64,000 nt of DNA from Risungbinella massiliensis (GTDB lineage Bacteria; Bacillota; Bacilli; Thermoactinomycetales; Thermoactinomycetaceae), in assembly GCF_000942395.1 (NCBI RefSeq), contig NZ_LN812103.1:563394-627393 (forward strand). The letters are read 5' to 3'. A program made the position numbers and the translations under genes. Each line of letters starts with the position of its first letter. The stretch's first letter is position 1. This document shows positions 1 to 64,000 of the stretch, piece by piece. The notes beneath the pieces are model-generated. The model saw nothing but the letters and a program-made list of their open reading frames with translations. It made no database searches and was not told the DNA's origin.

Positions 1-1428
1 GAGCTAGTCCAACAAAAAAAGCTGATGATCGATGAAGATCGCTATTATTTACCCAAGCTCTACTATGCAGAACTACATCTTTCTCTTACGTTTAAAAAGA
101 TGTTGCTCACGCCTTGGGAAGAAGAAAAAGAAACTTCTATTAGTGAATGGTACCGGTTACTCGGAGAGTTAGAAGAAGAACGGGAAGTGGTTTATGCTGA
201 GCACCAACGAGAGGCAATTTTTCAAGGATTACGTTCACGTGTGATGATATTGACTGGGGGACCAGGTACTGGGAAAACGACTGTGATCCGGGGAATTTGC
301 GAAATGTTTGGCAAGATTCATGAGTGTTCTCTCGATCCTGATTATTATAAAGAAGAGGACAAACCATTTCCGATTCGACTTGTTGCGCCAACAGGTAGAG
401 CTGCCAAACGAATGTCAGAAGCTACTGGACTCCCGGCGATGACTATTCATCGCTTACTAGGTTGGCGTGGTGAGTTTTTTGAACATGATCAGGACAACCC
501 CATCACTGGCTCGCTTTTGATCGTGGATGAATTTTCCATGGTCGATATCCAGCTCGCTTTTCAGCTTTTTCGATCCCTACCAGATGAGATACAAGTTATT
601 TTGGTAGGAGATCAAGATCAATTACCTTCTGTAGGTCCTGGGCAAGTTTTGTCCCATCTATTATCGGTATCTTCGATTCCAAGGGTAGAACTCAAGCAGG
701 TGTTTCGTCAGGAACAGCATTCGTCGATTATCGACTTAGCTCATGCGATGAAAACAGGTAGCTCCCCTGAGGACTTACTCGTTCCTCAAGCAGATCGTCG
801 GTTTTTTGTAAGTGATGTAGAACAGTCTCTTTCGATTATCTCTCAAACATATGAGAATGCAATGCGTCGTGGGTATGAAGCTTTTCAAGTTCAAGTGCTA
901 GCTCCTATGTACAAAGGCCCGTTGGGAGTCGATCGTATTAATCAGGAGATCCAAGAACGGATGAATCCAAAACATCCAGGCAAAAAGGAGTTTACATGGG
1001 GAGAGGTCACATTCCGTCATGGCGATAAAGTCCTCCAATTAGCCAATCATACTGAATTTCCTGTTTATAACGGAGATATGGGATTGATCATTGCAGTAGA
1101 AGCAGATGCTTCAGCAGAAGATCCCATATTGTGGGTGCAGTTTGATCAGCAGGAAGTTCCTTATCGGCGTAAAGATATTTCCCAACTATCCCATGCTTAC
1201 TGTTGCTCTATTCACAAATCTCAAGGAAGCGAGTTTGATATCGTTATATTGCCCATTGTCCCTGCTTATCGCCGAATGTTAAAACGTAACCTTCTTTATA
1301 CGGGTATCACCCGAGCCAAGCAGTATCTTATTTTGTGTGGAGACCCTAAAGCATTTTCCTATGGTATTGAACAATCACAGGCAGAGCATCGCAACAGTCA
1401 ACTTCGGAATCTGATTGAAGATTATTAG
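1..1428 (+). CDS. recD2: RecD2-type ATP-dependent DNA helicase, C-terminal part (5' end outside window)
   Basis: This is a superfamily 1B 5'-3' DNA helicase of the RecD2 (YrrC) type, which acts in recombination and repair without RecBC. The frame is open from base 1, so the gene begins upstream; about 475 residues are visible, against roughly 740-800 for the family. Motif order is complete for the helicase core: Walker A GGPGTGKTT (bases about 255-283), Walker B IVDEFSMVD, motif III VGDQDQLPSVGPG, a UvrD-like C-terminal domain with SIHKSQGSEFD, and LYTGITRAK near the end. The GNAT gene follows 11 bases after the stop. In Bacillus the gene has the same neighbours (yrrD, AI-2E protein, alaS), which supports the call. 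Confidence 0.93.
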   Translation, partial: ELVQQKKLMIDEDRYYLPKLYYAELHLSLTFKKMLLTPWEEEKETSISEWYRLLGELEEEREVVYAEHQREAIFQGLRSRVMILTGGPGTGKTTVIRGICEMFGKIHECSLDPDYYKEEDKPFPIRLVAPTGRAAKRMSEATGLPAMTIHRLLGWRGEFFEHDQDNPITGSLLIVDEFSMVDIQLAFQLFRSLPDEIQVILVGDQDQLPSVGPGQVLSHLLSVSSIPRVELKQVFRQEQHSSIIDLAHAMKTGSSPEDLLVPQADRRFFVSDVEQSLSIISQTYENAMRRGYEAFQVQVLAPMYKGPLGVDRINQEIQERMNPKHPGKKEFTWGEVTFRHGDKVLQLANHTEFPVYNGDMGLIIAVEADASAEDPILWVQFDQQEVPYRRKDISQLSHAYCCSIHKSQGSEFDIVILPIVPAYRRMLKRNLLYTGITRAKQYLILCGDPKAFSYGIEQSQAEHRNSQLRNLIEDY

Positions 1429-1439
1429 GGGGAACACCA

Positions 1440-1916
1440 TTGCAGGAGCTATGCCAAATTCGTCCTTTTCATGAAAGTGATCAAGTATTTTTGCTAGAAG
1501 TATCGAAACGATTTGCTCAGTTTCCTTTAATGAACTGGCGTACCAAGGAACGAATGGAGCAAGCTAACTACCACTTAGCGGAGCAAGCAACGATAAATCT
1601 AAATGTAGACAATGAGATCTATCTAGCTGTTGATACTACAGGTAAACGCTTAGGTTATCTACATATTCGGAAGCAAAAGGAATTCTTCACGCAGCTAGAT
1701 CAAGCTTTTATTCTGTCACTAGTTGTTATAGAAGAGGCACAAGGAAAAGGGATTGCCCAAAAACTAATGAAATTTGCCGAAGACTGGGCGAGAAAAAGAG
1801 GTCTCGAACAAATTTGTCTTAATGTATTTCGAAGTAATGATAGAGCATATGACTTATATCGTTATTTAGGATATGAGGTAGAGACGGTCAAGATGGTGAA
1901 AGAATTGAGCGAATAG
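1440..1916 (+). CDS. GNAT family N-acetyltransferase
   Basis: The product of 158 residues is a GCN5-related acetyltransferase that should move an acetyl group from acetyl-CoA to an unknown amine. The acetyl-CoA loop EEAQGKGIAQKL (about residues 98-109) matches the Q/RxxGxG/A signature, and the C-terminal FRSNDRAYDLYRYLGYE is the usual motif B region. The start is TTG, 6 bases after GGGGGA, directly behind recD2, so the two are probably co-transcribed. The substrate cannot be told from sequence. Confidence 0.85.
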   Translation: MQELCQIRPFHESDQVFLLEVSKRFAQFPLMNWRTKERMEQANYHLAEQATINLNVDNEIYLAVDTTGKRLGYLHIRKQKEFFTQLDQAFILSLVVIEEAQGKGIAQKLMKFAEDWARKRGLEQICLNVFRSNDRAYDLYRYLGYEVETVKMVKELSE

Positions 1917-1985
1917 AACCCATCCTTTGCCAGTATGATGCAGCCGACCTGATCCATACTATAGATAGCGAGGGGAGGCGGGGAA

Positions 1986-2486
1986 GTGCGCAGATCGCAA
2001 GAGGTGTTGGGATTACCTGTCATGATTCGATCGACCGGTCAGCATCTAGGCATTATCTGTGACCTACTCTTTGACTCAGACCAACGGGTATGTGGTCTAC
2101 TCGTGGAAAATGGCGGTTGGTGGCGTCAAAAGCATTTTTTGCCTAGAGAAGAAATACTCTCATTCGGCAGGGATGTTGTGTTAGTGGAGAGTGAATCGTC
2201 TTTCTTACCATATGATTCATCTAATCTCAACCTTACTGGGATCAGAACGGGTTCTCTTCCCCTTAGAGGAAGGACTATTTCGTTTTCCAATGGTACGATG
2301 ATCGGGGAGATCGAACATGTCTATTTTTTGGAAGAGATGGGGATGCTGGTAGGGTATGAAATTTCGGATGGATGGCTGAATGATCTGAGATATGGTCGTC
2401 GACTTTTACGCACGAAAGTTCCGCTATGTTGGCAACAAGAGACCATTTTAGCGAACGGCGATCAAATTCAGATTCAGGAGGCATAG
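1986..2486 (+). CDS. PRC-barrel domain protein (YrrD-like)
   Basis: The protein has 166 residues. The N-terminal half (about residues 8-80) and the C-terminal half (about 90-160) each look like a PRC-barrel beta-domain: the first opens with LGLPVMIRSTGQHLGIICDL, the second with SFSNGTMIGEIEHVYFLEE. PRC barrels act in RNA processing and as small-ligand or partner binding modules; the exact job of YrrD is unknown. The start is GTG with GGGGAGG about 10 bases upstream. It sits between recD2 and alaS as yrrD does in Bacillus. Confidence 0.75.
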   Translation: MRRSQEVLGLPVMIRSTGQHLGIICDLLFDSDQRVCGLLVENGGWWRQKHFLPREEILSFGRDVVLVESESSFLPYDSSNLNLTGIRTGSLPLRGRTISFSNGTMIGEIEHVYFLEEMGMLVGYEISDGWLNDLRYGRRLLRTKVPLCWQQETILANGDQIQIQEA

Positions 2487-2498
2487 GAAGGAAGACGT

Positions 2499-2702
2499 AT
2501 GATGTTACTCCGATGCCCTAACTGTCGATCCCATGATTTAGGTCGAGTGGGAAGCAATCAACTATATTGTTGGCATTGCTTCGTAGAGATGACGACCGAT
2601 CAGGATCGGATTATCAGCATTTCGCAAGTAGAGGAAGATGGAAGTTTGACCTCTTTAAATGATCTTTTTTTAGAGGAAACGGATCACCAACACTATGCCT
2701 AG
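2499..2702 (+). CDS. small zinc-ribbon protein
   Basis: The predicted 67-residue protein has two CxxC knuckles, CPNC (about residues 6-9) and CWHC (about 26-29), spaced as in a zinc ribbon, followed by an acidic tail. It begins 12 bases after the PRC-barrel gene, with AGGAAG upstream of the ATG, so it belongs to the same transcript. No enzymatic motif is present; a metal-binding adaptor or nucleic-acid contact role is inference. Confidence 0.6.
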   Translation: MMLLRCPNCRSHDLGRVGSNQLYCWHCFVEMTTDQDRIISISQVEEDGSLTSLNDLFLEETDHQHYA

Positions 2703-2720
2703 ACAAAAAAGGGGAGTAGC

Positions 2721-2912
2721 ATGATGACAATGAGAATGAGCACTATTTCCCTAGCAGTCGGAGGACTTGTTGCATCTTTGCTCTATTACATCTTTCGACC
2801 AATGAGAATGCGGCGGCAGCTAATGAAACAAACCACGAGATTAATTGGTCAGAATAAGCCTTTAATGAGGTTTATGGCGAGACGCGCACTACGTCAGCTC
2901 CGAGCGCAATAA
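2721..2912 (+). CDS. small membrane-anchored basic protein
   Basis: This 63-residue product starts with one hydrophobic segment (about residues 8-26) and continues with an arginine-rich amphipathic tail (PMRMRRQLMKQ...RRALRQLRAQ). A GGGGAG site precedes the ATG and a clear terminator follows, so the gene closes the recD2 transcript. Such small one-TM proteins recur in this neighbourhood of Bacillales genomes, but I cannot name a function. Confidence 0.55.
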   Translation: MMTMRMSTISLAVGGLVASLLYYIFRPMRMRRQLMKQTTRLIGQNKPLMRFMARRALRQLRAQ

Positions 2913-2917
2913 GTTAT

Positions 2918-2958
2918 AAAGCTCTTAGATCTAACTACTTAGATCTAGGGGCTTTTTC
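2918..2958 (+). terminator. intrinsic terminator after the recD2 cluster
   Basis: GCTCTTAGATCTAA and TTAGATCTAGGGGC form a long stem followed by TTTTT. Confidence 0.8.
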
Positions 2959-3055
2959 TACGAAAAGGCAAAGAAGCAAACATAATAAAAGACAAGTAGT
3001 AGTAACATAAGACAAAAGACTTAGGACAAAGATTGTGTCCGTTTAGACATACAAA

Positions 3056-3113
3056 GAGAATCTTGATCTGGGGAAAAGCACGGAGCGAGTCTGATTAAAA
3101 GAGTGACTGAGGT
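3056..3113 (+). repeat. dispersed palindromic repeat, copy R1 (partial)
   Basis: The left end GAGAATCTTGATC and the segment GGAGCGAGTCTGATTAA match the other copies (R2-R6). The centre is shortened and the right inverted end is degraded. The copy lies 45 bases before the AI-2E transporter gene. Confidence 0.55.
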
Positions 3114-3157
3114 TCTAATCGGAATAGCACTAGAAATTGTAAAGGAGGGGAAAAGAG

Positions 3158-4234
3158 ATGGACAAATGGAAAGAGTCCTCGTTTCTAACAAAGGCACTAT
3201 TCATTCTGATATTGGTAGTTTTAGGTTATATGCTATATTTGCTAAGACCTGTTTTTGGACACTTTTTTCTCTTCCTAAAGGCAGTTTTAGGTCCTTTCTT
3301 TATTGCGATCATCATTTCCTATATATTGCATCCTATTGTTCATGCACTAGCACAAAAAGGAATGCCTCGATCTCTTGCGGTACTGCTTATCTATTCGTTA
3401 TTCATCGGCTGTTTAATTGTTTTGTTTATCAATATGATTCCGATGTTTGAGAAACAATTGAATGAATTAATAGAGCACTTGCCACAGTGGAACGCTCAGA
3501 TGCAACGAATGATTCAAGAGTATAACGATCATGGAAAAGAACTCCTTCCGCTTAGCATTCAATCAGGTATTCAAGCATCTTTAGATAAAATGGAGCTTGC
3601 CTTGGGAGCTGCTGTTAGTAATGCCATGGCAGGTTTAGGAAACACAATCAATCAAGTATTTCTCGTGTTTGTCATTCCATTTCTTGCTTTTTACATGCTT
3701 AAGGATTTAAATGATTTAGAAAAAATGGTACTAAAATGGTTGCCAAGGGAAAGAAGAAGTAGCATATTACGCCTTGTTCGAAATATCGATCAAGCATTGG
3801 GAAACTATATTCGTGGACAATTTTTGGTTTGTCTTGTTATTGGATTGCTTGCTTATGTAGGCTATCTATTTATTGGATTGCCCTATTCATTACTTTTTGC
3901 TGCATTCGTTGCGATCACCAATGTTATCCCTTATCTAGGACCATTTCTTGGTGCCATCCCTGCTCTTTTAGCAGCTGCGGTCGTTTCTAAGAAATTAGTG
4001 ATAGGAGTGATCATCGTCAATGTGATCTGTCAAGTATTAGAGAGCAATGTAATTTCTCCACAGATTGTGGGGCGTTCACTTCAATTACATCCCTTGACAA
4101 TCATTTTGGCGCTTTTGATAGGGGAAGAGTTGGCAGGAATCGTTGGATTAATTTTAGCAGTTCCGATCCTCGCGATTGGGAAAGTAGTGTTTGCTCACGT
4201 AATTGAACACTATGTTCAACATCGGACAGAATAA
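3158..4234 (+). CDS. AI-2E family transporter (YrrI-like)
   Basis: This integral membrane protein of 358 residues belongs to the AI-2E/TerC-like PF01594 family, whose members are implicated in autoinducer-2 or small-molecule/ion export. About eight hydrophobic segments are visible: two near the N-terminus (15-55), one at about 70-95, and a dense block after residue 220. The family hallmark near the C-terminus, with PYLGPFLGAIPALL then IVGRSLQLHPLTIILALLIGEELAGIVGLILAVP, is intact. An AAGGAGGGG site precedes the ATG. It sits just before alaS as in Bacillus. Confidence 0.88.
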   Translation: MDKWKESSFLTKALFILILVVLGYMLYLLRPVFGHFFLFLKAVLGPFFIAIIISYILHPIVHALAQKGMPRSLAVLLIYSLFIGCLIVLFINMIPMFEKQLNELIEHLPQWNAQMQRMIQEYNDHGKELLPLSIQSGIQASLDKMELALGAAVSNAMAGLGNTINQVFLVFVIPFLAFYMLKDLNDLEKMVLKWLPRERRSSILRLVRNIDQALGNYIRGQFLVCLVIGLLAYVGYLFIGLPYSLLFAAFVAITNVIPYLGPFLGAIPALLAAAVVSKKLVIGVIIVNVICQVLESNVISPQIVGRSLQLHPLTIILALLIGEELAGIVGLILAVPILAIGKVVFAHVIEHYVQHRTE

Positions 4235-4249
4235 ATTTTTTCGGCCACC

Positions 4250-4278
4250 TTTTACCAAACAAGAAAACTGTGTATAAT
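4250..4278 (+). promoter_or_regulatory. candidate sigma-A promoter of the alaS T-box transcript
   Basis: A perfect TATAAT at 4273-4278 lies 17 bases after a weak -35 (TTTTAC, 4250-4255), just upstream of the T-box leader. Confidence 0.5.
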
Positions 4279-4294
4279 ATAAAAATGAAAAAGC

Positions 4295-4555
4295 ACAAGT
4301 AACACGAGGACGAAACCGAGTGTTTGATCGTACCGCAAGAGAGGAGAACCCTAGGGTGAGAGGTTTTCTCGGATTACGAGCTTACACAGCCAGTTTCGGA
4401 GTGCAGTTAATTCCTGCCGGTTCATAGGGGCCGTTATCTCCCTTTCTTGTTTGTTGAACAAGAAACGAAGGTGATCTATGGTTTACTCCATAGGTAACTA
4501 GGGTGGTACCGCGGGAATCCTCTCGTCCCTATTAAGGACGTAGAAGGATTTTTTT
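4295..4555 (+). ncRNA. T-box leader of alaS (tRNA-Ala sensing)
   Basis: The conserved T-box AGGGTGGTACCGCG is at 4500-4513 and is followed by the terminator AATCCT...GTCC/GGAC...AGGATTTTTTT ending near 4553. The lower stem I helix appears to be CGAAAC/GTTTCG; the codon just 5' of its 3' strand, separated by one purine, is GCC (4389-4391), an alanine codon, which fits alaS. Uncharged tRNA-Ala should stabilise the antiterminator and allow read-through. Confidence 0.93.
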
Positions 4556-4588
4556 ATTTGTGTAAAAAAGTAAAATCCAAAAACAAAA

Positions 4589-4663
4589 ACGGGGAGAATC
4601 ATGATCTAGGATCGACTAAGTCACAAGCAACAAAGCGAATCTGATCAAGATTCTCAAAGTGAG
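4589..4663 (+). repeat. dispersed palindromic repeat, copy R2
   Basis: The ends GAGAATCATGATC (4594-) and GATCAAGATTCTC (ends near 4656) are inverted repeats. The centre contains CAACAAAGCGAATCTGATC, shared with R5 and R6. It lies between the T-box terminator and the alaS start codon, so it is part of the alaS mRNA. Confidence 0.75.
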
Positions 4664-4681
4664 ATGAAAGGAAGATTTCCA

Positions 4682-7309
4682 ATGAGGGCAAGCGAAATTC
4701 GCCAAAAGTATCTCGACTTTTTTGTAGAGAAGGGGCATAAAGTAGAACCGAGTGCCTCTTTGGTACCAATAGATGATCCTACGCTATTGTGGATCAATTC
4801 TGGTGTGGCAACACTCAAAAAATATTTTGATGGAAGAGTTACTCCTGAAAATCCACGCATCGTTAATTCGCAAAAATCAATCCGTACCAATGATATTGAG
4901 AATGTTGGCTATACTGCTAGGCATCATACTTTTTTTGAGATGCTAGGGAACTTCTCTATTGGTGATTATTTTAAAAAAGAAGCAATTCACTGGGCTTGGG
5001 AGTTTTTGACTGATCCCAAATGGATGGGACTCGAAGCCGAAAAATTATCAGTGACAATCCACCCAGAAGATGATGAAGCATATCAAATTTGGAATGAAGA
5101 GATCGGAATCCCAAAAGAACGGATTGTAAAATTAAAAGAGAACTTCTGGGATATCGGAGAAGGACCAAGTGGTCCTAATACGGAAATATTTTATGACTGT
5201 GGAGAGGATCGCTGGGACCCAAACGATCCAGAATGTTATCCAGGTGGAGAGAACGAACGCTACTTGGAAATTTGGAATCTCGTATTTTCTCAGTTTAACC
5301 ACAACCCAGATGGTACCTACACTCCACTACCGAAAAAGAATATTGATACTGGAATGGGCTTGGAGCGTATGGCGCTAGTCATGCAAAATGTCCGAACCAA
5401 CTACGATACGGATCTGTTCCAACCTATGATTCAACAAACATGCAAAATAGCAGGAGTACAGTACAATCAATCGGAAGAAGTCGATGTAGCTCTCAAAGTT
5501 ATTGCAGACCATGTACGGACGATTGTCTTTTCAGTTGGTGATGGAGTCTTACCTAGTAACGAAGGTCGTGGCTATGTTTTGCGCCGTCTCTTGCGCCGTG
5601 CTGTTCGGTATGGACGTAAATTAGGAATGGATCGCCCATTTTTATATGAGCTCACGTCTAACGTTGCCGAAAATATGAAAGACTACTATCCAGAGCCATT
5701 AGCAAAGCAAGAATTTATCAGCCGAGTGATCCGTACAGAAGAGGAACGTTTCCTTGATACTTTATCAGAAGGATTACAGCTCTTAGAAGAGGTGGTGGCA
5801 TCAGCGAAAGAAGAGGGCCGCACCGAGATTACGGGTATGGAAGCATTCAAACTTTATGATACTTATGGTTTTCCAGTCGATTTGACAGAGGATTTTGCCA
5901 AAGAGAATGGAATAACAGTGGATCGTGATGGGTTTGAAGTAGAGATGGAGGCACAACGTCAACGTGCTCGAGATGCTCGCCAAGAAGTAGATAGTATGCA
6001 AGTTCAAGGTGGAGCGATCTCCGATCTCCAAGTAGAAAGTGAATTTGTAGGTTATGAGCGAATGGAAGAAGACACCAAGATTCAAGCGATTCTCTTTGAA
6101 GATCAATTGGTCGATGTTCTGGGGCTTGGACAAAAAGCGATTGTGGTACTAGAAGAAACGCCTTTCTATGCAGAGAGTGGTGGGCAAGTAGCAGACCAAG
6201 GTTGGATTCACACTCCCAAAGCAAAATTACGTGTGATGGGTGTAAAAAAAGGTCCGCGTGGAGAGCATCTCCATCACGTAGTGGTAGAGGAAGGAACAGT
6301 ATGTCTGTATGATAGTGTTCATGCACAGATTGATTTGGAGCAACGTGCTGCTATCATCCGAAATCATACCGCTACTCATCTGTTGCACCAGGTATTAAAA
6401 GATGTTCTGGGAGTGCATGTCAATCAGGCAGGATCTCTCGTTTCACCAGATCGCCTACGCTTTGATTTTTCTCATATTGCAGCCATGACCCCAGAAGAAC
6501 TACAAGTGGTGGAACAAAAAGTAAATCAGCATATTTGGGCTAACCACGCTGTGACCATTATGAGTAAGTCACTCACAGAGGCGAAAGCGATGGGAGCAAT
6601 GGCACTTTTTGGGGAAAAATATGGAGACACTGTACGTGTTGTACAGATCGGAGACTACAGCTTAGAGCTTTGTGGCGGAACTCATGTACAAAGGACTGGA
6701 GAGATCGGACTCTTCAAATTGGTAAGTGAGAGTGGAATTGGTTCTGGTACTCGTCGGATTGAGGCAGTAACAGGAAAAGGTGCATATGAGTTCTTGAACA
6801 GTCATTATCATCTCCTCTTGGATGCTGCTGAATCACTCAAGACAGCTCCTCAAGGGCTCCAAAACCGGATCGGGCAGTTACATGACCAAATCAAAGAGTT
6901 GAGTCGGGAAAAAGAGGCTCTGCAAGTAAAGTTGAATCGTGCAGCAGCAAGTGATTTGTTGAGCGGTGTACAAGAGATTGCGGGAGTTCCAGTTCTTGCA
7001 ACGCAAGTAGAAGCAAGTGATCCAGAAGCACTTCGCCAATTGATGGATGATCTTCGTCAAAAACTAGGGGAAGGAATTCTAGTACTTGGAGCTACAAATG
7101 GGGATAAAGTTCAGTTAGTCGCGGCTGTAACTCCTCAATATGTAAAACAAGGTTTTCATGCTGGGAAGTTGGTCAAAGAGGTAGCATCTCGCTGTGGTGG
7201 AGGTGGTGGTGGTCGTCCCGATCTAGCTCAAGCTGGTGGGAAAAAACCAGAACAACTGCCAGAAGCACTCCAGTATGTAGCGCAGTGGGTACAACAGCAA
7301 CAAGCGTAG
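4682..7309 (+). CDS. alaS: alanine--tRNA ligase
   Basis: AlaRS charges tRNA-Ala and clears misacylated Ser/Gly. From the ATG at 4682 the protein has 875 residues, normal for bacteria. The class II catalytic domain occupies the first ~450 residues ([19 protein letters not shown] motif 2 region; TGMGLERM motif 3). The editing domain shows HTATHLLH (about residue 560) and ELCGGTHV (about 660), the zinc ligands. The C-terminal C-Ala domain ends with the glycine-rich [17 protein letters not shown]. An ATG at 4664 is also in frame, but AAAGGAAG lies between the two, so 4682 is preferred. Expression is set by the T-box upstream. Confidence 0.97.
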
Positions 7310-7332
7310 TACTAGTATATAAATGGAAGTAA

Positions 7333-7389
7333 TGGAGAGAATCTGGATCAAAGGGATAAGTAAGGATTTAGATTCTCGAAGTAGAGCCA
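7333..7389 (+). repeat. dispersed palindromic repeat, short copy R3
   Basis: GAGAGAATCT (from 7335) and AGATTCTCGAAGTAGAG form an inverted pair with the GATC-containing ends of the family, but the central third is missing. It lies between alaS and ireB. Confidence 0.5.
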
Positions 7390-7535
7390 GAAAATAATGA
7401 ACCGGATGAAGTAAGTGAGCGAAAACGTCTCATAATAAGTTCACCGAAAACGACTTCTAGAAAGCTTCAAAATATGAGACAATAAAAGAGGAATTTGTCG
7501 CTCTCATCCAAACTAAAAAGGGGTTGAGATGATCC

Positions 7536-7784
7536 ATGGAAGATACGATGAAGTTTCATTTCCGAGGAGATCGAGATGTTAGTCCAGCCGAAGTGTTGAA
7601 GCATGTCTATGAAGCTCTTCAGGAAAAAGGATACGATCCGATTCATCAGATAGTTGGATATCTCATTTCCGGCGACCCTGCTTATATCCCTCGACATAAT
7701 CAAGCTCGTACTATGATTCGCAAAGTCGAGCGAGATGAATTAATGGAGGAATTGGTAAAAGCATACTTGGAGCCGAGCAGCTGA
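7536..7784 (+). CDS. ireB: IreB/ReoM family regulatory phosphoprotein (DUF965)
   Basis: The 82-residue protein matches the IreB (Enterococcus) / ReoM (Listeria) family throughout, including [19 protein letters not shown] and [19 protein letters not shown]. These proteins are phosphorylated by the PASTA-domain Ser/Thr kinase and control peptidoglycan synthesis through ClpCP-dependent MurA turnover (known for ReoM). A threonine near the N-terminus (Thr4 in EDTMKF) is where ReoM has its phosphorylated Thr7, so kinase control may be kept. The place between alaS and ruvX is the usual one. Confidence 0.93.
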
Positions 7785-7795
7785 GAAAGGAATGA

Positions 7796-8245
7796 ATGAT
7801 GCACTCCATCTTTGATATAGACAATTCCTCTTCTCGCATCTTGGGCTTAGATCTAGGAGAGAGGCGAATCGGTGTGGCGGTGAGTGACTTATTGGGGTGG
7901 ACAGCCCAAGGGGTTACTACCATTGACCGAAAAAAAACTTCGGACTGGATGAGTGAATTGGACAGACTGATGAAAGAATACCAAGTAACGAGTATTGTCG
8001 TTGGTCTGCCCAAGAACATGAATGGTACGATCGGTCCCCGTGGAGAAGCCTGTATCCAAGCAGCCGAGGAGCTAAGGGAACGATACCAGATTCCGGTAGA
8101 TTTATGGGACGAGCGTCTATCTACTAGTGCTGTTGAAAAGACGCTAATCTCAGCAGATGTAAGCCGTAAAAAGCGAAAACAAGTGGTAGACCAAGCGGCT
8201 GCTACTTGGATTTTGCAAGGATATATGGATGCGAAAAGGGGTTAA
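7796..8245 (+). CDS. ruvX: Holliday junction resolvase-like protein RuvX/YqgF
   Basis: The protein has 149 residues and an RNase H-like fold. The first acidic motif is [17 protein letters not shown], followed by [17 protein letters not shown] and the later acidic residues in [12 protein letters not shown] and [14 protein letters not shown]. Family members process pre-16S rRNA 5' ends and were earlier proposed as resolvases. The gene starts 11 bases after ireB with AAAGGAATGA upstream; ATGs at 7796 and 7799 are both possible. Confidence 0.92.
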
Positions 8246-8250
8246 AACAA

Positions 8251-8535
8251 ATGGAAACACAAGAAAAAGATTATGATGTAATTTACATCCCAGATGAAGA
8301 AGGTAATGATCACGCATTTGAGGTACTCTTCTATTTTGAAGATCCTAACTCTGGACAAAGCTATGTCTTCTTATTGCCAGAAGAAGGGTCTGATACAGAA
8401 GAGGATGAAGTTCTCGCATTCCGTTATAAAGAAGAAGGCGACCAAATTCAATTAGAAGATGTGGAGACAGAAGCAGAGTGGGATATGCTTGATGAGGTTT
8501 TCAACACTCTGGTTCAAGAAGATGAAGAAAAATAA
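8251..8535 (+). CDS. DUF1292 protein (YrzB-like)
   Basis: This acidic protein of 94 residues belongs to the DUF1292 family (YrzB), always found beside ruvX and ireB in Firmicutes. Motifs include IYIPDEEGNDHAFEVLFYFE and a C-terminal run of Glu/Asp. AAAAGGGG stands 9 bases before the ATG at 8251, 5 bases past the ruvX stop. Its role is unknown; an association with cell-wall genes is inferred only from context. Confidence 0.88.
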   Translation: METQEKDYDVIYIPDEEGNDHAFEVLFYFEDPNSGQSYVFLLPEEGSDTEEDEVLAFRYKEEGDQIQLEDVETEAEWDMLDEVFNTLVQEDEEK

Positions 8536-8788
8536 GTCTTCACTTTTACAAGAAGTAAGTCATATACAAAAATCTCAATTTGATGGTTCACTTAAAGATG
8601 GTAGTATAGTGCGAGCGTGGAATTGGTCCAATTCACATGTTATTTTGTTTCGTCGCCAAACCGATGAAGAGGGAGAAGGAATTCTCTATCAATTAAGAGA
8701 GGAAGGTCTTTCTCTGTTAGCAGGAGAACAGTGGGATCAATTTGTAGATGATCTTGACCACTATCTATTTTTACATGACCAAAGTTGA
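8522..8788 (+). CDS. hypothetical protein coupled to DUF1292
   Basis: The ATG at 8522 overlaps the end of the DUF1292 gene, giving an 88-residue soluble protein that is probably translated by coupling since no strong SD is seen. Its composition is ordinary, with an acidic, aromatic C-terminus (WDQFVDDLDHYLFLHDQS). I do not recognise the family. The terminator at 8797 closes this transcript. Confidence 0.6.
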   Translation: MKKNKSSLLQEVSHIQKSQFDGSLKDGSIVRAWNWSNSHVILFRRQTDEEGEGILYQLREEGLSLLAGEQWDQFVDDLDHYLFLHDQS

Positions 8789-8796
8789 CGATAATC

Positions 8797-8825
8797 GAAA
8801 CGGGGAGAAATCCTCGTTTTTTTTT
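8797..8825 (+). terminator. intrinsic terminator before mltG copy 1
   Basis: AACGGGGA/TCCTCGTT stem with a four-base loop and nine T residues. A nearly identical terminator (AAACGAGGA/TCCTCGTTT) stands before the second mltG copy. Confidence 0.85.
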
Positions 8826-8882
8826 ATCCAAGTATGCTAGTATAGAAAAGAGTTTTTAGAAGTAGCGGAAAGGGGGATTCAA

Positions 8883-9932
8883 ATGAAGTGGTTTTTTCGC
8901 TTATTTTTTACCCTGCTGATCTTGATTGGGTGGCTAGTAATAGGGTATCTTTACGTGGATTATACATTGGAAACACCAAAACATGATAAACCGATCACCA
9001 TTGAGATTCCTCCCAATTCCTCTATCCAGGAGATCGGAATTATTCTGAAAAAGGAAAACCTCATTCGAGATAATCGCTTTTTCCGTTTGTATACTCGAAT
9101 CACGGGGCGAGATGAAATTGTGGCAGGGGTTTATGAAATCCAGCCTGATCAAGACCTGCGCTCTATCTTAGAAAAATTAGAAGAAGGCAAACAAGACTTG
9201 GTGAAAGTGGCAATTCCAGAAGGAAAAACTGTATATGATATTGCCGAAATCTTGGAACAAGCTGGATATGACAAAAATGCATTTTTAAAAGAAGTAGACC
9301 GACAAGAGCCTAAGACCGAAATCGAAAAACAGATTGTGGACAATCCGAAACGTACGTTTAAGTTGGAAGGATACTTGTTTCCGCTTACATATGAGTTCCG
9401 TAAAGAGGCAACAGCAGAAGAAATTGTAACGACGATGGTCGAAGAGTTTGAGGAACATTGGAAAAAGATTAATGGTCCGAAGTTAATAGTGGAGCAAAAA
9501 AAGTCGCTAGACGATATTGTTACGATTGCTTCTTTGATTGAAAAGGAAGCAAAATCGCCAGAGGATCAACCTCCGATCTCGGGAGTAATCTATAACCGTA
9601 TTGGGATTAAGATGCAACTTCAGATCGATGCTGCTACCATCTATGCTCATCGATCACAAAATAGAGTACTAGAAGGAAATCCGACATATAAGGATTTGGA
9701 GATTAATAGTGCTTACAACTTGTATCTAAAACCAACTAACAAAGAGTATCAACCGAAAATTCAGCCACTACCTCCAGGAGCGATTGCCAATCCGGGAGAA
9801 GGAGCTCTTCAAGCCGCACTGCATCCAGAAAAACATAAGTTTATCTACTATATAGTGGATAAAGTGGATCCAAGTGTACACAGGTTTTTTGAAACGTATG
9901 ATCAATTCTTGCGTTATAAAAACAGTAAATAG
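8883..9932 (+). CDS. mltG: endolytic transglycosylase MltG, copy 1
   Basis: MltG cleaves nascent glycan strands at the membrane and sets peptidoglycan chain length. The 349-residue protein has one N-terminal membrane segment (about residues 4-27), a LysM-like subdomain (ITIEIPPNSSIQEIGIIL), the linker FKLEGYLFPLTYEF, and the catalytic region ASLIEKEAKS with the family glutamate at residue 220, followed by GVIYNRI and LQIDAATIYA. The start is ATG after AAAGGGGG. The copy downstream is clearly homologous along its full length, so the pair arose by tandem duplication. Confidence 0.92.
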   Translation: MKWFFRLFFTLLILIGWLVIGYLYVDYTLETPKHDKPITIEIPPNSSIQEIGIILKKENLIRDNRFFRLYTRITGRDEIVAGVYEIQPDQDLRSILEKLEEGKQDLVKVAIPEGKTVYDIAEILEQAGYDKNAFLKEVDRQEPKTEIEKQIVDNPKRTFKLEGYLFPLTYEFRKEATAEEIVTTMVEEFEEHWKKINGPKLIVEQKKSLDDIVTIASLIEKEAKSPEDQPPISGVIYNRIGIKMQLQIDAATIYAHRSQNRVLEGNPTYKDLEINSAYNLYLKPTNKEYQPKIQPLPPGAIANPGEGALQAALHPEKHKFIYYIVDKVDPSVHRFFETYDQFLRYKNSK

Positions 9933-10005
9933 CATTCCATCAAGATATTTTGGAGATGTTACGATAATGTTCATATAACCATGCCTTAAACATGGCAATA
10001 CTCTG

Positions 10006-10036
10006 AAACGAGGAGCGATCCTCGTTTTTTCTTTTA
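10006..10036 (+). terminator. intrinsic terminator between the two mltG copies
   Basis: AAACGAGGA and TCCTCGTTT form a stem with a four-base loop, followed by TTTTTTCTTTT. Confidence 0.85.
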
Positions 10037-10100
10037 TGAAATGTGCTACTATGAGAAAAACTTTGCAGTCCAATGTATGCGGGAAAGGAAGACGACAGAG

Positions 10101-11159
10101 ATGAAGTGGCTGATGCCTGTCATTTATACTCTTTTGCTCCTAGGTGGCTGGCTCTGGGTAGCATATTTATACATAGACTATACACTAGAATCACCTGTTC
10201 GAGATGAAGTAGTTACGTTAGAAATCCCGCCAGACTCATCTGTGCAAAAAATTGGAGAGTTATTAGAAGAGAAGAATCTGATCCGAAACTCTATTTTTTT
10301 TCGGATTTATGCAAAGTATACAGATAATACGAACCTGATTGCTGGGGTCTACGAAGTAAATAAAGATGATGATCTAATCGCAATTTTAAAGAAGATCGCA
10401 TCTGGAAAACAAGATGATGTGAAAATAACGATCCCAGAAGGCTTTAATGTCTATGAAATTGCTGATGTATTAGAGAAGCGAGGCTTTAACAAAGAAGCAT
10501 TCTTGAAAGAAGTTGATCGGTCAGAAGCCAAGACAGAGATTGAAAAACGAATTAAGGACAATGAAGACAGATCCTTCAAGCTAGAAGGTTATTTATATCC
10601 AACTACATATAATTTTCGGAAAGATGCGACTCCTGAACTAATTGTAAACACAATGCTGGCTGAATTCCAAAAAAATTGGGATAAATTAGATGGTGATAAT
10701 TTGATCAAGGCAGGAAACTTGGAGCTAGATGAGGCAGTTATTTATGCTTCTTTAGTGGAGAAAGAAACGATGATTAATGAAGAACGACCTAAGATAGCAC
10801 GAGTTATTTATAACCGACTCAAACGACCTGAAAGTTTTGCATTAAATATTGATGCCGCTACTGTATATGGGATTAGAATGGAAGAAAATCGGGTTGTGAA
10901 GAGATTGTTGGATAAAGACTATGCTTTTTCAAGTCCGTATAACTTGTACAAACAAAATCCAGAGTACCCAGAAAGCGGACTCCCGCCTGGACCAATTGCA
11001 AACCCCAGAATTCAATCACTAGAAGCGGTATTAAAGCCAGCCAAAAATTATAATGCTTATTTTTATCAGACTAAAATTGAAAATCCTGCAGAACACATAT
11101 TTTTCGAAACCTTGGCTGAACATGAGGCTTATCGTAAGAAAAAAGCCGCATTACAATAG
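10101..11159 (+). CDS. mltG: endolytic transglycosylase MltG, copy 2
   Basis: The second copy has 352 residues from the ATG at 10101, chosen because GGAAAGGAAG lies about 10 bases upstream; a longer frame opens at 10041. It keeps the N-terminal membrane helix, the LysM-like segment (VTLEIPPDSSVQKIGELL), and ASLVEKETM with the catalytic glutamate at residue 220, then RVIYNRL and LNIDAATVYG. Many segments are shared word for word with copy 1 (AFLKEVDR, AKTEIEKRI, FKLEGYL). Because the catalytic residue is intact in both, two active enzymes with different timing or substrates are likely; this is inference. Confidence 0.9.
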   Translation: MKWLMPVIYTLLLLGGWLWVAYLYIDYTLESPVRDEVVTLEIPPDSSVQKIGELLEEKNLIRNSIFFRIYAKYTDNTNLIAGVYEVNKDDDLIAILKKIASGKQDDVKITIPEGFNVYEIADVLEKRGFNKEAFLKEVDRSEAKTEIEKRIKDNEDRSFKLEGYLYPTTYNFRKDATPELIVNTMLAEFQKNWDKLDGDNLIKAGNLELDEAVIYASLVEKETMINEERPKIARVIYNRLKRPESFALNIDAATVYGIRMEENRVVKRLLDKDYAFSSPYNLYKQNPEYPESGLPPGPIANPRIQSLEAVLKPAKNYNAYFYQTKIENPAEHIFFETLAEHEAYRKKKAALQ

Positions 11160-11493
11160 CTATAGCTTATAACATGATCTTAAAAAGAGTAATTCAATTC
11201 TAAAAAAGCCTCTTTTCATCGAATGATGGAAAGAGGCTCTTTTCTCATGATATGATTTCTTGATATGGTAAAATTTTTATATTCAAAATTTTTTAATTAA
11301 ATGATAATATGGTATCAGTGTGTTAAAAGAGAATGAGAGAGGGGTATTCTAAAGTAGAAGGTTCCAATCTTAATTAACAATGTAATATGCATATATAAAA
11401 GATAAAAAAATGAAACCATGTTGGTTTTCGGTTGAGTTGTCCGTGTGGAGAGATTATCATATAGAGTAAGTGGACAAAAAGGAGTAGAACGAA
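11160..11493 (+). other. intergenic stretch: terminator, AT-rich spacer, promoter
   Basis: The gap holds an intrinsic terminator at 11203-11243 (GCCTCTTTTCATC/GATGGAAAGAGGC then TTTT), an AT-rich spacer with no convincing coding frame, and a sigma-A-like promoter at 11432-11460. Confidence 0.7.
11432..11460 (+). promoter_or_regulatory. sigma-A-type promoter of the small gene at 11494
   Basis: TTGAGT (11432-11437) and TATCAT (11455-11460) are separated by exactly 17 bases, 34 bases before the start codon. Confidence 0.6.
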
Positions 11494-11715
11494 ATGAAAA
11501 TTACAGTAAACCTTTCAAAAGAAGAATTAGATTTTTTAGAAGAAGCTGTACTACAATATCAAAGCTCACTACTGAAATCAGAAAATCCTGATCAAATTGT
11601 AGATAATGAGCTACGACTTTGCCGGAGAGTGGTAGAAGAGTTTGGTATGGAAAACATTGAAGAAGACATAGAAGAAAACATGCCCATGCCAAACCAATAT
11701 CCTTTTTCACGCTAA
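11494..11715 (+). CDS. small acidic hypothetical protein
   Basis: The 73-residue product is acidic and probably helical (KEELDFLEEAVLQYQSSLLK, then ELRLCRRVVEEFGMENIEEDIEE). It has its own promoter and an AAAAGGAG site 9 bases before the ATG, and a hairpin (CCGTCTT/AAGACGG, 11754-11775) follows. I do not recognise the family. It is a monocistronic unit facing uppP. Confidence 0.6.
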   Translation: MKITVNLSKEELDFLEEAVLQYQSSLLKSENPDQIVDNELRLCRRVVEEFGMENIEEDIEENMPMPNQYPFSR

Positions 11716-11780
11716 TGGACAAAATGCTCCCTGATATTTGTTAACTAATTAAACCGTCTTGATCCAAAAGACGGTATTTA

Positions 11781-11829
11781 ACATACCAAAAAAGCTGCCA
11801 AAAACAGTAGGCAGCTTTTTTTGGTATGT
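11781..11829. terminator. bidirectional terminator between the 11.5-kb gene and uppP
   Basis: ACATACCAAAAAAGCTGCC and its near-perfect complement (11810-11829) give a long stem with A- and T-runs on both sides, so it can end both converging transcripts. Confidence 0.85.
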
Positions 11830-11831
11830 TT

Positions 11832-12662
11832 TTAAAAGGTTTCCCAATAAATCACAATCAAAATCGCAGCTACAATAAAACGGTAGATAGCAAAAGGAAT
11901 TAGTTTCACTTTGCCAATCAAGTTAAGGAAGAACTTGATGCAGAGTAGAGCTACGATGAAAGAGGTGATAAATCCTGTAATAAAGAATGGTAATACATCT
12001 AAGGTAAAGAACTCCCAATTTTTAATCAGGGATAGTGTGCTAGCTCCCATCATGATTGGGAGAGCCATGAGAAATGAAAATTCGGAAGCCGTGCGGTGAG
12101 AAGCTCCTAAGATGATCCCGCCTGAGATGGTTGCTCCTGAACGAGAGAAACCAGGCCACAAGGAGAAACATTGGAAAAGTCCCATCCCTAATGCTTGCTT
12201 CACTGTTAGCTGATCAAGGCTGGCTGCGGTCGTACGACCACGCCATTTTTCTGCTATGATCATCAAAATACCTCCAGCAATTAGGGCGTAGATCACCGTT
12301 TGGGTACTAAAGAGATTTTTATCGATCCAGTCTTCAAAGAGTACACCTAGAATACCAGCAGGTACTACTCCAATGATCATGTGTTTTAGGCTAAAATGTT
12401 CGCTTTCCCCTTGGCCTTCCATCTTATAAAGTCCAATTATACTGAGTAGGCGTTTCCACATCACGACGATGATCGCTAAGATCGATCCGAGTTGAACTAC
12501 TACTTTAAAACTATTTGCAACGTCTTTTCCGTATAGTCCTGATGATTGGAGAAAGGTGTCATCCACGATAATCATGTGGCCTGTGGAGGAGACTGGGGCA
12601 AATTCTGTGATCCCTTCTACTATCCCAAGAATGAGGGCTACAAATATTGACCAACCTAGCAT
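11832..12662 (-). CDS. uppP: undecaprenyl-diphosphatase UppP (BacA family)
   Basis: UppP dephosphorylates undecaprenyl pyrophosphate to recycle the lipid carrier for peptidoglycan and gives bacitracin tolerance. The start is taken as the ATG at 12662 (GGAG 7 bases upstream), giving 276 residues, the family length; the frame is open further upstream but has no reason to be used. The catalytic BacA motifs are present: EGITEFAPVSSTGHMI near the N-terminus and SLWPGFSRSGATISGG at about residue 160. Multiple hydrophobic helices complete the fold. The gene is monocistronic. Confidence 0.94.
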   Translation of the reverse strand: MLGWSIFVALILGIVEGITEFAPVSSTGHMIIVDDTFLQSSGLYGKDVANSFKVVVQLGSILAIIVVMWKRLLSIIGLYKMEGQGESEHFSLKHMIIGVVPAGILGVLFEDWIDKNLFSTQTVIYALIAGGILMIIAEKWRGRTTAASLDQLTVKQALGMGLFQCFSLWPGFSRSGATISGGIILGASHRTASEFSFLMALPIMMGASTLSLIKNWEFFTLDVLPFFITGFITSFIVALLCIKFFLNLIGKVKLIPFAIYRFIVAAILIVIYWETF

Positions 12663-12936
12663 CATTTCACTCCTAACATATGTATCGCAAATCTTGTTCG
12701 GATTTGACTGTGTTTTATTGTAACATTTCATATAAGCTAGGGTAATTATGTTTTCGTGAACAATTCGTATGTTTATCGAAATCAACTGCAAGTGGAGAGA
12801 TTTGAAATACTTCTCGTTTTCGGCAAGGATGAAAAGAATCTTACATTGAGTTTTATTCATAATAAACATAAAATAAAATAGAGTTTCTATACTAGGATCC
12901 GTTCTATCGAAACATACATATTGAAGGAGAAATCGT

Positions 12937-13218
12937 ATGTCTAAAGAGATTGCAATCCAAAAGCTGGTGGAACAAATGAAAGTGGGTGAATTAATCCGGT
13001 TTCCCGCAGGAAAAGAGGAGGAGTTTATCGACGTGGAACGTGTCTTTCTCGATCGAGCTCCCGCTTGGGTAGTATATCATCAAGAAGGAAGAGAAATTAT
13101 ACGAGAAATTACGAAGATCGTTCAATTGGTATCAGAGCATTGGAGTCAAGATCTTCGAAAGGTGATAGCTCAGCGGTATTCGGATCTCTTGGAAATCATC
13201 GATCTGGGAGAATATTAA
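12937..13218 (+). CDS. hypothetical protein, 93 residues
   Basis: The product is soluble, with an amphipathic N-terminal helix (IAIQKLVEQMKVGELIRF) and a mixed C-terminal half (HWSQDLRKVIAQRYSDLLEII). A GAAGGAG site stands 8 bases before the ATG and a bidirectional terminator follows at 13217-13256. The coding pattern is convincing but I cannot assign a family. Confidence 0.6.
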   Translation: MSKEIAIQKLVEQMKVGELIRFPAGKEEEFIDVERVFLDRAPAWVVYHQEGREIIREITKIVQLVSEHWSQDLRKVIAQRYSDLLEIIDLGEY

Positions 13219-13256
13219 AAATGCCCTCTTGCATATAGGCAATGAGAGCATTTTTT
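13217..13256. terminator. bidirectional terminator between the 12.9-kb gene and spo0M
   Basis: AAAAATGCCCTCTTGC and GCAATGAGAGCATTTTTT pair with A/T runs on either side. Confidence 0.8.
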
Positions 13257-13260
13257 CATA

Positions 13261-14034
13261 TTAGGATTGATTGTTCACTAATTCTTGTCGAATCATAGCT
13301 TCAATCGTTTGTTTAGTTATTTCTTCACTACGTAATGTTTCTTCTGTTAACGTAAAGGAATGGGTTTGTTCTTTTTGTTGCAAGAAGCTGAGATAGCTAG
13401 AAGCATTTTTTTCTTTCCATACAATATCAAAAACCCCTTGAATCTCCTTCTGGTTCTTGTATTGTGAATAGTAGAAACTAATTTCTTCAAACTTGCCATA
13501 AAAATAAGTAGTCGGGCGATACTGGATCCATTGTGCAAACGATCCATCTTCGGAAGGAATAAGACCTTCACCGATTTGCTTAAAGCCGAGTTGTTTCATG
13601 GCAAGATAATAGTTTTCTAATTTTTTCGAAGGTCTTACTTTGAGGAAATCTCGATCATGTGCATCCATTGCGTGTTTAATCTCTAAGTTAGAAATAAAGA
13701 AATATTTCGTATTAACGGAAGAAGGTGGGAGGTCATCTGGACATTGAAATTGGAACGGGTATTTTCTGACCTCCCCAGAGTCTAATTCAAATTCGTCCTT
13801 ACTAATATGGATAGTAGCGATTTTTTCTAGTATCGTACCTAGCGATTTTGCATGATGAGATTCCATCATAAAAAAGACAGACAGTCCCTCAATATCTTGT
13901 TCTGCTTTTCCACCTGTGATAAGAAAATGCCCCGTTACTATTTCGCCTGCATGTACTTCTGCTTGATCTAATTTCAGATCGATTCGAGCTGCTCCTAAAC
14001 CGACAGGGGCTAACACTGTTTCAAACAAATTCAC
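13261..14034 (-). CDS. spo0M: sporulation-control protein Spo0M
   Basis: This 257-residue protein matches Spo0M, an arrestin-like beta-sandwich protein that modulates early sporulation and cell division in Bacillus. The opening MNLFETVLAPVGLGAARIDL and the segments YPFQFQCPDDLPPSS, TKYFFISNLEIKHAMDAHDRDFL and LVPSEDG-like LIPSEDGSF are typical. The start is GTG with AAGGGTGA just upstream. Length equals the family norm. The gene is transcribed alone and divergently from the hut genes. Confidence 0.92.
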   Translation of the reverse strand: MNLFETVLAPVGLGAARIDLKLDQAEVHAGEIVTGHFLITGGKAEQDIEGLSVFFMMESHHAKSLGTILEKIATIHISKDEFELDSGEVRKYPFQFQCPDDLPPSSVNTKYFFISNLEIKHAMDAHDRDFLKVRPSKKLENYYLAMKQLGFKQIGEGLIPSEDGSFAQWIQYRPTTYFYGKFEEISFYYSQYKNQKEIQGVFDIVWKEKNASSYLSFLQQKEQTHSFTLTEETLRSEEITKQTIEAMIRQELVNNQS

Positions 14035-14130
14035 TCACCCTTATCTCAAGAAATAAACACATCTTATTATACACCCACTTTTTCTAGATGGAGAGATTGT
14101 TCTTAATAATTGGAAAAGGGAGTGTTATGG

Positions 14131-15117
14131 TTGGATATTCGGAAATGGATTCATCCACCAGAGCTTTGGCGGAGCTCCAATTGGAAAGATCGATATGAGA
14201 CCAAAGTGTCTGAATGGATTATCCCATGGGATGGTAAAGTGTCTCTAGAAATAGGTATGATCGGAGTCCCATTGTCCAAAAGTTCCATTAGTGTTTCGAG
14301 TGCTTCTATGACTCCTAATGCTTTGCGAGAGCTATTTCCGAATGTGACAACGTATAATGTGGATCACGATGTAGATCTTCAAGAGCTTGTGATCCGTGAT
14401 CTAGGTGATGTGAAGATGCACGTAACGGATATTAGACAATGCCACACCAATATCTATCATGCTCTGCAGACGCTTTATCAGGTTATGCCAAAGATTTTTC
14501 CCATTATCGTTGGTGGGGATCATTCTATTACTTTTCCATCGGTTCAAGCTTTTCGACAACGTTATTCGGGATCAGTAGGGATCATTCAACTCGACTCTCA
14601 TATGGATGTGCGCAATCTGAATGATGGAGGTCCTACCAACGGGACGCCGATCCGCAGTTTATTAGAATCAGGAACCGTTACAGGAGAAAATATCGTTCAA
14701 ATCGGATTACGTAGTTTTGCCAATTCCAAGGCGTACCGTGACTATGCGAAAACGGAAGGAATCCATCAATACACTCAGAGGGATCTCAATCTGAATGGAA
14801 TTGACGCCTTGATTCAAAAAGCATTGGAGATCGCAGGTAAGAAAACAGAGGCTATCTATGTGACAGTTGATATGGATGTTTTGGATCAGGCATTCGCCCC
14901 AGGTGTTCCTGCAATGGTGCCAAATGGTATGACGGCACGTGAATTAGTCCAGGCAGTGTTCCTTCTAGGGCAACATCCCAAAGTAAAGGGATTCGATATA
15001 GTTTGTGTAGATCCTCTGCAAGATCCGAGACGGGCGACGGTACGATTGATGCTTCATGTCATCCTGCACTTTTTGACAGGTTACTACCTTCAGAAAAAAA
15101 TGAAAGGGTGTAGTTAA
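14131..15117 (+). CDS. hutG: arginase/agmatinase-family ureohydrolase, probable formimidoylglutamase
   Basis: The family hydrolyses guanidino or formimino groups with a binuclear Mn centre. Ligand motifs are visible: IVGGDHSITF, IIQLDSHMDVR (a serine replaces the usual Ala in DAHxD) and VTVDMDVLDQAFAPG. Placed directly before hutU and hutI, it most likely converts N-formimidoyl-glutamate to glutamate and formamide, the last step of histidine degradation. The best start is TTG at 14131 with AAAGGGAG 8 bases upstream (328 residues); the frame is open from 14110. The hutU GTG follows the stop without a gap. Confidence 0.85.
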   Translation: MDIRKWIHPPELWRSSNWKDRYETKVSEWIIPWDGKVSLEIGMIGVPLSKSSISVSSASMTPNALRELFPNVTTYNVDHDVDLQELVIRDLGDVKMHVTDIRQCHTNIYHALQTLYQVMPKIFPIIVGGDHSITFPSVQAFRQRYSGSVGIIQLDSHMDVRNLNDGGPTNGTPIRSLLESGTVTGENIVQIGLRSFANSKAYRDYAKTEGIHQYTQRDLNLNGIDALIQKALEIAGKKTEAIYVTVDMDVLDQAFAPGVPAMVPNGMTARELVQAVFLLGQHPKVKGFDIVCVDPLQDPRRATVRLMLHVILHFLTGYYLQKKMKGCS

Positions 15118-16785
15118 GTGAATCAATCAAGAAAAGCAATTCGTGCATATCGTGGTCAGGAGTTACACACAAAAGGTTGGGAACAAGAGGCTGTTTTACG
15201 TATGTTGCAGAATAACCTAGATCCAGAGGTTGCGGAAAAGCCGGAGGAATTAGTTGTTTATGGTGGTATTGGAAAAGCAGCGAGAAACTGGGGTTGTTAT
15301 GATCAGATTGTAGCAACACTTCGAGAGTTAGAGGCAGATGAGACTCTTTTGATTCAATCAGGAAAACCTGTCGGAGTATTTCGTACCCATCCAGCTGCGC
15401 CGAGGGTTCTTCTCTCCAACTCGGTGATTGTCCCTGCGTTTGCAAATTGGGATACCTTTCATGATCTAGATCAAAAAGGTTTGATGATGTATGGACAGAT
15501 GACAGCAGGTAGCTGGATCTACATCGGGACTCAGGGAATTTTGCAAGGGACATATGAGACATTCGCAGAAGCAGCTAGACAACATTCAAAAGGATCGTTA
15601 AAGGGGACACTTACACTTACAGCTGGTTTAGGTGGGATGGGCGGTGCCCAACCACTGGCTGTCACGATGAATGAGGGTGTACTGATCGGGGTAGAAGTAG
15701 ATCGCAAAAAGATTGAGCGCAGAATCGAAACGAAGTATTGTGATCTGCTGGTGGAGAGTTTGGAAGAGGCACTTTCCCTAGCTTTAGATGCCAAAGCGAA
15801 AGGAAAACCGCTTTCCATTGGTCTAGTAGGTAATGCTGCTGAAGTATTACCTGAGATGGTGCGTCGTGGTGTCATTCCAGATTTTGTGACTGATCAGACT
15901 TCTGCACATGATCCGCTCAATGGATATATTCCAGCAGGTTATACACTCAAAGAAGCAGATGTACTTCGTTCCACTGATCCGAAACGGTATGAGCGGCTTT
16001 CTAAGCAATCGATGGCAACCCATGTACAAGCAATGGTCGATTTTCAAAAATTAGGTGCTGTCGTCTTTGACTATGGAAACAATATCCGCCAAGTGGCATT
16101 GGATGAGGGAGTCCAAGAGGCATTTCGCATTCCAGGTTTTGTTCCTGCTTATATTCGACCACTCTTTTGTGAGGGGAAAGGCCCATTTCGCTGGGTTGCT
16201 CTCTCTGGAGATCCAGCAGATATTGAGCGAATAGATGAGTTAGCACTTGAACTATTCCCACATAATGAGAATTTACGCCGTTGGATCGAGATGGCAAGAG
16301 AAAAAGTAGCATTTCAAGGATTGCCCGCCCGAATCTGCTGGCTGGGATATGGAGAACGACTTCAAATGGGTCTAGCGATAAATGAAATGGTACGCACAGG
16401 CAAGATATCTGCTCCAATCGTCATCGGTCGCGACCATCTCGATTGTGGCTCTGTCGCTTCACCTAACAGGGAGACAGAGGCGATGAAGGATGGAAGCGAT
16501 GTAGTAGGAGATTGGGCGATACTAAATGCTTTGATAAATACAGCATCAGGAGCTAGTTGGGTCTCTGTTCATCATGGTGGTGGTGTAGGGATGGGTTATT
16601 CGCTACATGCAGGGATGGTAGTCGTAGCAGATGGCTCCAAGCTAGCAGAAGAGCGTCTCACTCGTGTTTTGACTACCGATCCCGGCATGGGAATTTTACG
16701 CCATGCGGATGCTGGTTACGAAAAAGCCATTCAGACAGCGAAAGCTCGTGGGGTTCGAATTCCTATGATGCAAGGAGACGAGTAG
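15118..16785 (+). CDS. hutU: urocanate hydratase
   Basis: Urocanase turns urocanate into imidazolone propionate using bound NAD as an electrophile. The 555-residue length is standard. The NAD-binding segment [17 protein letters not shown] is at about residues 168-184 and the family signature [16 protein letters not shown] carries the active-site cysteine near residue 407; [18 protein letters not shown] follows. The start is GTG, 8 bases after AAAGGGTG and abutting the hutG stop, which implies coupling. Confidence 0.97.
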
Positions 16786-16788
16786 AGA

Positions 16789-18075
16789 ATGAAACAAATT
16801 GATTTATTCGTCCATAACATTGGATCGCTGATCACAATGAGAGGTTCACTGAAACCTAAAGTAGGCAAAGAAATGTCCGAGATCGAAATGATAGCAGGTG
16901 GTGCGATCGCAGTACATCAAGGACGTATAGCTGCAATTGGACCGGAAGAGGAAGTACGAGCACAAATTAAAGGTATACCTGTATTGCATGAATTAAATGC
17001 CAAAGGACGGCTTGTCACTCCGGGTCTTATTGATCCTCATACTCATCTTGTACATGGGGGATCTCGTGAACATGAGCTGGAGTGGAAACGACAAGGAGTA
17101 CCTTATCTAGAAATTTTGGCAAAAGGTGGAGGAATCCACTATACGGTTGAGCAGACAAGGCTTGCAAGTGAAGAAGCATTATATCAAAAGGCGAAGAATA
17201 GTCTTGATTGGATGTTAAAGCATGGAACAACGACGATTGAGGCAAAAAGCGGATATGGTCTGGATACTCAGACAGAACTTAAGCAGTTGCGAGTAGCGAA
17301 ACAGTTAGATCAGACACATCCTGTGGATATTGTTTCTACTTTTTTAGGTGCCCACGCAGTTCCCAAAGAATATGTTATGAATCGCAAGGGATATGTTGAT
17401 TTAGTCATTCGCGAGATGTTGCCAGAGGTGAAGCGACTCGGTTTAGCAAATTATTGTGATGTTTTCTGTGAAGAAGGAGTATTTTCTGTGGAGGAATCTC
17501 GTCAAATCCTCCAACAAGCTATGGAGCTAGGATTTGGAATCAAGATTCACGCTGATGAGGTAGAACCACTTGGGGGAGCTGAATTAGCAGGAGAACTTGG
17601 CTGTATTTCGGCAGAACACTTACTAGCTAGTACGGAAAACGGGCTTAGAAAGATGAGAGAATCAGGAACCATCGCTGTTTGCCTGCCAGCAACCTCCTTT
17701 TCGCTCGGTTTAAAGAGACATGCTCAAGCTAGAATGATGATCGATTTAGGAGTTCCGGTAGCGCTTGCCACCGACTATAATCCTGGTAGCTCGCCAACGG
17801 AGTCACTTCAAATCGTTATGACGTTAGCATCAGTGAATCTCTCTATGTCTCCAGAAGAAGTACTTACTGCTATGACGATCAATGCGGCTCATGCAATTGG
17901 GAGAGCAGATTCTATCGGGAGCTTAGAGATAGGGAAATGGGCAGACTTTGTTCTATATCAGGCAACCAACCTTGCCTATCTGCCATACCATTTTGGGATT
18001 AACCATGTAGATACGGTGGTGAAGAAAGGGAAAATCGTAGTGGAGAATGGTCAAATATGGGAGAAATACCATTAA
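16789..18075 (+). CDS. hutI: imidazolonepropionase
   Basis: HutI opens the imidazolone ring to give N-formimidoyl-glutamate. The 428-residue amidohydrolase has the metal motif DPHTHLVHGGSREHE near residue 82, the IKSGYG-like AKSGYGLDTQTEL segment, a histidine ligand in IHADEVEPLGGAELA, and the aspartate in ALATDYNPGSSPTES. It starts 3 bases after hutU with AAGGAG upstream. It is the last gene of the hut unit in this window; histidine ammonia-lyase (hutH), the entry enzyme, is not here. Confidence 0.96.
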   Translation: MKQIDLFVHNIGSLITMRGSLKPKVGKEMSEIEMIAGGAIAVHQGRIAAIGPEEEVRAQIKGIPVLHELNAKGRLVTPGLIDPHTHLVHGGSREHELEWKRQGVPYLEILAKGGGIHYTVEQTRLASEEALYQKAKNSLDWMLKHGTTTIEAKSGYGLDTQTELKQLRVAKQLDQTHPVDIVSTFLGAHAVPKEYVMNRKGYVDLVIREMLPEVKRLGLANYCDVFCEEGVFSVEESRQILQQAMELGFGIKIHADEVEPLGGAELAGELGCISAEHLLASTENGLRKMRESGTIAVCLPATSFSLGLKRHAQARMMIDLGVPVALATDYNPGSSPTESLQIVMTLASVNLSMSPEEVLTAMTINAAHAIGRADSIGSLEIGKWADFVLYQATNLAYLPYHFGINHVDTVVKKGKIVVENGQIWEKYH

Positions 18076-18153
18076 AAAAATGCACTTTTTTCTATTGAAA
18101 CGATAGATGTTCGATTCTATAATGACATTGTTATTTCAGTAGAAAAGGTAGAT

Positions 18154-18684
18154 GTGGTTTCCATGCTGTCCACTTTGCTCACTATTTTTATGTTACAAGT
18201 TCTCTATGTAACCGTGCTTACCGTCCGTACGATCTTGACAGTCAAAGGCTATAAATATGCCGCTGCCTTTCTTTCTGCTGTTGATGTGTTTATCTACGTG
18301 ATGGGATTTAAAATTGTACTGGAAAACCTAGACAGACCACTGCCGCTTCTCATTTATTGCATAAGCTACGGGATTGGTATTTTGGTGGGTATACGCGTGG
18401 AGGAGAGACTAGCATTAGGTTATGTGATGGTGCAAGTTGTCTCGACTGATTCGGAAGTGCTACTTGCCAGAGATCTTCGTCAGAAAGGTTATGGAATTAC
18501 CACATGGGCTGGAGAAGGATTAGATGGACAACGTCAAGTGCTTTCTATTATGATTCAACGAAAAAGACAAAAGAAGCTGTATCAAGATATTTATAGCCTA
18601 GATTCAAAGGCTTTTGTGATCTCATATGAACCACGCAATATGCAAGGTGGATTTGTGATGAAGCCGGTAAATCCATTTAGATAA
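18154..18684 (+). CDS. DUF2179 membrane protein (UPF0316, YebE-like)
   Basis: The protein has 176 residues: about three membrane helices in the first 85 residues (LTIFMLQVLYVTVLTVRTIL; VDVFIYVMGFKIVL; LLIYCISYGIGILVG) and a soluble C-terminal DUF2179 domain (VLLARDLRQKGYGITTWAGEG...VLSIMIQRK). The family is widespread in Firmicutes with no fixed function; DUF2179 domains may bind small ligands. The start is GTG with AAAAGGTA close upstream. A terminator follows at 18690-18730. Confidence 0.87.
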   Translation: MVSMLSTLLTIFMLQVLYVTVLTVRTILTVKGYKYAAAFLSAVDVFIYVMGFKIVLENLDRPLPLLIYCISYGIGILVGIRVEERLALGYVMVQVVSTDSEVLLARDLRQKGYGITTWAGEGLDGQRQVLSIMIQRKRQKKLYQDIYSLDSKAFVISYEPRNMQGGFVMKPVNPFR

Positions 18685-18689
18685 TCAAA

Positions 18690-18730
18690 AAAAAGCACCT
18701 ATCCTTCTATTAGGACTAGGTGCTTTTCTT
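18690..18730. terminator. terminator after the DUF2179 gene
   Basis: AAAAGCACCTA and TAGGTGCTTTT form an 11-bp stem flanked by A and T runs. Confidence 0.8.
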
Positions 18731-18840
18731 TGACTTAGAACAATTAGTCGATGCTTTTTACGGTTAAATTCCTATTGGCATAATAAGAAAAAACTGTCTG
18801 CATCAAAATGAACAAACAGTTTTATGGAATAAAATGTTGC

Positions 18841-19854
18841 TTAATCTTCTTTTGCTACACGAACCAATTGTTTTCCAATATTCTCTCCTCTGAAAAGACC
18901 TAGAAAAGCTTCGACCGCTTTGTCCAAACCATCGATGATATTTTCTCGTGATTGGATTTTTCCTTCACTCGCCCATTTTGCTAGCGCAGCTGTTCCTTCT
19001 GATGTGCGTTTTGCATAGTCACCAACGAGAAAACCTTTCGCTAGAGCACTCTTGGTAAGTAATTTGCTAAAAGCACGTGGTCCAACATTTTCACCAGTCA
19101 GATTGTACTCCGATATTGCCCCGCAGATGGGTATACGAGCGAATTTATTGAGATGATTTAAGACAGCATCTGTGATCTCACCGCCAACATTATCAAAATA
19201 GATGTCCACACCATTCGGACACGTTCTTTGAATTTCCTCATGTAAATCAACATTCTTATAGTTAAATGCCTCATCAAAGTTTAGCTCATTAATAAGGTAC
19301 TGTACTTTTTCATTAGAACCAGCTATACCTACTACATGACATCCTTGAATCTTGGCAATCTGTCCTACAATACTTCCTACAGCTCCAGCAGCACCAGAGA
19401 CGAGAACGGTTTCTCCTGCTTGTGGTTTTCCAATGTCCAACAATCCAAAGTAGGCTGTTAAGCCTGGCATTCCCACGACACTCAACGCATTGGATAGTGG
19501 AATACCTTCTTCCAATTGCAGTTTAGTCAAATGTTTTGCAGAAGCGATGGAAAATTCTTGCCAACCAAGCATTCCAAGGACAAGGTCTCCTTTATGAAAG
19601 TTTGAATCTAGTGACTCCGTTACTTTTCCGACTACACCAGCAGTAAGGACTTCATTTAGCTTAAAAGGTGGGATATAGGAATCAGTTCTACCACTCATTC
19701 GAGATCTCATATAAGGATCAACCGATAAATAGATAGTTTGAACTTTTACTTCGCCCTTCTGTAAGGGAGGGAGTTCATGGTTGCGAATAGCAAAATCGTC
19801 AGGAGTAGGCATACCTTGGGGTCTCTTAATTAAATAAACGGCTTTATTATTCAT
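18841..19854 (-). CDS. NADP-dependent oxidoreductase (YfmJ/CurA-like, zinc-independent MDR)
   Basis: A 337-residue medium-chain reductase of the leukotriene B4 12-hydroxydehydrogenase / curcumin reductase group, which reduces activated C=C bonds with NADPH. The N-terminal signature VQTIYLSVDPYMRSRM, the nucleotide loop VLVSGAAGAVGSIVGQIAK and the later YFDNVGGEITDAVL are all typical; zinc ligands are absent, as expected. The start is the ATG at 19854 (AAGGAG 8 bases upstream), not the longer upstream frame. It is monocistronic and divergent from the 20.0-kb gene. Confidence 0.9.
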   Translation of the reverse strand: MNNKAVYLIKRPQGMPTPDDFAIRNHELPPLQKGEVKVQTIYLSVDPYMRSRMSGRTDSYIPPFKLNEVLTAGVVGKVTESLDSNFHKGDLVLGMLGWQEFSIASAKHLTKLQLEEGIPLSNALSVVGMPGLTAYFGLLDIGKPQAGETVLVSGAAGAVGSIVGQIAKIQGCHVVGIAGSNEKVQYLINELNFDEAFNYKNVDLHEEIQRTCPNGVDIYFDNVGGEITDAVLNHLNKFARIPICGAISEYNLTGENVGPRAFSKLLTKSALAKGFLVGDYAKRTSEGTAALAKWASEGKIQSRENIIDGLDKAVEAFLGLFRGENIGKQLVRVAKED

Positions 19855-20026
19855 GTTAGTCTCCTTATCTAAATATCTTTTGTAATTATTCCCCTGTTTA
19901 GATCCAATGCAAACTAAATGGCTTTGTTCATTGTGGAGTAAAATATTATGAATTTTTAGAGGGTTATCTAGTAACAAAGGGGAATATATGGAGAGCAAGA
20001 AAAAAGGAGAGTGAGAACCGATAAGT

Positions 20027-20536
20027 TTGCCAACTTCTGAGAAAAAAAGCATCCTAAAAGGGATGATTGCTTTTTTTGCCACGGTTATGTTGCTTTCTAG
20101 CATACTCTACCAGTTGCTACATACCGAAAAAGAAGAGAAGCCTCTTGTCCCAATCGCTCAGCGGGCCAAATGTCATGATCTCGGTGTCACAATGGCAGAA
20201 CATACAAAAGTATATAAGACACTGTCTATGAAACTGGAGAAATCAAAACAAACGAAAAAAGTAGCTACTACTTCGAATAAAAAGAAACAACAGTCTAAAA
20301 GCTCTAAGACAACTCCAAATAACAATCAAAGTTACCGTGATTCCGAAAAAAAAAGGGAAAGAAATCAACGCAAATCAGGTGATTCAACTACAAAAAAATC
20401 GCCAAAACATAATGACACTTCAGGAGGAGATATTACAAAACCTATTTCTCAAGAGCCAGTGAGGGAAGAGCCACAGAAACAAATTTTGGAACTTCAAGTC
20501 GAATTAATATTTATAGAGATTGGTTTACGAATATAA
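20027..20536 (+). CDS. hypothetical membrane-anchored, lysine-rich protein
   Basis: If the TTG at 20027 is used, the product has 169 residues: one hydrophobic segment (about residues 13-32) then a low-complexity region rich in Lys, Ser, Thr and Asn (about 70-140) that is probably disordered and extracytoplasmic. AAGGAGAG lies about 14 bases upstream, which is long. A terminator follows. No family is recognised; the biased composition makes the reading frame less certain. Confidence 0.45.
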   Translation: MPTSEKKSILKGMIAFFATVMLLSSILYQLLHTEKEEKPLVPIAQRAKCHDLGVTMAEHTKVYKTLSMKLEKSKQTKKVATTSNKKKQQSKSSKTTPNNNQSYRDSEKKRERNQRKSGDSTTKKSPKHNDTSGGDITKPISQEPVREEPQKQILELQVELIFIEIGLRI

Positions 20537-20549
20537 ACGTAATTAGTTA

Positions 20550-20580
20550 ACCTCCTCACAGGAAATGTAGGAGGATTTTT
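20550..20580 (+). terminator. terminator after the 20.0-kb gene
   Basis: CCTCCT and AGGAGG pair across a 12-base loop, followed by TTTTTT. Confidence 0.7.
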
Positions 20581-20665
20581 TGATTTTATCAGATTAATAG
20601 AATTGAACATGCTAAAATGATATAAAAATATATTAATGAAGAAACGGTTGGCTAGGAGTGTGCAC

Positions 20666-21460
20666 TTGGTGGATGAAGAACATTCGATGAAGGAAATAGG
20701 GGATGACATCATCCAATTATTAAAGAAAGCAGATTATGCCAGCGAGGTTGGAAGACCAGATCTTGTCTTAGATTGTGGATTTCAAATATTGAAGTTAGTA
20801 CCTGAGCATTTTCTTGGCTATATGACATTAGCAATTGGTTATTTTAGCTCAGGAGATATTGTTGCTTCACAAGAGGCGATTGACAAAAGTATTGCTTCCA
20901 ATGCCGAATTTGCTGATACGTGGGATCTCAAGGGATTAATCACTCATTATGGAACCCAAAAAATAGATGAGGCAATCCTTTACTTCCAAAAAGCGCTAGA
21001 TTTAGATCCAGAATGTGTTGCTGCTATCGTGCATTATGCAGGAGCTGAGCTTGATCTTGGTCATCTAGACCGTGCAGAGGAGTTGGTGATGCAGGCAACA
21101 AAGCTGGATCCCGAGCGAAAAGAATGTCCTTTGCTTTTAGGGATGATCTATACAAAACGTGGTCAATTAGAGGAGGCAGAAACGTTCTATCGAGAGGCAT
21201 TGCGAATCAACCCGGAGAGTTTGTTGGTTCATTTAAACTATGGGCATTACTTAATGGTAAATCGAAATGATCCAAAAAAAGCATATCCTATATTGAAAGA
21301 GGCAATACGCTTGAATCCAGATGACAAAAAAGCACAAGACTATTATCGTCAGGTTGTGAAAGAGAAGAGTCGAGATTTTGGTTGGGATTACAAGCTTTGG
21401 ATGGGGCTTCTACTAGTTGGTTTACTACTAAGTTTTGTTTTCAAATTTGGTATGGATTAA
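20666..21460 (+). CDS. tetratricopeptide repeat protein with C-terminal membrane anchor
   Basis: The start is most likely the TTG at 20666, 7 bases after TAGGAG (an in-frame ATG at 20636 lacks an SD). The 264-residue protein contains about five TPR units, for example AILYFQKALDLDPECVAA, DRAEELVMQATKLDPERKE, and EAETFYREALRINPESLLV, and ends with one hydrophobic helix (LWMGLLLVGLLLSFVFKF). It should be a cytoplasmic scaffold tethered to the membrane by its tail. No neighbour suggests a partner. Confidence 0.75.
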   Translation: MVDEEHSMKEIGDDIIQLLKKADYASEVGRPDLVLDCGFQILKLVPEHFLGYMTLAIGYFSSGDIVASQEAIDKSIASNAEFADTWDLKGLITHYGTQKIDEAILYFQKALDLDPECVAAIVHYAGAELDLGHLDRAEELVMQATKLDPERKECPLLLGMIYTKRGQLEEAETFYREALRINPESLLVHLNYGHYLMVNRNDPKKAYPILKEAIRLNPDDKKAQDYYRQVVKEKSRDFGWDYKLWMGLLLVGLLLSFVFKFGMD

Positions 21461-21477
21461 AGATGAAAAGGGAGAAA

Positions 21478-21531
21478 AAAGAGCACTGTTTTTGGAATAG
21501 AATCCATTCCTTCAACAGAGCTCTTTTTTTA
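21478..21531. terminator. bidirectional terminator between TPR and EamA genes
   Basis: AAAAAAGAGC...CTGTT pairs with AACAG...GCTCTTTTTTT between the convergent genes. Confidence 0.75.
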
Positions 21532-22452
21532 GTGCGCTATCATTTTGTTAGGTCTCTTTTTCCGATGGCTGAGTATCATTTCCAACACACGAGCCCCTAG
21601 TAAAACCCCTAGAACGATCAATCCAAACCCGATAAGTTGAAAAGAGGTAATGTGCTCATCCAAGAAAATCGTTGCCCCGATCAGTGAGAAGAGAGGATTG
21701 AAATTAAGGAAGATCGAGGTTTCGACTGGTCCAATGCTCTGGATGGAGCGATTGTAAATCATGTGTCCTATGCCACTAGCGATAATGGCAGAAGCAAAGA
21801 AGATCGTCCATATCTGCCCATCTCCGTGCCACATTTGTGCAAGACCATGTGGTTCAAAGATAAGTCCAAGTACGAATAAGATAAGAGATCCATAAACCAT
21901 CATCCATCCTGTTAGGGCACGGGCATCTAAAGTGGATGCGCCTTTGCGGATCAGGATAAAGCTAATTGCTTGCGAGAGGATCGAGAGAAAGACGATAGGA
22001 TCGCCAATAGATATACCGATTCCACTACTACCACTTAGAACAACGAGTGTTACTCCGCTAAAGCCGAGTAAGAGTCCTATCCATTGGAATGTAGACAAAT
22101 GATTACCAATTAATTTAATAGAGAGCAAAGAGGTCAATAAAGGTCCGAGCCCCAATATCAATCCAGCATTGGTAGCAGTGGTTTGAGTAAGTCCTAGTGC
22201 TAACAATCCATGGTGTGCTACTACATTAAAAGTCCCAGCTGTTACAATTAGCTTTAGATGAGACTTGGTCAACTTAGGCAACTGTCCGATGCTTCGTAAA
22301 AAAAGTAGAACAAAGAGTCCAGCGGTAAGAATGCGAAAAGCCGTCATGGTAATGGGAGAGAATTCGGCTACCAATTGTTTGGTGGCTACCACATTTAGTC
22401 CCCAAGTTGCCATCACGACGAGAAGAATAAGATAGGTTTTCCATCTAGTCAT
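21529..22452 (-). CDS. EamA-family (DMT superfamily) transporter
   Basis: The 307-residue protein has about ten hydrophobic helices arranged as two EamA halves; WGLNVVATKQLV near the N-terminus and FLNFNPLFSLIGATIFLDEHIT in the second half are family landmarks. Members export metabolites such as amino acids; the substrate here is unknown. The ATG has AAGGAAAAC upstream. A T-rich hairpin lies in its 5' region (see the entry at 22483). Confidence 0.87.
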   Translation of the reverse strand: MTRWKTYLILLVVMATWGLNVVATKQLVAEFSPITMTAFRILTAGLFVLLFLRSIGQLPKLTKSHLKLIVTAGTFNVVAHHGLLALGLTQTTATNAGLILGLGPLLTSLLSIKLIGNHLSTFQWIGLLLGFSGVTLVVLSGSSGIGISIGDPIVFLSILSQAISFILIRKGASTLDARALTGWMMVYGSLILFVLGLIFEPHGLAQMWHGDGQIWTIFFASAIIASGIGHMIYNRSIQSIGPVETSIFLNFNPLFSLIGATIFLDEHITSFQLIGFGLIVLGVLLGARVLEMILSHRKKRPNKMIAH

Positions 22453-22482
22453 CTTTGTGAGTTTTCCTTTCTACACAAGAAA

Positions 22483-22521
22483 AGAGAAAAAGATGCGCTG
22501 GAAGTAAGCATCTCTTTCTCT
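22483..22521 (-). promoter_or_regulatory. terminator-like hairpin in the EamA 5' leader
   Basis: Read on the minus strand, AGAGAAAGAGATGC and GCATCTTTTTCTCT form a 14-base stem with one mismatch and an 11-base loop, followed by TTTTCTT, about 30 bases before the start codon. It could be an attenuator; no known riboswitch core was recognised upstream. Confidence 0.4.
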
Positions 22522-22701
22522 AGTGAATAAAAAATATTCTACTCCTTTTTTGAAAGATTGGCTAGAGCTAAGTTGTATAGATAAGAGTGATTTAGTGTTA
22601 TTTTTAATAGTAATTTTTGCCAATATAGTCAAAAGGAACTGTCTCATTGTTCATGTAGCTTTACGAACTTAATCAAACACGCTTTGCTAGGTTCTTTGGC
22701 A

Positions 22702-23184
22702 TTAAGTAGGTAAATTTGATTGCTTTTTCTCCCATTTTATTTGGGAGTTAATTCGATATTGGATATAAAGAATAGAAAAAAAGATTGTCAGGGCGAGATG
22801 AAAGGGCTTCTCAAGTGGTTGAAGGTTATTTAATTTTTTTCGTAAGATAAGCACGAACATGAAGTAAAGTGTTATTTCCATTAAGAGTAATAAATCTTCT
22901 AATGTTGTGAACTCCAAAATAAACAACCAAGTATATAAACCGTATTGATAAATGTGATATATATCATAAAAAAGGAATGAGATCACATTTATAGCATATA
23001 AGTGACAGATCCAGTATAGACTTTTCACTGGTTGAATTTTGTTTAACGAATAGGTATAGGAGTAGAATAGAGCGACAGAGCATAAACCCCATGTTACGAT
23101 GTCTAAAAAAAGTAAAGCGATCCACCAAATTGGGTAAAAATGTTGGAAGTTCATCGGTTTGTTGATTTCCACTGCTTTTTCCAT
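22702..23184 (-). CDS. hypothetical integral membrane protein
   Basis: This 160-residue, tyrosine- and leucine-rich protein has about four membrane segments (IWWIALLFLDIVTWGLCSVALF; WICHLYAINVISFLF; LLLLMEITLYFMFVLIL; LALTIFFSILYI). AAAGGAG precedes the ATG. No conserved motif was recognised. It stands alone between the EamA gene and sigK. Confidence 0.6.
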   Translation of the reverse strand: MEKAVEINKPMNFQHFYPIWWIALLFLDIVTWGLCSVALFYSYTYSLNKIQPVKSLYWICHLYAINVISFLFYDIYHIYQYGLYTWLFILEFTTLEDLLLLMEITLYFMFVLILRKKLNNLQPLEKPFHLALTIFFSILYIQYRINSQIKWEKKQSNLPT

Positions 23185-23410
23185 TATTTCAAGTTCTCCT
23201 TTAGTAAAATGAAATAGTAAGAAAACTGATGCTCTTATTAATCGGATCCAAAAAGGGGAGTTATTTAGATTACAAATAATCTTTGTCCTATTTCATACAG
23301 TTCACAATTTATGAATTCTAATCTCCCTTTTGCATAAAGTTCATTTTAACATCAGTATGTATATTTAAACTATTAAAATTATTTTTTCATCCATTCATCG
23401 CCTTCTAGGA

Positions 23411-23438
23411 ACAGGACTAGGCATTCGTACATATGGTA
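23411..23438 (+). promoter_or_regulatory. sigma-K-type promoter of sigK
   Basis: AC (23411-23412) and CATATGGTA (23430-23438) are separated by 17 bases and fit the sigma-K consensus AC-N16/17-CATAnnnTA. The position, 34 bases before the TTG start, suggests positive autoregulation in the mother cell, as known for Bacillus. Confidence 0.6.
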
Positions 23439-23471
23439 ATCGTAAGCGCAATCCTCTGGAGGTGAAGGGAC

Positions 23472-24176
23472 TTGCCTGGATTACTGACTAGCTTGATCCT
23501 GCTTTTCAAAGAAATGTCTCTTTTTGTCTCATACATCAAGAACAATGCTTTTCCTCAGCCATTGCCAGAAAAAGAAGAGATGGAGTGTTTAGAGTTGATG
23601 GCGCAGGGAAATGCAGATGCACGCAATCGACTCATTGAGCACAATCTTCGTCTAGTTGCCCATATCGTGAAGAAATTTGAAAATACCGGGGAGGACACAG
23701 AAGATCTGATCTCCATCGGGACGATTGGATTAATAAAGGCAATTGAATCATTCCGCCCCAATAAAGGGACGAAACTTGCTACATACGCCGCTCGCTGCAT
23801 CGAGAACGAAATTCTAATGCATCTTCGTTCGTTAAAAAAGGCAAGAAAAGATGTTTCTCTACAAGACCCTATAGGAACTGACAAAGAAGGAAATGAGATC
23901 AATCTTCTCGATGTTCTTGGAACGGATCGGGATGAAGTGATGAACCTTGTGGAACTCAAGATTGAGCGGAAAAAGATATATGAAAATATCCATATTCTAG
24001 ACGATCGGGAGCAAGAAGTGATTCGTTGGCGATTTGGGCTAGACAATGAAGAGGAACGAACCCAACGTGAGATCGCTAAGCAATTGGGGATTTCACGGAG
24101 TTATGTATCGAGGATTGAGAAACGGGCGCTGATTAAGTTGTTTCATGAGTTTTATCGGGAGAAAGGCAAGCGGTAA
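23472..24176 (+). CDS. sigK: RNA polymerase sporulation sigma factor SigK (pro-sigma-K), uninterrupted
   Basis: Sigma-K drives late mother-cell genes for coat and cortex. The 234-residue protein starts with TTG behind GGAGGTGA and keeps a hydrophobic pro-sequence of about 20 residues before [13 protein letters not shown], where SpoIVFB cuts in Bacillus. Region 2 ([27 protein letters not shown]) and the region 4 helix-turn-helix ([33 protein letters not shown]) are complete. The gene is in one piece, so there is no skin-type element. A sigma-K-like promoter lies upstream and a terminator at 24181-24212. Confidence 0.95.
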
Positions 24177-24180
24177 ACAA

Positions 24181-24212
24181 AGAGATCACCTGTTAAAGGT
24201 GGTCTATTTTAT
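24181..24212 (+). terminator. terminator after sigK
   Basis: GATCACC and GGTGGTC pair, then TATTTTATTT. Confidence 0.7.
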
Positions 24213-24350
24213 TTAAAAGTATCTTTAATGTAACAAATGGTACCAATTGAAATGTATAATGTTTTATATAAAATGAATGTAAAGCAACGATTGTAGTTGG
24301 ATAAGGTTTTATAAAACAATGTATTTTGCTTACCGATTATTTGTAAATAC

Positions 24351-24388
24351 GAGGCTCCCATAAATAGAAAGGGAGTCTCATTTTGTTT
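24351..24388 (+). promoter_or_regulatory. terminator-like hairpin in front of the KAS III operon
   Basis: GAGGCTCCC (24351-24359) pairs with GGGAGTCTC (24371-24379, one G-U) and is followed by ATTTTGTTT, 44 bases before the operon's first start codon. A TATAAT lies at 24255-24260 upstream. It is either an attenuator of the operon or the end of an unseen short transcript. Confidence 0.45.
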
Positions 24389-24431
24389 AACAAGTAACTT
24401 ATTACATTTTATTTCATTATCAGAGGTGTCT

Positions 24432-25448
24432 ATGAAAAAGAGAAATATGAAAATTATGGGAGTAGGAAGATACTTTCCAAATCGGATTGTTACAGCAGAA
24501 GAAATGGACGAGCTATTAGGTGTAAAAAGTGGTTGGGTAGCAAAGAAGTCTGGGGTTTTAACACGCTATTTTGCAGAGTCTGAAACGATAACCCAGATGG
24601 GAGCGTTAGCAGCTAAAGAGGCTCTGGAAGATGCGGGATTAACACTTCATGATATTGATTGTATCGTAAGTGCGAGTGGCACGATGGAGCAAGCGATTCC
24701 TTGTACGGCAGCTTTACTATATCGGGAGTTAGGTGCTCAACAACACCGAGGCATTCCAGCATTTGATATTAATTCTACTTGTCTTAGTTTTGTTACTGCC
24801 TTGGATCAAGTTTCGTATCTTATTGAATTAGGTCGCTATCGTCATGTTCTAATTGTTTCTTCCGAAATTGCTTCGGTCGGCTTAAATTGGAAACAAAAAG
24901 AGAGTGCCTCTTTGTTTGGAGATGGTGCAGCAGCAGTAGTGGTAGGACCTACTAGTCAAGAAGATGCTTCCTGTATTCTCGCGTCTCGAATGGAAACGTA
25001 TCCTGAGGGTGCTCATCTTACGGAGATCAGAGGGGGCGGGAGTAAATATCATCCACGCAAATACGAAGGGGAAGTAGATTGGAATGACTTCTTATTTGAT
25101 ATGGATGGAGAAGCGGTATTTCGTTTGAGTTTGCGTTATTTGCCATCTTTTCTCGAAAAGCTGTTTTCATCAGTTGATGCTCAGCCAGATTTTCATATGG
25201 ATCAATTAAGATGGGTAGTTCCACATCAAGCTAGTAAACTAGCGATGAAAATTATGCAACGAAGGCTAAAAATTCCAGAAGATCGTATGTTGATGCTTGT
25301 AGAAAAGTACGGAAATAATATCGCGGCATCCATTCCGATCGGTTTATATGAAATCATTCGGAATAAGCAATTGCAAAGAGGGGATACGTGTCTACTCTTG
25401 GGGACATCTGCTGGTCTTTCTTTAGGGGGAATGGTGCTTGTCTACTAA
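24432..25448 (+). CDS. 3-oxoacyl-ACP synthase III-like condensing enzyme
   Basis: A thiolase-fold condensing enzyme of 338 residues. The catalytic triad is visible: Cys117 in INSTCLSF, His265 in VVPHQAS, and Asn295 in YGNNIAAS, so it should form a new C-C bond from an acyl-CoA or acyl-ACP. It is related to FabH and OleA; the window shows no sign that it is the housekeeping FabH, since the operon contains no fatty acid synthesis gene. The ATG at 24432 follows GAGGTG. It is the first gene of five, overlapping the next by 11 bases. Confidence 0.88.
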   Translation: MKKRNMKIMGVGRYFPNRIVTAEEMDELLGVKSGWVAKKSGVLTRYFAESETITQMGALAAKEALEDAGLTLHDIDCIVSASGTMEQAIPCTAALLYRELGAQQHRGIPAFDINSTCLSFVTALDQVSYLIELGRYRHVLIVSSEIASVGLNWKQKESASLFGDGAAAVVVGPTSQEDASCILASRMETYPEGAHLTEIRGGGSKYHPRKYEGEVDWNDFLFDMDGEAVFRLSLRYLPSFLEKLFSSVDAQPDFHMDQLRWVVPHQASKLAMKIMQRRLKIPEDRMLMLVEKYGNNIAASIPIGLYEIIRNKQLQRGDTCLLLGTSAGLSLGGMVLVY

Positions 25449-26613
25449 AGAGCAAACCTTTTTGCTGACTGGTGGAAGGGCACCAGCAACACTGCATTTT
25501 GCGAGATTATTATCTAAAGCAGGACATCGCGTATTGGTTGCAGAGAGCAATTCCGTCCATCTATGTAAAAAGAGTAAAGCAGTATCCAAAACGTTTTCCG
25601 TTCCAGCACCTCGCTTTGAGCCAGAGAAGTTTATCCAATCTCTAGAGGCTATTATTGTAACGGAACATGTCGACCACCTCGTACCAATGTGTGAAGAGGT
25701 TTTTACAGTTGGGAAGTACTACAATGTGTTGGCCAACCGTTGTAAAGTTTGGACGGAGTCGGGGGACAAGCTACAAAAAGTTCATAACAAATGGCTTTTT
25801 CTAAAAGAAGCAGAAGGATTGGGAAATAGAATACCAGAGACTTACCTGATCTGTACACAAGAAGAGTTGATAGAAAAGGTAGGATCTTTCTCTGCTAATC
25901 GAAGTTGGATTTTGAAACCAGTTTATTCTCGGTTTGCATCCAAAGTGGTATTCATCCAAAACGGAGAAGTTTCACTAGATGATTATGTCGAGATAACTCC
26001 CGCATTTCCTTGGCTACTACAAGAATACCTTTTGGGGAAACAGTTTTGTACTTACAGTGTTGCGGATCATGGAAAATTACTTGCTCATGCAACTTACCAG
26101 ACTACCTTTACAGCTGGCATTGGATCATCGATTACATTTCAACCTACTGAGCAACCAGAACTAAAACGTGATATTACTGATTGGGTGAGTAAGCATGGCT
26201 GGTCTGGCCAAATTGCCTTTGATTGGATATATACTTCGTCAGGTGAATGGGTTCCGATAGAGTGTAATCCAAGAGCAACTAGTGGAATTCATCTGTTTAT
26301 GGAAAAGGATCAGTTGGAGCTTGCTTTTACCAAACAGGAGTTGAATCAAGTTATTGCTCCCTCACCTAGAACCAAACAGATGTTGTCCCTTGCCATGCTT
26401 ACGTATGGCTTGGCAAACTGCCAGTCTTTTGCACAGGTTTGGGACTGGCTCAAAACACTATCTCGTTTTCGTGATGCTGTGTTTCGTTGGAACGATCCGA
26501 TTCCTTTCTTTTACCAATTACCAGTACTGTATTTTATGTGGAAACAGAGTATAAATCATCGGATTCCGATGACAGAAGTATCAACTTATGATATTGAATG
26601 GAATGGAGATTAA
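25438..26613 (+). CDS. ATP-grasp domain ligase
   Basis: The 391-residue protein begins with a Rossmann-like pre-ATP-grasp region (FLLTGGRAPATLHFARLLSKAGHRVLVAE) and continues with an ATP-grasp core: SWILKPVYSRFASKVVF (ATP-binding lysine) and, near residue 280, WVPIECNPRATSGIH with the Mg-binding Glu/Asn. Such enzymes activate a carboxylate as acyl phosphate and join it to an amine or thiol. TTG start behind GGGGGA overlaps the KAS III gene, so translation is coupled. Substrates are unknown. Confidence 0.85.
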   Translation: MSTKEQTFLLTGGRAPATLHFARLLSKAGHRVLVAESNSVHLCKKSKAVSKTFSVPAPRFEPEKFIQSLEAIIVTEHVDHLVPMCEEVFTVGKYYNVLANRCKVWTESGDKLQKVHNKWLFLKEAEGLGNRIPETYLICTQEELIEKVGSFSANRSWILKPVYSRFASKVVFIQNGEVSLDDYVEITPAFPWLLQEYLLGKQFCTYSVADHGKLLAHATYQTTFTAGIGSSITFQPTEQPELKRDITDWVSKHGWSGQIAFDWIYTSSGEWVPIECNPRATSGIHLFMEKDQLELAFTKQELNQVIAPSPRTKQMLSLAMLTYGLANCQSFAQVWDWLKTLSRFRDAVFRWNDPIPFFYQLPVLYFMWKQSINHRIPMTEVSTYDIEWNGD

Positions 26614-26617
26614 GAAA

Positions 26618-27607
26618 GTGCGAGCACTTGTAACTGGAGCAACAGGGTTCTTGGGTAAAGCATTATCTATGAGATTACAGCAATTAGGATGGAAAGTGAC
26701 TGCAACTGGACGGAATCGAACTATTGGAAAAGTCCTGGAAGAACAGGGGATTATGTTTCGACCTTCTCCATTAGAAAATCGGAAAGAGATCATTGCGTTG
26801 TGCCAAGAGCAAGATTATGTGTTTCATTGTGGGGCGCTCTCCTCACCTTGGGGAAAGTATGCTCAGTTTTATCAAGCGAATGTAATCGGTACGAGAAATG
26901 TGATAGAAGGGTGTATAGAGAGTCAAGTAAAACGGCTTATTCATGTTTCGACACCGAGTATTTATTTTTCCTTTCAAGACCGTTTGAACGTGAAAGAAAC
27001 AGATCCATTGCCTAATAAAATGGTAAATCATTATGCTAGTACCAAACAATTAGCTGAACTAGAAGTGGATCAGGCTTTCTCACAAGGTTTGGAAACGATT
27101 ACTATTCGTCCAAGAGCATTATTTGGTCCTGAAGACCAAACGATTCTTCCACGTCTGTTAAAAGCCAATGAGAAAAAGATGGTTCCGCTTATTAACAATG
27201 GCAGAGCATTGATAGATCTCACCTATATAGAAAATGTGGTAGATGCGCTCTTACTTTGTGTAGATGCTCCTAAGACTTCTTTAGGAAAGAAATTTAATAT
27301 AACGAATGGGGAACCAGTCTATCTAATCGAGGTATTAGAAAAGTTATTTAACAAATTGCAATCCCCCTTTTATGGAAAGGCCATTTCGTTTGGTTCTGCA
27401 TATCGAATTGCAGCATTGCTAGAGCTATTATCAAAAACAATTTTGCTTGGTAAAGAACCAACCCTAACACGCTATACTGTAGGCGTTCTCGGGGTAAGTC
27501 AGACTCTTGATATCAGTGCTGCTAAACGTGAGTTGGGATATAGACCACGAGTCAGTATTGAAGAAGGAGTAGATCATTTTGTTCATTGGTGGAGGAAACA
27601 AAGATGA
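26618..27607 (+). CDS. NAD-dependent epimerase/dehydratase (extended SDR, 3-beta-HSD/OleD-like)
   Basis: The protein of about 330 residues has the extended-SDR cofactor motif VTGATGFLGKAL at its N-terminus and the catalytic YASTK with an upstream STPSIYFS. It resembles 3-beta-hydroxysteroid dehydrogenase/OleD-type reductases that reduce a 3-keto group, which would fit the product of the condensing enzyme two genes upstream. The start is taken as GTG 26618 (GGAG 9 bases upstream); an ATG at 26603 is also possible, overlapping the ATP-grasp gene. Confidence 0.85.
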   Translation: MRALVTGATGFLGKALSMRLQQLGWKVTATGRNRTIGKVLEEQGIMFRPSPLENRKEIIALCQEQDYVFHCGALSSPWGKYAQFYQANVIGTRNVIEGCIESQVKRLIHVSTPSIYFSFQDRLNVKETDPLPNKMVNHYASTKQLAELEVDQAFSQGLETITIRPRALFGPEDQTILPRLLKANEKKMVPLINNGRALIDLTYIENVVDALLLCVDAPKTSLGKKFNITNGEPVYLIEVLEKLFNKLQSPFYGKAISFGSAYRIAALLELLSKTILLGKEPTLTRYTVGVLGVSQTLDISAAKRELGYRPRVSIEEGVDHFVHWWRKQR

Positions 27608-28449
27608 AACAAGTAAAATGGCATTTATTCCAAGGGGGCTACTGTACTCACCCTGGGAAGATCGTCAATCCTAAGTCAAATTGGAAAAAGAGGGTTTTTC
27701 CAGCGCTATTTTTCCTAATTGTTCATCCAGAACAGGGACCGATATTGATTGATACGGGTTATTCGAAATACTTTTTTAAAGAAACCAAACGATTTCCTTT
27801 CTCCCTGTTTCATTTGTTGACTCCTGTCACTTTTGAACAGGAAGAAGAGGCTGTACAACAAATAAAAAAAGTTGGAATATCACCAGAGGATGTAAAGTGG
27901 ATCGTTCTCACTCATCTTCATGCAGATCATATCGCTGGTGTAAAAGATTTCCCGAATGCTACTTTTATTTGTTCGCAAAAGGAACTTAACGCTGTTCATG
28001 GAAAAGGAGATTGGAAATCTTTGCGTAGAGGATTTATTCCTAATCTATTACCTAGTGATTTTGGACAAAGGGTAAAAGTGATCGAAGAACTCTCCCAACA
28101 AAACATTTCGGCCAAATTCTCTATGTTCAATACTGCATATGATTTATTTGGTGATAACAGTCTGATCGCAGTCGATTTGCCTGGACATGCTCAAGGGCAG
28201 ATCGGATTGTTTTTCCAAGATGAGCAAGGAAAGACCATCTTCCTAGCATCTGATAGCTGCTGGGTAAAAGAGGCTTATGAGGAAATTGTTTTACCACACC
28301 CGCTTTCCAATCTTATTACGGAGCAACCAAAAGAGTATCGAGAGAGTCTAGTAAAGGTACATAATCTAGCAAAAGAACATCCTGATATTCGCATCATTCC
28401 ATCCCACTGTTTGGACACATGGGAAGAGTATAAAAAGATGGGGAGGTAG
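27604..28449 (+). CDS. MBL-fold metallo-hydrolase
   Basis: A 281-residue metallo-beta-lactamase-fold enzyme. The zinc motif THLHADHIAGV lies at about residues 102-112, with VDLPGHAQGQIGL, the bridging aspartate in LASDSC and a C-terminal SHCLDTW. Lactonases and thioesterases share this pattern, so hydrolysis of a thioester or lactone made by the operon is plausible but not shown. The ATG overlaps the preceding stop (ATGA) and GGAGG is 8 bases upstream. Confidence 0.87.
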   Translation: MKQVKWHLFQGGYCTHPGKIVNPKSNWKKRVFPALFFLIVHPEQGPILIDTGYSKYFFKETKRFPFSLFHLLTPVTFEQEEEAVQQIKKVGISPEDVKWIVLTHLHADHIAGVKDFPNATFICSQKELNAVHGKGDWKSLRRGFIPNLLPSDFGQRVKVIEELSQQNISAKFSMFNTAYDLFGDNSLIAVDLPGHAQGQIGLFFQDEQGKTIFLASDSCWVKEAYEEIVLPHPLSNLITEQPKEYRESLVKVHNLAKEHPDIRIIPSHCLDTWEEYKKMGR

Positions 28450-28455
28450 CGCCAA

Positions 28456-29772
28456 TTGTTAAAACGACTTCTTCATGTGGTCGCCCAATACTTGAAAACA
28501 AAGTATGGGCGTCGTTTTCGTACAAGAAAAGAATTAGAGCGCTGGCAAGAACAAAAGGTGGAGAAGCACGTAACGTGGGTTCTAGCTCATTCTCCTTTTT
28601 ATCAAGAATGGCTAAAAGATTACTCGATAAAAGATTGGCGACAATTTCCGATCATTAATAAGCAAATCATGATGGATCAATTTTTACAATTTAATACAGT
28701 AGGAGTTACCAAGGAGGAGGCTTTTTCTCTCGCTTTTCAGTCAGAGGAAACTAGGGATTTTTCTGGAAAAACGCAGGGGATCTCTGTGGGTCTATCATCT
28801 GGAACCTCTGGTAATCGAGGACTGTTTTTAGTACGAGACGAAGAGAGTTGGCAGTGGGTTGGAGCGATGCTAGCAAAAGTATTGCCAAACAGTATTTTCG
28901 GAAAGTGCCGAATCGCACTGTTTCTAAGAGCCAACAACAACCTTTATACAAGTCTTACGAGTAATCGAATTCACTTTCAGTTTTTTGACCTACTGACTCC
29001 TCTAAAAGAACATGTGTCCAAAATTCAGGAATATCAGCCAACTATTTTAGTAGCTCCACCTTCCGTTCTTCGGATGCTGGCCAAAATGCAGATGGAGCAA
29101 AAAGTAAATCTACATCTTCAAAAAGTGATCTCTGTAGCAGAGGTTCTAGACCCATTAGATGAACAATTGATATCTAAAGGATTTGGACAAATAGTTCATC
29201 AAATTTATCAATGTACAGAAGGATTTTTAGCAACTACCTGTTCGCATGGTACACTTCATCTCAATGAAGATTTGGTAGTGATTCAAAAAAAATATCTGGA
29301 TCGGCAAAAACGAAAATTTTCCCCGATCATTACCGATTTTTGTAGAACTAGTCAACCGATTATCCGATATGGTTTGGATGATATTTTGACAGAGAGAGCC
29401 GAGCCTTGTCCTTGTGGATCAGTCTATACAGCGATTGAGCAGATTGAAGGAAGATGTGATGATTTATTCTATTTTCCACATCGAACAGAGCAACAAAATG
29501 TTACGATTTATCCAGATTTTATACGAAGGGCAGTTATTTCAGCCGATTCTAGGATTGAAGAGTACCGTGTTTTACAGTTAGCAGACGATGAGTTAGTGAT
29601 TCAGCTAAAAGTTTCTGATTCGAACAAATTAGAAGTCCAGCAATTGATAGAGGAATCGATGAAAGCTCTGTGTGATCAACTGGAGTGTATATTACCAAAG
29701 ATTAGATGGTCTGAATACGAGTGGCAAACGGGTGCCAAAAAGCTACGTCGGGTAGAACGGATGTACGGATGA
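28456..29772 (+). CDS. F390 synthetase-related / CapK-PaaK-type adenylate-forming enzyme
   Basis: The 438-residue protein belongs to the coenzyme F390 synthetase / phenylacetate-CoA ligase / CapK group. The phosphate loop SSGTSGNRGLF is at about residues 116-126; later motifs are IYQCTEGFLATTC, IIRYGLDDIL and the cysteine pair CPCG in the C-terminal part. It should form an acyl-adenylate and pass it to a thiol or other acceptor. TTG start after GGAGG; it closes the five-gene operon, and a terminator lies at 29797-29833. Confidence 0.82.
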   Translation: MLKRLLHVVAQYLKTKYGRRFRTRKELERWQEQKVEKHVTWVLAHSPFYQEWLKDYSIKDWRQFPIINKQIMMDQFLQFNTVGVTKEEAFSLAFQSEETRDFSGKTQGISVGLSSGTSGNRGLFLVRDEESWQWVGAMLAKVLPNSIFGKCRIALFLRANNNLYTSLTSNRIHFQFFDLLTPLKEHVSKIQEYQPTILVAPPSVLRMLAKMQMEQKVNLHLQKVISVAEVLDPLDEQLISKGFGQIVHQIYQCTEGFLATTCSHGTLHLNEDLVVIQKKYLDRQKRKFSPIITDFCRTSQPIIRYGLDDILTERAEPCPCGSVYTAIEQIEGRCDDLFYFPHRTEQQNVTIYPDFIRRAVISADSRIEEYRVLQLADDELVIQLKVSDSNKLEVQQLIEESMKALCDQLECILPKIRWSEYEWQTGAKKLRRVERMYG

Positions 29773-29796
29773 CTTGTTTACATCCGAAACAATGGT

Positions 29797-29833
29797 AGGA
29801 GACCGTAGAATTTCTAAGGTCTCTTCTTTTTTT
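29797..29833 (+). terminator. terminator of the KAS III operon
   Basis: AGGAGACC pairs with GGTCTCTT (one G-U) and is followed by CTTTTTTT. Confidence 0.75.
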
Positions 29834-30042
29834 GAGCGGAGGAGGAGGGCTAACAAAGCATATAGATGATGTGAATTTGATCCAAAAGAGCTATAGAAAA
29901 AAAGATGTTTACGAGTTAGACTATCTTGGACATCAGGTGCATCTGACATGATAGGGGATTGAACTTGGATAAGAACGTGAAAACTATCACATATAACTTA
30001 TTTTTAATCAGCACCGATCCCCACTAGAAAGGACAATGAAGC

Positions 30043-30582
30043 ATGAAAAAAACAGTAGCATTTTTATTAGCAATTGTACTATTACTTGTACCACAAGCTG
30101 TTTTTGCTCACTCCAAGTTAGTAAAAGCAAATCCGGCTCCAGACACGACTATTACAGAAGAAGTAAAGGAGATGCGTTTGGAGTTTAACACCAAGATTGA
30201 ACAAGGTAGTACGGTCGCGGTCAAAGACGAAACAAATAAGGAGATACCTGTTCAAGTACAAGTGGCAGGAAATGAATTGGTAGCGACTACGAGTGATGTC
30301 CTTCCAAATGGAGCAATTCAAGTGCATTGGACTATCATTGGAGCGGATGGACATACAGTGGAAGGTGAATATCAATTTACAGTAAATCGCCCAGCTGTTG
30401 CTACCCCGTCTGAAGAACAACAGCTAATCGAGAAGACGGTACCAGCTCCACAAGTCGATCCTAATGAGACCAAGCAAATTGAAGAAAAAGCTACCATCTT
30501 ACCTTGGATTTTGGGTGCTCTGTTGTTGGCGTTGATTATATTCCTGATAATTTTGCTAAAGGGAAAGAAGCGAAATAAATGA
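30043..30582 (+). CDS. CopC-domain protein (YobA-like)
   Basis: The 179-residue protein has a signal peptide ending VFAHSKL, so that the mature chain would start with the histidine that binds copper in CopC proteins. The CopC beta-barrel follows (LVKANPAPDTTITEEV; GAIQVHWTIIGADGHTVEGEYQFTV, with the second His ligand in DGHTV) and a C-terminal helix (ILGALLLALIIFLIILLKG) anchors it outside the membrane. It overlaps copD by four bases (ATGA) and likely serves copper uptake or handling with it. Confidence 0.88.
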   Translation: MKKTVAFLLAIVLLLVPQAVFAHSKLVKANPAPDTTITEEVKEMRLEFNTKIEQGSTVAVKDETNKEIPVQVQVAGNELVATTSDVLPNGAIQVHWTIIGADGHTVEGEYQFTVNRPAVATPSEEQQLIEKTVPAPQVDPNETKQIEEKATILPWILGALLLALIIFLIILLKGKKRNK

Positions 30583-31652
30583 TGATGCTTGTCACCATAA
30601 CAGAACCTCTTCTTTATATAAGCTACGCCCTCGTCATCGGGGGCCTCTTCCTAGCAAGCCTACCAGAACAAAAAAAGCCACCTTTATCCATTCCAAATTG
30701 GTTGTTGCCTACTAGCATTATCTCCATCTGTTTATTTGGCTTGGGTCCTGTTATTCAAGTTTGGAGTTTCATCCCTACTGTAACAAAGAATAGTATCTCG
30801 ATTTGGAGCTTTTTAACGGAAAATACACAAGGGCAAGCTTGGCTAGCAACTACCTTTGGGGTAATATTGCTCTTGCTATTTCTCTGGATGAATGATATTC
30901 ATACTTCTCGTCCTACTGCTTTTCTCAGCTTGGTATGGGGTATGTATCTCTTGCTTTCCAATACATGGGCTAGCCATGGAGCGAGCTTAGCGACGTTAGG
31001 GTTGTGGGCAACCTTTTTTCACTTTTTAGCAGTATCGATCTGGTTTGGTATACTTCTATATATTGCTTGGTTTGGTTCTACCTCTGAGCGCTGGGGTAGT
31101 TTCTTGAAATGGTATACTCCCACTTCGATTGCTTGTATCATCACCATTTTTTTAGCTGGACTCATTTTGATGCAATATATTGCTCCTGAATATTGGAATT
31201 CTTGGCTATTACCATATGGAGAGGCTCTCCTCATAAAGCACCTTCTATTTGCGGTAATTCTTAGTTTTGCCATTGTGAATGCCTTTTGGCTTCGAAAAAA
31301 AGGCTCACTTAGTTGGCTACGTGCAGAGACGATAATAGTGGTACTGATCCTAATCGTGACGGGATGGATGGGACAACAAGAGCCTCCTCATGAAGTGCTT
31401 ACTACACTGCAATATGTGCCTGTATCGCCTTTGTTTGAGACTGTTACCACACAAGATTGGAATCCACTGAAAGAAGTAACTCTCAGCTGGACTTCCTCTA
31501 GTATCCTACTTGCGGTAATGTCTCTTGGATTCTTCCTATTGATGATAGTATGGGTCTACCAAAAGAGATCTGCTTGGCTCTATCTATTACTTGGAGTTTT
31601 GTGGGTTTGTACATCGTTTTTGGCAATTTTATTCTCCATTACACCTCGCTAA
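30579..31652 (+). CDS. copD: CopD family copper import protein
   Basis: This is an integral membrane protein of 357 residues with about nine hydrophobic helices. The CopD signature lies in the middle: SNTWASHGAS followed by FFHFLAVSIWFGILLYIAW. CopD is thought to move copper across the membrane with CopC as the outside partner. The ATG overlaps the CopC stop, so the two are coupled. A hairpin terminator follows at 31651-31680. Confidence 0.88.
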   Translation: MMMLVTITEPLLYISYALVIGGLFLASLPEQKKPPLSIPNWLLPTSIISICLFGLGPVIQVWSFIPTVTKNSISIWSFLTENTQGQAWLATTFGVILLLLFLWMNDIHTSRPTAFLSLVWGMYLLLSNTWASHGASLATLGLWATFFHFLAVSIWFGILLYIAWFGSTSERWGSFLKWYTPTSIACIITIFLAGLILMQYIAPEYWNSWLLPYGEALLIKHLLFAVILSFAIVNAFWLRKKGSLSWLRAETIIVVLILIVTGWMGQQEPPHEVLTTLQYVPVSPLFETVTTQDWNPLKEVTLSWTSSSILLAVMSLGFFLLMIVWVYQKRSAWLYLLLGVLWVCTSFLAILFSITPR

Positions 31653-31680
31653 CGTCCCTCGCAAATAGGGGCGTTTTTTT
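31651..31680 (+). terminator. terminator after copD
   Basis: AACGTCCC and GGGGCGTT pair (one G-U), then TTTTTTT. Confidence 0.75.
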
Positions 31681-31700
31681 GTGGTTAAAGTTGATGTCGG

Positions 31701-31751
31701 TTGACACTCAAAATAAATTTGATTAGTATCTAATTAGATGGTTATCTAATC
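31701..31751 (+). promoter_or_regulatory. promoter with overlapping palindromic operator
   Basis: TTGACA (31701-31706) and TAGTAT (31724-31729) are 17 bases apart. A perfect palindrome ATCTAATTAGAT (31728-31739) overlaps the -10, and GATTAG (31721-31726) / CTAATC (31746-31751) flank it. This is the expected place for autorepression by the ArsR-type regulator that follows. Confidence 0.6.
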
Positions 31752-31763
31752 GAAAGAAGGGAT

Positions 31764-32354
31764 ATGATGCAGCTTAAACGATTGGTAGCTTTTCACAAAG
31801 TGATAGCTGATCCCACTCGCTTGCGAATTTTGGTCTTGCTCGCCAAGGAGCCACTACATGGTCAGGCTTTGGCAGGAAAGCTAGGGCTAACTCCTCCCAC
31901 GATTACACACCATATCTCCAAATTAAGAGAAATAGGCTTAATCTATGAACGGCGAGTAAAAAATACGATTTACATTCATTTAGATCCTATTGCGTTTCGG
32001 CGAGATGTAGAGGCAGTATTACAACTTGTCTTTCCTGATGAGCAAAAGGAGGTTTATATGACAGAGGAAAAAGAGCAATTAAGTGTGTTGCGGAACTTCT
32101 TTACATCTGATGGAAAATTGAAACAGTTACCTGGAAAGCAGAAAAAACGATTGATTGTATTGGAACACCTGATTCGTACTCTTCAAGTTGGCAAGAAATA
32201 CACAGAAAAAGAGATTAATGAGCATCTTCAATCGTTTCACGAAGACTATGCCACGATTCGACGTGAGTTGGTCATTCATCATTTTTTCTATCGGGAAAAT
32301 GGAATCTATGAGCTAAATCCGCCAGAAATGTGGAGATCGAGAAGCGGAATATAA
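31764..32354 (+). CDS. ArsR-type transcriptional regulator with C-terminal DUF2087
   Basis: The 196-residue protein carries an ArsR winged helix-turn-helix (residues about 8-80: VIADPTRLRILVLLAKEPLHGQALAGKLGLTPPTITHHISKL) and a C-terminal DUF2087 domain (FFTSDGKLKQLPGKQKKRLIVLEHL...YATIRRELVIHHFFYRENGIYEL). No cysteine-rich metal site is visible in the HTH. The gene has its own promoter with an operator palindrome. Whether it controls the CopC-CopD genes upstream is not known. Confidence 0.85.
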   Translation: MMQLKRLVAFHKVIADPTRLRILVLLAKEPLHGQALAGKLGLTPPTITHHISKLREIGLIYERRVKNTIYIHLDPIAFRRDVEAVLQLVFPDEQKEVYMTEEKEQLSVLRNFFTSDGKLKQLPGKQKKRLIVLEHLIRTLQVGKKYTEKEINEHLQSFHEDYATIRRELVIHHFFYRENGIYELNPPEMWRSRSGI

Positions 32355-32451
32355 ATGAAGAGTGATTCCTAGCAATGAGGAAGTGAAAAGGGAGACATCC
32401 ACCTGGATATAGCCGATTTATTTTGAAGAAGAAGTGGTGAAAAATAAAAAC

Positions 32452-32481
32452 GATCAACTCATAAAAACATATGAGTTGATC
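32452..32481. terminator. bidirectional terminator
   Basis: GATCAACTCATA and TATGAGTTGATC form a perfect 12-bp stem with T-rich sequence on the minus-strand side (GTTTTTATTTTT). Confidence 0.85.
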
Positions 32482-32501
32482 TATTGTCTAGCTTTCGTTT
32501 T

Positions 32502-32729
32502 TTACAGGAATATTACGATAACAATGGACGTTGGCAGTAATAAGAGGATAAAAAATATCACAAGAGAGATTAGGAACGCAAATAGTCGAACTCCCTGTCT
32601 ACTACGATAACTTCGCGGTCGAAAGTAGTGGATCATTGATTTCTCCATCTGATTCGCCCAATTGGGAAAAGAGAAGATCATTGCCCAACCATACAAAACA
32701 ATTCCGAGCAAAATAATTAAAAATTGCAT
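32502..32729 (-). CDS. small membrane protein, two TM helices
   Basis: The 75-residue protein has a hydrophobic N-terminus (FLIILLGIVLYGWAMIFSF), a basic loop (HYFRPRSYRSRQGVR) and a very hydrophobic C-terminus (LFAFLISLVIFFILLLLP...IVIVIFL). It is preceded by a long structured leader that resembles the leader of the next small gene, and it ends at a strong terminator. Function is unknown; small size, hydrophobicity and a structured leader recall type I toxins, which is speculation. Confidence 0.55.
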   Translation of the reverse strand: MQFLIILLGIVLYGWAMIFSFPNWANQMEKSMIHYFRPRSYRSRQGVRLFAFLISLVIFFILLLLPTSIVIVIFL

Positions 32730-32822
32730 CTCAGTTCACTCCTCATGATGTGATTAGCGAACTGAGAGTTTCAGTCCGCCAGAGTACACTCAGCAAGGAA
32801 GTGCACTCTGGCAGACTGAAAG
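32730..32822 (-). promoter_or_regulatory. structured 5' leader of the 32.5-kb membrane peptide
   Basis: On the minus strand a 20-bp hairpin H1 (arms 32820-32801 and 32789-32770, opening TTCAGTCTGCCAGAG) is followed by CTCAGTTC (32766-32759) and GAACTGAG (32737-32730), a perfect 8-bp helix that encloses the AGGAG site and abuts the ATG. Both non-Watson-Crick pairs in H1 are G-U on the minus strand but would be A-C on the plus strand, so the minus-strand RNA is the folded one. Confidence 0.65.
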
Positions 32823-33082
32823 AGCCTGCTAGACAAGATAATAATAGATTAATTTATATTATCGGTAAATAATAAAAAGGCGATTTTTTTGAATTAAAAT
32901 AAAACATTTCGAAAATAAAGGTTAGCTTCATTCACCTATTGTAAGAACGAAGCTATTTCTTAGCAACTATATGTAATAAGTGAATGTTTATTTTTATTCA
33001 TAATCCTCTTGAAAAGACCTTTTTAGGATCCGTTTAAATCAATTGTTAACGTAAGGTGATGTCCTTTCGAATTTTAAAATAA
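32823..33082. other. AT-rich intergenic spacer
   Basis: No coding frame is convincing here. A hairpin AGCTTC/GAAGCT with a long loop lies at about 32926-32953 and the rest is AT-rich; the promoter of the 32.5-kb gene on the minus strand should lie in this stretch but no clear -35/-10 pair stood out. Confidence 0.4.
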
Positions 33083-33118
33083 AAGGACCAACTTATCCGG
33101 AAAAGGAAAGTTGGTCTT
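33083..33118 (-). terminator. terminator of the 33.1-kb peptide gene
   Basis: On the minus strand GACCAACTT and AAGTTGGTC pair, followed by CTTTTATTTT. Confidence 0.75.
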
Positions 33119-33125
33119 GTCTAAC

Positions 33126-33269
33126 TTAGGAAATGTATATAACGACTATTTTTGGACGTTTTTTAACTGCATATGTTACACCTTTGATTACTAACTGTGT
33201 GGCTCTAATACTACCAAAATAAACAGAACTAGCTACGATTAACGCTCCTGCTGTTGTAGTTACACCCAT
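33126..33269 (-). CDS. 47-residue membrane peptide
   Basis: From the ATG at 33269 (AAGGAG 9 bases upstream) the peptide has one membrane segment (AGALIVASSVYFGSIRATQLVI) and a cationic, hydrophobic tail (VKKRPKIVVIYIS). A longer frame exists, but its ATG codons lie in or before the SD. The 5' leader shares sequence and architecture with that of the 32.5-kb gene. No family recognised. Confidence 0.5.
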   Translation of the reverse strand: MGVTTTAGALIVASSVYFGSIRATQLVIKGVTYAVKKRPKIVVIYIS

Positions 33270-33363
33270 CTCAGATCGCTCCTTCATGATGAAATTTAGC
33301 GAACTAAGAGTTTCAGTCCGCCAAAGAGCGTTCTCCATCGAAAACGCTCTTTGGCGGACTGAA
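33270..33363 (-). promoter_or_regulatory. structured 5' leader of the 47-residue peptide gene
   Basis: A perfect 21-bp hairpin (arms 33363-33343 and 33332-33312, TTCAGTCCGCCAAAGAGC...) is followed by CTTAGTTC and GATCTGAG, which can pair around the AAGGAG site next to the ATG. Stem sequence, the linker GTTCGCTAA and the SD context (TCATGARGGAG) are shared with the 32.7-kb leader, so both come from one ancestral cassette. Confidence 0.65.
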
Positions 33364-33537
33364 CGTTAGACTCTATGATTATACTGCGTATTGATTTCTA
33401 TTTACATAGGTAATCTTCTAAATATTTTACAAAAAACAAAACTTAGAAAAGCCTTGCGTATATCGTTGTTATGGTGTATTAATTAAATAGTACACTAGTT
33501 ATAAAGATGGCTGAGTGAAAAGGTGAGGAACAAGCAG

Positions 33538-33714
33538 ATGAAGAAAATTTTTTACATTATGACACTCATTGGATGTGTTGGTCTTCTAAGAATCATTTTC
33601 AAAGCAGAATTATTTTGGGAAGAGTATAATATCTTCATTTTTCCGGGGATTCTTCTCATTGGAATAGTAGGACAACTAGTTTTGTGGAAAAAGATCAAAC
33701 TAGACTACAACTAG
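33538..33714 (+). CDS. small membrane protein, 58 residues
   Basis: From the ATG at 33538 (GAGG 9 bases upstream; a GTG at 33523 is also in frame) the protein has two hydrophobic helices (IFYIMTLIGCVGLLRIIF and YNIFIFPGILLIGIVGQLVLW) and a lysine-rich end. A strong terminator follows. No family recognised. Confidence 0.5.
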   Translation: MKKIFYIMTLIGCVGLLRIIFKAELFWEEYNIFIFPGILLIGIVGQLVLWKKIKLDYN

Positions 33715-33747
33715 ATAAATGAGATTAAGAGAAATGAAATCTAATAA

Positions 33748-33792
33748 AAACCTACTAACCATGTATATTGTAAGGTTAGTAGGTTTTTTCTG
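33748..33792. terminator. bidirectional terminator between the 33.5-kb gene and the HAD-TPR gene
   Basis: AAACCTACTAACC and GGTTAGTAGGTTT pair perfectly (13 bp), with T- and A-rich flanks. Confidence 0.85.
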
Positions 33793-33800
33793 GCGTTATA

Positions 33801-35009
33801 TTAAGTTAGATGTATTTTGCTTAGATCCTTAGCATAAAAGCGAATCGCTTTTTGATAGGCTTGAATCGTCTGATCAGTAGAAGTATCTGCAAGTGATGTT
33901 AATAGAATTTCCATCGCATCCTGATGAGAACCAAGATTATATAATGCCATGGAGCGGAACACTTGAATCGCTCTGTGATGGGGGAACTGTTGCTGAGCTC
34001 TTGTCAGGATGTCAGCGGCTTTCTTGTATTCTCCTAACACTCGATAGGTGCTACCTAGACCTAACATGGCTTCTGGCAGTTCTGATTCGGGAAGTCCCAG
34101 TTGGATGGCGCGTTCGTAGAAAGGGACAGCCTCTTTTTCTAACCCCAAACTATCATGCAGATAAGCACACTGGATGAGAACTTCGGGATTACTTGGATAT
34201 TGTTTTTGTAATTGGATGGCTAAGGATAGGGCTTCTTGGCGGTTACCTTGAGATATGAGAAGTTGAACCTCTTGCAAAGTACTAAGTGCTTCCCAATCTA
34301 ATTTCCCTGCATTAATACTGGTAGTGGATTGTGTTTGCACCCATTCCATCACTACATCAGCAGAAAACTCCGCGATGCCTCCACGATACAAAATATCTGC
34401 ATGTTCGAACTCAACAGCTAATCGATTGCGCACTGCGGGAATGGCTATACAACGCATATTAGCCTTCTTGGCTGCTATCACTCCAAAATGAGTATCTTCT
34501 AGGACAAGACATGCTCGTGGATCTACGCACAAGCGATTGGCAGCTTCTAGAAAGACATCTGGAGCTGGTTTCCCTTTTGCTACCTCTTCTGATGAGACAA
34601 CGAGATCAAAACATGATGTTAGTCCTGTGATCTCTAGGATGTCGAGGATTACTTTTCGAGTAGAGCCGGATGCAATTGCTGTAGGATAGCCTGCATCCCG
34701 CAATTGCCGTAGGAACTTTTTCATCTCAGGAAAGACCACTGTCTTTGTTTTGGCTAGTTTTTGATAGAGTTGATCTACTCTGTCTACTAACTGTTGGGTA
34801 GGTTCTGTCAGTTGCGGATAACGTTGTTTCAATTTTTCTATCATGTCTTCCGTGCTTCGGCCCACGAATTCTTGTTTGGCCTCGAATGTGAAATCGTGGA
34901 TCCCATGTTCTTTTAGTAGTTTACATTCGGCTTGAAAGTAGACAGGTTCACTATCAATAATGGTTCCGTCTAGATCAAACAACACTGCTTGAATTGGTGT
35001 GGTTGTCAT
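33801..35009 (-). CDS. HAD phosphatase (beta-phosphoglucomutase-like) fused to a TPR_5-type domain
   Basis: The N-terminal ~220 residues form a HAD hydrolase of the PgmB group: VLFDLDGTIIDSEP (nucleophile Asp), AIASGSTRK, GKPAPDVFLEA and LVLEDTHFGV. After a linker, residues about 240-400 match the TPR_5 family otherwise found as a free protein (LHDSLGLEKEAVPFYERAIQLGL; GLGSTYRVLGEYKKAADIL; YNLGSHQDAMEILL; AIRFYAKDL). The start is the ATG at 35009 with AAAGGAG upstream; the frame stays open to 35066 through remains of an MFS gene. A sugar phosphate or similar small phosphoester is the likely substrate. Confidence 0.85.
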   Translation of the reverse strand: MTTTPIQAVLFDLDGTIIDSEPVYFQAECKLLKEHGIHDFTFEAKQEFVGRSTEDMIEKLKQRYPQLTEPTQQLVDRVDQLYQKLAKTKTVVFPEMKKFLRQLRDAGYPTAIASGSTRKVILDILEITGLTSCFDLVVSSEEVAKGKPAPDVFLEAANRLCVDPRACLVLEDTHFGVIAAKKANMRCIAIPAVRNRLAVEFEHADILYRGGIAEFSADVVMEWVQTQSTTSINAGKLDWEALSTLQEVQLLISQGNRQEALSLAIQLQKQYPSNPEVLIQCAYLHDSLGLEKEAVPFYERAIQLGLPESELPEAMLGLGSTYRVLGEYKKAADILTRAQQQFPHHRAIQVFRSMALYNLGSHQDAMEILLTSLADTSTDQTIQAYQKAIRFYAKDLSKIHLT

Positions 35010-35281
35010 CGGATAATAGCTCCTTTGTTTCATGGATAGCTGATTTTCGATAAAGGAGAAAAGCATTAGCAGATGCTCCGATTGCTAAGAGACTCGATAC
35101 AAAATAAGAAGCAATAGGGCCTGCAAAGTCAACTATCCAGCATAGTACAAGGACAGAGAGTCCATAGGCAAGCAGACTCAGTAATCTGATAAATCATCGT
35201 TACGACGGAAACGATGTATAGAGAATCGGCGAGATTTGCTAATGTCTGACTAACCCATAGTAAATGGAAAGAACGGCTCAT
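34975..35281 (-). pseudogene. MFS transporter remnant with large internal deletion
   Basis: On the minus strand an AGGAGG site leads into ATG at 35281 and the typical MFS start FHLLWVSQTLANLADSLY, VSVVTMIYQITESA. Immediately after, in a shifted frame, comes the typical MFS end AYGLSVLVLCWIVDFAGPI, SYFVSSLLAIGASANAFLLY, stopping at 34975 inside the start of the HAD gene. About 300 central residues are gone. The old gene and the HAD-TPR gene were evidently overlapping partners in one operon. Confidence 0.65.
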
Positions 35282-35382
35282 GTTCTAGATCCTCCTAGTG
35301 AATATGAAGTTGTAGTTTTGTTACTAGGAGTCGGTTTACAAGGGATTAGCCTCCAAAATGTTAGGATAAAAGTCAAATAACG

Positions 35383-35581
35383 AAAGGAGAGTTTCCTAAA
35401 AATGTAATTATGGTATATTTAAAACAGTCCCATTTTATCAAAATACAGACATAATTACAAAAGTCCTTATGTGTATTGCCAACATTTTGGTTGGGGAGAT
35501 GGTAGTTACCCTACTTATTGGGGGTTGGATGAACAAGGAGAAGCTGTTGTAAGGACGGAGAGTAGAATAGATTCATTTTAA
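35383..35581 (+). pseudogene. remnant of a DUF4241-like gene
   Basis: An AAAGGAG site (35383-35389) and ATG (35402) are followed at once by a stop, but from 35423 a frame without a start encodes a tail ending CQHFGWGDGSYPTYWGLDEQ and then GEAVVRTESRIDSF. The GWGDGSYPTYWGLD pattern is how DUF4241 proteins end, to my memory. The body of the gene is missing. The family call is by recall only. Confidence 0.4.
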
Positions 35582-35604
35582 GATAAACCAAAATTTTATA
35601 CGAA

Positions 35605-35652
35605 AAAAGCGCTACTTTTTCTATTAAGTATAGGAAATAATAGCGCTTTTTG
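35605..35652. terminator. bidirectional terminator
   Basis: AAAAGCGCTA and TAGCGCTTTTT pair across a 26-base loop between the DUF4241 remnant and the NTF2-like gene. Confidence 0.7.
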
Positions 35653-35671
35653 TAGTGGTGAATAGTTTCTA

Positions 35672-36043
35672 CTATGGATTACTACTCAAATGCTCATGCT
35701 TTAACTTCCAAAACCCATTACCATTTTTCACAAATACATTGGTTGCTCTACCGCTACCGGATCGAAATGCATTTTGATAAAAACCTTCCCATGTATAGGT
35801 ATAAATACAAGTGGCGGAATTTTGAGCTACTGCGATCCACTTGACATCAGTAGCTGCATAAATCTCATCCTGTATCAAATTCCAAGCATTTTCAAAATAG
35901 CTTCTGATTTCATCTCTATTTACACAAGTTTTGTCGGAGAACCAATAAATTGCATTATCATCTAATACCTTTTCTACATTATCAAAATCATGTGTATTGG
36001 TAGCTTCTAAATAAGTTTGTAAAGCTTGTTGATAGTCTGTCAT
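35672..36043 (-). CDS. SnoaL/DUF4440-type NTF2-like protein
   Basis: The 123-residue protein has the cone-fold pattern of NTF2-like proteins: an N-terminal helix (YQQALQTYLEATNTHDFDNVEKVL), then ISWFSDK-like IYWFSDKTCVNRDEIRSYFENAW, and a C-terminal beta-sheet (CIYTYTWEGFYQNAFRSGSGRATNVFVKNGNGFWKLKHEHLS). Members are enzymes or ligand-binding proteins; nothing here fixes the substrate. AAGGAG stands 7 bases before the ATG. Confidence 0.75.
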   Translation of the reverse strand: MTDYQQALQTYLEATNTHDFDNVEKVLDDNAIYWFSDKTCVNRDEIRSYFENAWNLIQDEIYAATDVKWIAVAQNSATCIYTYTWEGFYQNAFRSGSGRATNVFVKNGNGFWKLKHEHLSSNP

Positions 36044-36118
36044 CTGTTTACTCCTTATTGTATTTTTAGAAAAATGCCTTCTTTTCGTGAATCTTTATGA
36101 CTTTAATACAAAAAACAT

Positions 36119-36147
36119 TTGCGGAGTAATTAGAATCATAATATAAT
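36119..36147 (+). promoter_or_regulatory. sigma-A promoter of gene A1
   Basis: TTGCGG (36119-36124), 17-base spacer, TATAAT (36142-36147). The same arrangement is kept in front of A2. Confidence 0.75.
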
Positions 36148-36167
36148 TCTACCAATCGAATAGCAAG

Positions 36168-36275
36168 CTCATCTCTGGCCTAATGCCTGGTAGACCCATT
36201 GTGGCTAGCTGATTGCATTAGGCTAGGAGGACCAACATGGTTCACTCCTGGCTATAACCATTAAGGAGTGATGAG
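36168..36275 (+). promoter_or_regulatory. structured leader of gene A1, candidate translational switch
   Basis: Possible helices: P1 CTCATC (36168-36173) with GATGAG (36270-36275), closing the leader; P2 GCCTAATGC (36178-36186) with GCATTAGGC (36215-36223); P3 GCTAGGAG (36222-36229) with CTCCTGGC (36245-36252). The P3 3' strand overlaps an anti-SD, TCACTCCT (36242-36249), which pairs perfectly with the ribosome site AGGAGTGA (36264-36271). P3 and the anti-SD helix exclude each other, so the leader has an ON and an OFF form. Confidence 0.65.
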
Positions 36276-36277
36276 TT

Positions 36278-37213
36278 ATGTGGAAAATTGGACATGATTT
36301 CAAAAATGATTTGTTGAAGAATCACCACGAATTATTGTTGCTATTCGAGAAAACGCAACAACTTAATAAAAGCAAGGTTTTCAGCATCGAAGACATGATC
36401 GAATTTTGCATCGACTCTGTAGATAAGGAAATTCGTCAGTCATCACTAAAACTATTAATCTTAAAAGATGGGAAAATTGCTCTAAAAACAAACCAACCAT
36501 TGGCGTTCAATGAATTAATTTTCTTTTATCCGCGTGATATTTCACAAGGAACGCCGACTGAACTAAAAATTTTCCACAAAAATAGTTTTAGCTATAAATC
36601 AGATTCTAGAGCCAATTCCACTTTAATTAGCCAAACAGACATTCAGGATTACTCGGAAAAATTGGAGAAAAAACAAGATGACTATCTTCTCTACTACAAA
36701 TTGTTGATCGAAGCAAAAAAAGCAGTGGCAGAAGTAAGAAAAACTGGTCAAATGACAGAAAGTAACAAATTAACATTAAAAAAACATGCTGCAGAAACTC
36801 TCTATATTTTCTTGCTTATACTAGAAGAACTAGCATCTGAGTTGAAATCGACTGGTGATATCTTGCAGTTCATTCAACGTGAAATTTCCATTTATTCGAT
36901 TGTCTGGGTTCAACAAATGGCAGCAGGTTACTGCAAGGATGCAAAAAATGTACCTAGAAGCTTTGAGTTGAACAAACCACTTGCTAGAAATCATTTAACG
37001 ATCCTTAACACGAAGGATAATAACAGCATTGGTGTAAATAAAGAAGATTTGCTAGATAAGATTACAACAATGGAACAAGTAAACAAAAAGATAAACACAC
37101 TTTTCATGACCATTAATCAAAGTAATATTTCCAAAGCCCAAGAATACTATACTGATTTTGTACTCAATGGTGATTTTGGACTGCATTCTCTTGATGAGCT
37201 CTTTGCTATGTAA
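36278..37213 (+). CDS. family A protein, copy 1 (unknown function)
   Basis: I do not recognise this 311-residue soluble protein. It is rich in Lys, Asn and Gln and mostly helical by appearance. It is related to A2 over its whole length, more than half of the residues being the same; the best-kept blocks are FCIDSV, ALKTNQPL, RKTGQMTE.NKLTLKKH, QMAAGYC, NVPRSFELNK and the C-terminus SKAQEYYTDFVLNGDFGLHS. No signal peptide or TM segment is seen. It has its own promoter, a structured leader that can hide the SD, and a hairpin terminator (37228-37254), so it is a stand-alone unit. Confidence 0.75.
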   Translation: MWKIGHDFKNDLLKNHHELLLLFEKTQQLNKSKVFSIEDMIEFCIDSVDKEIRQSSLKLLILKDGKIALKTNQPLAFNELIFFYPRDISQGTPTELKIFHKNSFSYKSDSRANSTLISQTDIQDYSEKLEKKQDDYLLYYKLLIEAKKAVAEVRKTGQMTESNKLTLKKHAAETLYIFLLILEELASELKSTGDILQFIQREISIYSIVWVQQMAAGYCKDAKNVPRSFELNKPLARNHLTILNTKDNNSIGVNKEDLLDKITTMEQVNKKINTLFMTINQSNISKAQEYYTDFVLNGDFGLHSLDELFAM

Positions 37214-37227
37214 ATCTAGAGAATGAA

Positions 37228-37254
37228 TCAGGGTGTGCTACAAGCACATCCTGA
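37228..37254 (+). terminator. hairpin after A1
   Basis: TCAGGGTGTGCT and AGCACATCCTGA form a 12-bp stem with a 3-base loop; only ATTTAT follows. The same hairpin follows A2 (38500-38525). Confidence 0.6.
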
Positions 37255-37293
37255 ATTTATGTAAACGTCTTTTTCTATCAAATACTCCTCCTT

Positions 37294-37406
37294 GCACTAA
37301 TTATAAGGAGGTAATATCGATGACGACTTTTGGAGATTTAGAATTTCTCGCTACCTTTCTATATCATATTTTTGGAAAAGTGCATCCATTTTGTAAACCT
37401 TTATGA
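37294..37406 (+). pseudogene. truncated family B gene (B remnant)
   Basis: CCTCCTT and AAGGAGG flank a loop that contains the family B leader motif GCACTAATTAT, then ATG at 37320 opens TTFGDLEFLATF, which matches the first residues of B1 (FGDLEFFASL) and B2 (FGHLHFLASF). The match stops after about 12 residues, where sequence homologous to the upstream flank of A1 begins, and a stop comes at 37406. The A2 unit has therefore cut off a former B gene. Confidence 0.75.
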
Positions 37407-37424
37407 CTTTAGCACAAAAAATCA

Positions 37425-37453
37425 TTGCAGACTAATTAGAATCATAATATAAT
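37425..37453 (+). promoter_or_regulatory. sigma-A promoter of gene A2
   Basis: TTGCAG (37425-37430), 17-base spacer, TATAAT (37448-37453); duplicated from the A1 promoter. Confidence 0.75.
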
Positions 37454-37473
37454 TCTACCAATCGAGTAGCAAG

Positions 37474-37579
37474 CTCATCTCTAGCCTAATGCCTGGTAGA
37501 CCCTTTGTGGCTAGCTGATTGCGTTAGGCTAGGAGGACCAGTTGGTTCACTCCTAGCTATACCAATAAGGGGTGATGAG
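37474..37579 (+). promoter_or_regulatory. structured leader of gene A2, candidate translational switch
   Basis: P1 CTCATC (37474-37479)/GATGAG (37574-37579); P2 GCCTAATGC (37484-37492)/GCGTTAGGC (37521-37529); P3 GCTAGGAG (37528-37535)/CTCCTAGC (37550-37557); anti-SD TCACTCCT (37547-37554) with SD AGGGGTGA (37568-37575). Against A1, the changes in P2, P3 and the SD helix each keep pairing (A-U to G-U, G-U to A-U, A-U to G-U). Confidence 0.65.
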
Positions 37580-37581
37580 TT

Positions 37582-38484
37582 ATGTTGAAAAATTTTCATG
37601 ATCTCGTGTTGCTATTCGAGAAAGCGGAAACGCTGGAAAGAAGCAATGTGTTTCACATCCAAGATATGATAGACTTTTGCATCGACTCTGTAGAGAAGGA
37701 AATTTATCAGTCATCACTTAAACTGTTCGTTCTAAAAGATGCACAAATTGCCTTGAAAACAAATCAACCATTATATTTCTATGAATTCGTTCTTTTTTAT
37801 TCACATCAGATATCATTAGGGCAACCAATTCAATTACCTACTTCACAAAAGAAGAATTTCCATTACAGCTCACATCCTAAGGCGAGTTCAACCTTAATTA
37901 AACAAGAAGGTATCCCGAAGTTATCGAACCTATTAAATAAGAAACAAGATGAATTTCTCTTCTATTACAAACAGTTGTTAGAGGCAAAAAAGGCAGTGGT
38001 AGAAGCAAGAAAAACTGGTCAAATGACGGAAGAAAACAAACTAACATTAAAAAAACATGTAGCCGAAACACTATTTATCTTTTTGCTTGTACTAGAAGAT
38101 TTAGAAGCTGAATTGAAATCAACCAGTTCGATCTTGCAGGGGATCCAATTTGAAATTTCCCATCAATCGGTTCTCTGGGTTCACCAAATGGCAGCAGGTT
38201 ACTGCAAGTATGGGAAAAATGTACCGAGAAGCTTTGAGTTGAACAAAGAGCTTGCTTCAAATAAATTATCTATTTTCAGCATAAAAGATAATAGGATTAT
38301 TGAATTAAATAAAGCAGATTTATTCGAAAAAATCATAACGATGGAAAAAGCCCAGAACAAGCTGTACCACCTTTTCAAGACAACAAAGACGAATAAGATT
38401 TCCAAAGCCCAAGAATACTATACTGATTTGGTACTCAATGGAGACTTTGGACTCCATTCTCTCGATGAACTGTTTACTTGGTAA
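37582..38484 (+). CDS. family A protein, copy 2 (unknown function)
   Basis: The 300-residue paralogue of A1 lacks about ten residues at the N-terminus (it opens MLKNFHDLVLLFEK where A1 has an insert) but is otherwise collinear, with the same conserved blocks and a tail LVLNGDFGLHSLDELFTW. Promoter, leader and downstream hairpin were duplicated with the gene. Intact frames and pairing-preserving leader changes suggest that both copies are under selection. Function unknown; nothing like a catalytic motif was seen. Confidence 0.75.
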   Translation: MLKNFHDLVLLFEKAETLERSNVFHIQDMIDFCIDSVEKEIYQSSLKLFVLKDAQIALKTNQPLYFYEFVLFYSHQISLGQPIQLPTSQKKNFHYSSHPKASSTLIKQEGIPKLSNLLNKKQDEFLFYYKQLLEAKKAVVEARKTGQMTEENKLTLKKHVAETLFIFLLVLEDLEAELKSTSSILQGIQFEISHQSVLWVHQMAAGYCKYGKNVPRSFELNKELASNKLSIFSIKDNRIIELNKADLFEKIITMEKAQNKLYHLFKTTKTNKISKAQEYYTDLVLNGDFGLHSLDELFTW

Positions 38485-38499
38485 ATTTAGAGAATGAAT

Positions 38500-38525
38500 C
38501 AGGGTGTGCTACAAAGCACATCCTG
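38500..38525 (+). terminator. hairpin after A2
   Basis: CAGGGTGTGCT and AGCACATCCTG pair (one G-U), as after A1. Confidence 0.55.
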
Positions 38526-38581
38526 TATTTATGTAATCATCAATTTATTATTTAGACATATCTAATGGTACGATTTATTCG

Positions 38582-38587
38582 TATAAT
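38582..38587 (+). promoter_or_regulatory. -10 element of gene B1
   Basis: CGTATAAT occurs before both B1 and B2, each 15-21 bases before the first leader hairpin, with a shared ACATATC about 24 bases further upstream in place of a normal -35. Confidence 0.45.
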
Positions 38588-38602
38588 GATTGTATCCCAT
38601 AA

Positions 38603-38697
38603 CTCCTCCTTGACCTAGTGGAATTCCTTTTTATGGATTCTAGTAGGTCAAGGAGGAGAGGTATAGCCTCCTTGCACTAACCATAAGGAGGTTATAC
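38603..38697 (+). promoter_or_regulatory. two-hairpin leader of gene B1, SD buried in the second
   Basis: H1: CTCCTCCTTGACCTA (38603-38617) with TAGGTCAAGGAGGAG (38644-38658), 15 bp perfect, extended inside by GAATTCC/GGATTC. H2: GTATAGCCTCCTT (38661-38673) with AAGGAGGTTATAC (38685-38697), 13 bp with one G-U, burying the whole SD three bases before the ATG. The H1 3' strand also contains AAGGAGG and could compete with the true SD for CCTCCTT. Confidence 0.7.
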
Positions 38698-38699
38698 CA

Positions 38700-39563
38700 A
38701 TGAAGTTTGGAGACTTAGAATTTTTTGCTAGTCTTCCGGTGAGCTATCATTCTAGGGATTGGTTGATTCAGGATTATCATTATTTATTAGATGAATATTT
38801 TTATGGTGCAACACGATCGGAAATCAACACGGAACTACAAACATTGTTAAAAATTACAAATAATCTTCGTAGTGAACACTCTATCTATCATCTAAACAAT
38901 TTTATTTTTGCATTTAATAATCCTAGAGACTTTGAGATGCCATCGTATCTAAATAATATCCCTAAATTAAGCAAGGGAAGTTATATTATTGCAGATTGTG
39001 TTTCGGAAACCATGAATTCGTTAAAGTTAAACGAAGTAAATGATCTGATAATTGATCTCTACCAAGAATCGAAGGAATTAAAAATAGATCAACAAGAAAT
39101 AGGGAAACTTTATCGATATTTTATGGAGAATCAAAAAAAGGTTTTGGAACTGAAACCGAGTGGCGACCCTCAAGAGGACTTTGGGTACTTCATCTATTTA
39201 AATGAAATCCAGAATTGGCTTTATAAACACCAAATGGAACTGGAAGGGTATATTGAATTTTATGATACGCTGTTAAGTTATTTTGATAACTTTGAAACAG
39301 TCGTGTATTTTCCTACTCTCACTGTTCCGTTACAGTCTGGAATGAAGTTTGATGATAACCTCAATAAGTTACTGTCAGCACAACCATTGAACTTAAAGGG
39401 GCTTATCATTAGTAATGGAAAGAATGCTATCCATTACGACTTATATTACTTGGTTGATTGGGTAAACATGCTTTCCATCAAGTTGAAGGATATCGAAAAA
39501 CTATCTGCTTCTATTTCGAAAGTGGAAGTGGAATTTCTTACTTGCCACTTACAACTACGTTAA
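38700..39563 (+). CDS. family B protein, copy 1 (unknown function)
   Basis: I do not recognise this 287-residue soluble protein. It is acidic to neutral and mainly helical, with a central conserved patch shared with B2: VNDLIID, LKPSGDP/WNPCGEY, LNEIQ/LQQIQ.W..KH, and FETVVYFPTLTVPLQSG against FELVVYFPILTVPMEKG, then GLIISNGKNAI against GLLMGNGKNLI. The N-terminus FGDLEFFASLPVSYHSRDW also matches. There is no TM segment or signal peptide. It has its own -10, leader and terminator (39590-39625). Confidence 0.72.
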   Translation: MKFGDLEFFASLPVSYHSRDWLIQDYHYLLDEYFYGATRSEINTELQTLLKITNNLRSEHSIYHLNNFIFAFNNPRDFEMPSYLNNIPKLSKGSYIIADCVSETMNSLKLNEVNDLIIDLYQESKELKIDQQEIGKLYRYFMENQKKVLELKPSGDPQEDFGYFIYLNEIQNWLYKHQMELEGYIEFYDTLLSYFDNFETVVYFPTLTVPLQSGMKFDDNLNKLLSAQPLNLKGLIISNGKNAIHYDLYYLVDWVNMLSIKLKDIEKLSASISKVEVEFLTCHLQLR

Positions 39564-39589
39564 AGAGAAATGATGATTCTTTTTAACAA

Positions 39590-39625
39590 AGGTGTATGTC
39601 CAATGATGGGCATACACCTATTTTA
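39590..39625 (+). terminator. terminator of B1
   Basis: AGGTGTATGTCC and GGGCATACACCT pair (one G-U) followed by ATTTTATTTT. Confidence 0.75.
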
Positions 39626-39716
39626 TTTTAAGAAAGAGTTTGGAATGTAGTATAAAATTATAATATTTGTACATATCAAATTACGGAATGAACCCGTATA
39701 ATAGACATTAGTCCAA

Positions 39717-39815
39717 CTCTCCTCCTTGACCTAGTGGAATTCCTTTTTAATCGGATTCTAGTAGGTCAAGGAGGAGAGGTATTGCCTCCTTGCACAAATT
39801 AAAAGGAGGTAATAC
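39717..39815 (+). promoter_or_regulatory. two-hairpin leader of gene B2, SD buried in the second
   Basis: H1: arms 39717-39733 and 39762-39778, 17 bp perfect. H2: GTATTGCCTCCTT (39779-39791) with AAGGAGGTAATAC (39803-39815). Compared with B1, the fifth pair of H2 has changed from A-U to U-A, a compensatory double change, and the G-U next to it is kept. A TATAAT lies at 39697-39702. Confidence 0.72.
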
Positions 39816-39817
39816 AG

Positions 39818-40708
39818 ATGAAATCGTTTGGACACTTACATTTTTTAGCCTCTTTTCCAGTGAGTATGAAGTCATCGGAGTGGACAGTCGAGATATATGA
39901 GAAATTATTAGGAGAATTATACTATCGATTAACTCAAGAGGAACTAGCTTTAGAACTACGAGATCTTGAAAAGATTGCAAACCAGTTACGACAAGGGAAC
40001 TCAGTTTATCAATTTCATAATCTGGTTGTGGGATATAATCTCTCTCAAACTGGGAATCGTTCTTCTTATATATCGCCGTATATCGAGCAAATACCGAAAT
40101 TAAGTCACAAAAACTATATTAGAGCTGATTTTGATACTGAGTATCATCATGTCCTTCGAGTAGATGATGTAAATAACCTAATAATTGATAATTACCAAAA
40201 ACAAAAAAATTTACGTCTAAATCAATTCAAAATAAATCTAAGCAATCGTGAGTTGGATCCGAAATCAACCATTCTAGACTGGAATCCATGTGGCGAATAT
40301 GAAAAAGACTGTTATCATGTCGCATTTCTCCAACAAATTCAGAAATGGTTGATGAAACATTTGGTGGAATTTCGCGAGCATGTGGATTTCTATAAGAAAA
40401 ACGTAATCGTACACTTTGATCAATTTGAACTCGTTGTATATTTCCCGATCTTAACTGTTCCGATGGAAAAAGGAAAAGATTTCAATGTAGCTTTGAATCT
40501 GGCAGTTGCATCGCAACAAGTGATAGGTACGGTACCAGCTTCAAAGCTTAGTGGGTTACTAATGGGGAACGGGAAAAATCTGATTCCTTACAGTAAGTTC
40601 AACTTCTTAGACTTAGTTGAAAAACTAGAAAATAAATTAATTATTATGGAGCAATTGATCGAAGCAATAACGGAAGTAGAAGTGAAGTTTGTAACTCATT
40701 ATTTGTAA
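39818..40708 (+). CDS. family B protein, copy 2 (unknown function)
   Basis: The 296-residue paralogue of B1 is more diverged than the A pair but keeps FASFPVS, the helical first quarter (YEKLLGELYYRLTQEELALEL), VDDVNNLIIDNYQ, WNPCGEYEKDCY, VVYFPILTVPMEKG and GLLMGNGKNLI. It contains two cysteines in the central patch that B1 does not share. Its leader, -10 and terminator are the duplicated B cassette. Function unknown. Confidence 0.72.
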   Translation: MKSFGHLHFLASFPVSMKSSEWTVEIYEKLLGELYYRLTQEELALELRDLEKIANQLRQGNSVYQFHNLVVGYNLSQTGNRSSYISPYIEQIPKLSHKNYIRADFDTEYHHVLRVDDVNNLIIDNYQKQKNLRLNQFKINLSNRELDPKSTILDWNPCGEYEKDCYHVAFLQQIQKWLMKHLVEFREHVDFYKKNVIVHFDQFELVVYFPILTVPMEKGKDFNVALNLAVASQQVIGTVPASKLSGLLMGNGKNLIPYSKFNFLDLVEKLENKLIIMEQLIEAITEVEVKFVTHYL

Positions 40709-40738
40709 TGTTAAAGAAGGTGTATATTCTTTAACAAA

Positions 40739-40775
40739 GGTGTATGTCCATTTATTGGATATACACCGTTTTTAT
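40739..40775 (+). terminator. terminator of B2
   Basis: GGTGTATGTCC and GGATATACACC pair (one G-U) followed by GTTTTTATTTT. Confidence 0.75.
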
Positions 40776-40832
40776 TTTGTAGCCAATGGAAGGATCAGAT
40801 ATCTTGGAGTGTTTTTTCCTTACATTCAGCAA

Positions 40833-42077
40833 TCACGCATCTTTTGTAGGTTGATAGTAACGCGCTTTTGACGGTTGAAAGTTGAATATACATAGCGTAA
40901 TTGCAAGTAACAACATCACGAGTGTACCTACTATTACCACAATCTGAATCCCAATGAGCTCTGTCGATAATCCCACAATAATAGTTGTAATGATGATAAA
41001 CAATGCTTCGATCCATCCGTATATACTTCCAACTCTACCCATTACATCAACTGGTATATTATTTTGATAAAAGGTCAAAAAGCCTGTATTTGCAAAAGCA
41101 AGAAAAAAGGCTAGAATAAAAAATCCGAAGGCTGCGATAAAAAAGGAGTTGGAAAAAGCATAGATGATATAACCGACTGATACAAATACAGATCCAAAGC
41201 CAATTAACCACGAAGTTTCTATTTTTGTTACAACAAGTGTGTTAACCATCGCCCCTGCAGCTATACCTACTCCAGCAATACTCACCAGAAAACCATAATC
41301 ACTATCTGATAAATGAAGTACTTCTTTGGCAAACGCAGCTTCTAGTGAGTCTAGAGCAGTTGCCATCACTACTATCACACAACTAAATAAAAAGTAAATG
41401 AACATAATGTATGGGGATTTACGACTAAAGTTCCAAACAAGGAGCCAATCCTTTTTTAGTAGTTTCCAAGATATTTTGGTATGAGAAGTGTGATTGGTAA
41501 GAGTTTGTTTTTCAAGATCAGGCATGAACAAAGTAATGATTCCTGATACGAATAAGGAGATGGCATTCACGTAGATAGCTAAGATTGGAGAACCAGTTAA
41601 AAAAAGTATTCCTGCGATAGCTGGTCCAATTAGAAAAGCCCCCGATTGAATTACACTAAGGAGAGAGTTATACCGTTTTCTTTGATCAGATGGTATTAAC
41701 TTGGTAATGTAAGCCGTGGATGCAGGTCTGAACATAGAGCTCGCCATATTGATTACAAAGACAATGCAGTATATAGACCAAATCGATGTAACAAATGGTA
41801 AAAAGACAATCCATATAGCTCGAAATAGATCAAGGAGGACCATTAGGTTTCGTTTGTTAAACCGGTCTATCATGCTACCTGACCAACTATTTGTAAATAA
41901 TGAAGCCAATGGTTTGATGATGTATAGAGCAGATACAGCAAAAGGTGAGCCAGACATATCTAGTACCATTAGGTTTAGAGCAATGAAATAGATCCATTCC
42001 CCTAGGTTAGAGACTCCAATGCCAAATAAGAGAATAAAAGGGTATTTCCAAGACTTCATTAATTTTGCTCCAATCAT
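40833..42077 (-). CDS. MFS transporter
   Basis: The 414-residue protein has twelve likely membrane helices and resembles the MFS_3/EntS-type drug or siderophore exporters: FGIGVSNLGEWIYFIALNLMV at the N-terminus, then SWSGSMIDRFNKRNLM (the loop 2-3 motif A region) and ISLFVSGIITLFMPDL. The start is the ATG at 42077 with AGGGGGAA just upstream; a longer frame to 42098 has no SD. It is transcribed toward the B2 gene. Substrate unknown. Confidence 0.87.
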   Translation of the reverse strand: MIGAKLMKSWKYPFILLFGIGVSNLGEWIYFIALNLMVLDMSGSPFAVSALYIIKPLASLFTNSWSGSMIDRFNKRNLMVLLDLFRAIWIVFLPFVTSIWSIYCIVFVINMASSMFRPASTAYITKLIPSDQRKRYNSLLSVIQSGAFLIGPAIAGILFLTGSPILAIYVNAISLFVSGIITLFMPDLEKQTLTNHTSHTKISWKLLKKDWLLVWNFSRKSPYIMFIYFLFSCVIVVMATALDSLEAAFAKEVLHLSDSDYGFLVSIAGVGIAAGAMVNTLVVTKIETSWLIGFGSVFVSVGYIIYAFSNSFFIAAFGFFILAFFLAFANTGFLTFYQNNIPVDVMGRVGSIYGWIEALFIIITTIIVGLSTELIGIQIVVIVGTLVMLLLAITLCIFNFQPSKARYYQPTKDA

Positions 42078-42256
42078 ATATTTCCCCCTAAAGGACATTG
42101 ACTATTAGATCTGGTCAGAGGCCTATTTTTAATCCACTATCATATCAGTTTCTCCCTTCGCTTTCCTTATTTTCTTAGCATTATCACAAGTACTTCCGCA
42201 ACTTCCGGTACTATTTTTCAACCTTTTTCCAATATGGGACATGCTAATCTTATATC

Positions 42257-42270
42257 AGAAAGCGCTTCCA
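42257..42270 (+). promoter_or_regulatory. candidate catabolite-responsive element (cre)
   Basis: AGAAAGCGCTTCCA matches the CcpA site TGWAARCGYTWNCW at all but the first position. It lies at the very start of the PTS regulator frame, which suggests glucose repression of the PTS operon and a start codon further downstream. Confidence 0.5.
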
Positions 42271-42293
42271 TCAACTTTCAAGTGGTGAGTACT

Positions 42294-44243
42294 TTGCTAG
42301 ACGACCGAAAGACTCAAATACTTCTCTCTCTAATCAAAACGGATCATGTCTTATCCGTTCAAGATTGGGTGGAGGAACATCAAGTATCAGACAAAACTAT
42401 TCGCAAAGACTTACAAGTGATCTCCGACTGGTTAACCAAATCTGGATATTTACTAAAAGTAATTCGACGGCCTGGAATTGGAGTCTACTTGGAAGGAGAC
42501 GATTTCGAGAAAAAATTAGCATTACAACAGATAAAACAAGGTTCTCCGCCTCTTTCTCCATACGATACAGAGGAAAGACGAAATCGAATATATCTCTTTT
42601 TATTACAGGCAGAAAAACCAGTGACAACAGAGCAACTCGCAATTAACTTCTATGTGAGTAAGTCGTCTTTGTATACGGATTTAACGGAGGTAGAACAACG
42701 GGCTAGGAAAGATGGCCTTTCTCTTATTCGTAGGCCCAACTATGGAGTAGAGATTCAAGGTTTGGAGCGGAGACGGCGTTGCGCCATTCAACTAGTGGTG
42801 GAAAGGCTTATACAGGGTCCTTGGAAATTGAATCTAGAAGGTCTGTTTCCTTCTGTACCATTTTCCTTGATTAAAGGTCTATTACGGATTGCAGAAAAAG
42901 AACATATCTATTCTCTCTCAGAGGAATCATTTCAAAGAATCATCATTCATATCGTAGTCATGCTACGCAGAGTGAAACTGAAACAAATAGTTCAGATGGA
43001 TGAGCAAGAAATGATAGATCTAGAAAAGGGACCTGAAGCCAAGATTGTCCAAGAATTGGTACAGAAATTAGAGCATGATTTCGCGCTTCGGATACCAAGA
43101 GAAGAGCGAGCTTATCTGACTATCTATTTTGCTGGAGCAAAATTAAGGAACCTTAATCCGCATAGCACCACTTCAGAAGTTACTTTCGTCGAACCAGCAC
43201 CAGAAGCGATGAAACAAGCAAAACTTTTGATTCAACGAGTAGCCAACTACTTGGAAGTTCCAATACAAGATGATCAGACACTCCAATATTCGTTGGCATT
43301 GCATCTTTATTCGGCTATCAATCGACTGCGACATGAAGTGATCTTTCCTAACCCCTTGCTTCAGCAGATCAAAGAAACGTATCGAGTGATGTTTGAAACA
43401 ATTCTTGCGGTTCTCCCAAACTATGAACAAGAACTTGGGGTGTCGTTTACAGAAGATGAAGTTGGTTATTTAACGTTACATTTTCAAGCGGCATTGGAAC
43501 GAATGGAGAATAAGGAAGACCAATACAGTGCTCTATTGGTTTGTACGACTGGCATTGGAACACTTCAACTTCTCTCATCCAAAATTCAGAAACGCTTTCC
43601 TATGATTCAAATCGCGGATACGATTGCCAGCTATGAGCTAGAAGAGGCACTTGAACGGCATGAACCAGACATGATCATCAGTACGATTAAACTACCTCAG
43701 CTAACCAAAGTGCCACATATTGTGGTTAGTCCGATTTTAACCCAAGAGGAGCAAGACTTGGTACAAGCGTTGGTCTTCTCTTCTAGACAGAAGGCGAAAC
43801 GATCATACCCAACTATAAGTTCTATGCTAGAGGCAGAGCGCATTTTTTTGGATGTGGATCTTCTGGATCAATCGTCCGTTATTCATTATTTATGGAAAGT
43901 GATGTATGACCAAGGCTATGTTACTTTTGACTATAAAGAAACTGCTTTGCATCGGGAAGAACTCTCTAGTACAGCTATTGGGAACCAAGTGGCGATCCCA
44001 CATGGATCAGTCGAAGAGAGCTTACGTTCTGGAATTGCGCTAGTAAGATTAAAACAATCGATTCTATGGGGAACAGAAGAGGTTCGATTTGTTATCTTGT
44101 TTGCTTGCGAATCAGGAGAAAAACATCTAATGAAAGATTTTTTTCAGGAATTAGATCAATTGCTTGAAGATAAGCATCTCCTAAGTCAGATGTTATTAGC
44201 AGATAATGCGGAGGATTTTCTTGCGCTAATTCCAGATAAATAG
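42294..44243 (+). CDS. BglG/MtlR-family PRD transcriptional activator with EIIB and EIIA domains
   Basis: The regulator has an N-terminal HTH pair (VLSVQDWVEEHQVSDKTIRKDLQVI), two PTS regulation domains (roughly residues 185-290 and 300-400), an EIIB-like domain with the phosphorylatable cysteine in LLVCTTGIGTLQLL, and a C-terminal EIIA-like domain with the histidine in VAIPHGSVEES. It should activate the PTS genes behind it when the sugar is present. The frame opens at 42234, but the TTG at 42294 has GGTGAG just before it and leaves the cre site outside the coding part; the start is uncertain. Confidence 0.85.
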   Translation: MLDDRKTQILLSLIKTDHVLSVQDWVEEHQVSDKTIRKDLQVISDWLTKSGYLLKVIRRPGIGVYLEGDDFEKKLALQQIKQGSPPLSPYDTEERRNRIYLFLLQAEKPVTTEQLAINFYVSKSSLYTDLTEVEQRARKDGLSLIRRPNYGVEIQGLERRRRCAIQLVVERLIQGPWKLNLEGLFPSVPFSLIKGLLRIAEKEHIYSLSEESFQRIIIHIVVMLRRVKLKQIVQMDEQEMIDLEKGPEAKIVQELVQKLEHDFALRIPREERAYLTIYFAGAKLRNLNPHSTTSEVTFVEPAPEAMKQAKLLIQRVANYLEVPIQDDQTLQYSLALHLYSAINRLRHEVIFPNPLLQQIKETYRVMFETILAVLPNYEQELGVSFTEDEVGYLTLHFQAALERMENKEDQYSALLVCTTGIGTLQLLSSKIQKRFPMIQIADTIASYELEEALERHEPDMIISTIKLPQLTKVPHIVVSPILTQEEQDLVQALVFSSRQKAKRSYPTISSMLEAERIFLDVDLLDQSSVIHYLWKVMYDQGYVTFDYKETALHREELSSTAIGNQVAIPHGSVEESLRSGIALVRLKQSILWGTEEVRFVILFACESGEKHLMKDFFQELDQLLEDKHLLSQMLLADNAEDFLALIPDK

Positions 44244-44287
44244 ATATTAAGACAATACAAGATATAGAAAAAGAGGAGAGAGAAACG

Positions 44288-45691
44288 ATGAAGATTTTAG
44301 CGGTTACTGCTTGTCCTGCTGGAATTGCTCATACCTATATGGCAGCAGAGAAGTTAGAGCGTACTGCCAAAGAATTAGGGATCGAGGTCAAAGTGGAAAC
44401 ACAAGGCTCTATTGGTGCAGAGAATGTATTGACGGAAGAAGACGTGGCATCAGCGGATGGGATTATTTTGGCTGTAGATAAAGAAGTAGATAAATCACGT
44501 TTTATAGGAAAGCCTGTTTTGGAATGCAAAGTAGCAGATGCGATCAAAAAACCAACCGATTTGCTGAAGCGTTTTGAATCCCAAGAGGTGCCAGTATTAG
44601 GTGGTAAGAAGGAAACGGTTTCGAAAGAAGAAGTAACGAAATCAAAAGAAGATAAAGGGAAAGGACCGATCTACCGAGCATTAATGAATGGTGTTTCTTA
44701 TATGATTCCCTTTGTCGTAATCGGTGGGCTACTCATCGCGATCTCTCTTGGGTTAGGCGGACAACCAACTCCGGAAGGTCTTGCCGTTCCAGAAGGTACA
44801 TTCTGGTACTCCGTTCTGAAAGTAGGGGAAGCAGCCTTTACCTTTATGATTCCGATCATGGCAGGGTTCATTGCCGTAAGTATTGCCGACCGTCCAGGAT
44901 TGGCACCTGGGATGATTGGCGGTTTTATCGCTGCAAATGGATCTTTTTACAATAGTGAAGCAGGTGCTGGATTTTTAGGTGGAATTGTAGCTGGATTTTT
45001 AGCAGGTTATATCGCGAAAGCAATCAAGTCTCTCAAAGTTCCAAAAGTGATCCAACCGATTATGCCGATTCTGGTTATTCCATTATTTACGTCATTAATC
45101 GTAGCAGCCATCTTTATTTATGTGCTTGGTACACCGATTGCAGGTTTGATGACTGGCTTAACAGACTTCTTGCAAGGTATGCAAGGTTCTAGCAAGATTC
45201 TCTTAGCTCTGATCTTGGGAGCGATGATCTCTTTTGATATGGGAGGACCAGTGAACAAAGTGGCTTTCCTATTTGGAGCAGCGATGATTGGTGCAGGTCA
45301 ACCATTTATTATGGGGGCTCTTGCTGCTGCAATCTGTACTCCTCCGCTTGGAATGGGTCTGGCTACACTACTTGCAAAACATAAGTATCAAAAAGAAGAA
45401 AAAGAAGCTGGGAAAGCAGCACTGGCAATGGGTCTAGTCGGTATTACGGAAGGGGCGATTCCATTTGCCGCTGCTGATCCAATCCGAGTTATTCCTAGTA
45501 TTATGGTCGGCTCCATGACGGCTTCTGTCATTGCGATGCTAAGTAATGTAACAGACAGTGTACCTCATGGTGGTCCAGTCGTTGCCTTGTTCCAAGCTGT
45601 CACTAATGTGCCTATGTTCTTCGTGGCAATTGTAGTAGGAACGGTTGTAACAGCACTTGTTGTCAATGCCTTAAAAAAACCAGTAGCGTAA
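44288..45691 (+). CDS. PTS fructose/mannose-type transporter subunit EIIBC
   Basis: This permease imports and phosphorylates a sugar. Residues 1-100 form the fructose-type EIIB domain with the active cysteine in AVTACPAGIAHTYMAAEKLE. After a charged linker, residues about 125-467 form EIIC with many helices, including SFDMGGPVNKVAFLFG and GLVGITEGAIPFAAADPIRVIP. AGAGGAGAG precedes the ATG. No kinase or isomerase gene is linked, so the sugar (fructose, mannose or a derivative) cannot be named. Confidence 0.92.
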   Translation: MKILAVTACPAGIAHTYMAAEKLERTAKELGIEVKVETQGSIGAENVLTEEDVASADGIILAVDKEVDKSRFIGKPVLECKVADAIKKPTDLLKRFESQEVPVLGGKKETVSKEEVTKSKEDKGKGPIYRALMNGVSYMIPFVVIGGLLIAISLGLGGQPTPEGLAVPEGTFWYSVLKVGEAAFTFMIPIMAGFIAVSIADRPGLAPGMIGGFIAANGSFYNSEAGAGFLGGIVAGFLAGYIAKAIKSLKVPKVIQPIMPILVIPLFTSLIVAAIFIYVLGTPIAGLMTGLTDFLQGMQGSSKILLALILGAMISFDMGGPVNKVAFLFGAAMIGAGQPFIMGALAAAICTPPLGMGLATLLAKHKYQKEEKEAGKAALAMGLVGITEGAIPFAAADPIRVIPSIMVGSMTASVIAMLSNVTDSVPHGGPVVALFQAVTNVPMFFVAIVVGTVVTALVVNALKKPVA

Positions 45692-45704
45692 GAGGTGGAA
45701 ACAA

Positions 45705-46154
45705 ATGAAGTTATCCAGTTTACTAACGGAGGATCTAATCACATTACATTTACAGAGCACAGATAAAGATGCGGCAATGAACGAACTTGCTCAGCTTTTA
45801 GATCAAGCAGGCGTTCTGTCTAGTGTAGATGGCTATTTGGAAGCATTGCATCAAAGGGAAAAGCAAGGCAGTACTGGAATTGGTTTTGGGATTGCAATTC
45901 CACACGGCAAATCCGATGCAGTAAAAGAACCAAGAGTGGCGTTTGGTCGTACTAGTGGAATTGATTGGGATAGTCTCGATGGAGAACCCGCTCAACTGAT
46001 TTTTATGATAGCTGTACCTGCTGAGCAAGCAGGAGATGAGCATCTTCGAATCCTCCAAGCTCTGTCACGAAAATTGATTGATGATGAGTTTAGAGAAGCC
46101 TTGTTAGCTGCTGATTCTAAAGAGAAGGTAATACAATTGCTCCATGCAGTATAA
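45705..46154 (+). CDS. PTS fructose-type EIIA component
   Basis: The 149-residue EIIA protein passes the phosphoryl group from HPr to EIIB. The active histidine lies in GIGFGIAIPHGKSDAVKEP (about residue 67), with the rest of the family pattern (LIFMIAVPAEQAGDEHLRILQALSRKL). It starts 13 bases after EIIBC behind AAGAGGTGG, so the two are co-translated. The terminator at 46217-46250 ends the operon. Confidence 0.92.
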   Translation: MKLSSLLTEDLITLHLQSTDKDAAMNELAQLLDQAGVLSSVDGYLEALHQREKQGSTGIGFGIAIPHGKSDAVKEPRVAFGRTSGIDWDSLDGEPAQLIFMIAVPAEQAGDEHLRILQALSRKLIDDEFREALLAADSKEKVIQLLHAV

Positions 46155-46216
46155 ATGATTTTTTAGGTGCGGTTCGTACAATCTGTTTAGAGAGATAAAA
46201 AAAGTTGCCTTAGAGC

Positions 46217-46252
46217 AAAAAGCCATCCATAATAATAAGGGTGGCTTTTTGC
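46217..46252 (+). terminator. terminator of the PTS operon
   Basis: AAAAAGCCATCC pairs with GGGTGGCTTTTT. Confidence 0.8.
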
Positions 46253-46356
46253 CATTTCATATTGTTTTTGTGACCCCTTTTAGAAAGGGAAAATATACTG
46301 GGGTATAGCGGATAACATAACGAAGTGAAATAGAATATAGGAGGGTGGAAACCACG

Positions 46357-47085
46357 ATGGATGTTTTTTTAGGAAGCTTTATTTCTGCTTTTGCTACCGG
46401 ACTGGGAGCTATCCCAATTCTCTATTTTAATCATCTACCTCATCGTGTACGTGATATTTTAATTGCCTTGACTGCTGGGATTATGGTAGCAGCTTCTACT
46501 TTTAGTCTCCTACCTGAAGCGCTTCAGTCTTCTAATATTTGGGTGGTATCTATAGGGGTCTTGATCGGAACCTTGTTGATGTTTTTCTTGGAATGGGCTA
46601 TTCCTCATGTGGATTTGGAAAGAGGTCCCAGTTCTCTGCAAATTGACCCAAAAGCGCTCTTTATCATTGCAGCGATTACTTTGCATAACGTACCAGAGGG
46701 TTTGTCTGTAGGGGTTAGTTATGCTGGGGATAATGGATCCTCCTTAGGTGTTCTAGTCTCGATCGCAATTGGACTTCAAAACATGCCAGAAGGATTTTTA
46801 GTTGCATTGTACTTGGTAAATCAAAACATATCTCGTTGGAAAGCACTTGGATTAGCTACTATGACAGGTGCAATCGAACTAATAGCTGCTTTGGGAGGAT
46901 ATTTTTTGACCAATTGGTTTGATCAGCTTGTCCCATATGGTCTTTCCTTTGCTGCAGGTGCGATGCTTTATATTGTCTATAAAGAATTGATTCCAGAAAG
47001 CCATGGACATGGTTATGAACGTCCAGCAACTTTCGCCTTTATTATGGGCTTACTTTTGATGATTTTTTTAACTAAATCGATCTAA
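46357..47085 (+). CDS. ZIP family divalent metal transporter (ZupT-like)
   Basis: The 242-residue protein has about eight membrane helices. The metal-site motifs of the ZIP family are present: AITLHNVPEGLSVGV in helix IV and IGLQNMPEGFLVAL in helix V, plus EALQ and ELIPESHGHG near the end. It probably takes up zinc, or exchanges a related divalent ion. The ATG at 46357 is preferred (GGAGGG 11 bases upstream); a GTG at 46345 overlaps the SD. Confidence 0.88.
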   Translation: MDVFLGSFISAFATGLGAIPILYFNHLPHRVRDILIALTAGIMVAASTFSLLPEALQSSNIWVVSIGVLIGTLLMFFLEWAIPHVDLERGPSSLQIDPKALFIIAAITLHNVPEGLSVGVSYAGDNGSSLGVLVSIAIGLQNMPEGFLVALYLVNQNISRWKALGLATMTGAIELIAALGGYFLTNWFDQLVPYGLSFAAGAMLYIVYKELIPESHGHGYERPATFAFIMGLLLMIFLTKSI

Positions 47086-47182
47086 TGGTGATTGTGATAG
47101 AAAATGAACGGGGATGTTATGAGTAAGGTAGTGATACACTGCTTACCCTAATCTCTAACGAAGTTGTGGTATATTCAATGTA

Positions 47183-47239
47183 TGCATAATAAAATAGCCG
47201 ACCTCTACAGGGAGTTCTCTAATAGGAGATCACCAAGTG
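47183..47239 (-). terminator. terminator of the small zinc-ribbon gene
   Basis: On the minus strand GCCGATCTC and GAGGTCGGC pair (one G-U) around an internal hairpin, followed by TATTTTATT. Confidence 0.5.
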
Positions 47240-47298
47240 AGATCGGCGTGGGGTACCGTGAAACTTTGCAACGCCATCATGTTCACCTCAGGAATGGA

Positions 47299-47442
47299 TT
47301 AGATTCGAGAAGATTTCTTTTGGTCTTGCAAGCAACTCGCACAAACTAGAAGGTTCCGGAAAACGCCATTGACATGAGAGCGAGTCTCGTGAGTTGCAGT
47401 GCGTTTACTACAATTCTCACAACGGTATTCAGTATGTTTCAT
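47299..47442 (-). CDS. 47-residue zinc-ribbon protein
   Basis: Read on the minus strand, GAGGTGA 7 bases before an ATG opens a 47-codon frame with two CxxC knuckles, CENC at residues 8-11 and CASC at 34-37, separated by 22 residues (TATHETRSHVNGVFRNLLV). The pattern recalls the N-terminal zinc ribbon of McsA-type adaptors (CxxC, x~20, HVNG, CxxC). The tail is lysine-rich. It was found by reading the gap between the ZIP and peptidase genes; a possible terminator lies downstream. Confidence 0.6.
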   Translation of the reverse strand: MKHTEYRCENCSKRTATHETRSHVNGVFRNLLVCASCLQDQKKSSRI

Positions 47443-47522
47443 AAGATTCACCTCGCTTCTAAAACTATATTATATCATAATGAATGCAGATTACAAGAAT
47501 TCATTTAAAAGGAGCTTCTTTT

Positions 47523-48632
47523 ATGGAACAACGTATGAATCAATTAGCAAAACGACTTCAGATGGAAGGTGTGGACTTTGCTTTTCTCACCTCACCGTAC
47601 AGTATTTTTTATTATACCAATTACTATACCGATCCCCACGAACGACTGGTTGCTCTCTACCTTCATCAGAACGGCACCAAAGTTTTGATCTGTCCTGCGA
47701 TGGAGGTAGAACAAGTTCGTAGTGTAGGCTGGGAAGAAGCTATTCTTGCCTATGATGATGTACAAAATCCTTGGAAAATGTTTCAAGAATCTTACATAAC
47801 ACCGTTATCAAGCCACACCCTAAAAATTGCGGTGGAGAAAGAACATCTTACGTTTGCTCGTTTGGAACAGTTACAAGAATTTTTAGCAGATGCGACATTT
47901 GTAGGTGCAGAACCTGCTGTTCTAGCGCAACGACTCGTAAAAGATGAGATCGAAGTGCAAAAGATGCGAGAAGCAGCACGGATGGCAGATTATGCAATTG
48001 AAGAAGCGATTAAGATGCTGAAAACCGGGATTACCGAGTTAGAAATGGTCGCAAAGATTGAGATGTTAATGAAGATGCAAGGAGCAGAACAGATGTCCTT
48101 TCCGACGACAGTGCTCTTTGGAGAGAAGTCTGCCATGCCTCATGGCAAACCAGGTAAACGAAAGTTGCAAGAGGGAGATATCGTCTTATTCGATCTTGGG
48201 GTTGTTCTAAACGGCTACTGTTCGGATATTACTCGTACTGTAGCGTATGGTTCGATTACCGACAAACAAAAAGAAATTTATCTAACAGTACTAGAAGGCC
48301 AGTTGGCTGCATTAGAGGTAAGTCGCCCTGGAACTGTTATGCGTGAGGTTGATTTAGCAGCTCGTAGTGTTATTACAAACGCTGGTTATGGCGACTACTT
48401 TATGCATCGTGTAGGACATGGACTCGGTATTGATGTGCATGAGGCTCCTTCGCTTCATTCGGAAAATACAGATCTTCTAGTCCAAGGGATGACCTTTACG
48501 ATCGAACCTGGTATTTACATTCCAAACGTTGGGGGAGTTCGTATTGAAGATGATGTCTTGATTACTCAGAATGGGTATGAGACTTTAACCAAATATCCAA
48601 AAGAGCTACAAGTTATTCCTGTTTCTCGCTAG
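47523..48632 (+). CDS. Xaa-Pro aminopeptidase family (M24) metallopeptidase
   Basis: The 369-residue protein has a creatinase-type N-domain (residues 1-130) and a pita-bread catalytic domain. The five metal ligands are visible: Asp in LFDLGVVLNGYCSDITRTVAYG (two), His in HRVGHGLGIDVHEAPS, Glu in FTIEPGIYIP and Glu in VRIEDDVLIT. It should remove an N-terminal residue ahead of proline, dipeptides included. The ATG at 47523 has AAAAGGAG 8 bases upstream. Confidence 0.93.
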   Translation: MEQRMNQLAKRLQMEGVDFAFLTSPYSIFYYTNYYTDPHERLVALYLHQNGTKVLICPAMEVEQVRSVGWEEAILAYDDVQNPWKMFQESYITPLSSHTLKIAVEKEHLTFARLEQLQEFLADATFVGAEPAVLAQRLVKDEIEVQKMREAARMADYAIEEAIKMLKTGITELEMVAKIEMLMKMQGAEQMSFPTTVLFGEKSAMPHGKPGKRKLQEGDIVLFDLGVVLNGYCSDITRTVAYGSITDKQKEIYLTVLEGQLAALEVSRPGTVMREVDLAARSVITNAGYGDYFMHRVGHGLGIDVHEAPSLHSENTDLLVQGMTFTIEPGIYIPNVGGVRIEDDVLITQNGYETLTKYPKELQVIPVSR

Positions 48633-48639
48633 CCATTTT

Positions 48640-48695
48640 AACCTCCTTTCGCTATAGCATACACTTAAGGTGCTTTGATACGAAAGGGGGTTTAT
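48640..48695 (+). terminator. terminator after the M24 peptidase
   Basis: AACCTCCTTTCG pairs with CGAAAGGGGGTTT across a 29-base loop. Confidence 0.65.
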
Positions 48696-48791
48696 TCTGA
48701 AAAATTTCTCATTTTACTGAATTGTTTAGTTTAGAAGAATGTTATTCTAGAACGAGTTGAATTTTTGTATGTACTATGAAAGGGGAATAAA

Positions 48792-49231
48792 ATGCCGATT
48801 TTCTTTTATCGTGTGAATGAAGATTATGGTTGTTTCTCCAATTTTGCAGCATATCCAATAGAGTTAGATAAACTTAAATGGCCTACGACGGAACATTATT
48901 TTCAAGCTCAAAAGTTTATCAGAACTGCGCCAGAGCATGCGATGCGAATTCAATCAACTTCATCTCCTATGGAAGCTGCCAACATGGGTAGATCAAGGGA
49001 CTATCCAATGCGCTCCGACTGGGAGGATGTAAAAGTAAGCATCATGAAAAAAGCAGTTCGAGTTAAGTTTCAAACGTATCCAGAACTACAGCAGATTCTT
49101 TTAGCTACAGGTGATGAAGAAATCTTGGAGAAAACGAACGTAGACCATTTCTGGGGGATTGGAAGTCGGGTAATGGTCAGAATATGTTAGGAAAGATTCT
49201 AATGGAAATAAGAAAGGAAATTCGAAATTAG
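48792..49231 (+). pseudogene. NADAR (YbiA/DUF1768) family protein, frameshifted near the end
   Basis: The frame from 48792 encodes YGCFSNFAAYPIELDKLKWP, TTEHYFQAQKF and a C-terminal DHFWGIGS, the pattern of NADAR proteins, which act as N-glycosidases on riboflavin intermediates or ADP-ribose. After GIGS the frame ends early at 49190, but one base over it continues as GNGQNMLGKILMEIRKEI to 49231, the normal family ending. One extra base near 49162-49168 explains this: a recent frameshift or a sequencing error. AAAGGGGAA precedes the ATG. Confidence 0.75.
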
Positions 49232-49319
49232 AATATATATGTTATACTACATACGGATTAAAACCTTTTTGTTTAAAATAAATTGATGTTTAATTATATT
49301 TTTTGCAGGAGTGGACCCT

Positions 49320-49931
49320 ATGCTGCAATATGCCATTGACTTTCTGCAGGAGTATGGAATTTGGGGACTATTTCTTGCGACAGCAATAGAAGCCTCCTCG
49401 CTTCCTTTTCCCGGAGCTTTTTTTATGCTCTTTTTTGGATTAGTCGTCCAAGGGAGTGCCTGGCAGATGATATTGATCTCATTAATCAACAGCCTGATAT
49501 TTACACTATTTAGCTTGATCCCTTTTTGGATTGGAACGAAGATTCAAAACTTCTCTCGGAAAAAGATAGATCCTAGTAAGGTAGAAAAGGCACAGAAGTG
49601 GTTCCAGAAATATGGGGTGTGGAGTATTGCGCTTTCTCGACCTCTCAGTATTGGGAACTACATCTCTTATATTGCGGGACTTTCTAATATTCCAATGAGA
49701 CGCTATGCCTTATTTACCTTTATTGGAACCTTTCCATGGAGTACCATTCTACTATTTGTAGGAAGGACGGGGAGTGTAGAGAGTCTCAAGCTGTTCTTAG
49801 CAAAATTACAGCAATTTGGTTGGTACGTAGTAGCAGTTGGCGTAGCGGTAGCTGCAGTTTGGGGCTTTATTGCATGGCGGAGAGCAAAGAAGAAAAAAGA
49901 GAAAGTCTCGATACAACATGAAAATGCATAA
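49320..49931 (+). CDS. DedA family membrane protein
   Basis: The 203-residue protein carries the DedA (SNARE-associated) pattern: FLQEYGIWGLFLATAIEASSLPFPGAF, then the re-entrant/amphipathic centre WFQKYGVWSIALSRPLSIGNYISYIAGL and a final TM with a lysine-rich tail (WRRAKKKKEK). DedA proteins act as lipid (polyprenyl phosphate or phospholipid) flippases. AGGAG stands 8 bases before the ATG at 49320. A terminator follows at 49943-49980. Confidence 0.88.
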   Translation: MLQYAIDFLQEYGIWGLFLATAIEASSLPFPGAFFMLFFGLVVQGSAWQMILISLINSLIFTLFSLIPFWIGTKIQNFSRKKIDPSKVEKAQKWFQKYGVWSIALSRPLSIGNYISYIAGLSNIPMRRYALFTFIGTFPWSTILLFVGRTGSVESLKLFLAKLQQFGWYVVAVGVAVAAVWGFIAWRRAKKKKEKVSIQHENA

Positions 49932-49942
49932 CGATTGGTTTT

Positions 49943-49982
49943 GATGACTTCTGTATAAAGATCGGGAGTCGTCTTTTATTTT
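49943..49982 (+). terminator. terminator after dedA
   Basis: GATGACTT pairs with GAGTCGTC (two G-U) followed by TTTTATTTT. Confidence 0.6.
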
Positions 49983-50018
49983 ATAAGTAACTTTTTAAAT
50001 GCCCTATTAACGCTATAA

Positions 50019-50045
50019 AAACCGTAGATAATTTCTCTACGGTTT
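50019..50045 (-). terminator. terminator of the decayed 50.1-kb gene
   Basis: On the minus strand AAACCGTAGA and TCTACGGTTT form a perfect 10-bp stem followed by TTATAG-type T-rich sequence. Confidence 0.65.
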
Positions 50046-50085
50046 CCATCATCACCAACCTGTACGTGGTCTGTTTTGCAATGTA

Positions 50086-50327
50086 TCAATTGTTTTGTGT
50101 TATGTCAGATATTAGGGATTTGATCAGGGGCATTTTGTCTAAACGCTCCATTAGGGGTTTGATTTGTTGTAATGTTTGGATAGAATTAGCTAACTCACGA
50201 CCGCAAGAGTTTAACTCTGAGTCAATCTTGTCACAGACTCGGTGAATTTTAGATTGCGTAATATTATCGATTTTCCATTAAAATTTTGTCTATTTCATTA
50301 ATCTGTTTTGCTTACAAAAAATGACAT
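50086..50327 (-). pseudogene. decayed small gene with two frameshifts
   Basis: AAAGGG and ATG (50327) open MSFFV; the next frame gives QINEIDKILMEN; a third continues to 50086 as KIHRVCDKIDSELNSCGREL, NSIQTLQQIKPLMERLDKMP. Put together these read as one helical protein of about 80 residues broken by two shifts. A matching terminator lies downstream. Family unknown. This accounts for most of the gap between dedA and the lipoprotein gene. Confidence 0.35.
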
Positions 50328-50427
50328 ATTGCAATCCCTTTTATTTGCTTTTCAATCTTCTTCCCTATCTTATCATAATGGATTTAAAAATCTTTGAATA
50401 AATAAACCACCTTAAATTAGGGTCTTA

Positions 50428-50994
50428 TTATGGCGTTAGTTGAATATGGATTTGAGATTCGGTAGTCTCCTTTTCTCCGTCCGTTCCTTGGAAACGATAA
50501 TTTGCAAGTGATTGATTGGGTACGTCGAAAACGAGGTAACCAATTCTGGTTCCGTGAGCGCTGATTCCTTGTGAAAGCAATTCTACATGTTCCTCGCTAT
50601 CTTCTTTTACCCAATTATCTGCAATTCGATCAGGGAGATATTGTTTGCTGTTTAGATCGATCAAACTCATTTGATCAGTTGATAGTCGGATGCTTTCATT
50701 AGATCGATTATGAACTTTTACTTTTAATACTAGAAAGGTTCCGTTTTTGGGAGTGAGTAATTTGCTCTTGTTTTTCTCATCGAAATCGCTTTGTATGGAT
50801 GTCTCTTGTCGAATATTTAGAAGTTCGTACTCTATTTCTCCTGCTATTTGGGGATCTCCAAGCGTAGCCTCTTTCGTCTCGTTTTTATTTAGAAATGTGT
50901 TTGGTTCGTTTGGATCACTTACAGCATTAGAGGAAGCTTGGCAAGCAGTTAGGAACATTAGAGATAATAAGAAGATGATCAAGTAAATTCGCAT
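50428..50994 (-). CDS. DUF4352-type lipoprotein
   Basis: From the ATG at 50994 (GGAGGG 9 bases upstream) the 188-residue protein has a lipoprotein signal peptide with lipobox LTAC, then a beta-rich domain of the DUF4352 immunoglobulin-like kind (GTFLVLKVKVHNRSNESIRLSTDQMSLIDLNSKQY and GYLVFDVPNQSLANYRF). It should sit on the outer face of the membrane. DUF4352 proteins are frequent in Firmicutes, with roles mostly unknown. It is monocistronic. Confidence 0.8.
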   Translation of the reverse strand: MRIYLIIFLLSLMFLTACQASSNAVSDPNEPNTFLNKNETKEATLGDPQIAGEIEYELLNIRQETSIQSDFDEKNKSKLLTPKNGTFLVLKVKVHNRSNESIRLSTDQMSLIDLNSKQYLPDRIADNWVKEDSEEHVELLSQGISAHGTRIGYLVFDVPNQSLANYRFQGTDGEKETTESQIHIQLTP

Positions 50995-51184
50995 AAAATA
51001 GTTCCCTCCTGCACGTATTGTAACGCAATTATTTTGCTTAGGGCACATCATTTTTTTGATTCGAGAATGGAGTTTCGTTCCTTTGTCAATCCTCAGAAAG
51101 AATGGTATATTTATTGCCAAATGAAGGTCGAGTGATAGCATATCATATTGTGAGATCTCGATCTCAAGATCGACGGAAAATGAG

Positions 51185-51712
51185 GTGGACTTTTTGTTTC
51201 GTGCGATGGTTCCTGATCAATACTTGCCATCCATCTATGCAATCGATTTCCGTGAATTACGGCAGAGAGGAATTACCTCTTTGATCGTCGATTTAGATAA
51301 TACATTGGTGGAAGCGACGAGAGCAGATGCGACGCCCCGTTTGATAGAATGGCTGGATTCCATAAAGCAGCAAGGTTTTCGTGTAATGATCGTTTCTAAT
51401 AACAATCAAACAAGAGTCTCTAAATTTGCTATACCACTACAGATTCCGTTTATTCATGCTGCAAGAAAACCACTAAATCGTGCTTTCAAACGTGCTTTAA
51501 AAGAACTTGGTTCTCAAAAAGAAGAGACAGTCGTTGTAGGTGATCAGTTGCTGACGGATGTGTTCGGTGGTAACAGAATGGGCTTTCACACTATTTTAGT
51601 GGTACCTGTCTCCAAAATGGAAGGCTTTTTTACCAAGATCAATCGACGTTTGGAACGTGCTATTTTTCACTGGATGAAGAAAAGAGGATATTTGAATTGG
51701 AAAGAGAACTAA
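51185..51712 (+). CDS. yqeG: YqeG family HAD IIIA phosphatase
   Basis: A 175-residue HAD phosphatase with SLIVDLDNTLVE (nucleophile Asp), VMIVSNNNQTRV, the lysine in HAARKPLNRAFKRAL and VVVGDQLLTDVFGGNRMGF. GTG at 51185 or TTG at 51194 (GAGG 8 bases upstream) may be the start. It is the first gene of the conserved yqeG-yqeH-aroE-nadD-yqeK-rsfS string and overlaps yqeH. Confidence 0.9.
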   Translation: MDFLFRAMVPDQYLPSIYAIDFRELRQRGITSLIVDLDNTLVEATRADATPRLIEWLDSIKQQGFRVMIVSNNNQTRVSKFAIPLQIPFIHAARKPLNRAFKRALKELGSQKEETVVVGDQLLTDVFGGNRMGFHTILVVPVSKMEGFFTKINRRLERAIFHWMKKRGYLNWKEN

Positions 51713-52800
51713 CTGATGTTCATTGCCAAGGATGCGGTGCCATCCTTCAGTCTGATAATCCAAAACAAGTTGGCTACGTTCCTGCTAAAGCGAAAAAGCA
51801 GATTTCGTGTCAGCGTTGTTTTCGAATTAGACATTATAATGATATTGCGCCCGTTACACAAGATCAGGATGAATATTTGCGTATTCTGCAAGGGATTGCG
51901 AAGACAGATAGTCTGGTCGTACAAGTAATCGATTTATTCGACTTAGAAGGTAGTTGGATTCCAGGTATTCATCGTCATATCGGACAAAACCAGCTACTAC
52001 TACTTGCTAATAAATTTGATGTCTTTCCTAAAAGCGTCAAATGGGGTCGAATGAAAGACTGGGTACGTGAATATGCCAAAGATCGTGGGATATCTCCAGT
52101 AGACGTAATTCCGATCAGTGCTACGAAAGGGGAACGGATTGCGGAAGCAGTAGAGGCAATTGAACATCACCGACGTGGACGTGATGTTTATATAGTAGGT
52201 GCTAGCAATGTTGGGAAGTCTACGTTCTTAAACCGTCTGATTCGGGACTTTAGTGACTTAGAAGAGGAGATTACTACTTCACCTTATCCAGGAACTACTT
52301 TGGATGCGATTCAGATTCCACTCGATGATGGAGAATCGATTTACGACACTCCTGGAATTATGCTAAACAATCGGATGACGGAGCAAGTTCATCCAAAAGA
52401 TCTGCCTAGTATATTGCCAACTGCACCAATCAACTCTCATGTTTATCAATTACAACAAGAACAAACGCTCTTTTTTGGAGGTTTGGCACGTTTTGACTTC
52501 TTGGAGGGTGAGAAGCAACCTTTTATTACCTATATGGCGAACCAGCTCTACATACATCGAACGAAGTTAGAAAAGGCAGATTTACTCTATCAGGAACAAA
52601 AAGGTAAATTGCTAGTCCCCCCAACAGAAGAAGGAGCTCTCCGTCCTTGGAAAGAGCATAATTTCACGATTGGTGGCAAAGGAAAACAAGATTTGGTCAT
52701 TTCGGGTCTTGGTTGGATTCGTCTAAGAGGGGACCGTGCACGAGTTCGCCTTTATGCACCAGAAGGAGTGCAAGTATTGTTGCGCCCTGCTATTGTGTAA
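51697..52800 (+). CDS. yqeH: ribosome biogenesis GTPase YqeH
   Basis: YqeH is a circularly permuted GTPase needed for 30S subunit assembly. The 367-residue protein has an N-terminal zinc finger (CQGCGA and CQRCFRIRHYND), then motifs in permuted order G4 NKFD, G5 SATKG, G1 GASNVGKST, G3 DTPG, followed by a C-terminal domain. The TTG start overlaps yqeG by 16 bases, so the two are coupled. Confidence 0.94.
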   Translation: MERELTDVHCQGCGAILQSDNPKQVGYVPAKAKKQISCQRCFRIRHYNDIAPVTQDQDEYLRILQGIAKTDSLVVQVIDLFDLEGSWIPGIHRHIGQNQLLLLANKFDVFPKSVKWGRMKDWVREYAKDRGISPVDVIPISATKGERIAEAVEAIEHHRRGRDVYIVGASNVGKSTFLNRLIRDFSDLEEEITTSPYPGTTLDAIQIPLDDGESIYDTPGIMLNNRMTEQVHPKDLPSILPTAPINSHVYQLQQEQTLFFGGLARFDFLEGEKQPFITYMANQLYIHRTKLEKADLLYQEQKGKLLVPPTEEGALRPWKEHNFTIGGKGKQDLVISGLGWIRLRGDRARVRLYAPEGVQVLLRPAIV

Positions 52801-52807
52801 CACGAAG

Positions 52808-52880
52808 TGAGAAAGTGGATTTAGGGAGTTATTATGTTATTGTAACAAAACGAGTCTGATTAAAGATTTTCACAATGTGT
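52808..52880 (+). repeat. dispersed palindromic repeat, diverged copy R4
   Basis: GGATTTAGGGAGTTATTATG and TTGTAACAAAACGAGTCTGA line up with R5, which follows directly; R4 and R5 thus form a tandem pair between yqeH and aroE. Confidence 0.55.
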
Positions 52881-52887
52881 AGCTTGG

Positions 52888-52965
52888 AAACGGAGAAAAT
52901 ATTGATCTAGGGAGTGACTTTGTCATTGCAACGGAACGAGTCTGATCAAGGTTTTCGAAGTGTGA
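52888..52965 (+). repeat. dispersed palindromic repeat, copy R5
   Basis: TTGATCTAGGGAGTGACTTT (52904-) and GGAACGAGTCTGATCAAGGT match R6 almost base for base. The right end overlaps the region where aroE translation may start. Confidence 0.75.
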
Positions 52966-52970
52966 AAGAC

Positions 52971-53819
52971 ATGACTCATCGTCGCTTTGCTTTGTTAGGT
53001 TATCCAGTAGCACACTCAAAATCTCCTAAGATGATGGCTGCTGCATTTCATGAGATGGGACTTAGAGCCACCTATGAGGCGATATCCTGTTCCCCTGAAA
53101 ATCTGGGTTTGACATTAGATACATTAAAACAACGTGGCTATACTGGACTCAATATTACCATTCCGCACAAACAAGCAATATTTGCTTATCTTGATTGGGT
53201 TGATGAAACAGCAAGATCCATTGGAGCTGTTAATACAGTCGTACTACGTGATGGAGAGTGGCATGGATACAATACAGATGCTCTAGGTTATATCCGTTCG
53301 CTATCGGAAGAGGTATCACTAAAGCTTCCAGGGATGAAAGTAGTGATATGGGGTGCTGGAGGAGCAGCACGTGCAGTCGGACATGGACTGTTGCTGGAAG
53401 GTGTTGGGGAGCTAAGTTTGGTGAACCGAACACCACAAAAGGCAAGGGAGTTGGCGAACGATCTCTCAAAGCTAAGATTAGGGAACGTACAAGCTGTTTC
53501 TATGGAGTCAGCTGAGCAAGATGTACGTACTGCAAATTTGATTGTACAGACGACTCCAATCGGGATGACTGGCTACCCTGCCGTGTCGCCAATCCCGTCT
53601 GATTGGGTGCGAATGGGACAAGTGGTCAGTGACCTTATTTACACTCCGCTGAAGACTACATTGATGCGAGCTGCGCATGAGCGTGGGGCAACTGTACATG
53701 GAGGAGCAGGTATGTTAGTCCATCAAGGAGCGATGGCTTTGGAGCTCTGGACAGGACAGTCAGCTCCGATCAAGGCCATGCGACAGGCATTAATAGCAGC
53801 ACTAAACGAGGCGAAATGA
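52971..53819 (+). CDS. aroE: shikimate dehydrogenase
   Basis: AroE reduces 3-dehydroshikimate with NADPH in aromatic amino acid synthesis. From the ATG at 52971 the protein has 282 residues: substrate motifs FALLGYPVAHSKSP and GLNITIPHKQAIFAYLD, ATRLGAVNT-like ARSIGAVNTVV, and the NADP loop VVIWGAGGAARAV. The SD is poor; GTG 52962 (AAGG upstream) and TTG 52920 (GGGAG upstream, within repeat R5) are in frame, so the repeat may supply the real start. The stop overlaps nadD. Confidence 0.92.
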   Translation: MTHRRFALLGYPVAHSKSPKMMAAAFHEMGLRATYEAISCSPENLGLTLDTLKQRGYTGLNITIPHKQAIFAYLDWVDETARSIGAVNTVVLRDGEWHGYNTDALGYIRSLSEEVSLKLPGMKVVIWGAGGAARAVGHGLLLEGVGELSLVNRTPQKARELANDLSKLRLGNVQAVSMESAEQDVRTANLIVQTTPIGMTGYPAVSPIPSDWVRMGQVVSDLIYTPLKTTLMRAAHERGATVHGGAGMLVHQGAMALELWTGQSAPIKAMRQALIAALNEAK

Positions 53820-54406
53820 TGAAAATAGGCATAATGGGTGGGACCTTTGATCCAATACACTGTGGGCATCTCCTAATGGCAGAACAAGCTCGAGAGGAGA
53901 TGAAACTGGATCAGGTCTGGTTTGTTCCTGCTGGGAGTCCACCACACAAACAAACCAAAAAAATTACTGATTCTCTTCATCGTACTAGGATGGTTCAACG
54001 AGCAGTGGCAGACCAAATAGATTTTCGTGTTTCTACTTGGGAGATCGAGCAAGCAGGTCCATCTTATACCATTACCACCATGAAAAACTTTTGTATGCAG
54101 TACCCAGAGTCTGATTTTTTCCTAATTCTTGGTGCGGATATGGTGAATAGCCTACCAAGTTGGTATCAAATAGCAGAACTACTTCAACTAGTTCAAGTGA
54201 TTGCTTTGGGGAGACCTGGTTACCCAGTAGAAAAGCTCCCTGATTGGATACAAGGGCGTGTTCATTGGGTTCCAGACTCGATTGAAATACAACTAGCCTC
54301 TACACAAATTCGTCAGCGGCTAGAGACAGGGAGATCGGTTCGTTATCTCGTGCCAGATACGGTCCTAGCTTACATAGAGGAGAATCGGTTATATGGAACT
54401 CACTGA
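53816..54406 (+). CDS. nadD: nicotinate-nucleotide adenylyltransferase
   Basis: NadD adenylates nicotinate mononucleotide in NAD synthesis. The 196-residue protein has the nucleotidyltransferase motif GIMGGTFDPIHCGHLLMAEQA, FVPAGSPPHKQTKKI, LILGADMVNSLPSW and the C-terminal IQLASTQIRQRLETGRSVRYLVPD (ISSTxxR-like). It overlaps aroE (ATGA), which leaves no room for the RNA-binding gene yqeI/yhbY that lies here in Bacillus. Confidence 0.94.
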   Translation: MMKIGIMGGTFDPIHCGHLLMAEQAREEMKLDQVWFVPAGSPPHKQTKKITDSLHRTRMVQRAVADQIDFRVSTWEIEQAGPSYTITTMKNFCMQYPESDFFLILGADMVNSLPSWYQIAELLQLVQVIALGRPGYPVEKLPDWIQGRVHWVPDSIEIQLASTQIRQRLETGRSVRYLVPDTVLAYIEENRLYGTH

Positions 54407-54974
54407 AATTATTTCGGCTGTCCGCCAAGAACTACCAGAACGGCGTTTTGCCCATACACAGAGAGTTGTCGAGACTGCGCTTGAATTGGCGGAGATTTTC
54501 GGAGAAAACAGGGAAAAGATAAAGATAGCTGGATATCTACATGATTATTGTAAATTTTGGTCAGCGGACCGCTTAACTGAATGGATACGAAAACATCAAT
54601 TGCCTTCTGAGCTACTTGACCATAACAAAGAACTATGGCATGGTCCAGTCGGTGCAGAAGTAGCCCGTAGTCAGTTTGGGGTGCAAGAGGATGATATATT
54701 AGATGCAATCCGATATCATACATCTGGCAGACCCAATATGGGTTTGTTGGAAAAAATTATTTTTCTTGCAGATTTTGTGGAACCAGGGCGTCAGTTTCCA
54801 GGTGTGGAACGAGCTAGAGAACTTGTGAAACAGGACTTGAATGAAGCGATGCTATATGTATTAGAGCATACTATTGTATTTTTGATTGAAAAAGGACAAA
54901 AAGTGTATCCTCAGACACTTTATGCTAGAAATGCATATTTAGAGGAGAATAAAACAAGTATTAAAAAAGGATAG
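54393..54974 (+). CDS. yqeK: YqeK family HD-domain Ap4A hydrolase
   Basis: The 193-residue HD-domain phosphohydrolase shows HTQRVVETALELAEIF, AGYLHDYCKF (HD motif), LWHGPVGAEVAR and AIRYHTSGRPNMGLLEKIIFLADFVEPGR. YqeK enzymes split diadenosine tetraphosphate into two ADP. The ATG at 54393 lies inside the end of nadD behind GAGGAG. Confidence 0.93.
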   Translation: MELTEIISAVRQELPERRFAHTQRVVETALELAEIFGENREKIKIAGYLHDYCKFWSADRLTEWIRKHQLPSELLDHNKELWHGPVGAEVARSQFGVQEDDILDAIRYHTSGRPNMGLLEKIIFLADFVEPGRQFPGVERARELVKQDLNEAMLYVLEHTIVFLIEKGQKVYPQTLYARNAYLEENKTSIKKG

Positions 54975-55036
54975 AGTCCTATTTAACTGGATTTCTATTT
55001 TTTGATTTTGAATTACCCTAGGGAGGGGTCTCATAC

Positions 55037-55378
55037 TTGAAACATTTAGATATTGCACAGCTTGCAGTCGCTGCTGCTGAAGACAAAAAGGCACAAAACA
55101 TCACACTACTGAATCTACAAGGGTTGGCAGTCTTTGCCGATTATTTTGTTATCTGTCATGGGAACTCGCAAACACAAGTACAAGCGATAGCAGAAGGTAT
55201 TCAAGAAAAGTGTAAAGAACAAAACATAACAGTTCGGGGTATAGAGGGAGTACGTGAAGGGCGTTGGGTTCTCATGGATCTAGGTGATGTGGTCGTCCAT
55301 ATTTTCCATCGGGATGAGCGTGACTTCTACGATCTAGAGCGGCTTTGGGGAGATGCAGAACAAATTCAGGTAAATTAA
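55037..55378 (+). CDS. rsfS: ribosomal silencing factor RsfS
   Basis: RsfS binds L14 of the 50S subunit and stops subunit joining under starvation. The 113-residue protein has AAAAEDKKAQNITLLNLQGL, FADYFVICHGNSQTQVQAIA, GIEGVREGRWVLMDLGDVVVHIFH and RDFYDLERLWGDA. The start is TTG behind GGGAGGGG. It ends the yqe string; the usual yqeM methyltransferase is not found after it, and a strong terminator follows. Confidence 0.95.
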   Translation: MKHLDIAQLAVAAAEDKKAQNITLLNLQGLAVFADYFVICHGNSQTQVQAIAEGIQEKCKEQNITVRGIEGVREGRWVLMDLGDVVVHIFHRDERDFYDLERLWGDAEQIQVN

Positions 55379-55389
55379 GAAAAAGATAG

Positions 55390-55439
55390 ACCTCTTGTGT
55401 TGTGGGACAGAATCAAATCCCAACGCAAGAGGTTTTTTG
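55390..55439 (+). terminator. terminator of the yqe/aroE/nadD operon
   Basis: ACCTCTTG and CAAGAGGT pair with a second stem GTGGG/CCCAAC inside, then TTTTTT. Confidence 0.8.
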
Positions 55440-55520
55440 TCCTTCAGAAAGAAAAGAAATATTTAACATAAGGAATGATACGCAACTTTCACACTTCTGA
55501 AAGAAGTACTGTATTTGCCT

Positions 55521-56516
55521 CTATGGAAGATAACGCTTGGCTCCTGCATATTCTTCGACATAACCCAGAGTGTCCATTGGAATGATTTCTACTGTTCTAG
55601 CAGTGTTTGGTGAGTGGATCATCATGCCATTTCCGATATAGATTCCAACATGGTGAACTCTTCCTTTTCCATTGTTGTAAGCAAAGAAGAGTAAATCACC
55701 TTTTTGTAAATCTTCCTTAGCAACTGAAATTCCTGATTTGGATTGTGGACTAGAGTCTCTGGGGATATTGATCCCATTTGCTTGGAAAACTGTTAACGTA
55801 AAACCAGAACAGTCAAAGCCAAAACCACTTGTTCCCGCCCATAAATAAGGGAGGCCCAAGAATTTTTTCGCTGTTTCGACAATATCTTCTCCTGTTGGTT
55901 GGGGAATATCTTTTACCGAATTATATTTTTTAGCATCCGATTTTTTTATCCATGCTTTTTGTCCATTCGGCATGAGCACGAGGTAGGCTGATGGTGTTTG
56001 TGTGATATAAGGAAGGCGCGTATTAAAACTGATCTCCATTTTTTGCTTACTTAAGGAAGCGTTTTCATAAAGCCGAGTTGTTGTAGAAGTTACCATGATA
56101 AAAGGAGAATTGTCCATCTTAGCAAATTTTTTGTTATACACAAGTTGATTCGCTGGCATCCAACCAGGATATCCTCTCTCATCCCGTGGTGTACCTTGTC
56201 CGTGGACAACCACTTTTACCCAGTCGCCTTTTCTTTCCAAAATGGTTACTTTATTTCCAAGAAGAGCTTGTGTTTCCAAATTACCCACTAACCACAGTTT
56301 TTCTTCATAAGTCATGGAAGTTGTCCATTTCCGTAGATCCACAGGATTGGTAAAGGACGTTTTATCAATATCACGTGTAAGATCAGGTTCTACCCAAAGC
56401 GTAGCAGCAGCCACATCAACATAAGCTGTTTCATTGTTCTCTTCTGCCAGACTAACAGGAACGATAGAAAGCATTATGAAAGTAAAAACTAGTAGAGAAA
56501 CAGCAAATTTTTTCAT
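55521..56516 (-). CDS. secreted NlpC/P60 endopeptidase (YkfC-like)
   Basis: The 331-residue protein has a signal peptide (cut near SLAEEN), two or three SH3-like segments (residues about 30-210; WVKVVVHGQG...GYPGWMPANQL) and a C-terminal NlpC/P60 domain: Cys in GFDCSGFTLTVF, His in RVHHVGIYIGNG, and the third polar residue in MIHSPN. YkfC-type enzymes cut gamma-D-Glu-diamino acid bonds of wall peptides. The ATG follows AAGGAGGGA. It is transcribed alone. Confidence 0.9.
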   Translation of the reverse strand: MKKFAVSLLVFTFIMLSIVPVSLAEENNETAYVDVAAATLWVEPDLTRDIDKTSFTNPVDLRKWTTSMTYEEKLWLVGNLETQALLGNKVTILERKGDWVKVVVHGQGTPRDERGYPGWMPANQLVYNKKFAKMDNSPFIMVTSTTTRLYENASLSKQKMEISFNTRLPYITQTPSAYLVLMPNGQKAWIKKSDAKKYNSVKDIPQPTGEDIVETAKKFLGLPYLWAGTSGFGFDCSGFTLTVFQANGINIPRDSSPQSKSGISVAKEDLQKGDLLFFAYNNGKGRVHHVGIYIGNGMMIHSPNTARTVEIIPMDTLGYVEEYAGAKRYLP

Positions 56517-56745
56517 CGTTTGAGATCCCTCCTTTTATCTATTCATTTTTATTTTAAACTATTTTAAGTTTCTAAAAAATAAGGTTTCTCAAATTATTCA
56601 ATCATTTTGTTCATCTGGGTAAATTATATAAAAAATTTATAAATTTATATTTCCTACAAATGTTCACTTTATTTCAGAGCATTCTGTGTTAGGATCTGAT
56701 TGTTCCTATTTTGAACGTGAAAAATTGAATATGAAGAGGTGGAAT

Positions 56746-57777
56746 ATGAAATGGAAAATTGGGTTCCGAACAATTAAAACGGCAATCGGAACCGGCTTAG
56801 CTGTGGCTTGCGCCCAATTACTAGATTTGCAATTTTATATTTCCGCAGGAGCGATTGCGATATTTTGTGTGCAGACATCAAGAAAAAAATCGTATCAAGC
56901 TGCTTGGGAAAGATTTTTGGCCTGTAGTATCGTATTGCTGATCTCAGCGGGACTTTTTTCTATCTTGGGATTTCATCCTTGGATACTCACTTTAGTTCTA
57001 TTACTGGCGATCCCCATACTGGTCAACTTAAAGTTAAAAGAAAGTATAGTAATGAGTACCTTATTGATGTTTCACTTATATACAACAAAGGATATATCAA
57101 CCACTTTTTTCTTAAATGAGTTATCCATTTTGTCGATTGGCATCCTCTTTGGCCTCTTCGTCAACCTTTACATGCCCCACTCCTACAAAAAACTTACCCA
57201 TTTTCAAGAAAAAATTGAAAGTAACTTTAAGAAGATCCTACATGAGATGGCGGTCTATCTCCGTCGTGGAGAAAGTGATTGGAACGGTGCGGAAATCCTT
57301 GAGACCTTTGATTGGATTAAGCAGGCACAAGAAATATCCCTTAATTCACTGGAGAATAATCCAGAAGAAAAAGAGAAGTATTTTTATCGCTATTTTCAAA
57401 TGCGGAGATGTCAATTTCATATTTTAGAATTGATGATTCCGATGGTAAGTCGTCTTCCTCAGACTGTTTCTCAAGGAAATCGAATTGCAGACTTTTTAGA
57501 TTACATTGCGGATCATGTTCATCCAGGAAATACGGCAGATATTCGTTTAGAAGAATTAAACAGATTGATTGGGGAGTTTAAAGAACAGCCTTTACCAAAA
57601 GACCGAGAAGAATTTGAGACAAGAGCTACCCTTTTACAATTAGTATACGAAATAGAGCGCTACTTAATCAGCAAGAAGTACCTAGAGGGAAAAGAAGAGC
57701 CATCTCTCGAACTATTCTCCCGTAGGATAATGACAACGGAGGACATGTCAACTGCCACCTATTCCCTAAAGAAATAG
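56746..57777 (+). CDS. aromatic acid exporter-family membrane protein (DUF939/FUSC-like)
   Basis: The 343-residue protein has an N-terminal membrane half (residues about 10-140, with GLAVACAQLLDLQFYISAGAIAIFCVQTSRKKSY typical of DUF939/ArAE_1) and a cytoplasmic helical C-terminal half (DUF939_C-like). Relatives are assumed to export aromatic acids or other amphiphiles. GAGGTGG stands before the ATG at 56746; ATG 56731 and a frame to 56686 are open but poorer. Confidence 0.82.
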   Translation: MKWKIGFRTIKTAIGTGLAVACAQLLDLQFYISAGAIAIFCVQTSRKKSYQAAWERFLACSIVLLISAGLFSILGFHPWILTLVLLLAIPILVNLKLKESIVMSTLLMFHLYTTKDISTTFFLNELSILSIGILFGLFVNLYMPHSYKKLTHFQEKIESNFKKILHEMAVYLRRGESDWNGAEILETFDWIKQAQEISLNSLENNPEEKEKYFYRYFQMRRCQFHILELMIPMVSRLPQTVSQGNRIADFLDYIADHVHPGNTADIRLEELNRLIGEFKEQPLPKDREEFETRATLLQLVYEIERYLISKKYLEGKEEPSLELFSRRIMTTEDMSTATYSLKK

Positions 57778-57984
57778 GGGAATAGTTTTGGGAGCCTCTT
57801 GATTTATCCCCATTTTTTGAAGATAGTAATCAAAAGTCTCCTCTCGAACGTCCTCACCTCGCTCGATATTACGATCGATCATGCGGAAATATGGTAATCT
57901 TCTACTATTTCTTTTAGCCGATGCTCCTTTTTGTATGATATATTTGCGTAAACTAGTCATTGTTAGAAACAAGAAATACGGCAA
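57766..57984 (-). CDS. small basic hypothetical protein
   Basis: A frame of about 72 codons converges on the FUSC gene and overlaps its end by 12 bases. The best start is TTG 57984 with AAAGGTG 9 bases upstream; an ATG lies at 57960. The product is basic (RKYIIQKGASAKRNSRRLPYF) then acidic (RGEDVREETFDYYLQKMG). Its 5' end overlaps the leuS promoter. Real but unassigned, or chance. Confidence 0.4.
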   Translation of the reverse strand: MPYFLFLTMTSLRKYIIQKGASAKRNSRRLPYFRMIDRNIERGEDVREETFDYYLQKMGINQEAPKTIPLFL

Positions 57985-57989
57985 GGAAG

Positions 57990-58019
57990 TTGACACCTTT
58001 CTATATTTTTGAATATAAT
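57990..58019 (+). promoter_or_regulatory. consensus sigma-A promoter of the leuS T-box transcript
   Basis: Perfect TTGACA (57990-57995) and TATAAT (58014-58019) with an 18-base spacer. Confidence 0.8.
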
Positions 58020-58039
58020 GGGAAATATATATCCATTAG

Positions 58040-58318
58040 GAAGAAAAGCGATAGTGAAGAGTAGTAAAAAGCGAACTCATCTTAGAGAATTGGCGGTTGG
58101 TGTAAGCCAATATGAGAAACCTTTTGAACTCGCTTCATTTGCTCCAAAGGTGAACTAGATAAGTAGCCTTTGGCGATTGATCCTCGTTACTGGATTTTGA
58201 GTGAGTATCTTCTTTTGATAAGAGGGTGCTAATCAGGGTGGTACCGCGGGAAGCTTTGTAATGTTTATAACAGCCTCTCGTCCCTAGTAGTTTTGCTACT
58301 GGGGACGAGAGGCTTTTT
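58040..58318 (+). ncRNA. T-box leader of leuS (tRNA-Leu sensing)
   Basis: AGGGTGGTACCGCG is at 58235-58248, followed by a strong terminator (AGCCTCTCGTCCC with GGGGACGAGAGGCT, then TTTTTGG near 58317). CTC at 58129-58131, followed by a purine and the likely lower stem I strand, is a leucine codon and the probable specifier. Confidence 0.92.
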
Positions 58319-58392
58319 GGTTTTCTAAAAGAACATACGCTACGATTTGGGATGTTTCACTATCGAATCGAGCTGAGAAAGAAGGATTTATG

Positions 58393-60852
58393 ATGAGAGA
58401 ATATGTACATCAAGAGATTGAAAGTAAGTGGCAAAAGGTTTGGGATGAGCAAAAACTATATCAGACTGATCAGGACCCAAAGAAGCCAAAGTATTATGCA
58501 CTGGAACAGTTTCCATATCCATCTGGAGATGGTTTGCATATGGGACATGTGCGTGTTTATTCAATTGGCGATGTGGTAGCTCGTTTTCGCCGTATGAATG
58601 GATATCGGGTACTTCACCCTATGGGAGCAGACGCATTTGGTCTTCCCGCTGAAAATGCCGCTATCCAGCGTGGAGTGAATCCACGTGAATGGACAGTGAA
58701 TAACATGAAAAAGATCCGTAAAGAACAGGCGCTATTAGGTACTTCCTATGATTGGGATCGCTATGTAGGTTCTTGTCTGCCAGATTATTATCAAATGAAT
58801 CAGTGGCTCTTTTTGTTGTTCTATGAAAGAGGACTAGCATATCGTAAAAAAGCATCCGTTAACTGGTGCCCTAGTTGTGCAACAGTACTAGCTAATGAAC
58901 AAGTAGAGGACGGAAAATGCTGGCGTTGTGATTCAGAAGTAACCAAAAAAGAATTAGAGCAGTGGTTTTTGCGAATTACGGACTATGCAGAACGTCTTTT
59001 GACTGGGCTAGATGAATTGCCAGGCTGGCCTGATCGAGTACGAGCAATGCAACGTAACTGGATCGGGAAAAGTGTAGGAGCACATGTAACATTCACTTTG
59101 CCAGAACATGAAGAAAAGATCACTGTCTTTACCACACGTCCTGATACCTTGTATGGAGTAAGCTACATGGTGGTTGCACCAGAGCATCCATTGGTACCAC
59201 AACTGATCCAAGGCTACGAGAATCAACATGACATTGAGCAGTTTATTGAGGAGATGCGCAAACAGACGGAGATTGAACGTACCGCTACCGATGTAGAAAA
59301 AGTAGGTTACTTCACTGGTTCTTATGCAGTTCACCCATTGACAGGCGAACAAGTACCAATTTGGGTGGCCAACTATGTTTTGATGGATTATGGTACTGGT
59401 GCAGTCATGGGTGTTCCAGCCCATGATGAGCGCGACTTTGAATTTGCCAAGAAGTATGACTTGCCGATTCGTGTCGTCATTCAACCAGCAGCAGGGGAAG
59501 AGCTTGCCCTGCCACTTACCGCTGCGTATACCGAAGATGGACGAATAGTCAACTCTGGTAAATATGACGGAATGCCAAATCGCCAAGTGTTGCAACAAAT
59601 TGCCGAAGATCTAGCCAAGGAGGGGTATGGAGGAGCTACTGTCAACTACCGTTTGCGTGACTGGTTGATTTCTCGTCAACGTTATTGGGGTACTCCTATT
59701 CCGATGATCTATTGCGATCATTGTGGCACAGTACCAGTTCCAAAAGAGCAACTGCCCGTTGTGTTGCCGGAAGATGTTGTTTTCGATGGCAAACGGAATC
59801 CGTTGACTACCTCTGAATCTTTCGTTCATACCGATTGCCCTTCTTGTGGGAGAACAGCTCGTCGTGAGACTGATACGATGGACACTTTTGTAGACTCTTC
59901 ATGGTATTATTTGCGTTTTACGGATGCACACAACAGCGAGATACCTTTTACACCAGAGAAAGCAAATGACTGGATGCAAGTAGATGAATATATCGGAGGA
60001 ATTGAGCATGCAGTCTTGCATTTGCTTTATTCTCGATTCTTCACCAAAGTACTTTATGATGCAGGTATGGTAAATGTAGAAGAGCCATTTGCAAGCCTTT
60101 TGACCCAAGGGATGGTACTCAAAGATGGAAGCAAAATGTCTAAATCCAAAGGAAATGTGGTAAGCCCATTAGAGATTATTGACCGATATGGTGCAGACAC
60201 TGCCCGTCTCTTTATCCTGTTTGCGGCACCACCTGAGCGTGATTTGGACTGGAGCGATTCTGGTGTGGAAGGTAGTTATCGTTTCCTAAACCGGGTATGG
60301 CGCTTGGTTATGCAACATCAAGAACTATTTGGGAAAAAGCTTACTCCAGGCGAACTAAATAGTGAATCCAAAGAGCTTCGTCGACTCTTGCATCATACTA
60401 TCCAGAAAGTGACCTATGAGATCGGCGAACGGAATCATTTTAACACAGCGGTAAGTTCGATCATGGAATTAGTCAATGGTATCAACCAAATGGGCGAACA
60501 AGCAGATCCAGCAATTGTTCAAGAAGCATTGGAATCTTTGGTAATCCTTCTGGCACCATTTGTACCTCATGTTACGGAAGAACTGTGGCATGAAATGGGG
60601 AAAGATGGTAGCATCCATCTGGTTCGTTGGCCAGAATATGATGCATCTGCTCTTGTTTTAGATGAAGTAGAGATTGTGGTTCAGGTCAATGGCAAAGTTC
60701 GAGAGAAGTTGATGATCTCGACAAGTGCTGATCGAAAAGCGATAGAAGAGCAAGCTCTGAGTAACAGCAAGGTCCAAGCGCAGCTAGAAGGGAAGACAGT
60801 TCGTAAAGTAATTGTGGTTCCAAATAAATTGGTAAACATCGTAGCAAATTAA
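58393..60852 (+). CDS. leuS: leucine--tRNA ligase
   Basis: Class Ia LeuRS, 819 residues. The HIGH motif appears as PYPSGDGLHMGHVR, the CP1 editing domain includes TTRPDTLYGVSYMVV and GVPAHDERDFEFA, a zinc-binding segment is WCPSCATVLANEQV, and KMSKS appears as DGSKMSKSKGNVVSP. The C-terminal anticodon-binding and leucine-specific parts are complete (VQVNGKVREKL). ATG at 58390 or 58393 behind AAGAAGGA. Controlled by the T-box upstream. Confidence 0.97.
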   Translation: MREYVHQEIESKWQKVWDEQKLYQTDQDPKKPKYYALEQFPYPSGDGLHMGHVRVYSIGDVVARFRRMNGYRVLHPMGADAFGLPAENAAIQRGVNPREWTVNNMKKIRKEQALLGTSYDWDRYVGSCLPDYYQMNQWLFLLFYERGLAYRKKASVNWCPSCATVLANEQVEDGKCWRCDSEVTKKELEQWFLRITDYAERLLTGLDELPGWPDRVRAMQRNWIGKSVGAHVTFTLPEHEEKITVFTTRPDTLYGVSYMVVAPEHPLVPQLIQGYENQHDIEQFIEEMRKQTEIERTATDVEKVGYFTGSYAVHPLTGEQVPIWVANYVLMDYGTGAVMGVPAHDERDFEFAKKYDLPIRVVIQPAAGEELALPLTAAYTEDGRIVNSGKYDGMPNRQVLQQIAEDLAKEGYGGATVNYRLRDWLISRQRYWGTPIPMIYCDHCGTVPVPKEQLPVVLPEDVVFDGKRNPLTTSESFVHTDCPSCGRTARRETDTMDTFVDSSWYYLRFTDAHNSEIPFTPEKANDWMQVDEYIGGIEHAVLHLLYSRFFTKVLYDAGMVNVEEPFASLLTQGMVLKDGSKMSKSKGNVVSPLEIIDRYGADTARLFILFAAPPERDLDWSDSGVEGSYRFLNRVWRLVMQHQELFGKKLTPGELNSESKELRRLLHHTIQKVTYEIGERNHFNTAVSSIMELVNGINQMGEQADPAIVQEALESLVILLAPFVPHVTEELWHEMGKDGSIHLVRWPEYDASALVLDEVEIVVQVNGKVREKLMISTSADRKAIEEQALSNSKVQAQLEGKTVRKVIVVPNKLVNIVAN

Positions 60853-60853
60853 A

Positions 60854-61096
60854 TTATCCAAAAATCTCTAGCTCATTGATTAGTTGAGTTAGAGATTTTT
60901 TTGGAATATACATTTTCGAAATTCTCTTTTTTTGTATTTGGTAAACTGCTGTGATATACTCACTTTTGGGTATGAAAATACCTCCTCGATCAACTGCATA
61001 ACCATCTGTACTACCTTTCCTCAATAGCTGTTGTAATTCAGTAGCTATTGAGGAGAGGTAGACAGTGGGACACGTAGCAATAGACACAGCAACCAC
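60854..61096 (-). CDS. possible small protein antisense to the 61.1-kb leader
   Basis: On the minus strand AAAGGAGGAG is followed closely by GTG (61096) and an 80-codon frame (ATCPTVYLSSIATELQQLLR...SLTQLINELEIF). The SD is strong, but the first third of the frame is the inverted repeat of the plus-strand leader and the last third is the leuS terminator, so the frame may be an accident of palindromes. Wobble pairs in the hairpin favour plus-strand transcription. Confidence 0.25.
   Translation of the reverse strand: MVAVSIATCPTVYLSSIATELQQLLRKGSTDGYAVDRGGIFIPKSEYITAVYQIQKKRISKMYIPKKSLTQLINELEIFG
60862..60902 (+). terminator. terminator after leuS
   Basis: AAATCTCTAGCTCA and TGAGTTAGAGATTT pair, then TTTT. 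Confidence 0.8.
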
Positions 61097-61121
61097 GTCT
61101 CCTCCTTTATGAAAGGGGAGA
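61012..61121 (+). promoter_or_regulatory. two-hairpin leader of the 61.1-kb gene, SD in the second
   Basis: H1: TACCTTTCCTCAATAGCT (61012-61029) with AGCTATTGAGGAGAGGTA (61043-61060), 18 bp with one U-G on the plus strand. H2: TCTCCTCCTTT (61098-61108) with AAAGGGGAGA (61112-61121), one bulged base, burying the SD before the ATG at 61127. As in the B leaders, the H1 3' strand (GAGGAG) could compete for the anti-SD CTCCTC. Confidence 0.6.
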
Positions 61122-61126
61122 TACTC

Positions 61127-61354
61127 ATGACAATCTATGAACATATTAACAAAATCGTAGCAGAACAGATAACACTTTTTCATCCAAGCAAAAATTCTAA
61201 CAAAATCACAGCAGAAGAAGCTATTCGAGCTATATTAGGTGTCAAAAGTAAAAATCTAGCAAAGATATATCAAGTGGATAAAGCAGAAGTTGACACTCTT
61301 ATCAATCGAGAATTACAGAAATATTTGCCGTACCGCAGTTGTAGAACAACTTAG
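61127..61354 (+). CDS. small hypothetical protein with switch-like leader
   Basis: The 75-residue product (MTIYEHINKIVAEQITLF... AIRAILGVKSKNLAKIYQ) is probably helical and soluble. The ATG at 61127 is preferred over 61109, which lies in the loop of the SD hairpin. A terminator overlaps the stop codon (61343-61385). Unrecognised family; interest lies in the leader, which follows the same plan as those at 36-40 kb. Confidence 0.5.
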   Translation: MTIYEHINKIVAEQITLFHPSKNSNKITAEEAIRAILGVKSKNLAKIYQVDKAEVDTLINRELQKYLPYRSCRTT

Positions 61355-61386
61355 GAGATTCGTCTCCCGAGTTGTTCTTTATTTTT
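61343..61386 (+). terminator. terminator after the 61.1-kb gene
   Basis: AGAACAACT and AGTTGTTCT pair with inner GGAG/CTCC, then TTATTTTT. Confidence 0.75.
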
Positions 61387-61493
61387 CTGAAAGTGAAATT
61401 TTCATTTGTAGTCTTGCTGTCTATGAAGAGTAGTGGGATAAGTTCTTTTTTTTGGATCACACTATCCTTATCAGTACGAAAGGAGCTCGATCC

Positions 61494-61664
61494 ATGACAC
61501 AAGATCACGAACAACGTATCATATCGGAAACTGTACCAATCCACTCAGAAGGAGCAAGCAAAGAGCGTGATGAGGCGTTACATGCTAAAGGAACTCCTCT
61601 AGGAGAAGCAGTGCAAGTTAATAAAGAGAAAAAGGTTCAGGGAAGAAATTTTCCTGCTACATAG
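61494..61664 (+). CDS. small hydrophilic hypothetical protein
   Basis: From the ATG at 61494 (AAAGGAG 9 bases upstream) the 56-residue protein is highly hydrophilic (TQDHEQRIISETVPIHSEGA...KERDEALHAKGTPLGEAVQ) with no hydrophobic segment, probably disordered. It has a strong terminator directly after it. No family recognised. Confidence 0.5.
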   Translation: MTQDHEQRIISETVPIHSEGASKERDEALHAKGTPLGEAVQVNKEKKVQGRNFPAT

Positions 61665-61667
61665 AAT

Positions 61668-61706
61668 CAAAAAAGTTGCGAACCAATTAGGTTGGCAACT
61701 TTTTTT
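61668..61706 (+). terminator. terminator before comEA
   Basis: AAAAAGTTGC and GCAACTTTTTTT pair, with ACCAA/GGTTGG inside. Confidence 0.8.
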
Positions 61707-61770
61707 GATGAGAAGAAGGAAAATGTCATTTCTACTCGGAAATTGTTGGAAAAAGAAGAGAGGGATGACT

Positions 61771-62409
61771 GTGTTTGCATTTGAATGGACCCCACGTGAA
61801 AAATGGATCGCTACCATCGCAGGAGGTCTTTTAATCATTTTGGGAATCTTGTTTTGGGCAGGTCAGGAGGAAGACATTCGTTCTTCGCAGATGCAACCTT
61901 ATGCATCTACCAAACAGACAACGAAATCAGTGCCAACAGAAGGTAGTCTTTCCAAGGAAAATGAAAAAGGGGCAGAGCATCAAGTGGTGATTGATGTGAA
62001 GGGAGCAGTACAGCGTCCAGGGATCTATACCATGACTGCTCCCGTTCGAATTTATCAAGTAATTCAACAAGCAGGGGGAGTAATACCAGATGGAGATACT
62101 AGTAGTCTAAATTTAGCGGAGCAAGCGGTAGATGGTACGGTTCTATATGTTCCTCGAAAAGGAGAAACTCCCCCAGATATGGCTGGAAGCCAAAATTCGA
62201 GTAACAAAAACAGCCAAAAAATAAATATCAATACAGCAACTGCAGAAGAGTTAGATAAACTAAATGGACTAGGCCCCTCTAAAGCTAATGCGATAGTAGA
62301 GTACAGAAAAGAACATGGTAAGTTTCGGACAATGGAGGATCTAACTCAAGTACCTGGTATTGGAGAAAAGACGATCGAGCAGTTTCGAGATCAAGTCGAG
62401 GTGAAGTAA
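61771..62409 (+). CDS. comEA: competence protein ComEA (SLBB plus helix-hairpin-helix DNA receptor)
   Basis: ComEA binds DNA outside the membrane and passes it to ComEC. The protein has one N-terminal membrane helix (WIATIAGGLLIILGILFWAG), a spacer, an SLBB domain (VVIDVKGAVQRPGIYTM, RIYQVIQQAGGVI, LNLAEQAVDGTVLYVPRKGE) and a C-terminal (HhH)2 domain (ININTATAEELDKLNGLGPSKANAIVEYR, VPGIGEKTIEQFRDQV). GTG 61771 behind AGAGGG gives 212 residues; ATGs at 61705, 61723 and 61765 are in frame. comEB and comEC do not follow. Confidence 0.9.
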   Translation: MFAFEWTPREKWIATIAGGLLIILGILFWAGQEEDIRSSQMQPYASTKQTTKSVPTEGSLSKENEKGAEHQVVIDVKGAVQRPGIYTMTAPVRIYQVIQQAGGVIPDGDTSSLNLAEQAVDGTVLYVPRKGETPPDMAGSQNSSNKNSQKININTATAEELDKLNGLGPSKANAIVEYRKEHGKFRTMEDLTQVPGIGEKTIEQFRDQVEVK

Positions 62410-62462
62410 AACAGCCAACCTGATCTAAATGAAGGTTGGCTTAGGATGGTTCGATTATTTTT

Positions 62463-63659
62463 CTATAAGGTCGCTAAGACTTTTCGTATTTTGGTAAGAG
62501 CTAGGTCTAGTTCTTGTTGTGTAATGGTTAGTGGAGGAGCAAAACGGATTGTGTTATCATGAGTCTCTTTGCAGAGTACCCCTTCTTGCATCAATGCTTC
62601 ACAGTAGGGGCGAGCTTTTTCTTGTAGTTCTACTCCGATAAACAGACCTTTTCCTCTTACTTTTTTGATTTTAGGATGCTCCATTTTTTGTAATTCGCTC
62701 AAGAAATAGTTTCCAAGTTCGCGAGAACGGCTAGGTAGATCTTCTTCTATTAGTACATCTAATGCTGCGATCGCGACCGCACATGCAAGGGGATTGCCTC
62801 CAAAAGTAGAGCCATGAGAGCCTGGTTCAAAGACACTGAGAATCTCACGATCGGCTGCCACAGCGGAGATTGGCATAATTCCCCCACCAAGTGCTTTTCC
62901 GAGAATATAGAGGTCCGGAACGACTTCCTCCCAATCACATGCAAAGGTCTTTCCTGTTCTCCCAAAGCCTGTTTGAATTTCATCTGCTACAAAGAGGACA
63001 TTTGCTTCTTGGCAAATTTGGTGGGCATCGCGAAGGTAGCCCGTTGGTGGAATGATTACTCCCGCTTCACCTTGAATTGGTTCCAAGAGGAAAGCAGCGG
63101 TATGTGGATTGATTGCTTCACGAAGAGCAGTTAGGTCTCCATAGGGAACCACACGAAAACCTGGAGTTAGCGGTCCAAAGCCACGTTGATACTCCGGATT
63201 GGAAGAGAGGGAGACTGCAGTTATTGTTCGACCATGAAAGTTATCTTCACAGACGATGATCTCTGCTTGGTTTTCTGGAATTCTTTTTTTCTCATAAGCC
63301 CAACGTCGTACAGCTTTAATCGCCGTTTCTACTGCTTCTGCTCCTGTATTCATCGGTAGGACCATTTGTTTACCAGTGATTGCAGAGACTTTTTCATAGA
63401 AAGTACCCAGTTGTTCATTGTGAAAAGCACGGGAAGTAAGTGTGATTTTATCTGCTTGTTCTTTAAGTGCTTGGATCAATCGAGGGTGACGATGACCATG
63501 GTTGAGCGCAGAATATGCACTTAACATATCCATATAGCGTTTGCCATCTGCATCTTCTACCCATACCCCTTCTCCACGAGTTATTACAATAGGGAGTGGA
63601 TGATAGTTACGTGCACCATAGTGATCTGTTAAATCAATAATAGCTTTATTTTGTGACAT
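62463..63659 (-). CDS. rocD: ornithine--oxo-acid transaminase
   Basis: A class III PLP aminotransferase of 398 residues that converts ornithine to glutamate semialdehyde in arginine/ornithine use. The opening [22 protein letters not shown] is specific to ornithine aminotransferases; [14 protein letters not shown]-like [16 protein letters not shown] precedes Lys255 in ILGKALGGG, the PLP lysine. The start is ATG 63659 with AAGGAGG 10 bases upstream, not the longer frame to 63746. It lies convergent to comEA. Confidence 0.93.
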
Positions 63660-63747
63660 AGTAGTTTTCCTCCTTGGACTGTTAATAGGCTTGCTTACAA
63701 GCTTTTTGCATTTTAAAGTGAAGTCGTTCGTTAGTTCATAGATCATA

Positions 63748-63828
63748 GAACGGAGAGGATTTTGATCTAGGGAGCGACTTTGTCATTGGAACAAAGCGAG
63801 TTTGATCAAGATTCTTGGAGTGGGAGTA
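63748..63828 (+). repeat. dispersed palindromic repeat, copy R6
   Basis: TTTGATCTAGGGAGCGACTT and GCGAGTTTGATCAAGATTCT match R5 and R2. Same orientation as all other copies, although the nearest gene (rocD) is on the minus strand. Confidence 0.75.
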
Positions 63829-63901
63829 GTTCCAAATAGAAAAAGAAACGTTTCTTTTTTTTGTATGAAATTACTTCTAGAAAAAATGGACTTTACTAAA
63901 A

Positions 63902-63915
63902 TGATAACGCTTTCA
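63902..63915. promoter_or_regulatory. candidate cre site upstream of rocD
   Basis: TGATAACGCTTTCA differs from the CcpA consensus TGWAARCGYTWNCW at one position. It lies 243 bases before rocD, so it may serve rocD or a gene beyond the edge. Confidence 0.35.
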
Positions 63916-64000
63916 TAATGATTGTATCGTATTTTCCTGTGATTGGGATAGAACCTTCTCTTTTCTCCCTAATTTCTGTCATGTACAATAGAAAAAGCAT

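Follow-up and report, generated by a model that had tools for sequence, protein, structure and literature searches.

The window analysed here, the whole stretch of 64,000 nucleotides, contains two neighboring genes, B1 and B2, whose Shine–Dalgarno (SD) sequences are predicted to be buried in RNA hairpins, and this raises the question of how translation of these genes is controlled. A sequence-only reading of the locus had proposed that each leader folds into a long hairpin, H1, followed by a hairpin, H2, with the whole SD in its 3′ arm, that the 3′ strand of H1 repeats the SD, and that one pair of H2 is swapped between the copies. Folding and alignment confirmed each of these points.

The leaders of B1 and B2 fold into two consecutive hairpins

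38582-38587, + strand: TATAAT −10 element of B1, recognized by sequence, 15 nt before H1
38603-38658, + strand: H1 of B1 (strand 1, 38603-38617; strand 2, 38644-38658), with covariation
38660-38698, + strand: H2 of B1, 15 bp (strand 3, 38660-38674; strand 4, 38684-38698), with covariation
38700-39563, + strand: gene B1, 287 aa, without an accepted family
39697-39702, + strand: TATAAT −10 element of B2, recognized by sequence, 14 nt before H1
39717-39778, + strand: H1 of B2, outer stem of 17 bp plus 8 pairs
39779-39815, + strand: H2 of B2, 13 bp (strand 3, 39779-39791; strand 4, 39803-39815)
39818-40708, + strand: gene B2, 296 aa, 38-39% identical to B1

The folding data showed that H1 of B1 consists of 15 outer pairs and an 8-pair upper stem, and that the SD, AAGGAGG, is located inside strand 4 of H2 in both B1 (38685-38691; start codon at 38700) and B2 (39803-39809; start codon at 39818). 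The same AAGGAGG sequence is repeated within strand 2 of H1 at 38650-38656 in B1 and at 39768-39774 in B2. The minimum free energy z-scores were −9.0 for the B1 leader and −10.7 for the B2 leader, and for each of them none of 200 dinucleotide shuffles folded as well. When the window was scanned for perfect inverted repeats (arms of at least 14 bp, loops of at most 30), five places were detected, two of which are the H1 hairpins of B1 and B2, and a third that of C2, a leader of another class described below. The swap of an A-U for a U-A pair in H2 is real, and it corresponds to columns 67/99 in an alignment (A13) of B1, B2, and a further leader, B4.

The TATAAT sequences are placed 15 and 14 nt before the H1 hairpins of B1 and B2, so that H1 should lie close to the 5′ end of the RNA; the transcript of B1 is predicted to start about 8 nt upstream of H1. 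A consensus promoter scan did not give a promoter-like match at the TATAAT site of B1. On both strands of the region 36000-41000, which were scanned as a check for an antisense antitoxin, there were 18 promoter-like sites versus 20.4 expected. The leaders of B1 and B2 are 88% identical, the coding parts 58%, and the 120 nt upstream 56%, and the likeness of the leaders could result from recent gene conversion.

Opening of the SD is predicted to be most costly in the B genes

The cost of opening the SD was calculated for 53 genes with an SD-like motif, which were mechanically listed from the window and two loci; the opened motif was 4-7 nt long, so the genes are not strictly alike. The four highest values, 17.5, 17.0, 14.4, and 11.6 kcal/mol, were those of B1, B2, and two further genes with leaders of this type, B3 and B4, while the remaining 49 genes, including A1 and A3, required at most 9.8 kcal/mol, with a median of 2.9. 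Five other genes with the full AAGGAGG motif could be opened at 1.1-6.2 kcal/mol. The H2 pairing (3:4) taken alone amounted to −18.6, −18.0, −21.0, and −15.5 kcal/mol in B1 to B4. Hence, the earlier suggestion that translation is off by default is well supported as a prediction, and it is the best supported part of the mechanism discussed below; the support is computational, and we infer from it that the same holds in cells.

The fold is conserved in further copies within the genome

36163-36280, + strand: A1 leader, four-strand logic in a multibranch fold
36278-37213, + strand: gene A1, 311 aa, without an accepted family
37266-37406, + strand: B0 remnant, a shortened B-type leader and a B-like open frame, with weak model matches (21.0 and 19.0 bits)
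37471-37584, + strand: A2 leader, four-strand plan in a multibranch fold
37582-38484, + strand: gene A2, 300 aa, 64% identical to A1
L011 6880-6991, − strand: A3 leader, multibranch fold

On the + strand, the genes A1, A2, B1, and B2 follow one another (36278-40708), and the B0 remnant is placed between A1 and A2. In the leader of B0 a strand 1-like sequence is joined onto an H2-like loop and SD, which looks from its sequence like a deletion between the repeats of strands 1 and 3, and a B-like open frame of 28 codons follows (37320-37406). Nearly identical hairpins, CAGGGTGTGCT...AGCACATCCTG, without a long T run are present after A1 (37228-37254) and A2 (38500-38525), and by eye a similar one is present after A3; it is possible that they are weak terminators separating A from B.

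A second A-B pair, A3 and B3, was found on another contig of the same genome. The B4 gene, which stands singly, was identified with a covariance model built on the leaders of B1, B2, and B3 (46.7 bits, B4 left out), and in the reverse test a model built from B1, B2, and B4 (R3) detected B3 with 51.6 bits and recovered the same four leaders. B3 folds like the other B leaders, with partly different arms; the z-scores of the H1 and H2 fold were −7.7 for B3 and −9.7 for B4, and in neither case did any of 200 shuffles fold as well. A B-type H1 sequence pattern had three matches in the genome, and a looser one seven, four of which were B1-B4, compared with four in the control.

The covariation was counted for B1, B2, and B4, with B3 set aside. 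In this alignment 98.1% of the 107 cells were paired, and 10 of the 36 pairs were altered on both sides and still paired (eight of 23 pairs in H1 and two of 13 in H2), which was not reached by any of 500 shuffles; when the register was slid, at most one such pair remained. B1 and B2 differ very little in their H1 arms, so that this pair alone yields little covariation and B4 supplies almost all of it: nine of the 10 both-sided changes mark off B4, and the tenth, the A-U/U-A swap, marks off B1. As B1 and B2 are close copies, these changes correspond to few events. Neither B4 nor B3, which folds alike, was visible to the earlier reading. Homologs with an unstructured SD, which would argue against the proposed lock, were not encountered, as the SDs of B3 and B4 are buried; this is not a clean test, because no relationship of the B3 or B4 protein to B1 and B2 could be detected (shuffle z at most 2.1). 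As judged from sequence, the B class is defined by its leaders and not by its proteins.

An exact TATAAT was also present 8 nt before H1 of B4 and 14 nt before H1 of C2, while none was found for C1 or between A3 and the B3 leader. The A3-B3 pair is located between genes that we take from their translations to be polX-like and mutS2-like (L011), and B4 beside a presumably mutS-like gene (L031), which is probably a chance neighborhood. About 2 kb from B4, at the beginning of contig C6, there is an open reading frame (L031 45-596) that we presume to be transposase-like.

The A and B proteins diverge strongly and relatives were found only in the same genome

The A and B proteins have sizes of 259-311 aa. 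When seven proteins were compared, A3 proved to be clearly, though distantly, related to A1 and A2 (E 7e-11 and 5e-12). A relationship between A and B proteins was not supported in profile comparison; in pairwise comparisons A1 and B3 gave a local z of 5.0 (E 2.6e-4 within the set of seven, uncorrected for composition), A2 and B4 gave 2.7 in local and 3.7 in semi-global mode, and other A-B pairs were lower. The seven proteins had no Pfam match at cut-off and a best E of 0.02 in PHROGs, and for A1, A2, B1, and B2 the NCBIfam search was empty, while PADLOC weakly matched only B2, to three HerA models (best E 2.3e-4, 18.5 bits, about 70 aa). The predicted fold of A1 had a pLDDT of 69.8 and a pTM of 0.71; that of B1 (pLDDT 43.5) was left unused. 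Foldseek found nothing for the A1 model at E 0.001, and its ClyA rows, with E of 0.5 or worse, were too weak to count. The best VIA-align match of A1 (Z 5.7, rmsd 4.5, 156 aligned) was at a level common for helical proteins. The sequence search against PDB gave a best E of 1.2 for the A profile and 0.16 for the B profile. The divergence, the duplication, and the remnant suggest that these genes could be under conflict-type selection.

No relative of the proteins or leaders was accepted outside this genome, among the 38-150 other genomes covered per search. Homologs of B1 and of A1 were each absent from 150 other genomes, and those of the A profile from 60; none were found for B1 or the A profile in viral contigs, or for B2 or the A1-A2 profile in genome contigs. 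Otherwise, B2 and A2 as single queries were searched in their own genome, and the profile searched in relatives was that of A. The leader models R1 (B) and R2 (A) had no matches in 100 other genomes under strict filters with some candidates scored per genome, and the C-leader pattern occurred in this genome and in none of 100 others. The R3 model matched one of 38 other genomes (G022, 31.2 bits, E 0.002), but this hairpin was dropped as no open reading frame of at least 60 aa starts behind it. Single matches of the B-type H1 pattern in four of 60 other genomes were judged by eye and taken as chance, and antisense-strand model matches on the same leaders, which were hairpins read backwards, were set aside. 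A search of the whole window against Rfam release 15, which covers the leaders inside the window (those of B3, B4, and A3 lie outside it), had no leader match at gathering score, and the subthreshold matches were only to miRNA, snoRNA, and lncRNA families. The sole Rfam match in the window is a T-box (RF00230) at 58042-58288 with 124.8 bits. Among open-licence papers no description of these leaders was found.

Four strands of the B leaders allow alternative pairings

In each B leader strand 1 resembles strand 3, and strand 2 resembles strand 4, so that besides 1:2 (H1) and 3:4 (H2) a 2:3 helix can form, with a length of 8 bp in the B1 and B2 leaders and of 9-11 bp in those of B3 and B4. It had been suggested that when H1 is opened its 3′ strand could take the anti-SD. 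The calculations support the possibility of 2:3 pairing, but this is not sufficient to expose the SD, because the freed strand 1, itself an anti-SD, pairs with it again. When 2:3 was forced, the lowest-energy fold paired 1:4 in all four B leaders, and with strand 1 present the cost of opening the SD was 9.2, 8.8, 12.0, and 7.1 kcal/mol in B1 to B4. Hence, both arrangements are off, which amounts to a double lock. When strand 1 was omitted the cost was 6.2, 4.6, 1.4, and 4.1 for RNAs ending at the start codon, and 6.1, 13.3, 1.8, and 3.9 with a longer downstream stretch; the loss of strand 1 therefore lowers the cost strongly, save for B2 in one of the two contexts.

The outcome depends on how much of the RNA is present. 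In nascent RNA reaching to strand 3 and lacking strand 1, the 2:3 helix was formed in all seven A and B leaders, although its register was shifted in A3. When strand 1 was kept, 1:2 formed in the nascent B leaders and in A3, while in A1 and A2 the 2:3 pairing prevailed over 1:2. Once strand 4 was made, 3:4 was still the lowest-energy pairing of strand 1-free B1, B2, and B3, and among the B leaders only B4 switched outright, which implies that a switch in B1, B2, and B3 would need timing during RNA synthesis.

The specificity of the 2:3 pairing was also compared among nine leaders, including those of classes A and C. The energy of the own 2:3 duplex was −13.4 or better in all nine. In B4, strand 2 fits its own strand 3 best (−14.7, versus −4.8 to −10.7 for other strands 3), and strands 1, 2, and 3 are altered together at one position. 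Compared by eye with the 16S tail, strand 2 of B4 is a poor SD match and yet it pairs with strand 3. On the other hand, the covariation of 2:3 alone is a weak test, with one both-sided pair, which was reached by 175 of 500 shuffles. For B1, B2, and B3, respectively, 12, 19, and 4 of 500 shuffled strands paired as well, and part of this pairing arises because the sequence is SD-like. Strand 2 of B1 fits strand 3 of B3 (−15.5) better than its own (−13.5), and the A3 strand 2 with B1 (−14.9) and the A2 strand 2 with C2 (−14.1) are further cross-fits; such cross-pairings, about as strong as the own ones, weigh against specific selection for 2:3.

The A and C leaders share the four-strand plan

32729-32821, − strand: C1 leader, 23-bp H1 (32769-32821) and H2 (32729-32767) over the initiation region
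32502-32729, − strand: small ORF C1, 75 aa, hydrophobic by eye
33269-33363, − strand: C2 leader, 24-bp H1 (33312-33363) and H2 (33269-33309)
33126-33269, − strand: small ORF C2, 47 aa, hydrophobic by eye, start picked by its SD

The C leaders have the same plan, with the repeat GGACUGA/UCAGUUC, which is not an SD. They are less tight than the B leaders (10.2 and 3.9 kcal/mol). The 2:3 pairing of C1 and of C2 was reached by none of 500 shuffles each, and strand 2 of the C leaders matches strand 3 of its own class (−13.4 to −15.6), though not that of B (−2.4 to −6.6). When strand 1 was removed, C2 adopted a 13-bp 2:3 helix, of a sequence unrelated to B, while C1 kept 3:4. The decoy SD noted upstream of H2 is thus present in B1 and B2 but is not a constant feature, and strand 2 of B4 together with the C leaders points to the topology, rather than the mimicry of the SD, as what is conserved.

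In the A leaders, CTCATC/GATGAG (GGTGAG in A3) beside the start codon closes a multibranch fold, with z-scores of −3.8, −2.9 (three of 200 shuffles as good), and −4.7 for A1 to A3. Opening of seven nucleotides at 37°C requires 4.6-6.0 kcal/mol in these leaders, and shorter motifs in A1 and A3 require 2.0 and 2.7 kcal/mol. The difference in energy between the 2:3 and 3:4 states was 5.4, −0.2, and 1.2 kcal/mol for A1 to A3, which places A2 and A3 near balance. The internal sequence of H1 is partly conserved among the A leaders. In A1 and A2, strand 3 extends into GGC/AGC, which pairs with strand 2; in A1, part of this extension can pair inside the 3:4 hairpin too.

Proposed mechanism and its alternatives

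We propose that the B leaders are translational locks, which would become readable once strand 1 is removed or captured and 2:3 forms before strand 4, a reading that we hold tentatively and regard as having a little less than an even chance. It builds on the computed 1:2 and 3:4 pairings, their covariation, the repeats, and the energy costs, from which we infer the off state in cells, the step at strand 1, and any opening signal. By default, H2 would bury the whole SD and the protein would not be made. If 2:3 formed with strand 1 present, strand 1 would take the SD (1:4) as a second lock. The lock could be opened by removal or capture of strand 1, through cleavage of H1, an RNA or protein binding strand 1, or a transcript starting inside H1; with strand 1 gone, 2:3 would form ahead of the synthesis of strand 4, and the SD would be left free.

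The strongest competitor is permanent silencing, in which H2 simply keeps B translation very low, H1 stabilizes the 5′ end, and 2:3 is a by-product of H1/H2 duplication. This explanation agrees with the strength of 3:4 alone in B1-B4 (−15.5 to −21.0 kcal/mol), with the preference for 3:4 in three of four B leaders freed of strand 1, and with the weak 2:3 covariation test. It does not account well for the 2:3 complementarity that outlasts divergence, as in the joint change of strands 1, 2, and 3 in B4, for the 13-bp 2:3 helix of unrelated sequence in C2 without strand 1, or for the run of strand 3 into the GGC/AGC pairing in A1 and A2, and we consider it unlikely, albeit with a considerable chance.

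Another possibility is a metabolite- or protein-binding riboswitch, of which the A leaders would be the sensing form. The A leaders, with their fold z-scores of −2.9 to −4.7 and partly conserved H1 interior, are nearer to the balance of 2:3 and 3:4, and nascent A1 and A2 already favor 2:3 over 1:2 with strand 1 present. The B leaders resemble T-box leaders and riboswitches in having exclusive folds ahead of a downstream gene. However, the leaders in the window differ from these in having no Rfam match at gathering score, and the H1 hairpins of B and C have almost perfect stems, with small loops that differ from one another and no common aptamer, which makes this explanation rather improbable.

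In erm attenuators the pairings 1:2 and 3:4 compete against 2:3, with the SD in strand 4, and the B leaders have the same exclusive arrangement, 2:3 being supported there by complementarity and energy; yxjB of B. subtilis is a related case. In such a mechanism, a ribosome that stalls in a short frame further upstream would cover strand 1, so that 2:3 forms and the SD is free. In contrast to erm, strand 1 of the B leaders is near the 5′ end and is itself able to trap the SD. The distances from TATAAT to H1 are only 15, 14, 8, and 14 nt (B1, B2, B4, and C2), and none of the nine leaders had a start codon before or inside strand 1 whose SD match reached 5 nt, as a leader peptide would require. 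A start codon does follow the decoy SD with a match of at least 6 nt in A1, A2, B2, and B3 (5 nt in B1), while none was found in A3, B4, C1, and C2; the short frames of A1 and A2 both open with VHS after the start, and the others share no peptide. A leader-peptide attenuator is unlikely for the B leaders, and we give this explanation very little chance. An RNA thermometer, in which H2 would melt on heating, is scarcely credible: the SD does sit in a hairpin as in thermometers, and heat had been raised as the opening signal, which is unlikely, but calculations in a slightly different context left the SDs of B1-B4 at a cost of 7.9-11.4 kcal/mol at 60°C and 5.2-8.3 kcal/mol at 70°C, so that H2 is by calculation too stable to melt at these temperatures, and the values give no sign of an SD release in the growth range.

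The lock that we propose is a variant of already known SD-masking leader designs. In type I toxin mRNAs, such as AapA3, Hok, TimP, and others, an anti-SD close by covers the SD of the primary transcript, mutually exclusive hairpins follow one another, and the message is activated when it is processed or refolds (PMC6733600, PMC11228461). In B1-B4 the SD is, in silico, similarly masked by an anti-SD within the mRNA (11.6-17.5 kcal/mol). Known type I toxins are small. The A and B proteins, in contrast, are 259-311 aa long and thus are not small hydrophobic toxins, which argues against counting them among type I systems; in size, the C ORFs alone (75 and 47 aa) are similar to these toxins, and they lie outside the finding on the B leaders.

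Because the arms and loops of H1 differ between the classes, a common base-pairing partner is unlikely. What all have in common is a long hairpin close to the 5′ end, with its first strand as the key, so that removal or capture of strand 1 would be the simplest common opening step; for B3 and C1 the location of H1 at the 5′ end has no TATAAT support. A broader, doubtful extension is that the nine leaders of classes A, B, and C share a sequence-independent design, made of a long 5′ hairpin and a hairpin of repeated strands, and that they would keep silent a regulon made up of proteins confined to the lineage and of small membrane peptides, all released together once a general event, for instance the cutting or unwinding of double-stranded RNA, acts on the 5′ hairpin.

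The better conservation of the B1 and B2 leaders than of their coding parts, together with the occurrence of B-type leaders before proteins that cannot be aligned, suggests that the control element may define the set. If the proposed reading is right, this locked-mRNA design would extend over a small regulon and place two locks on a single SD, with no leader peptide, thermometer, or aptamer evident in the lock.
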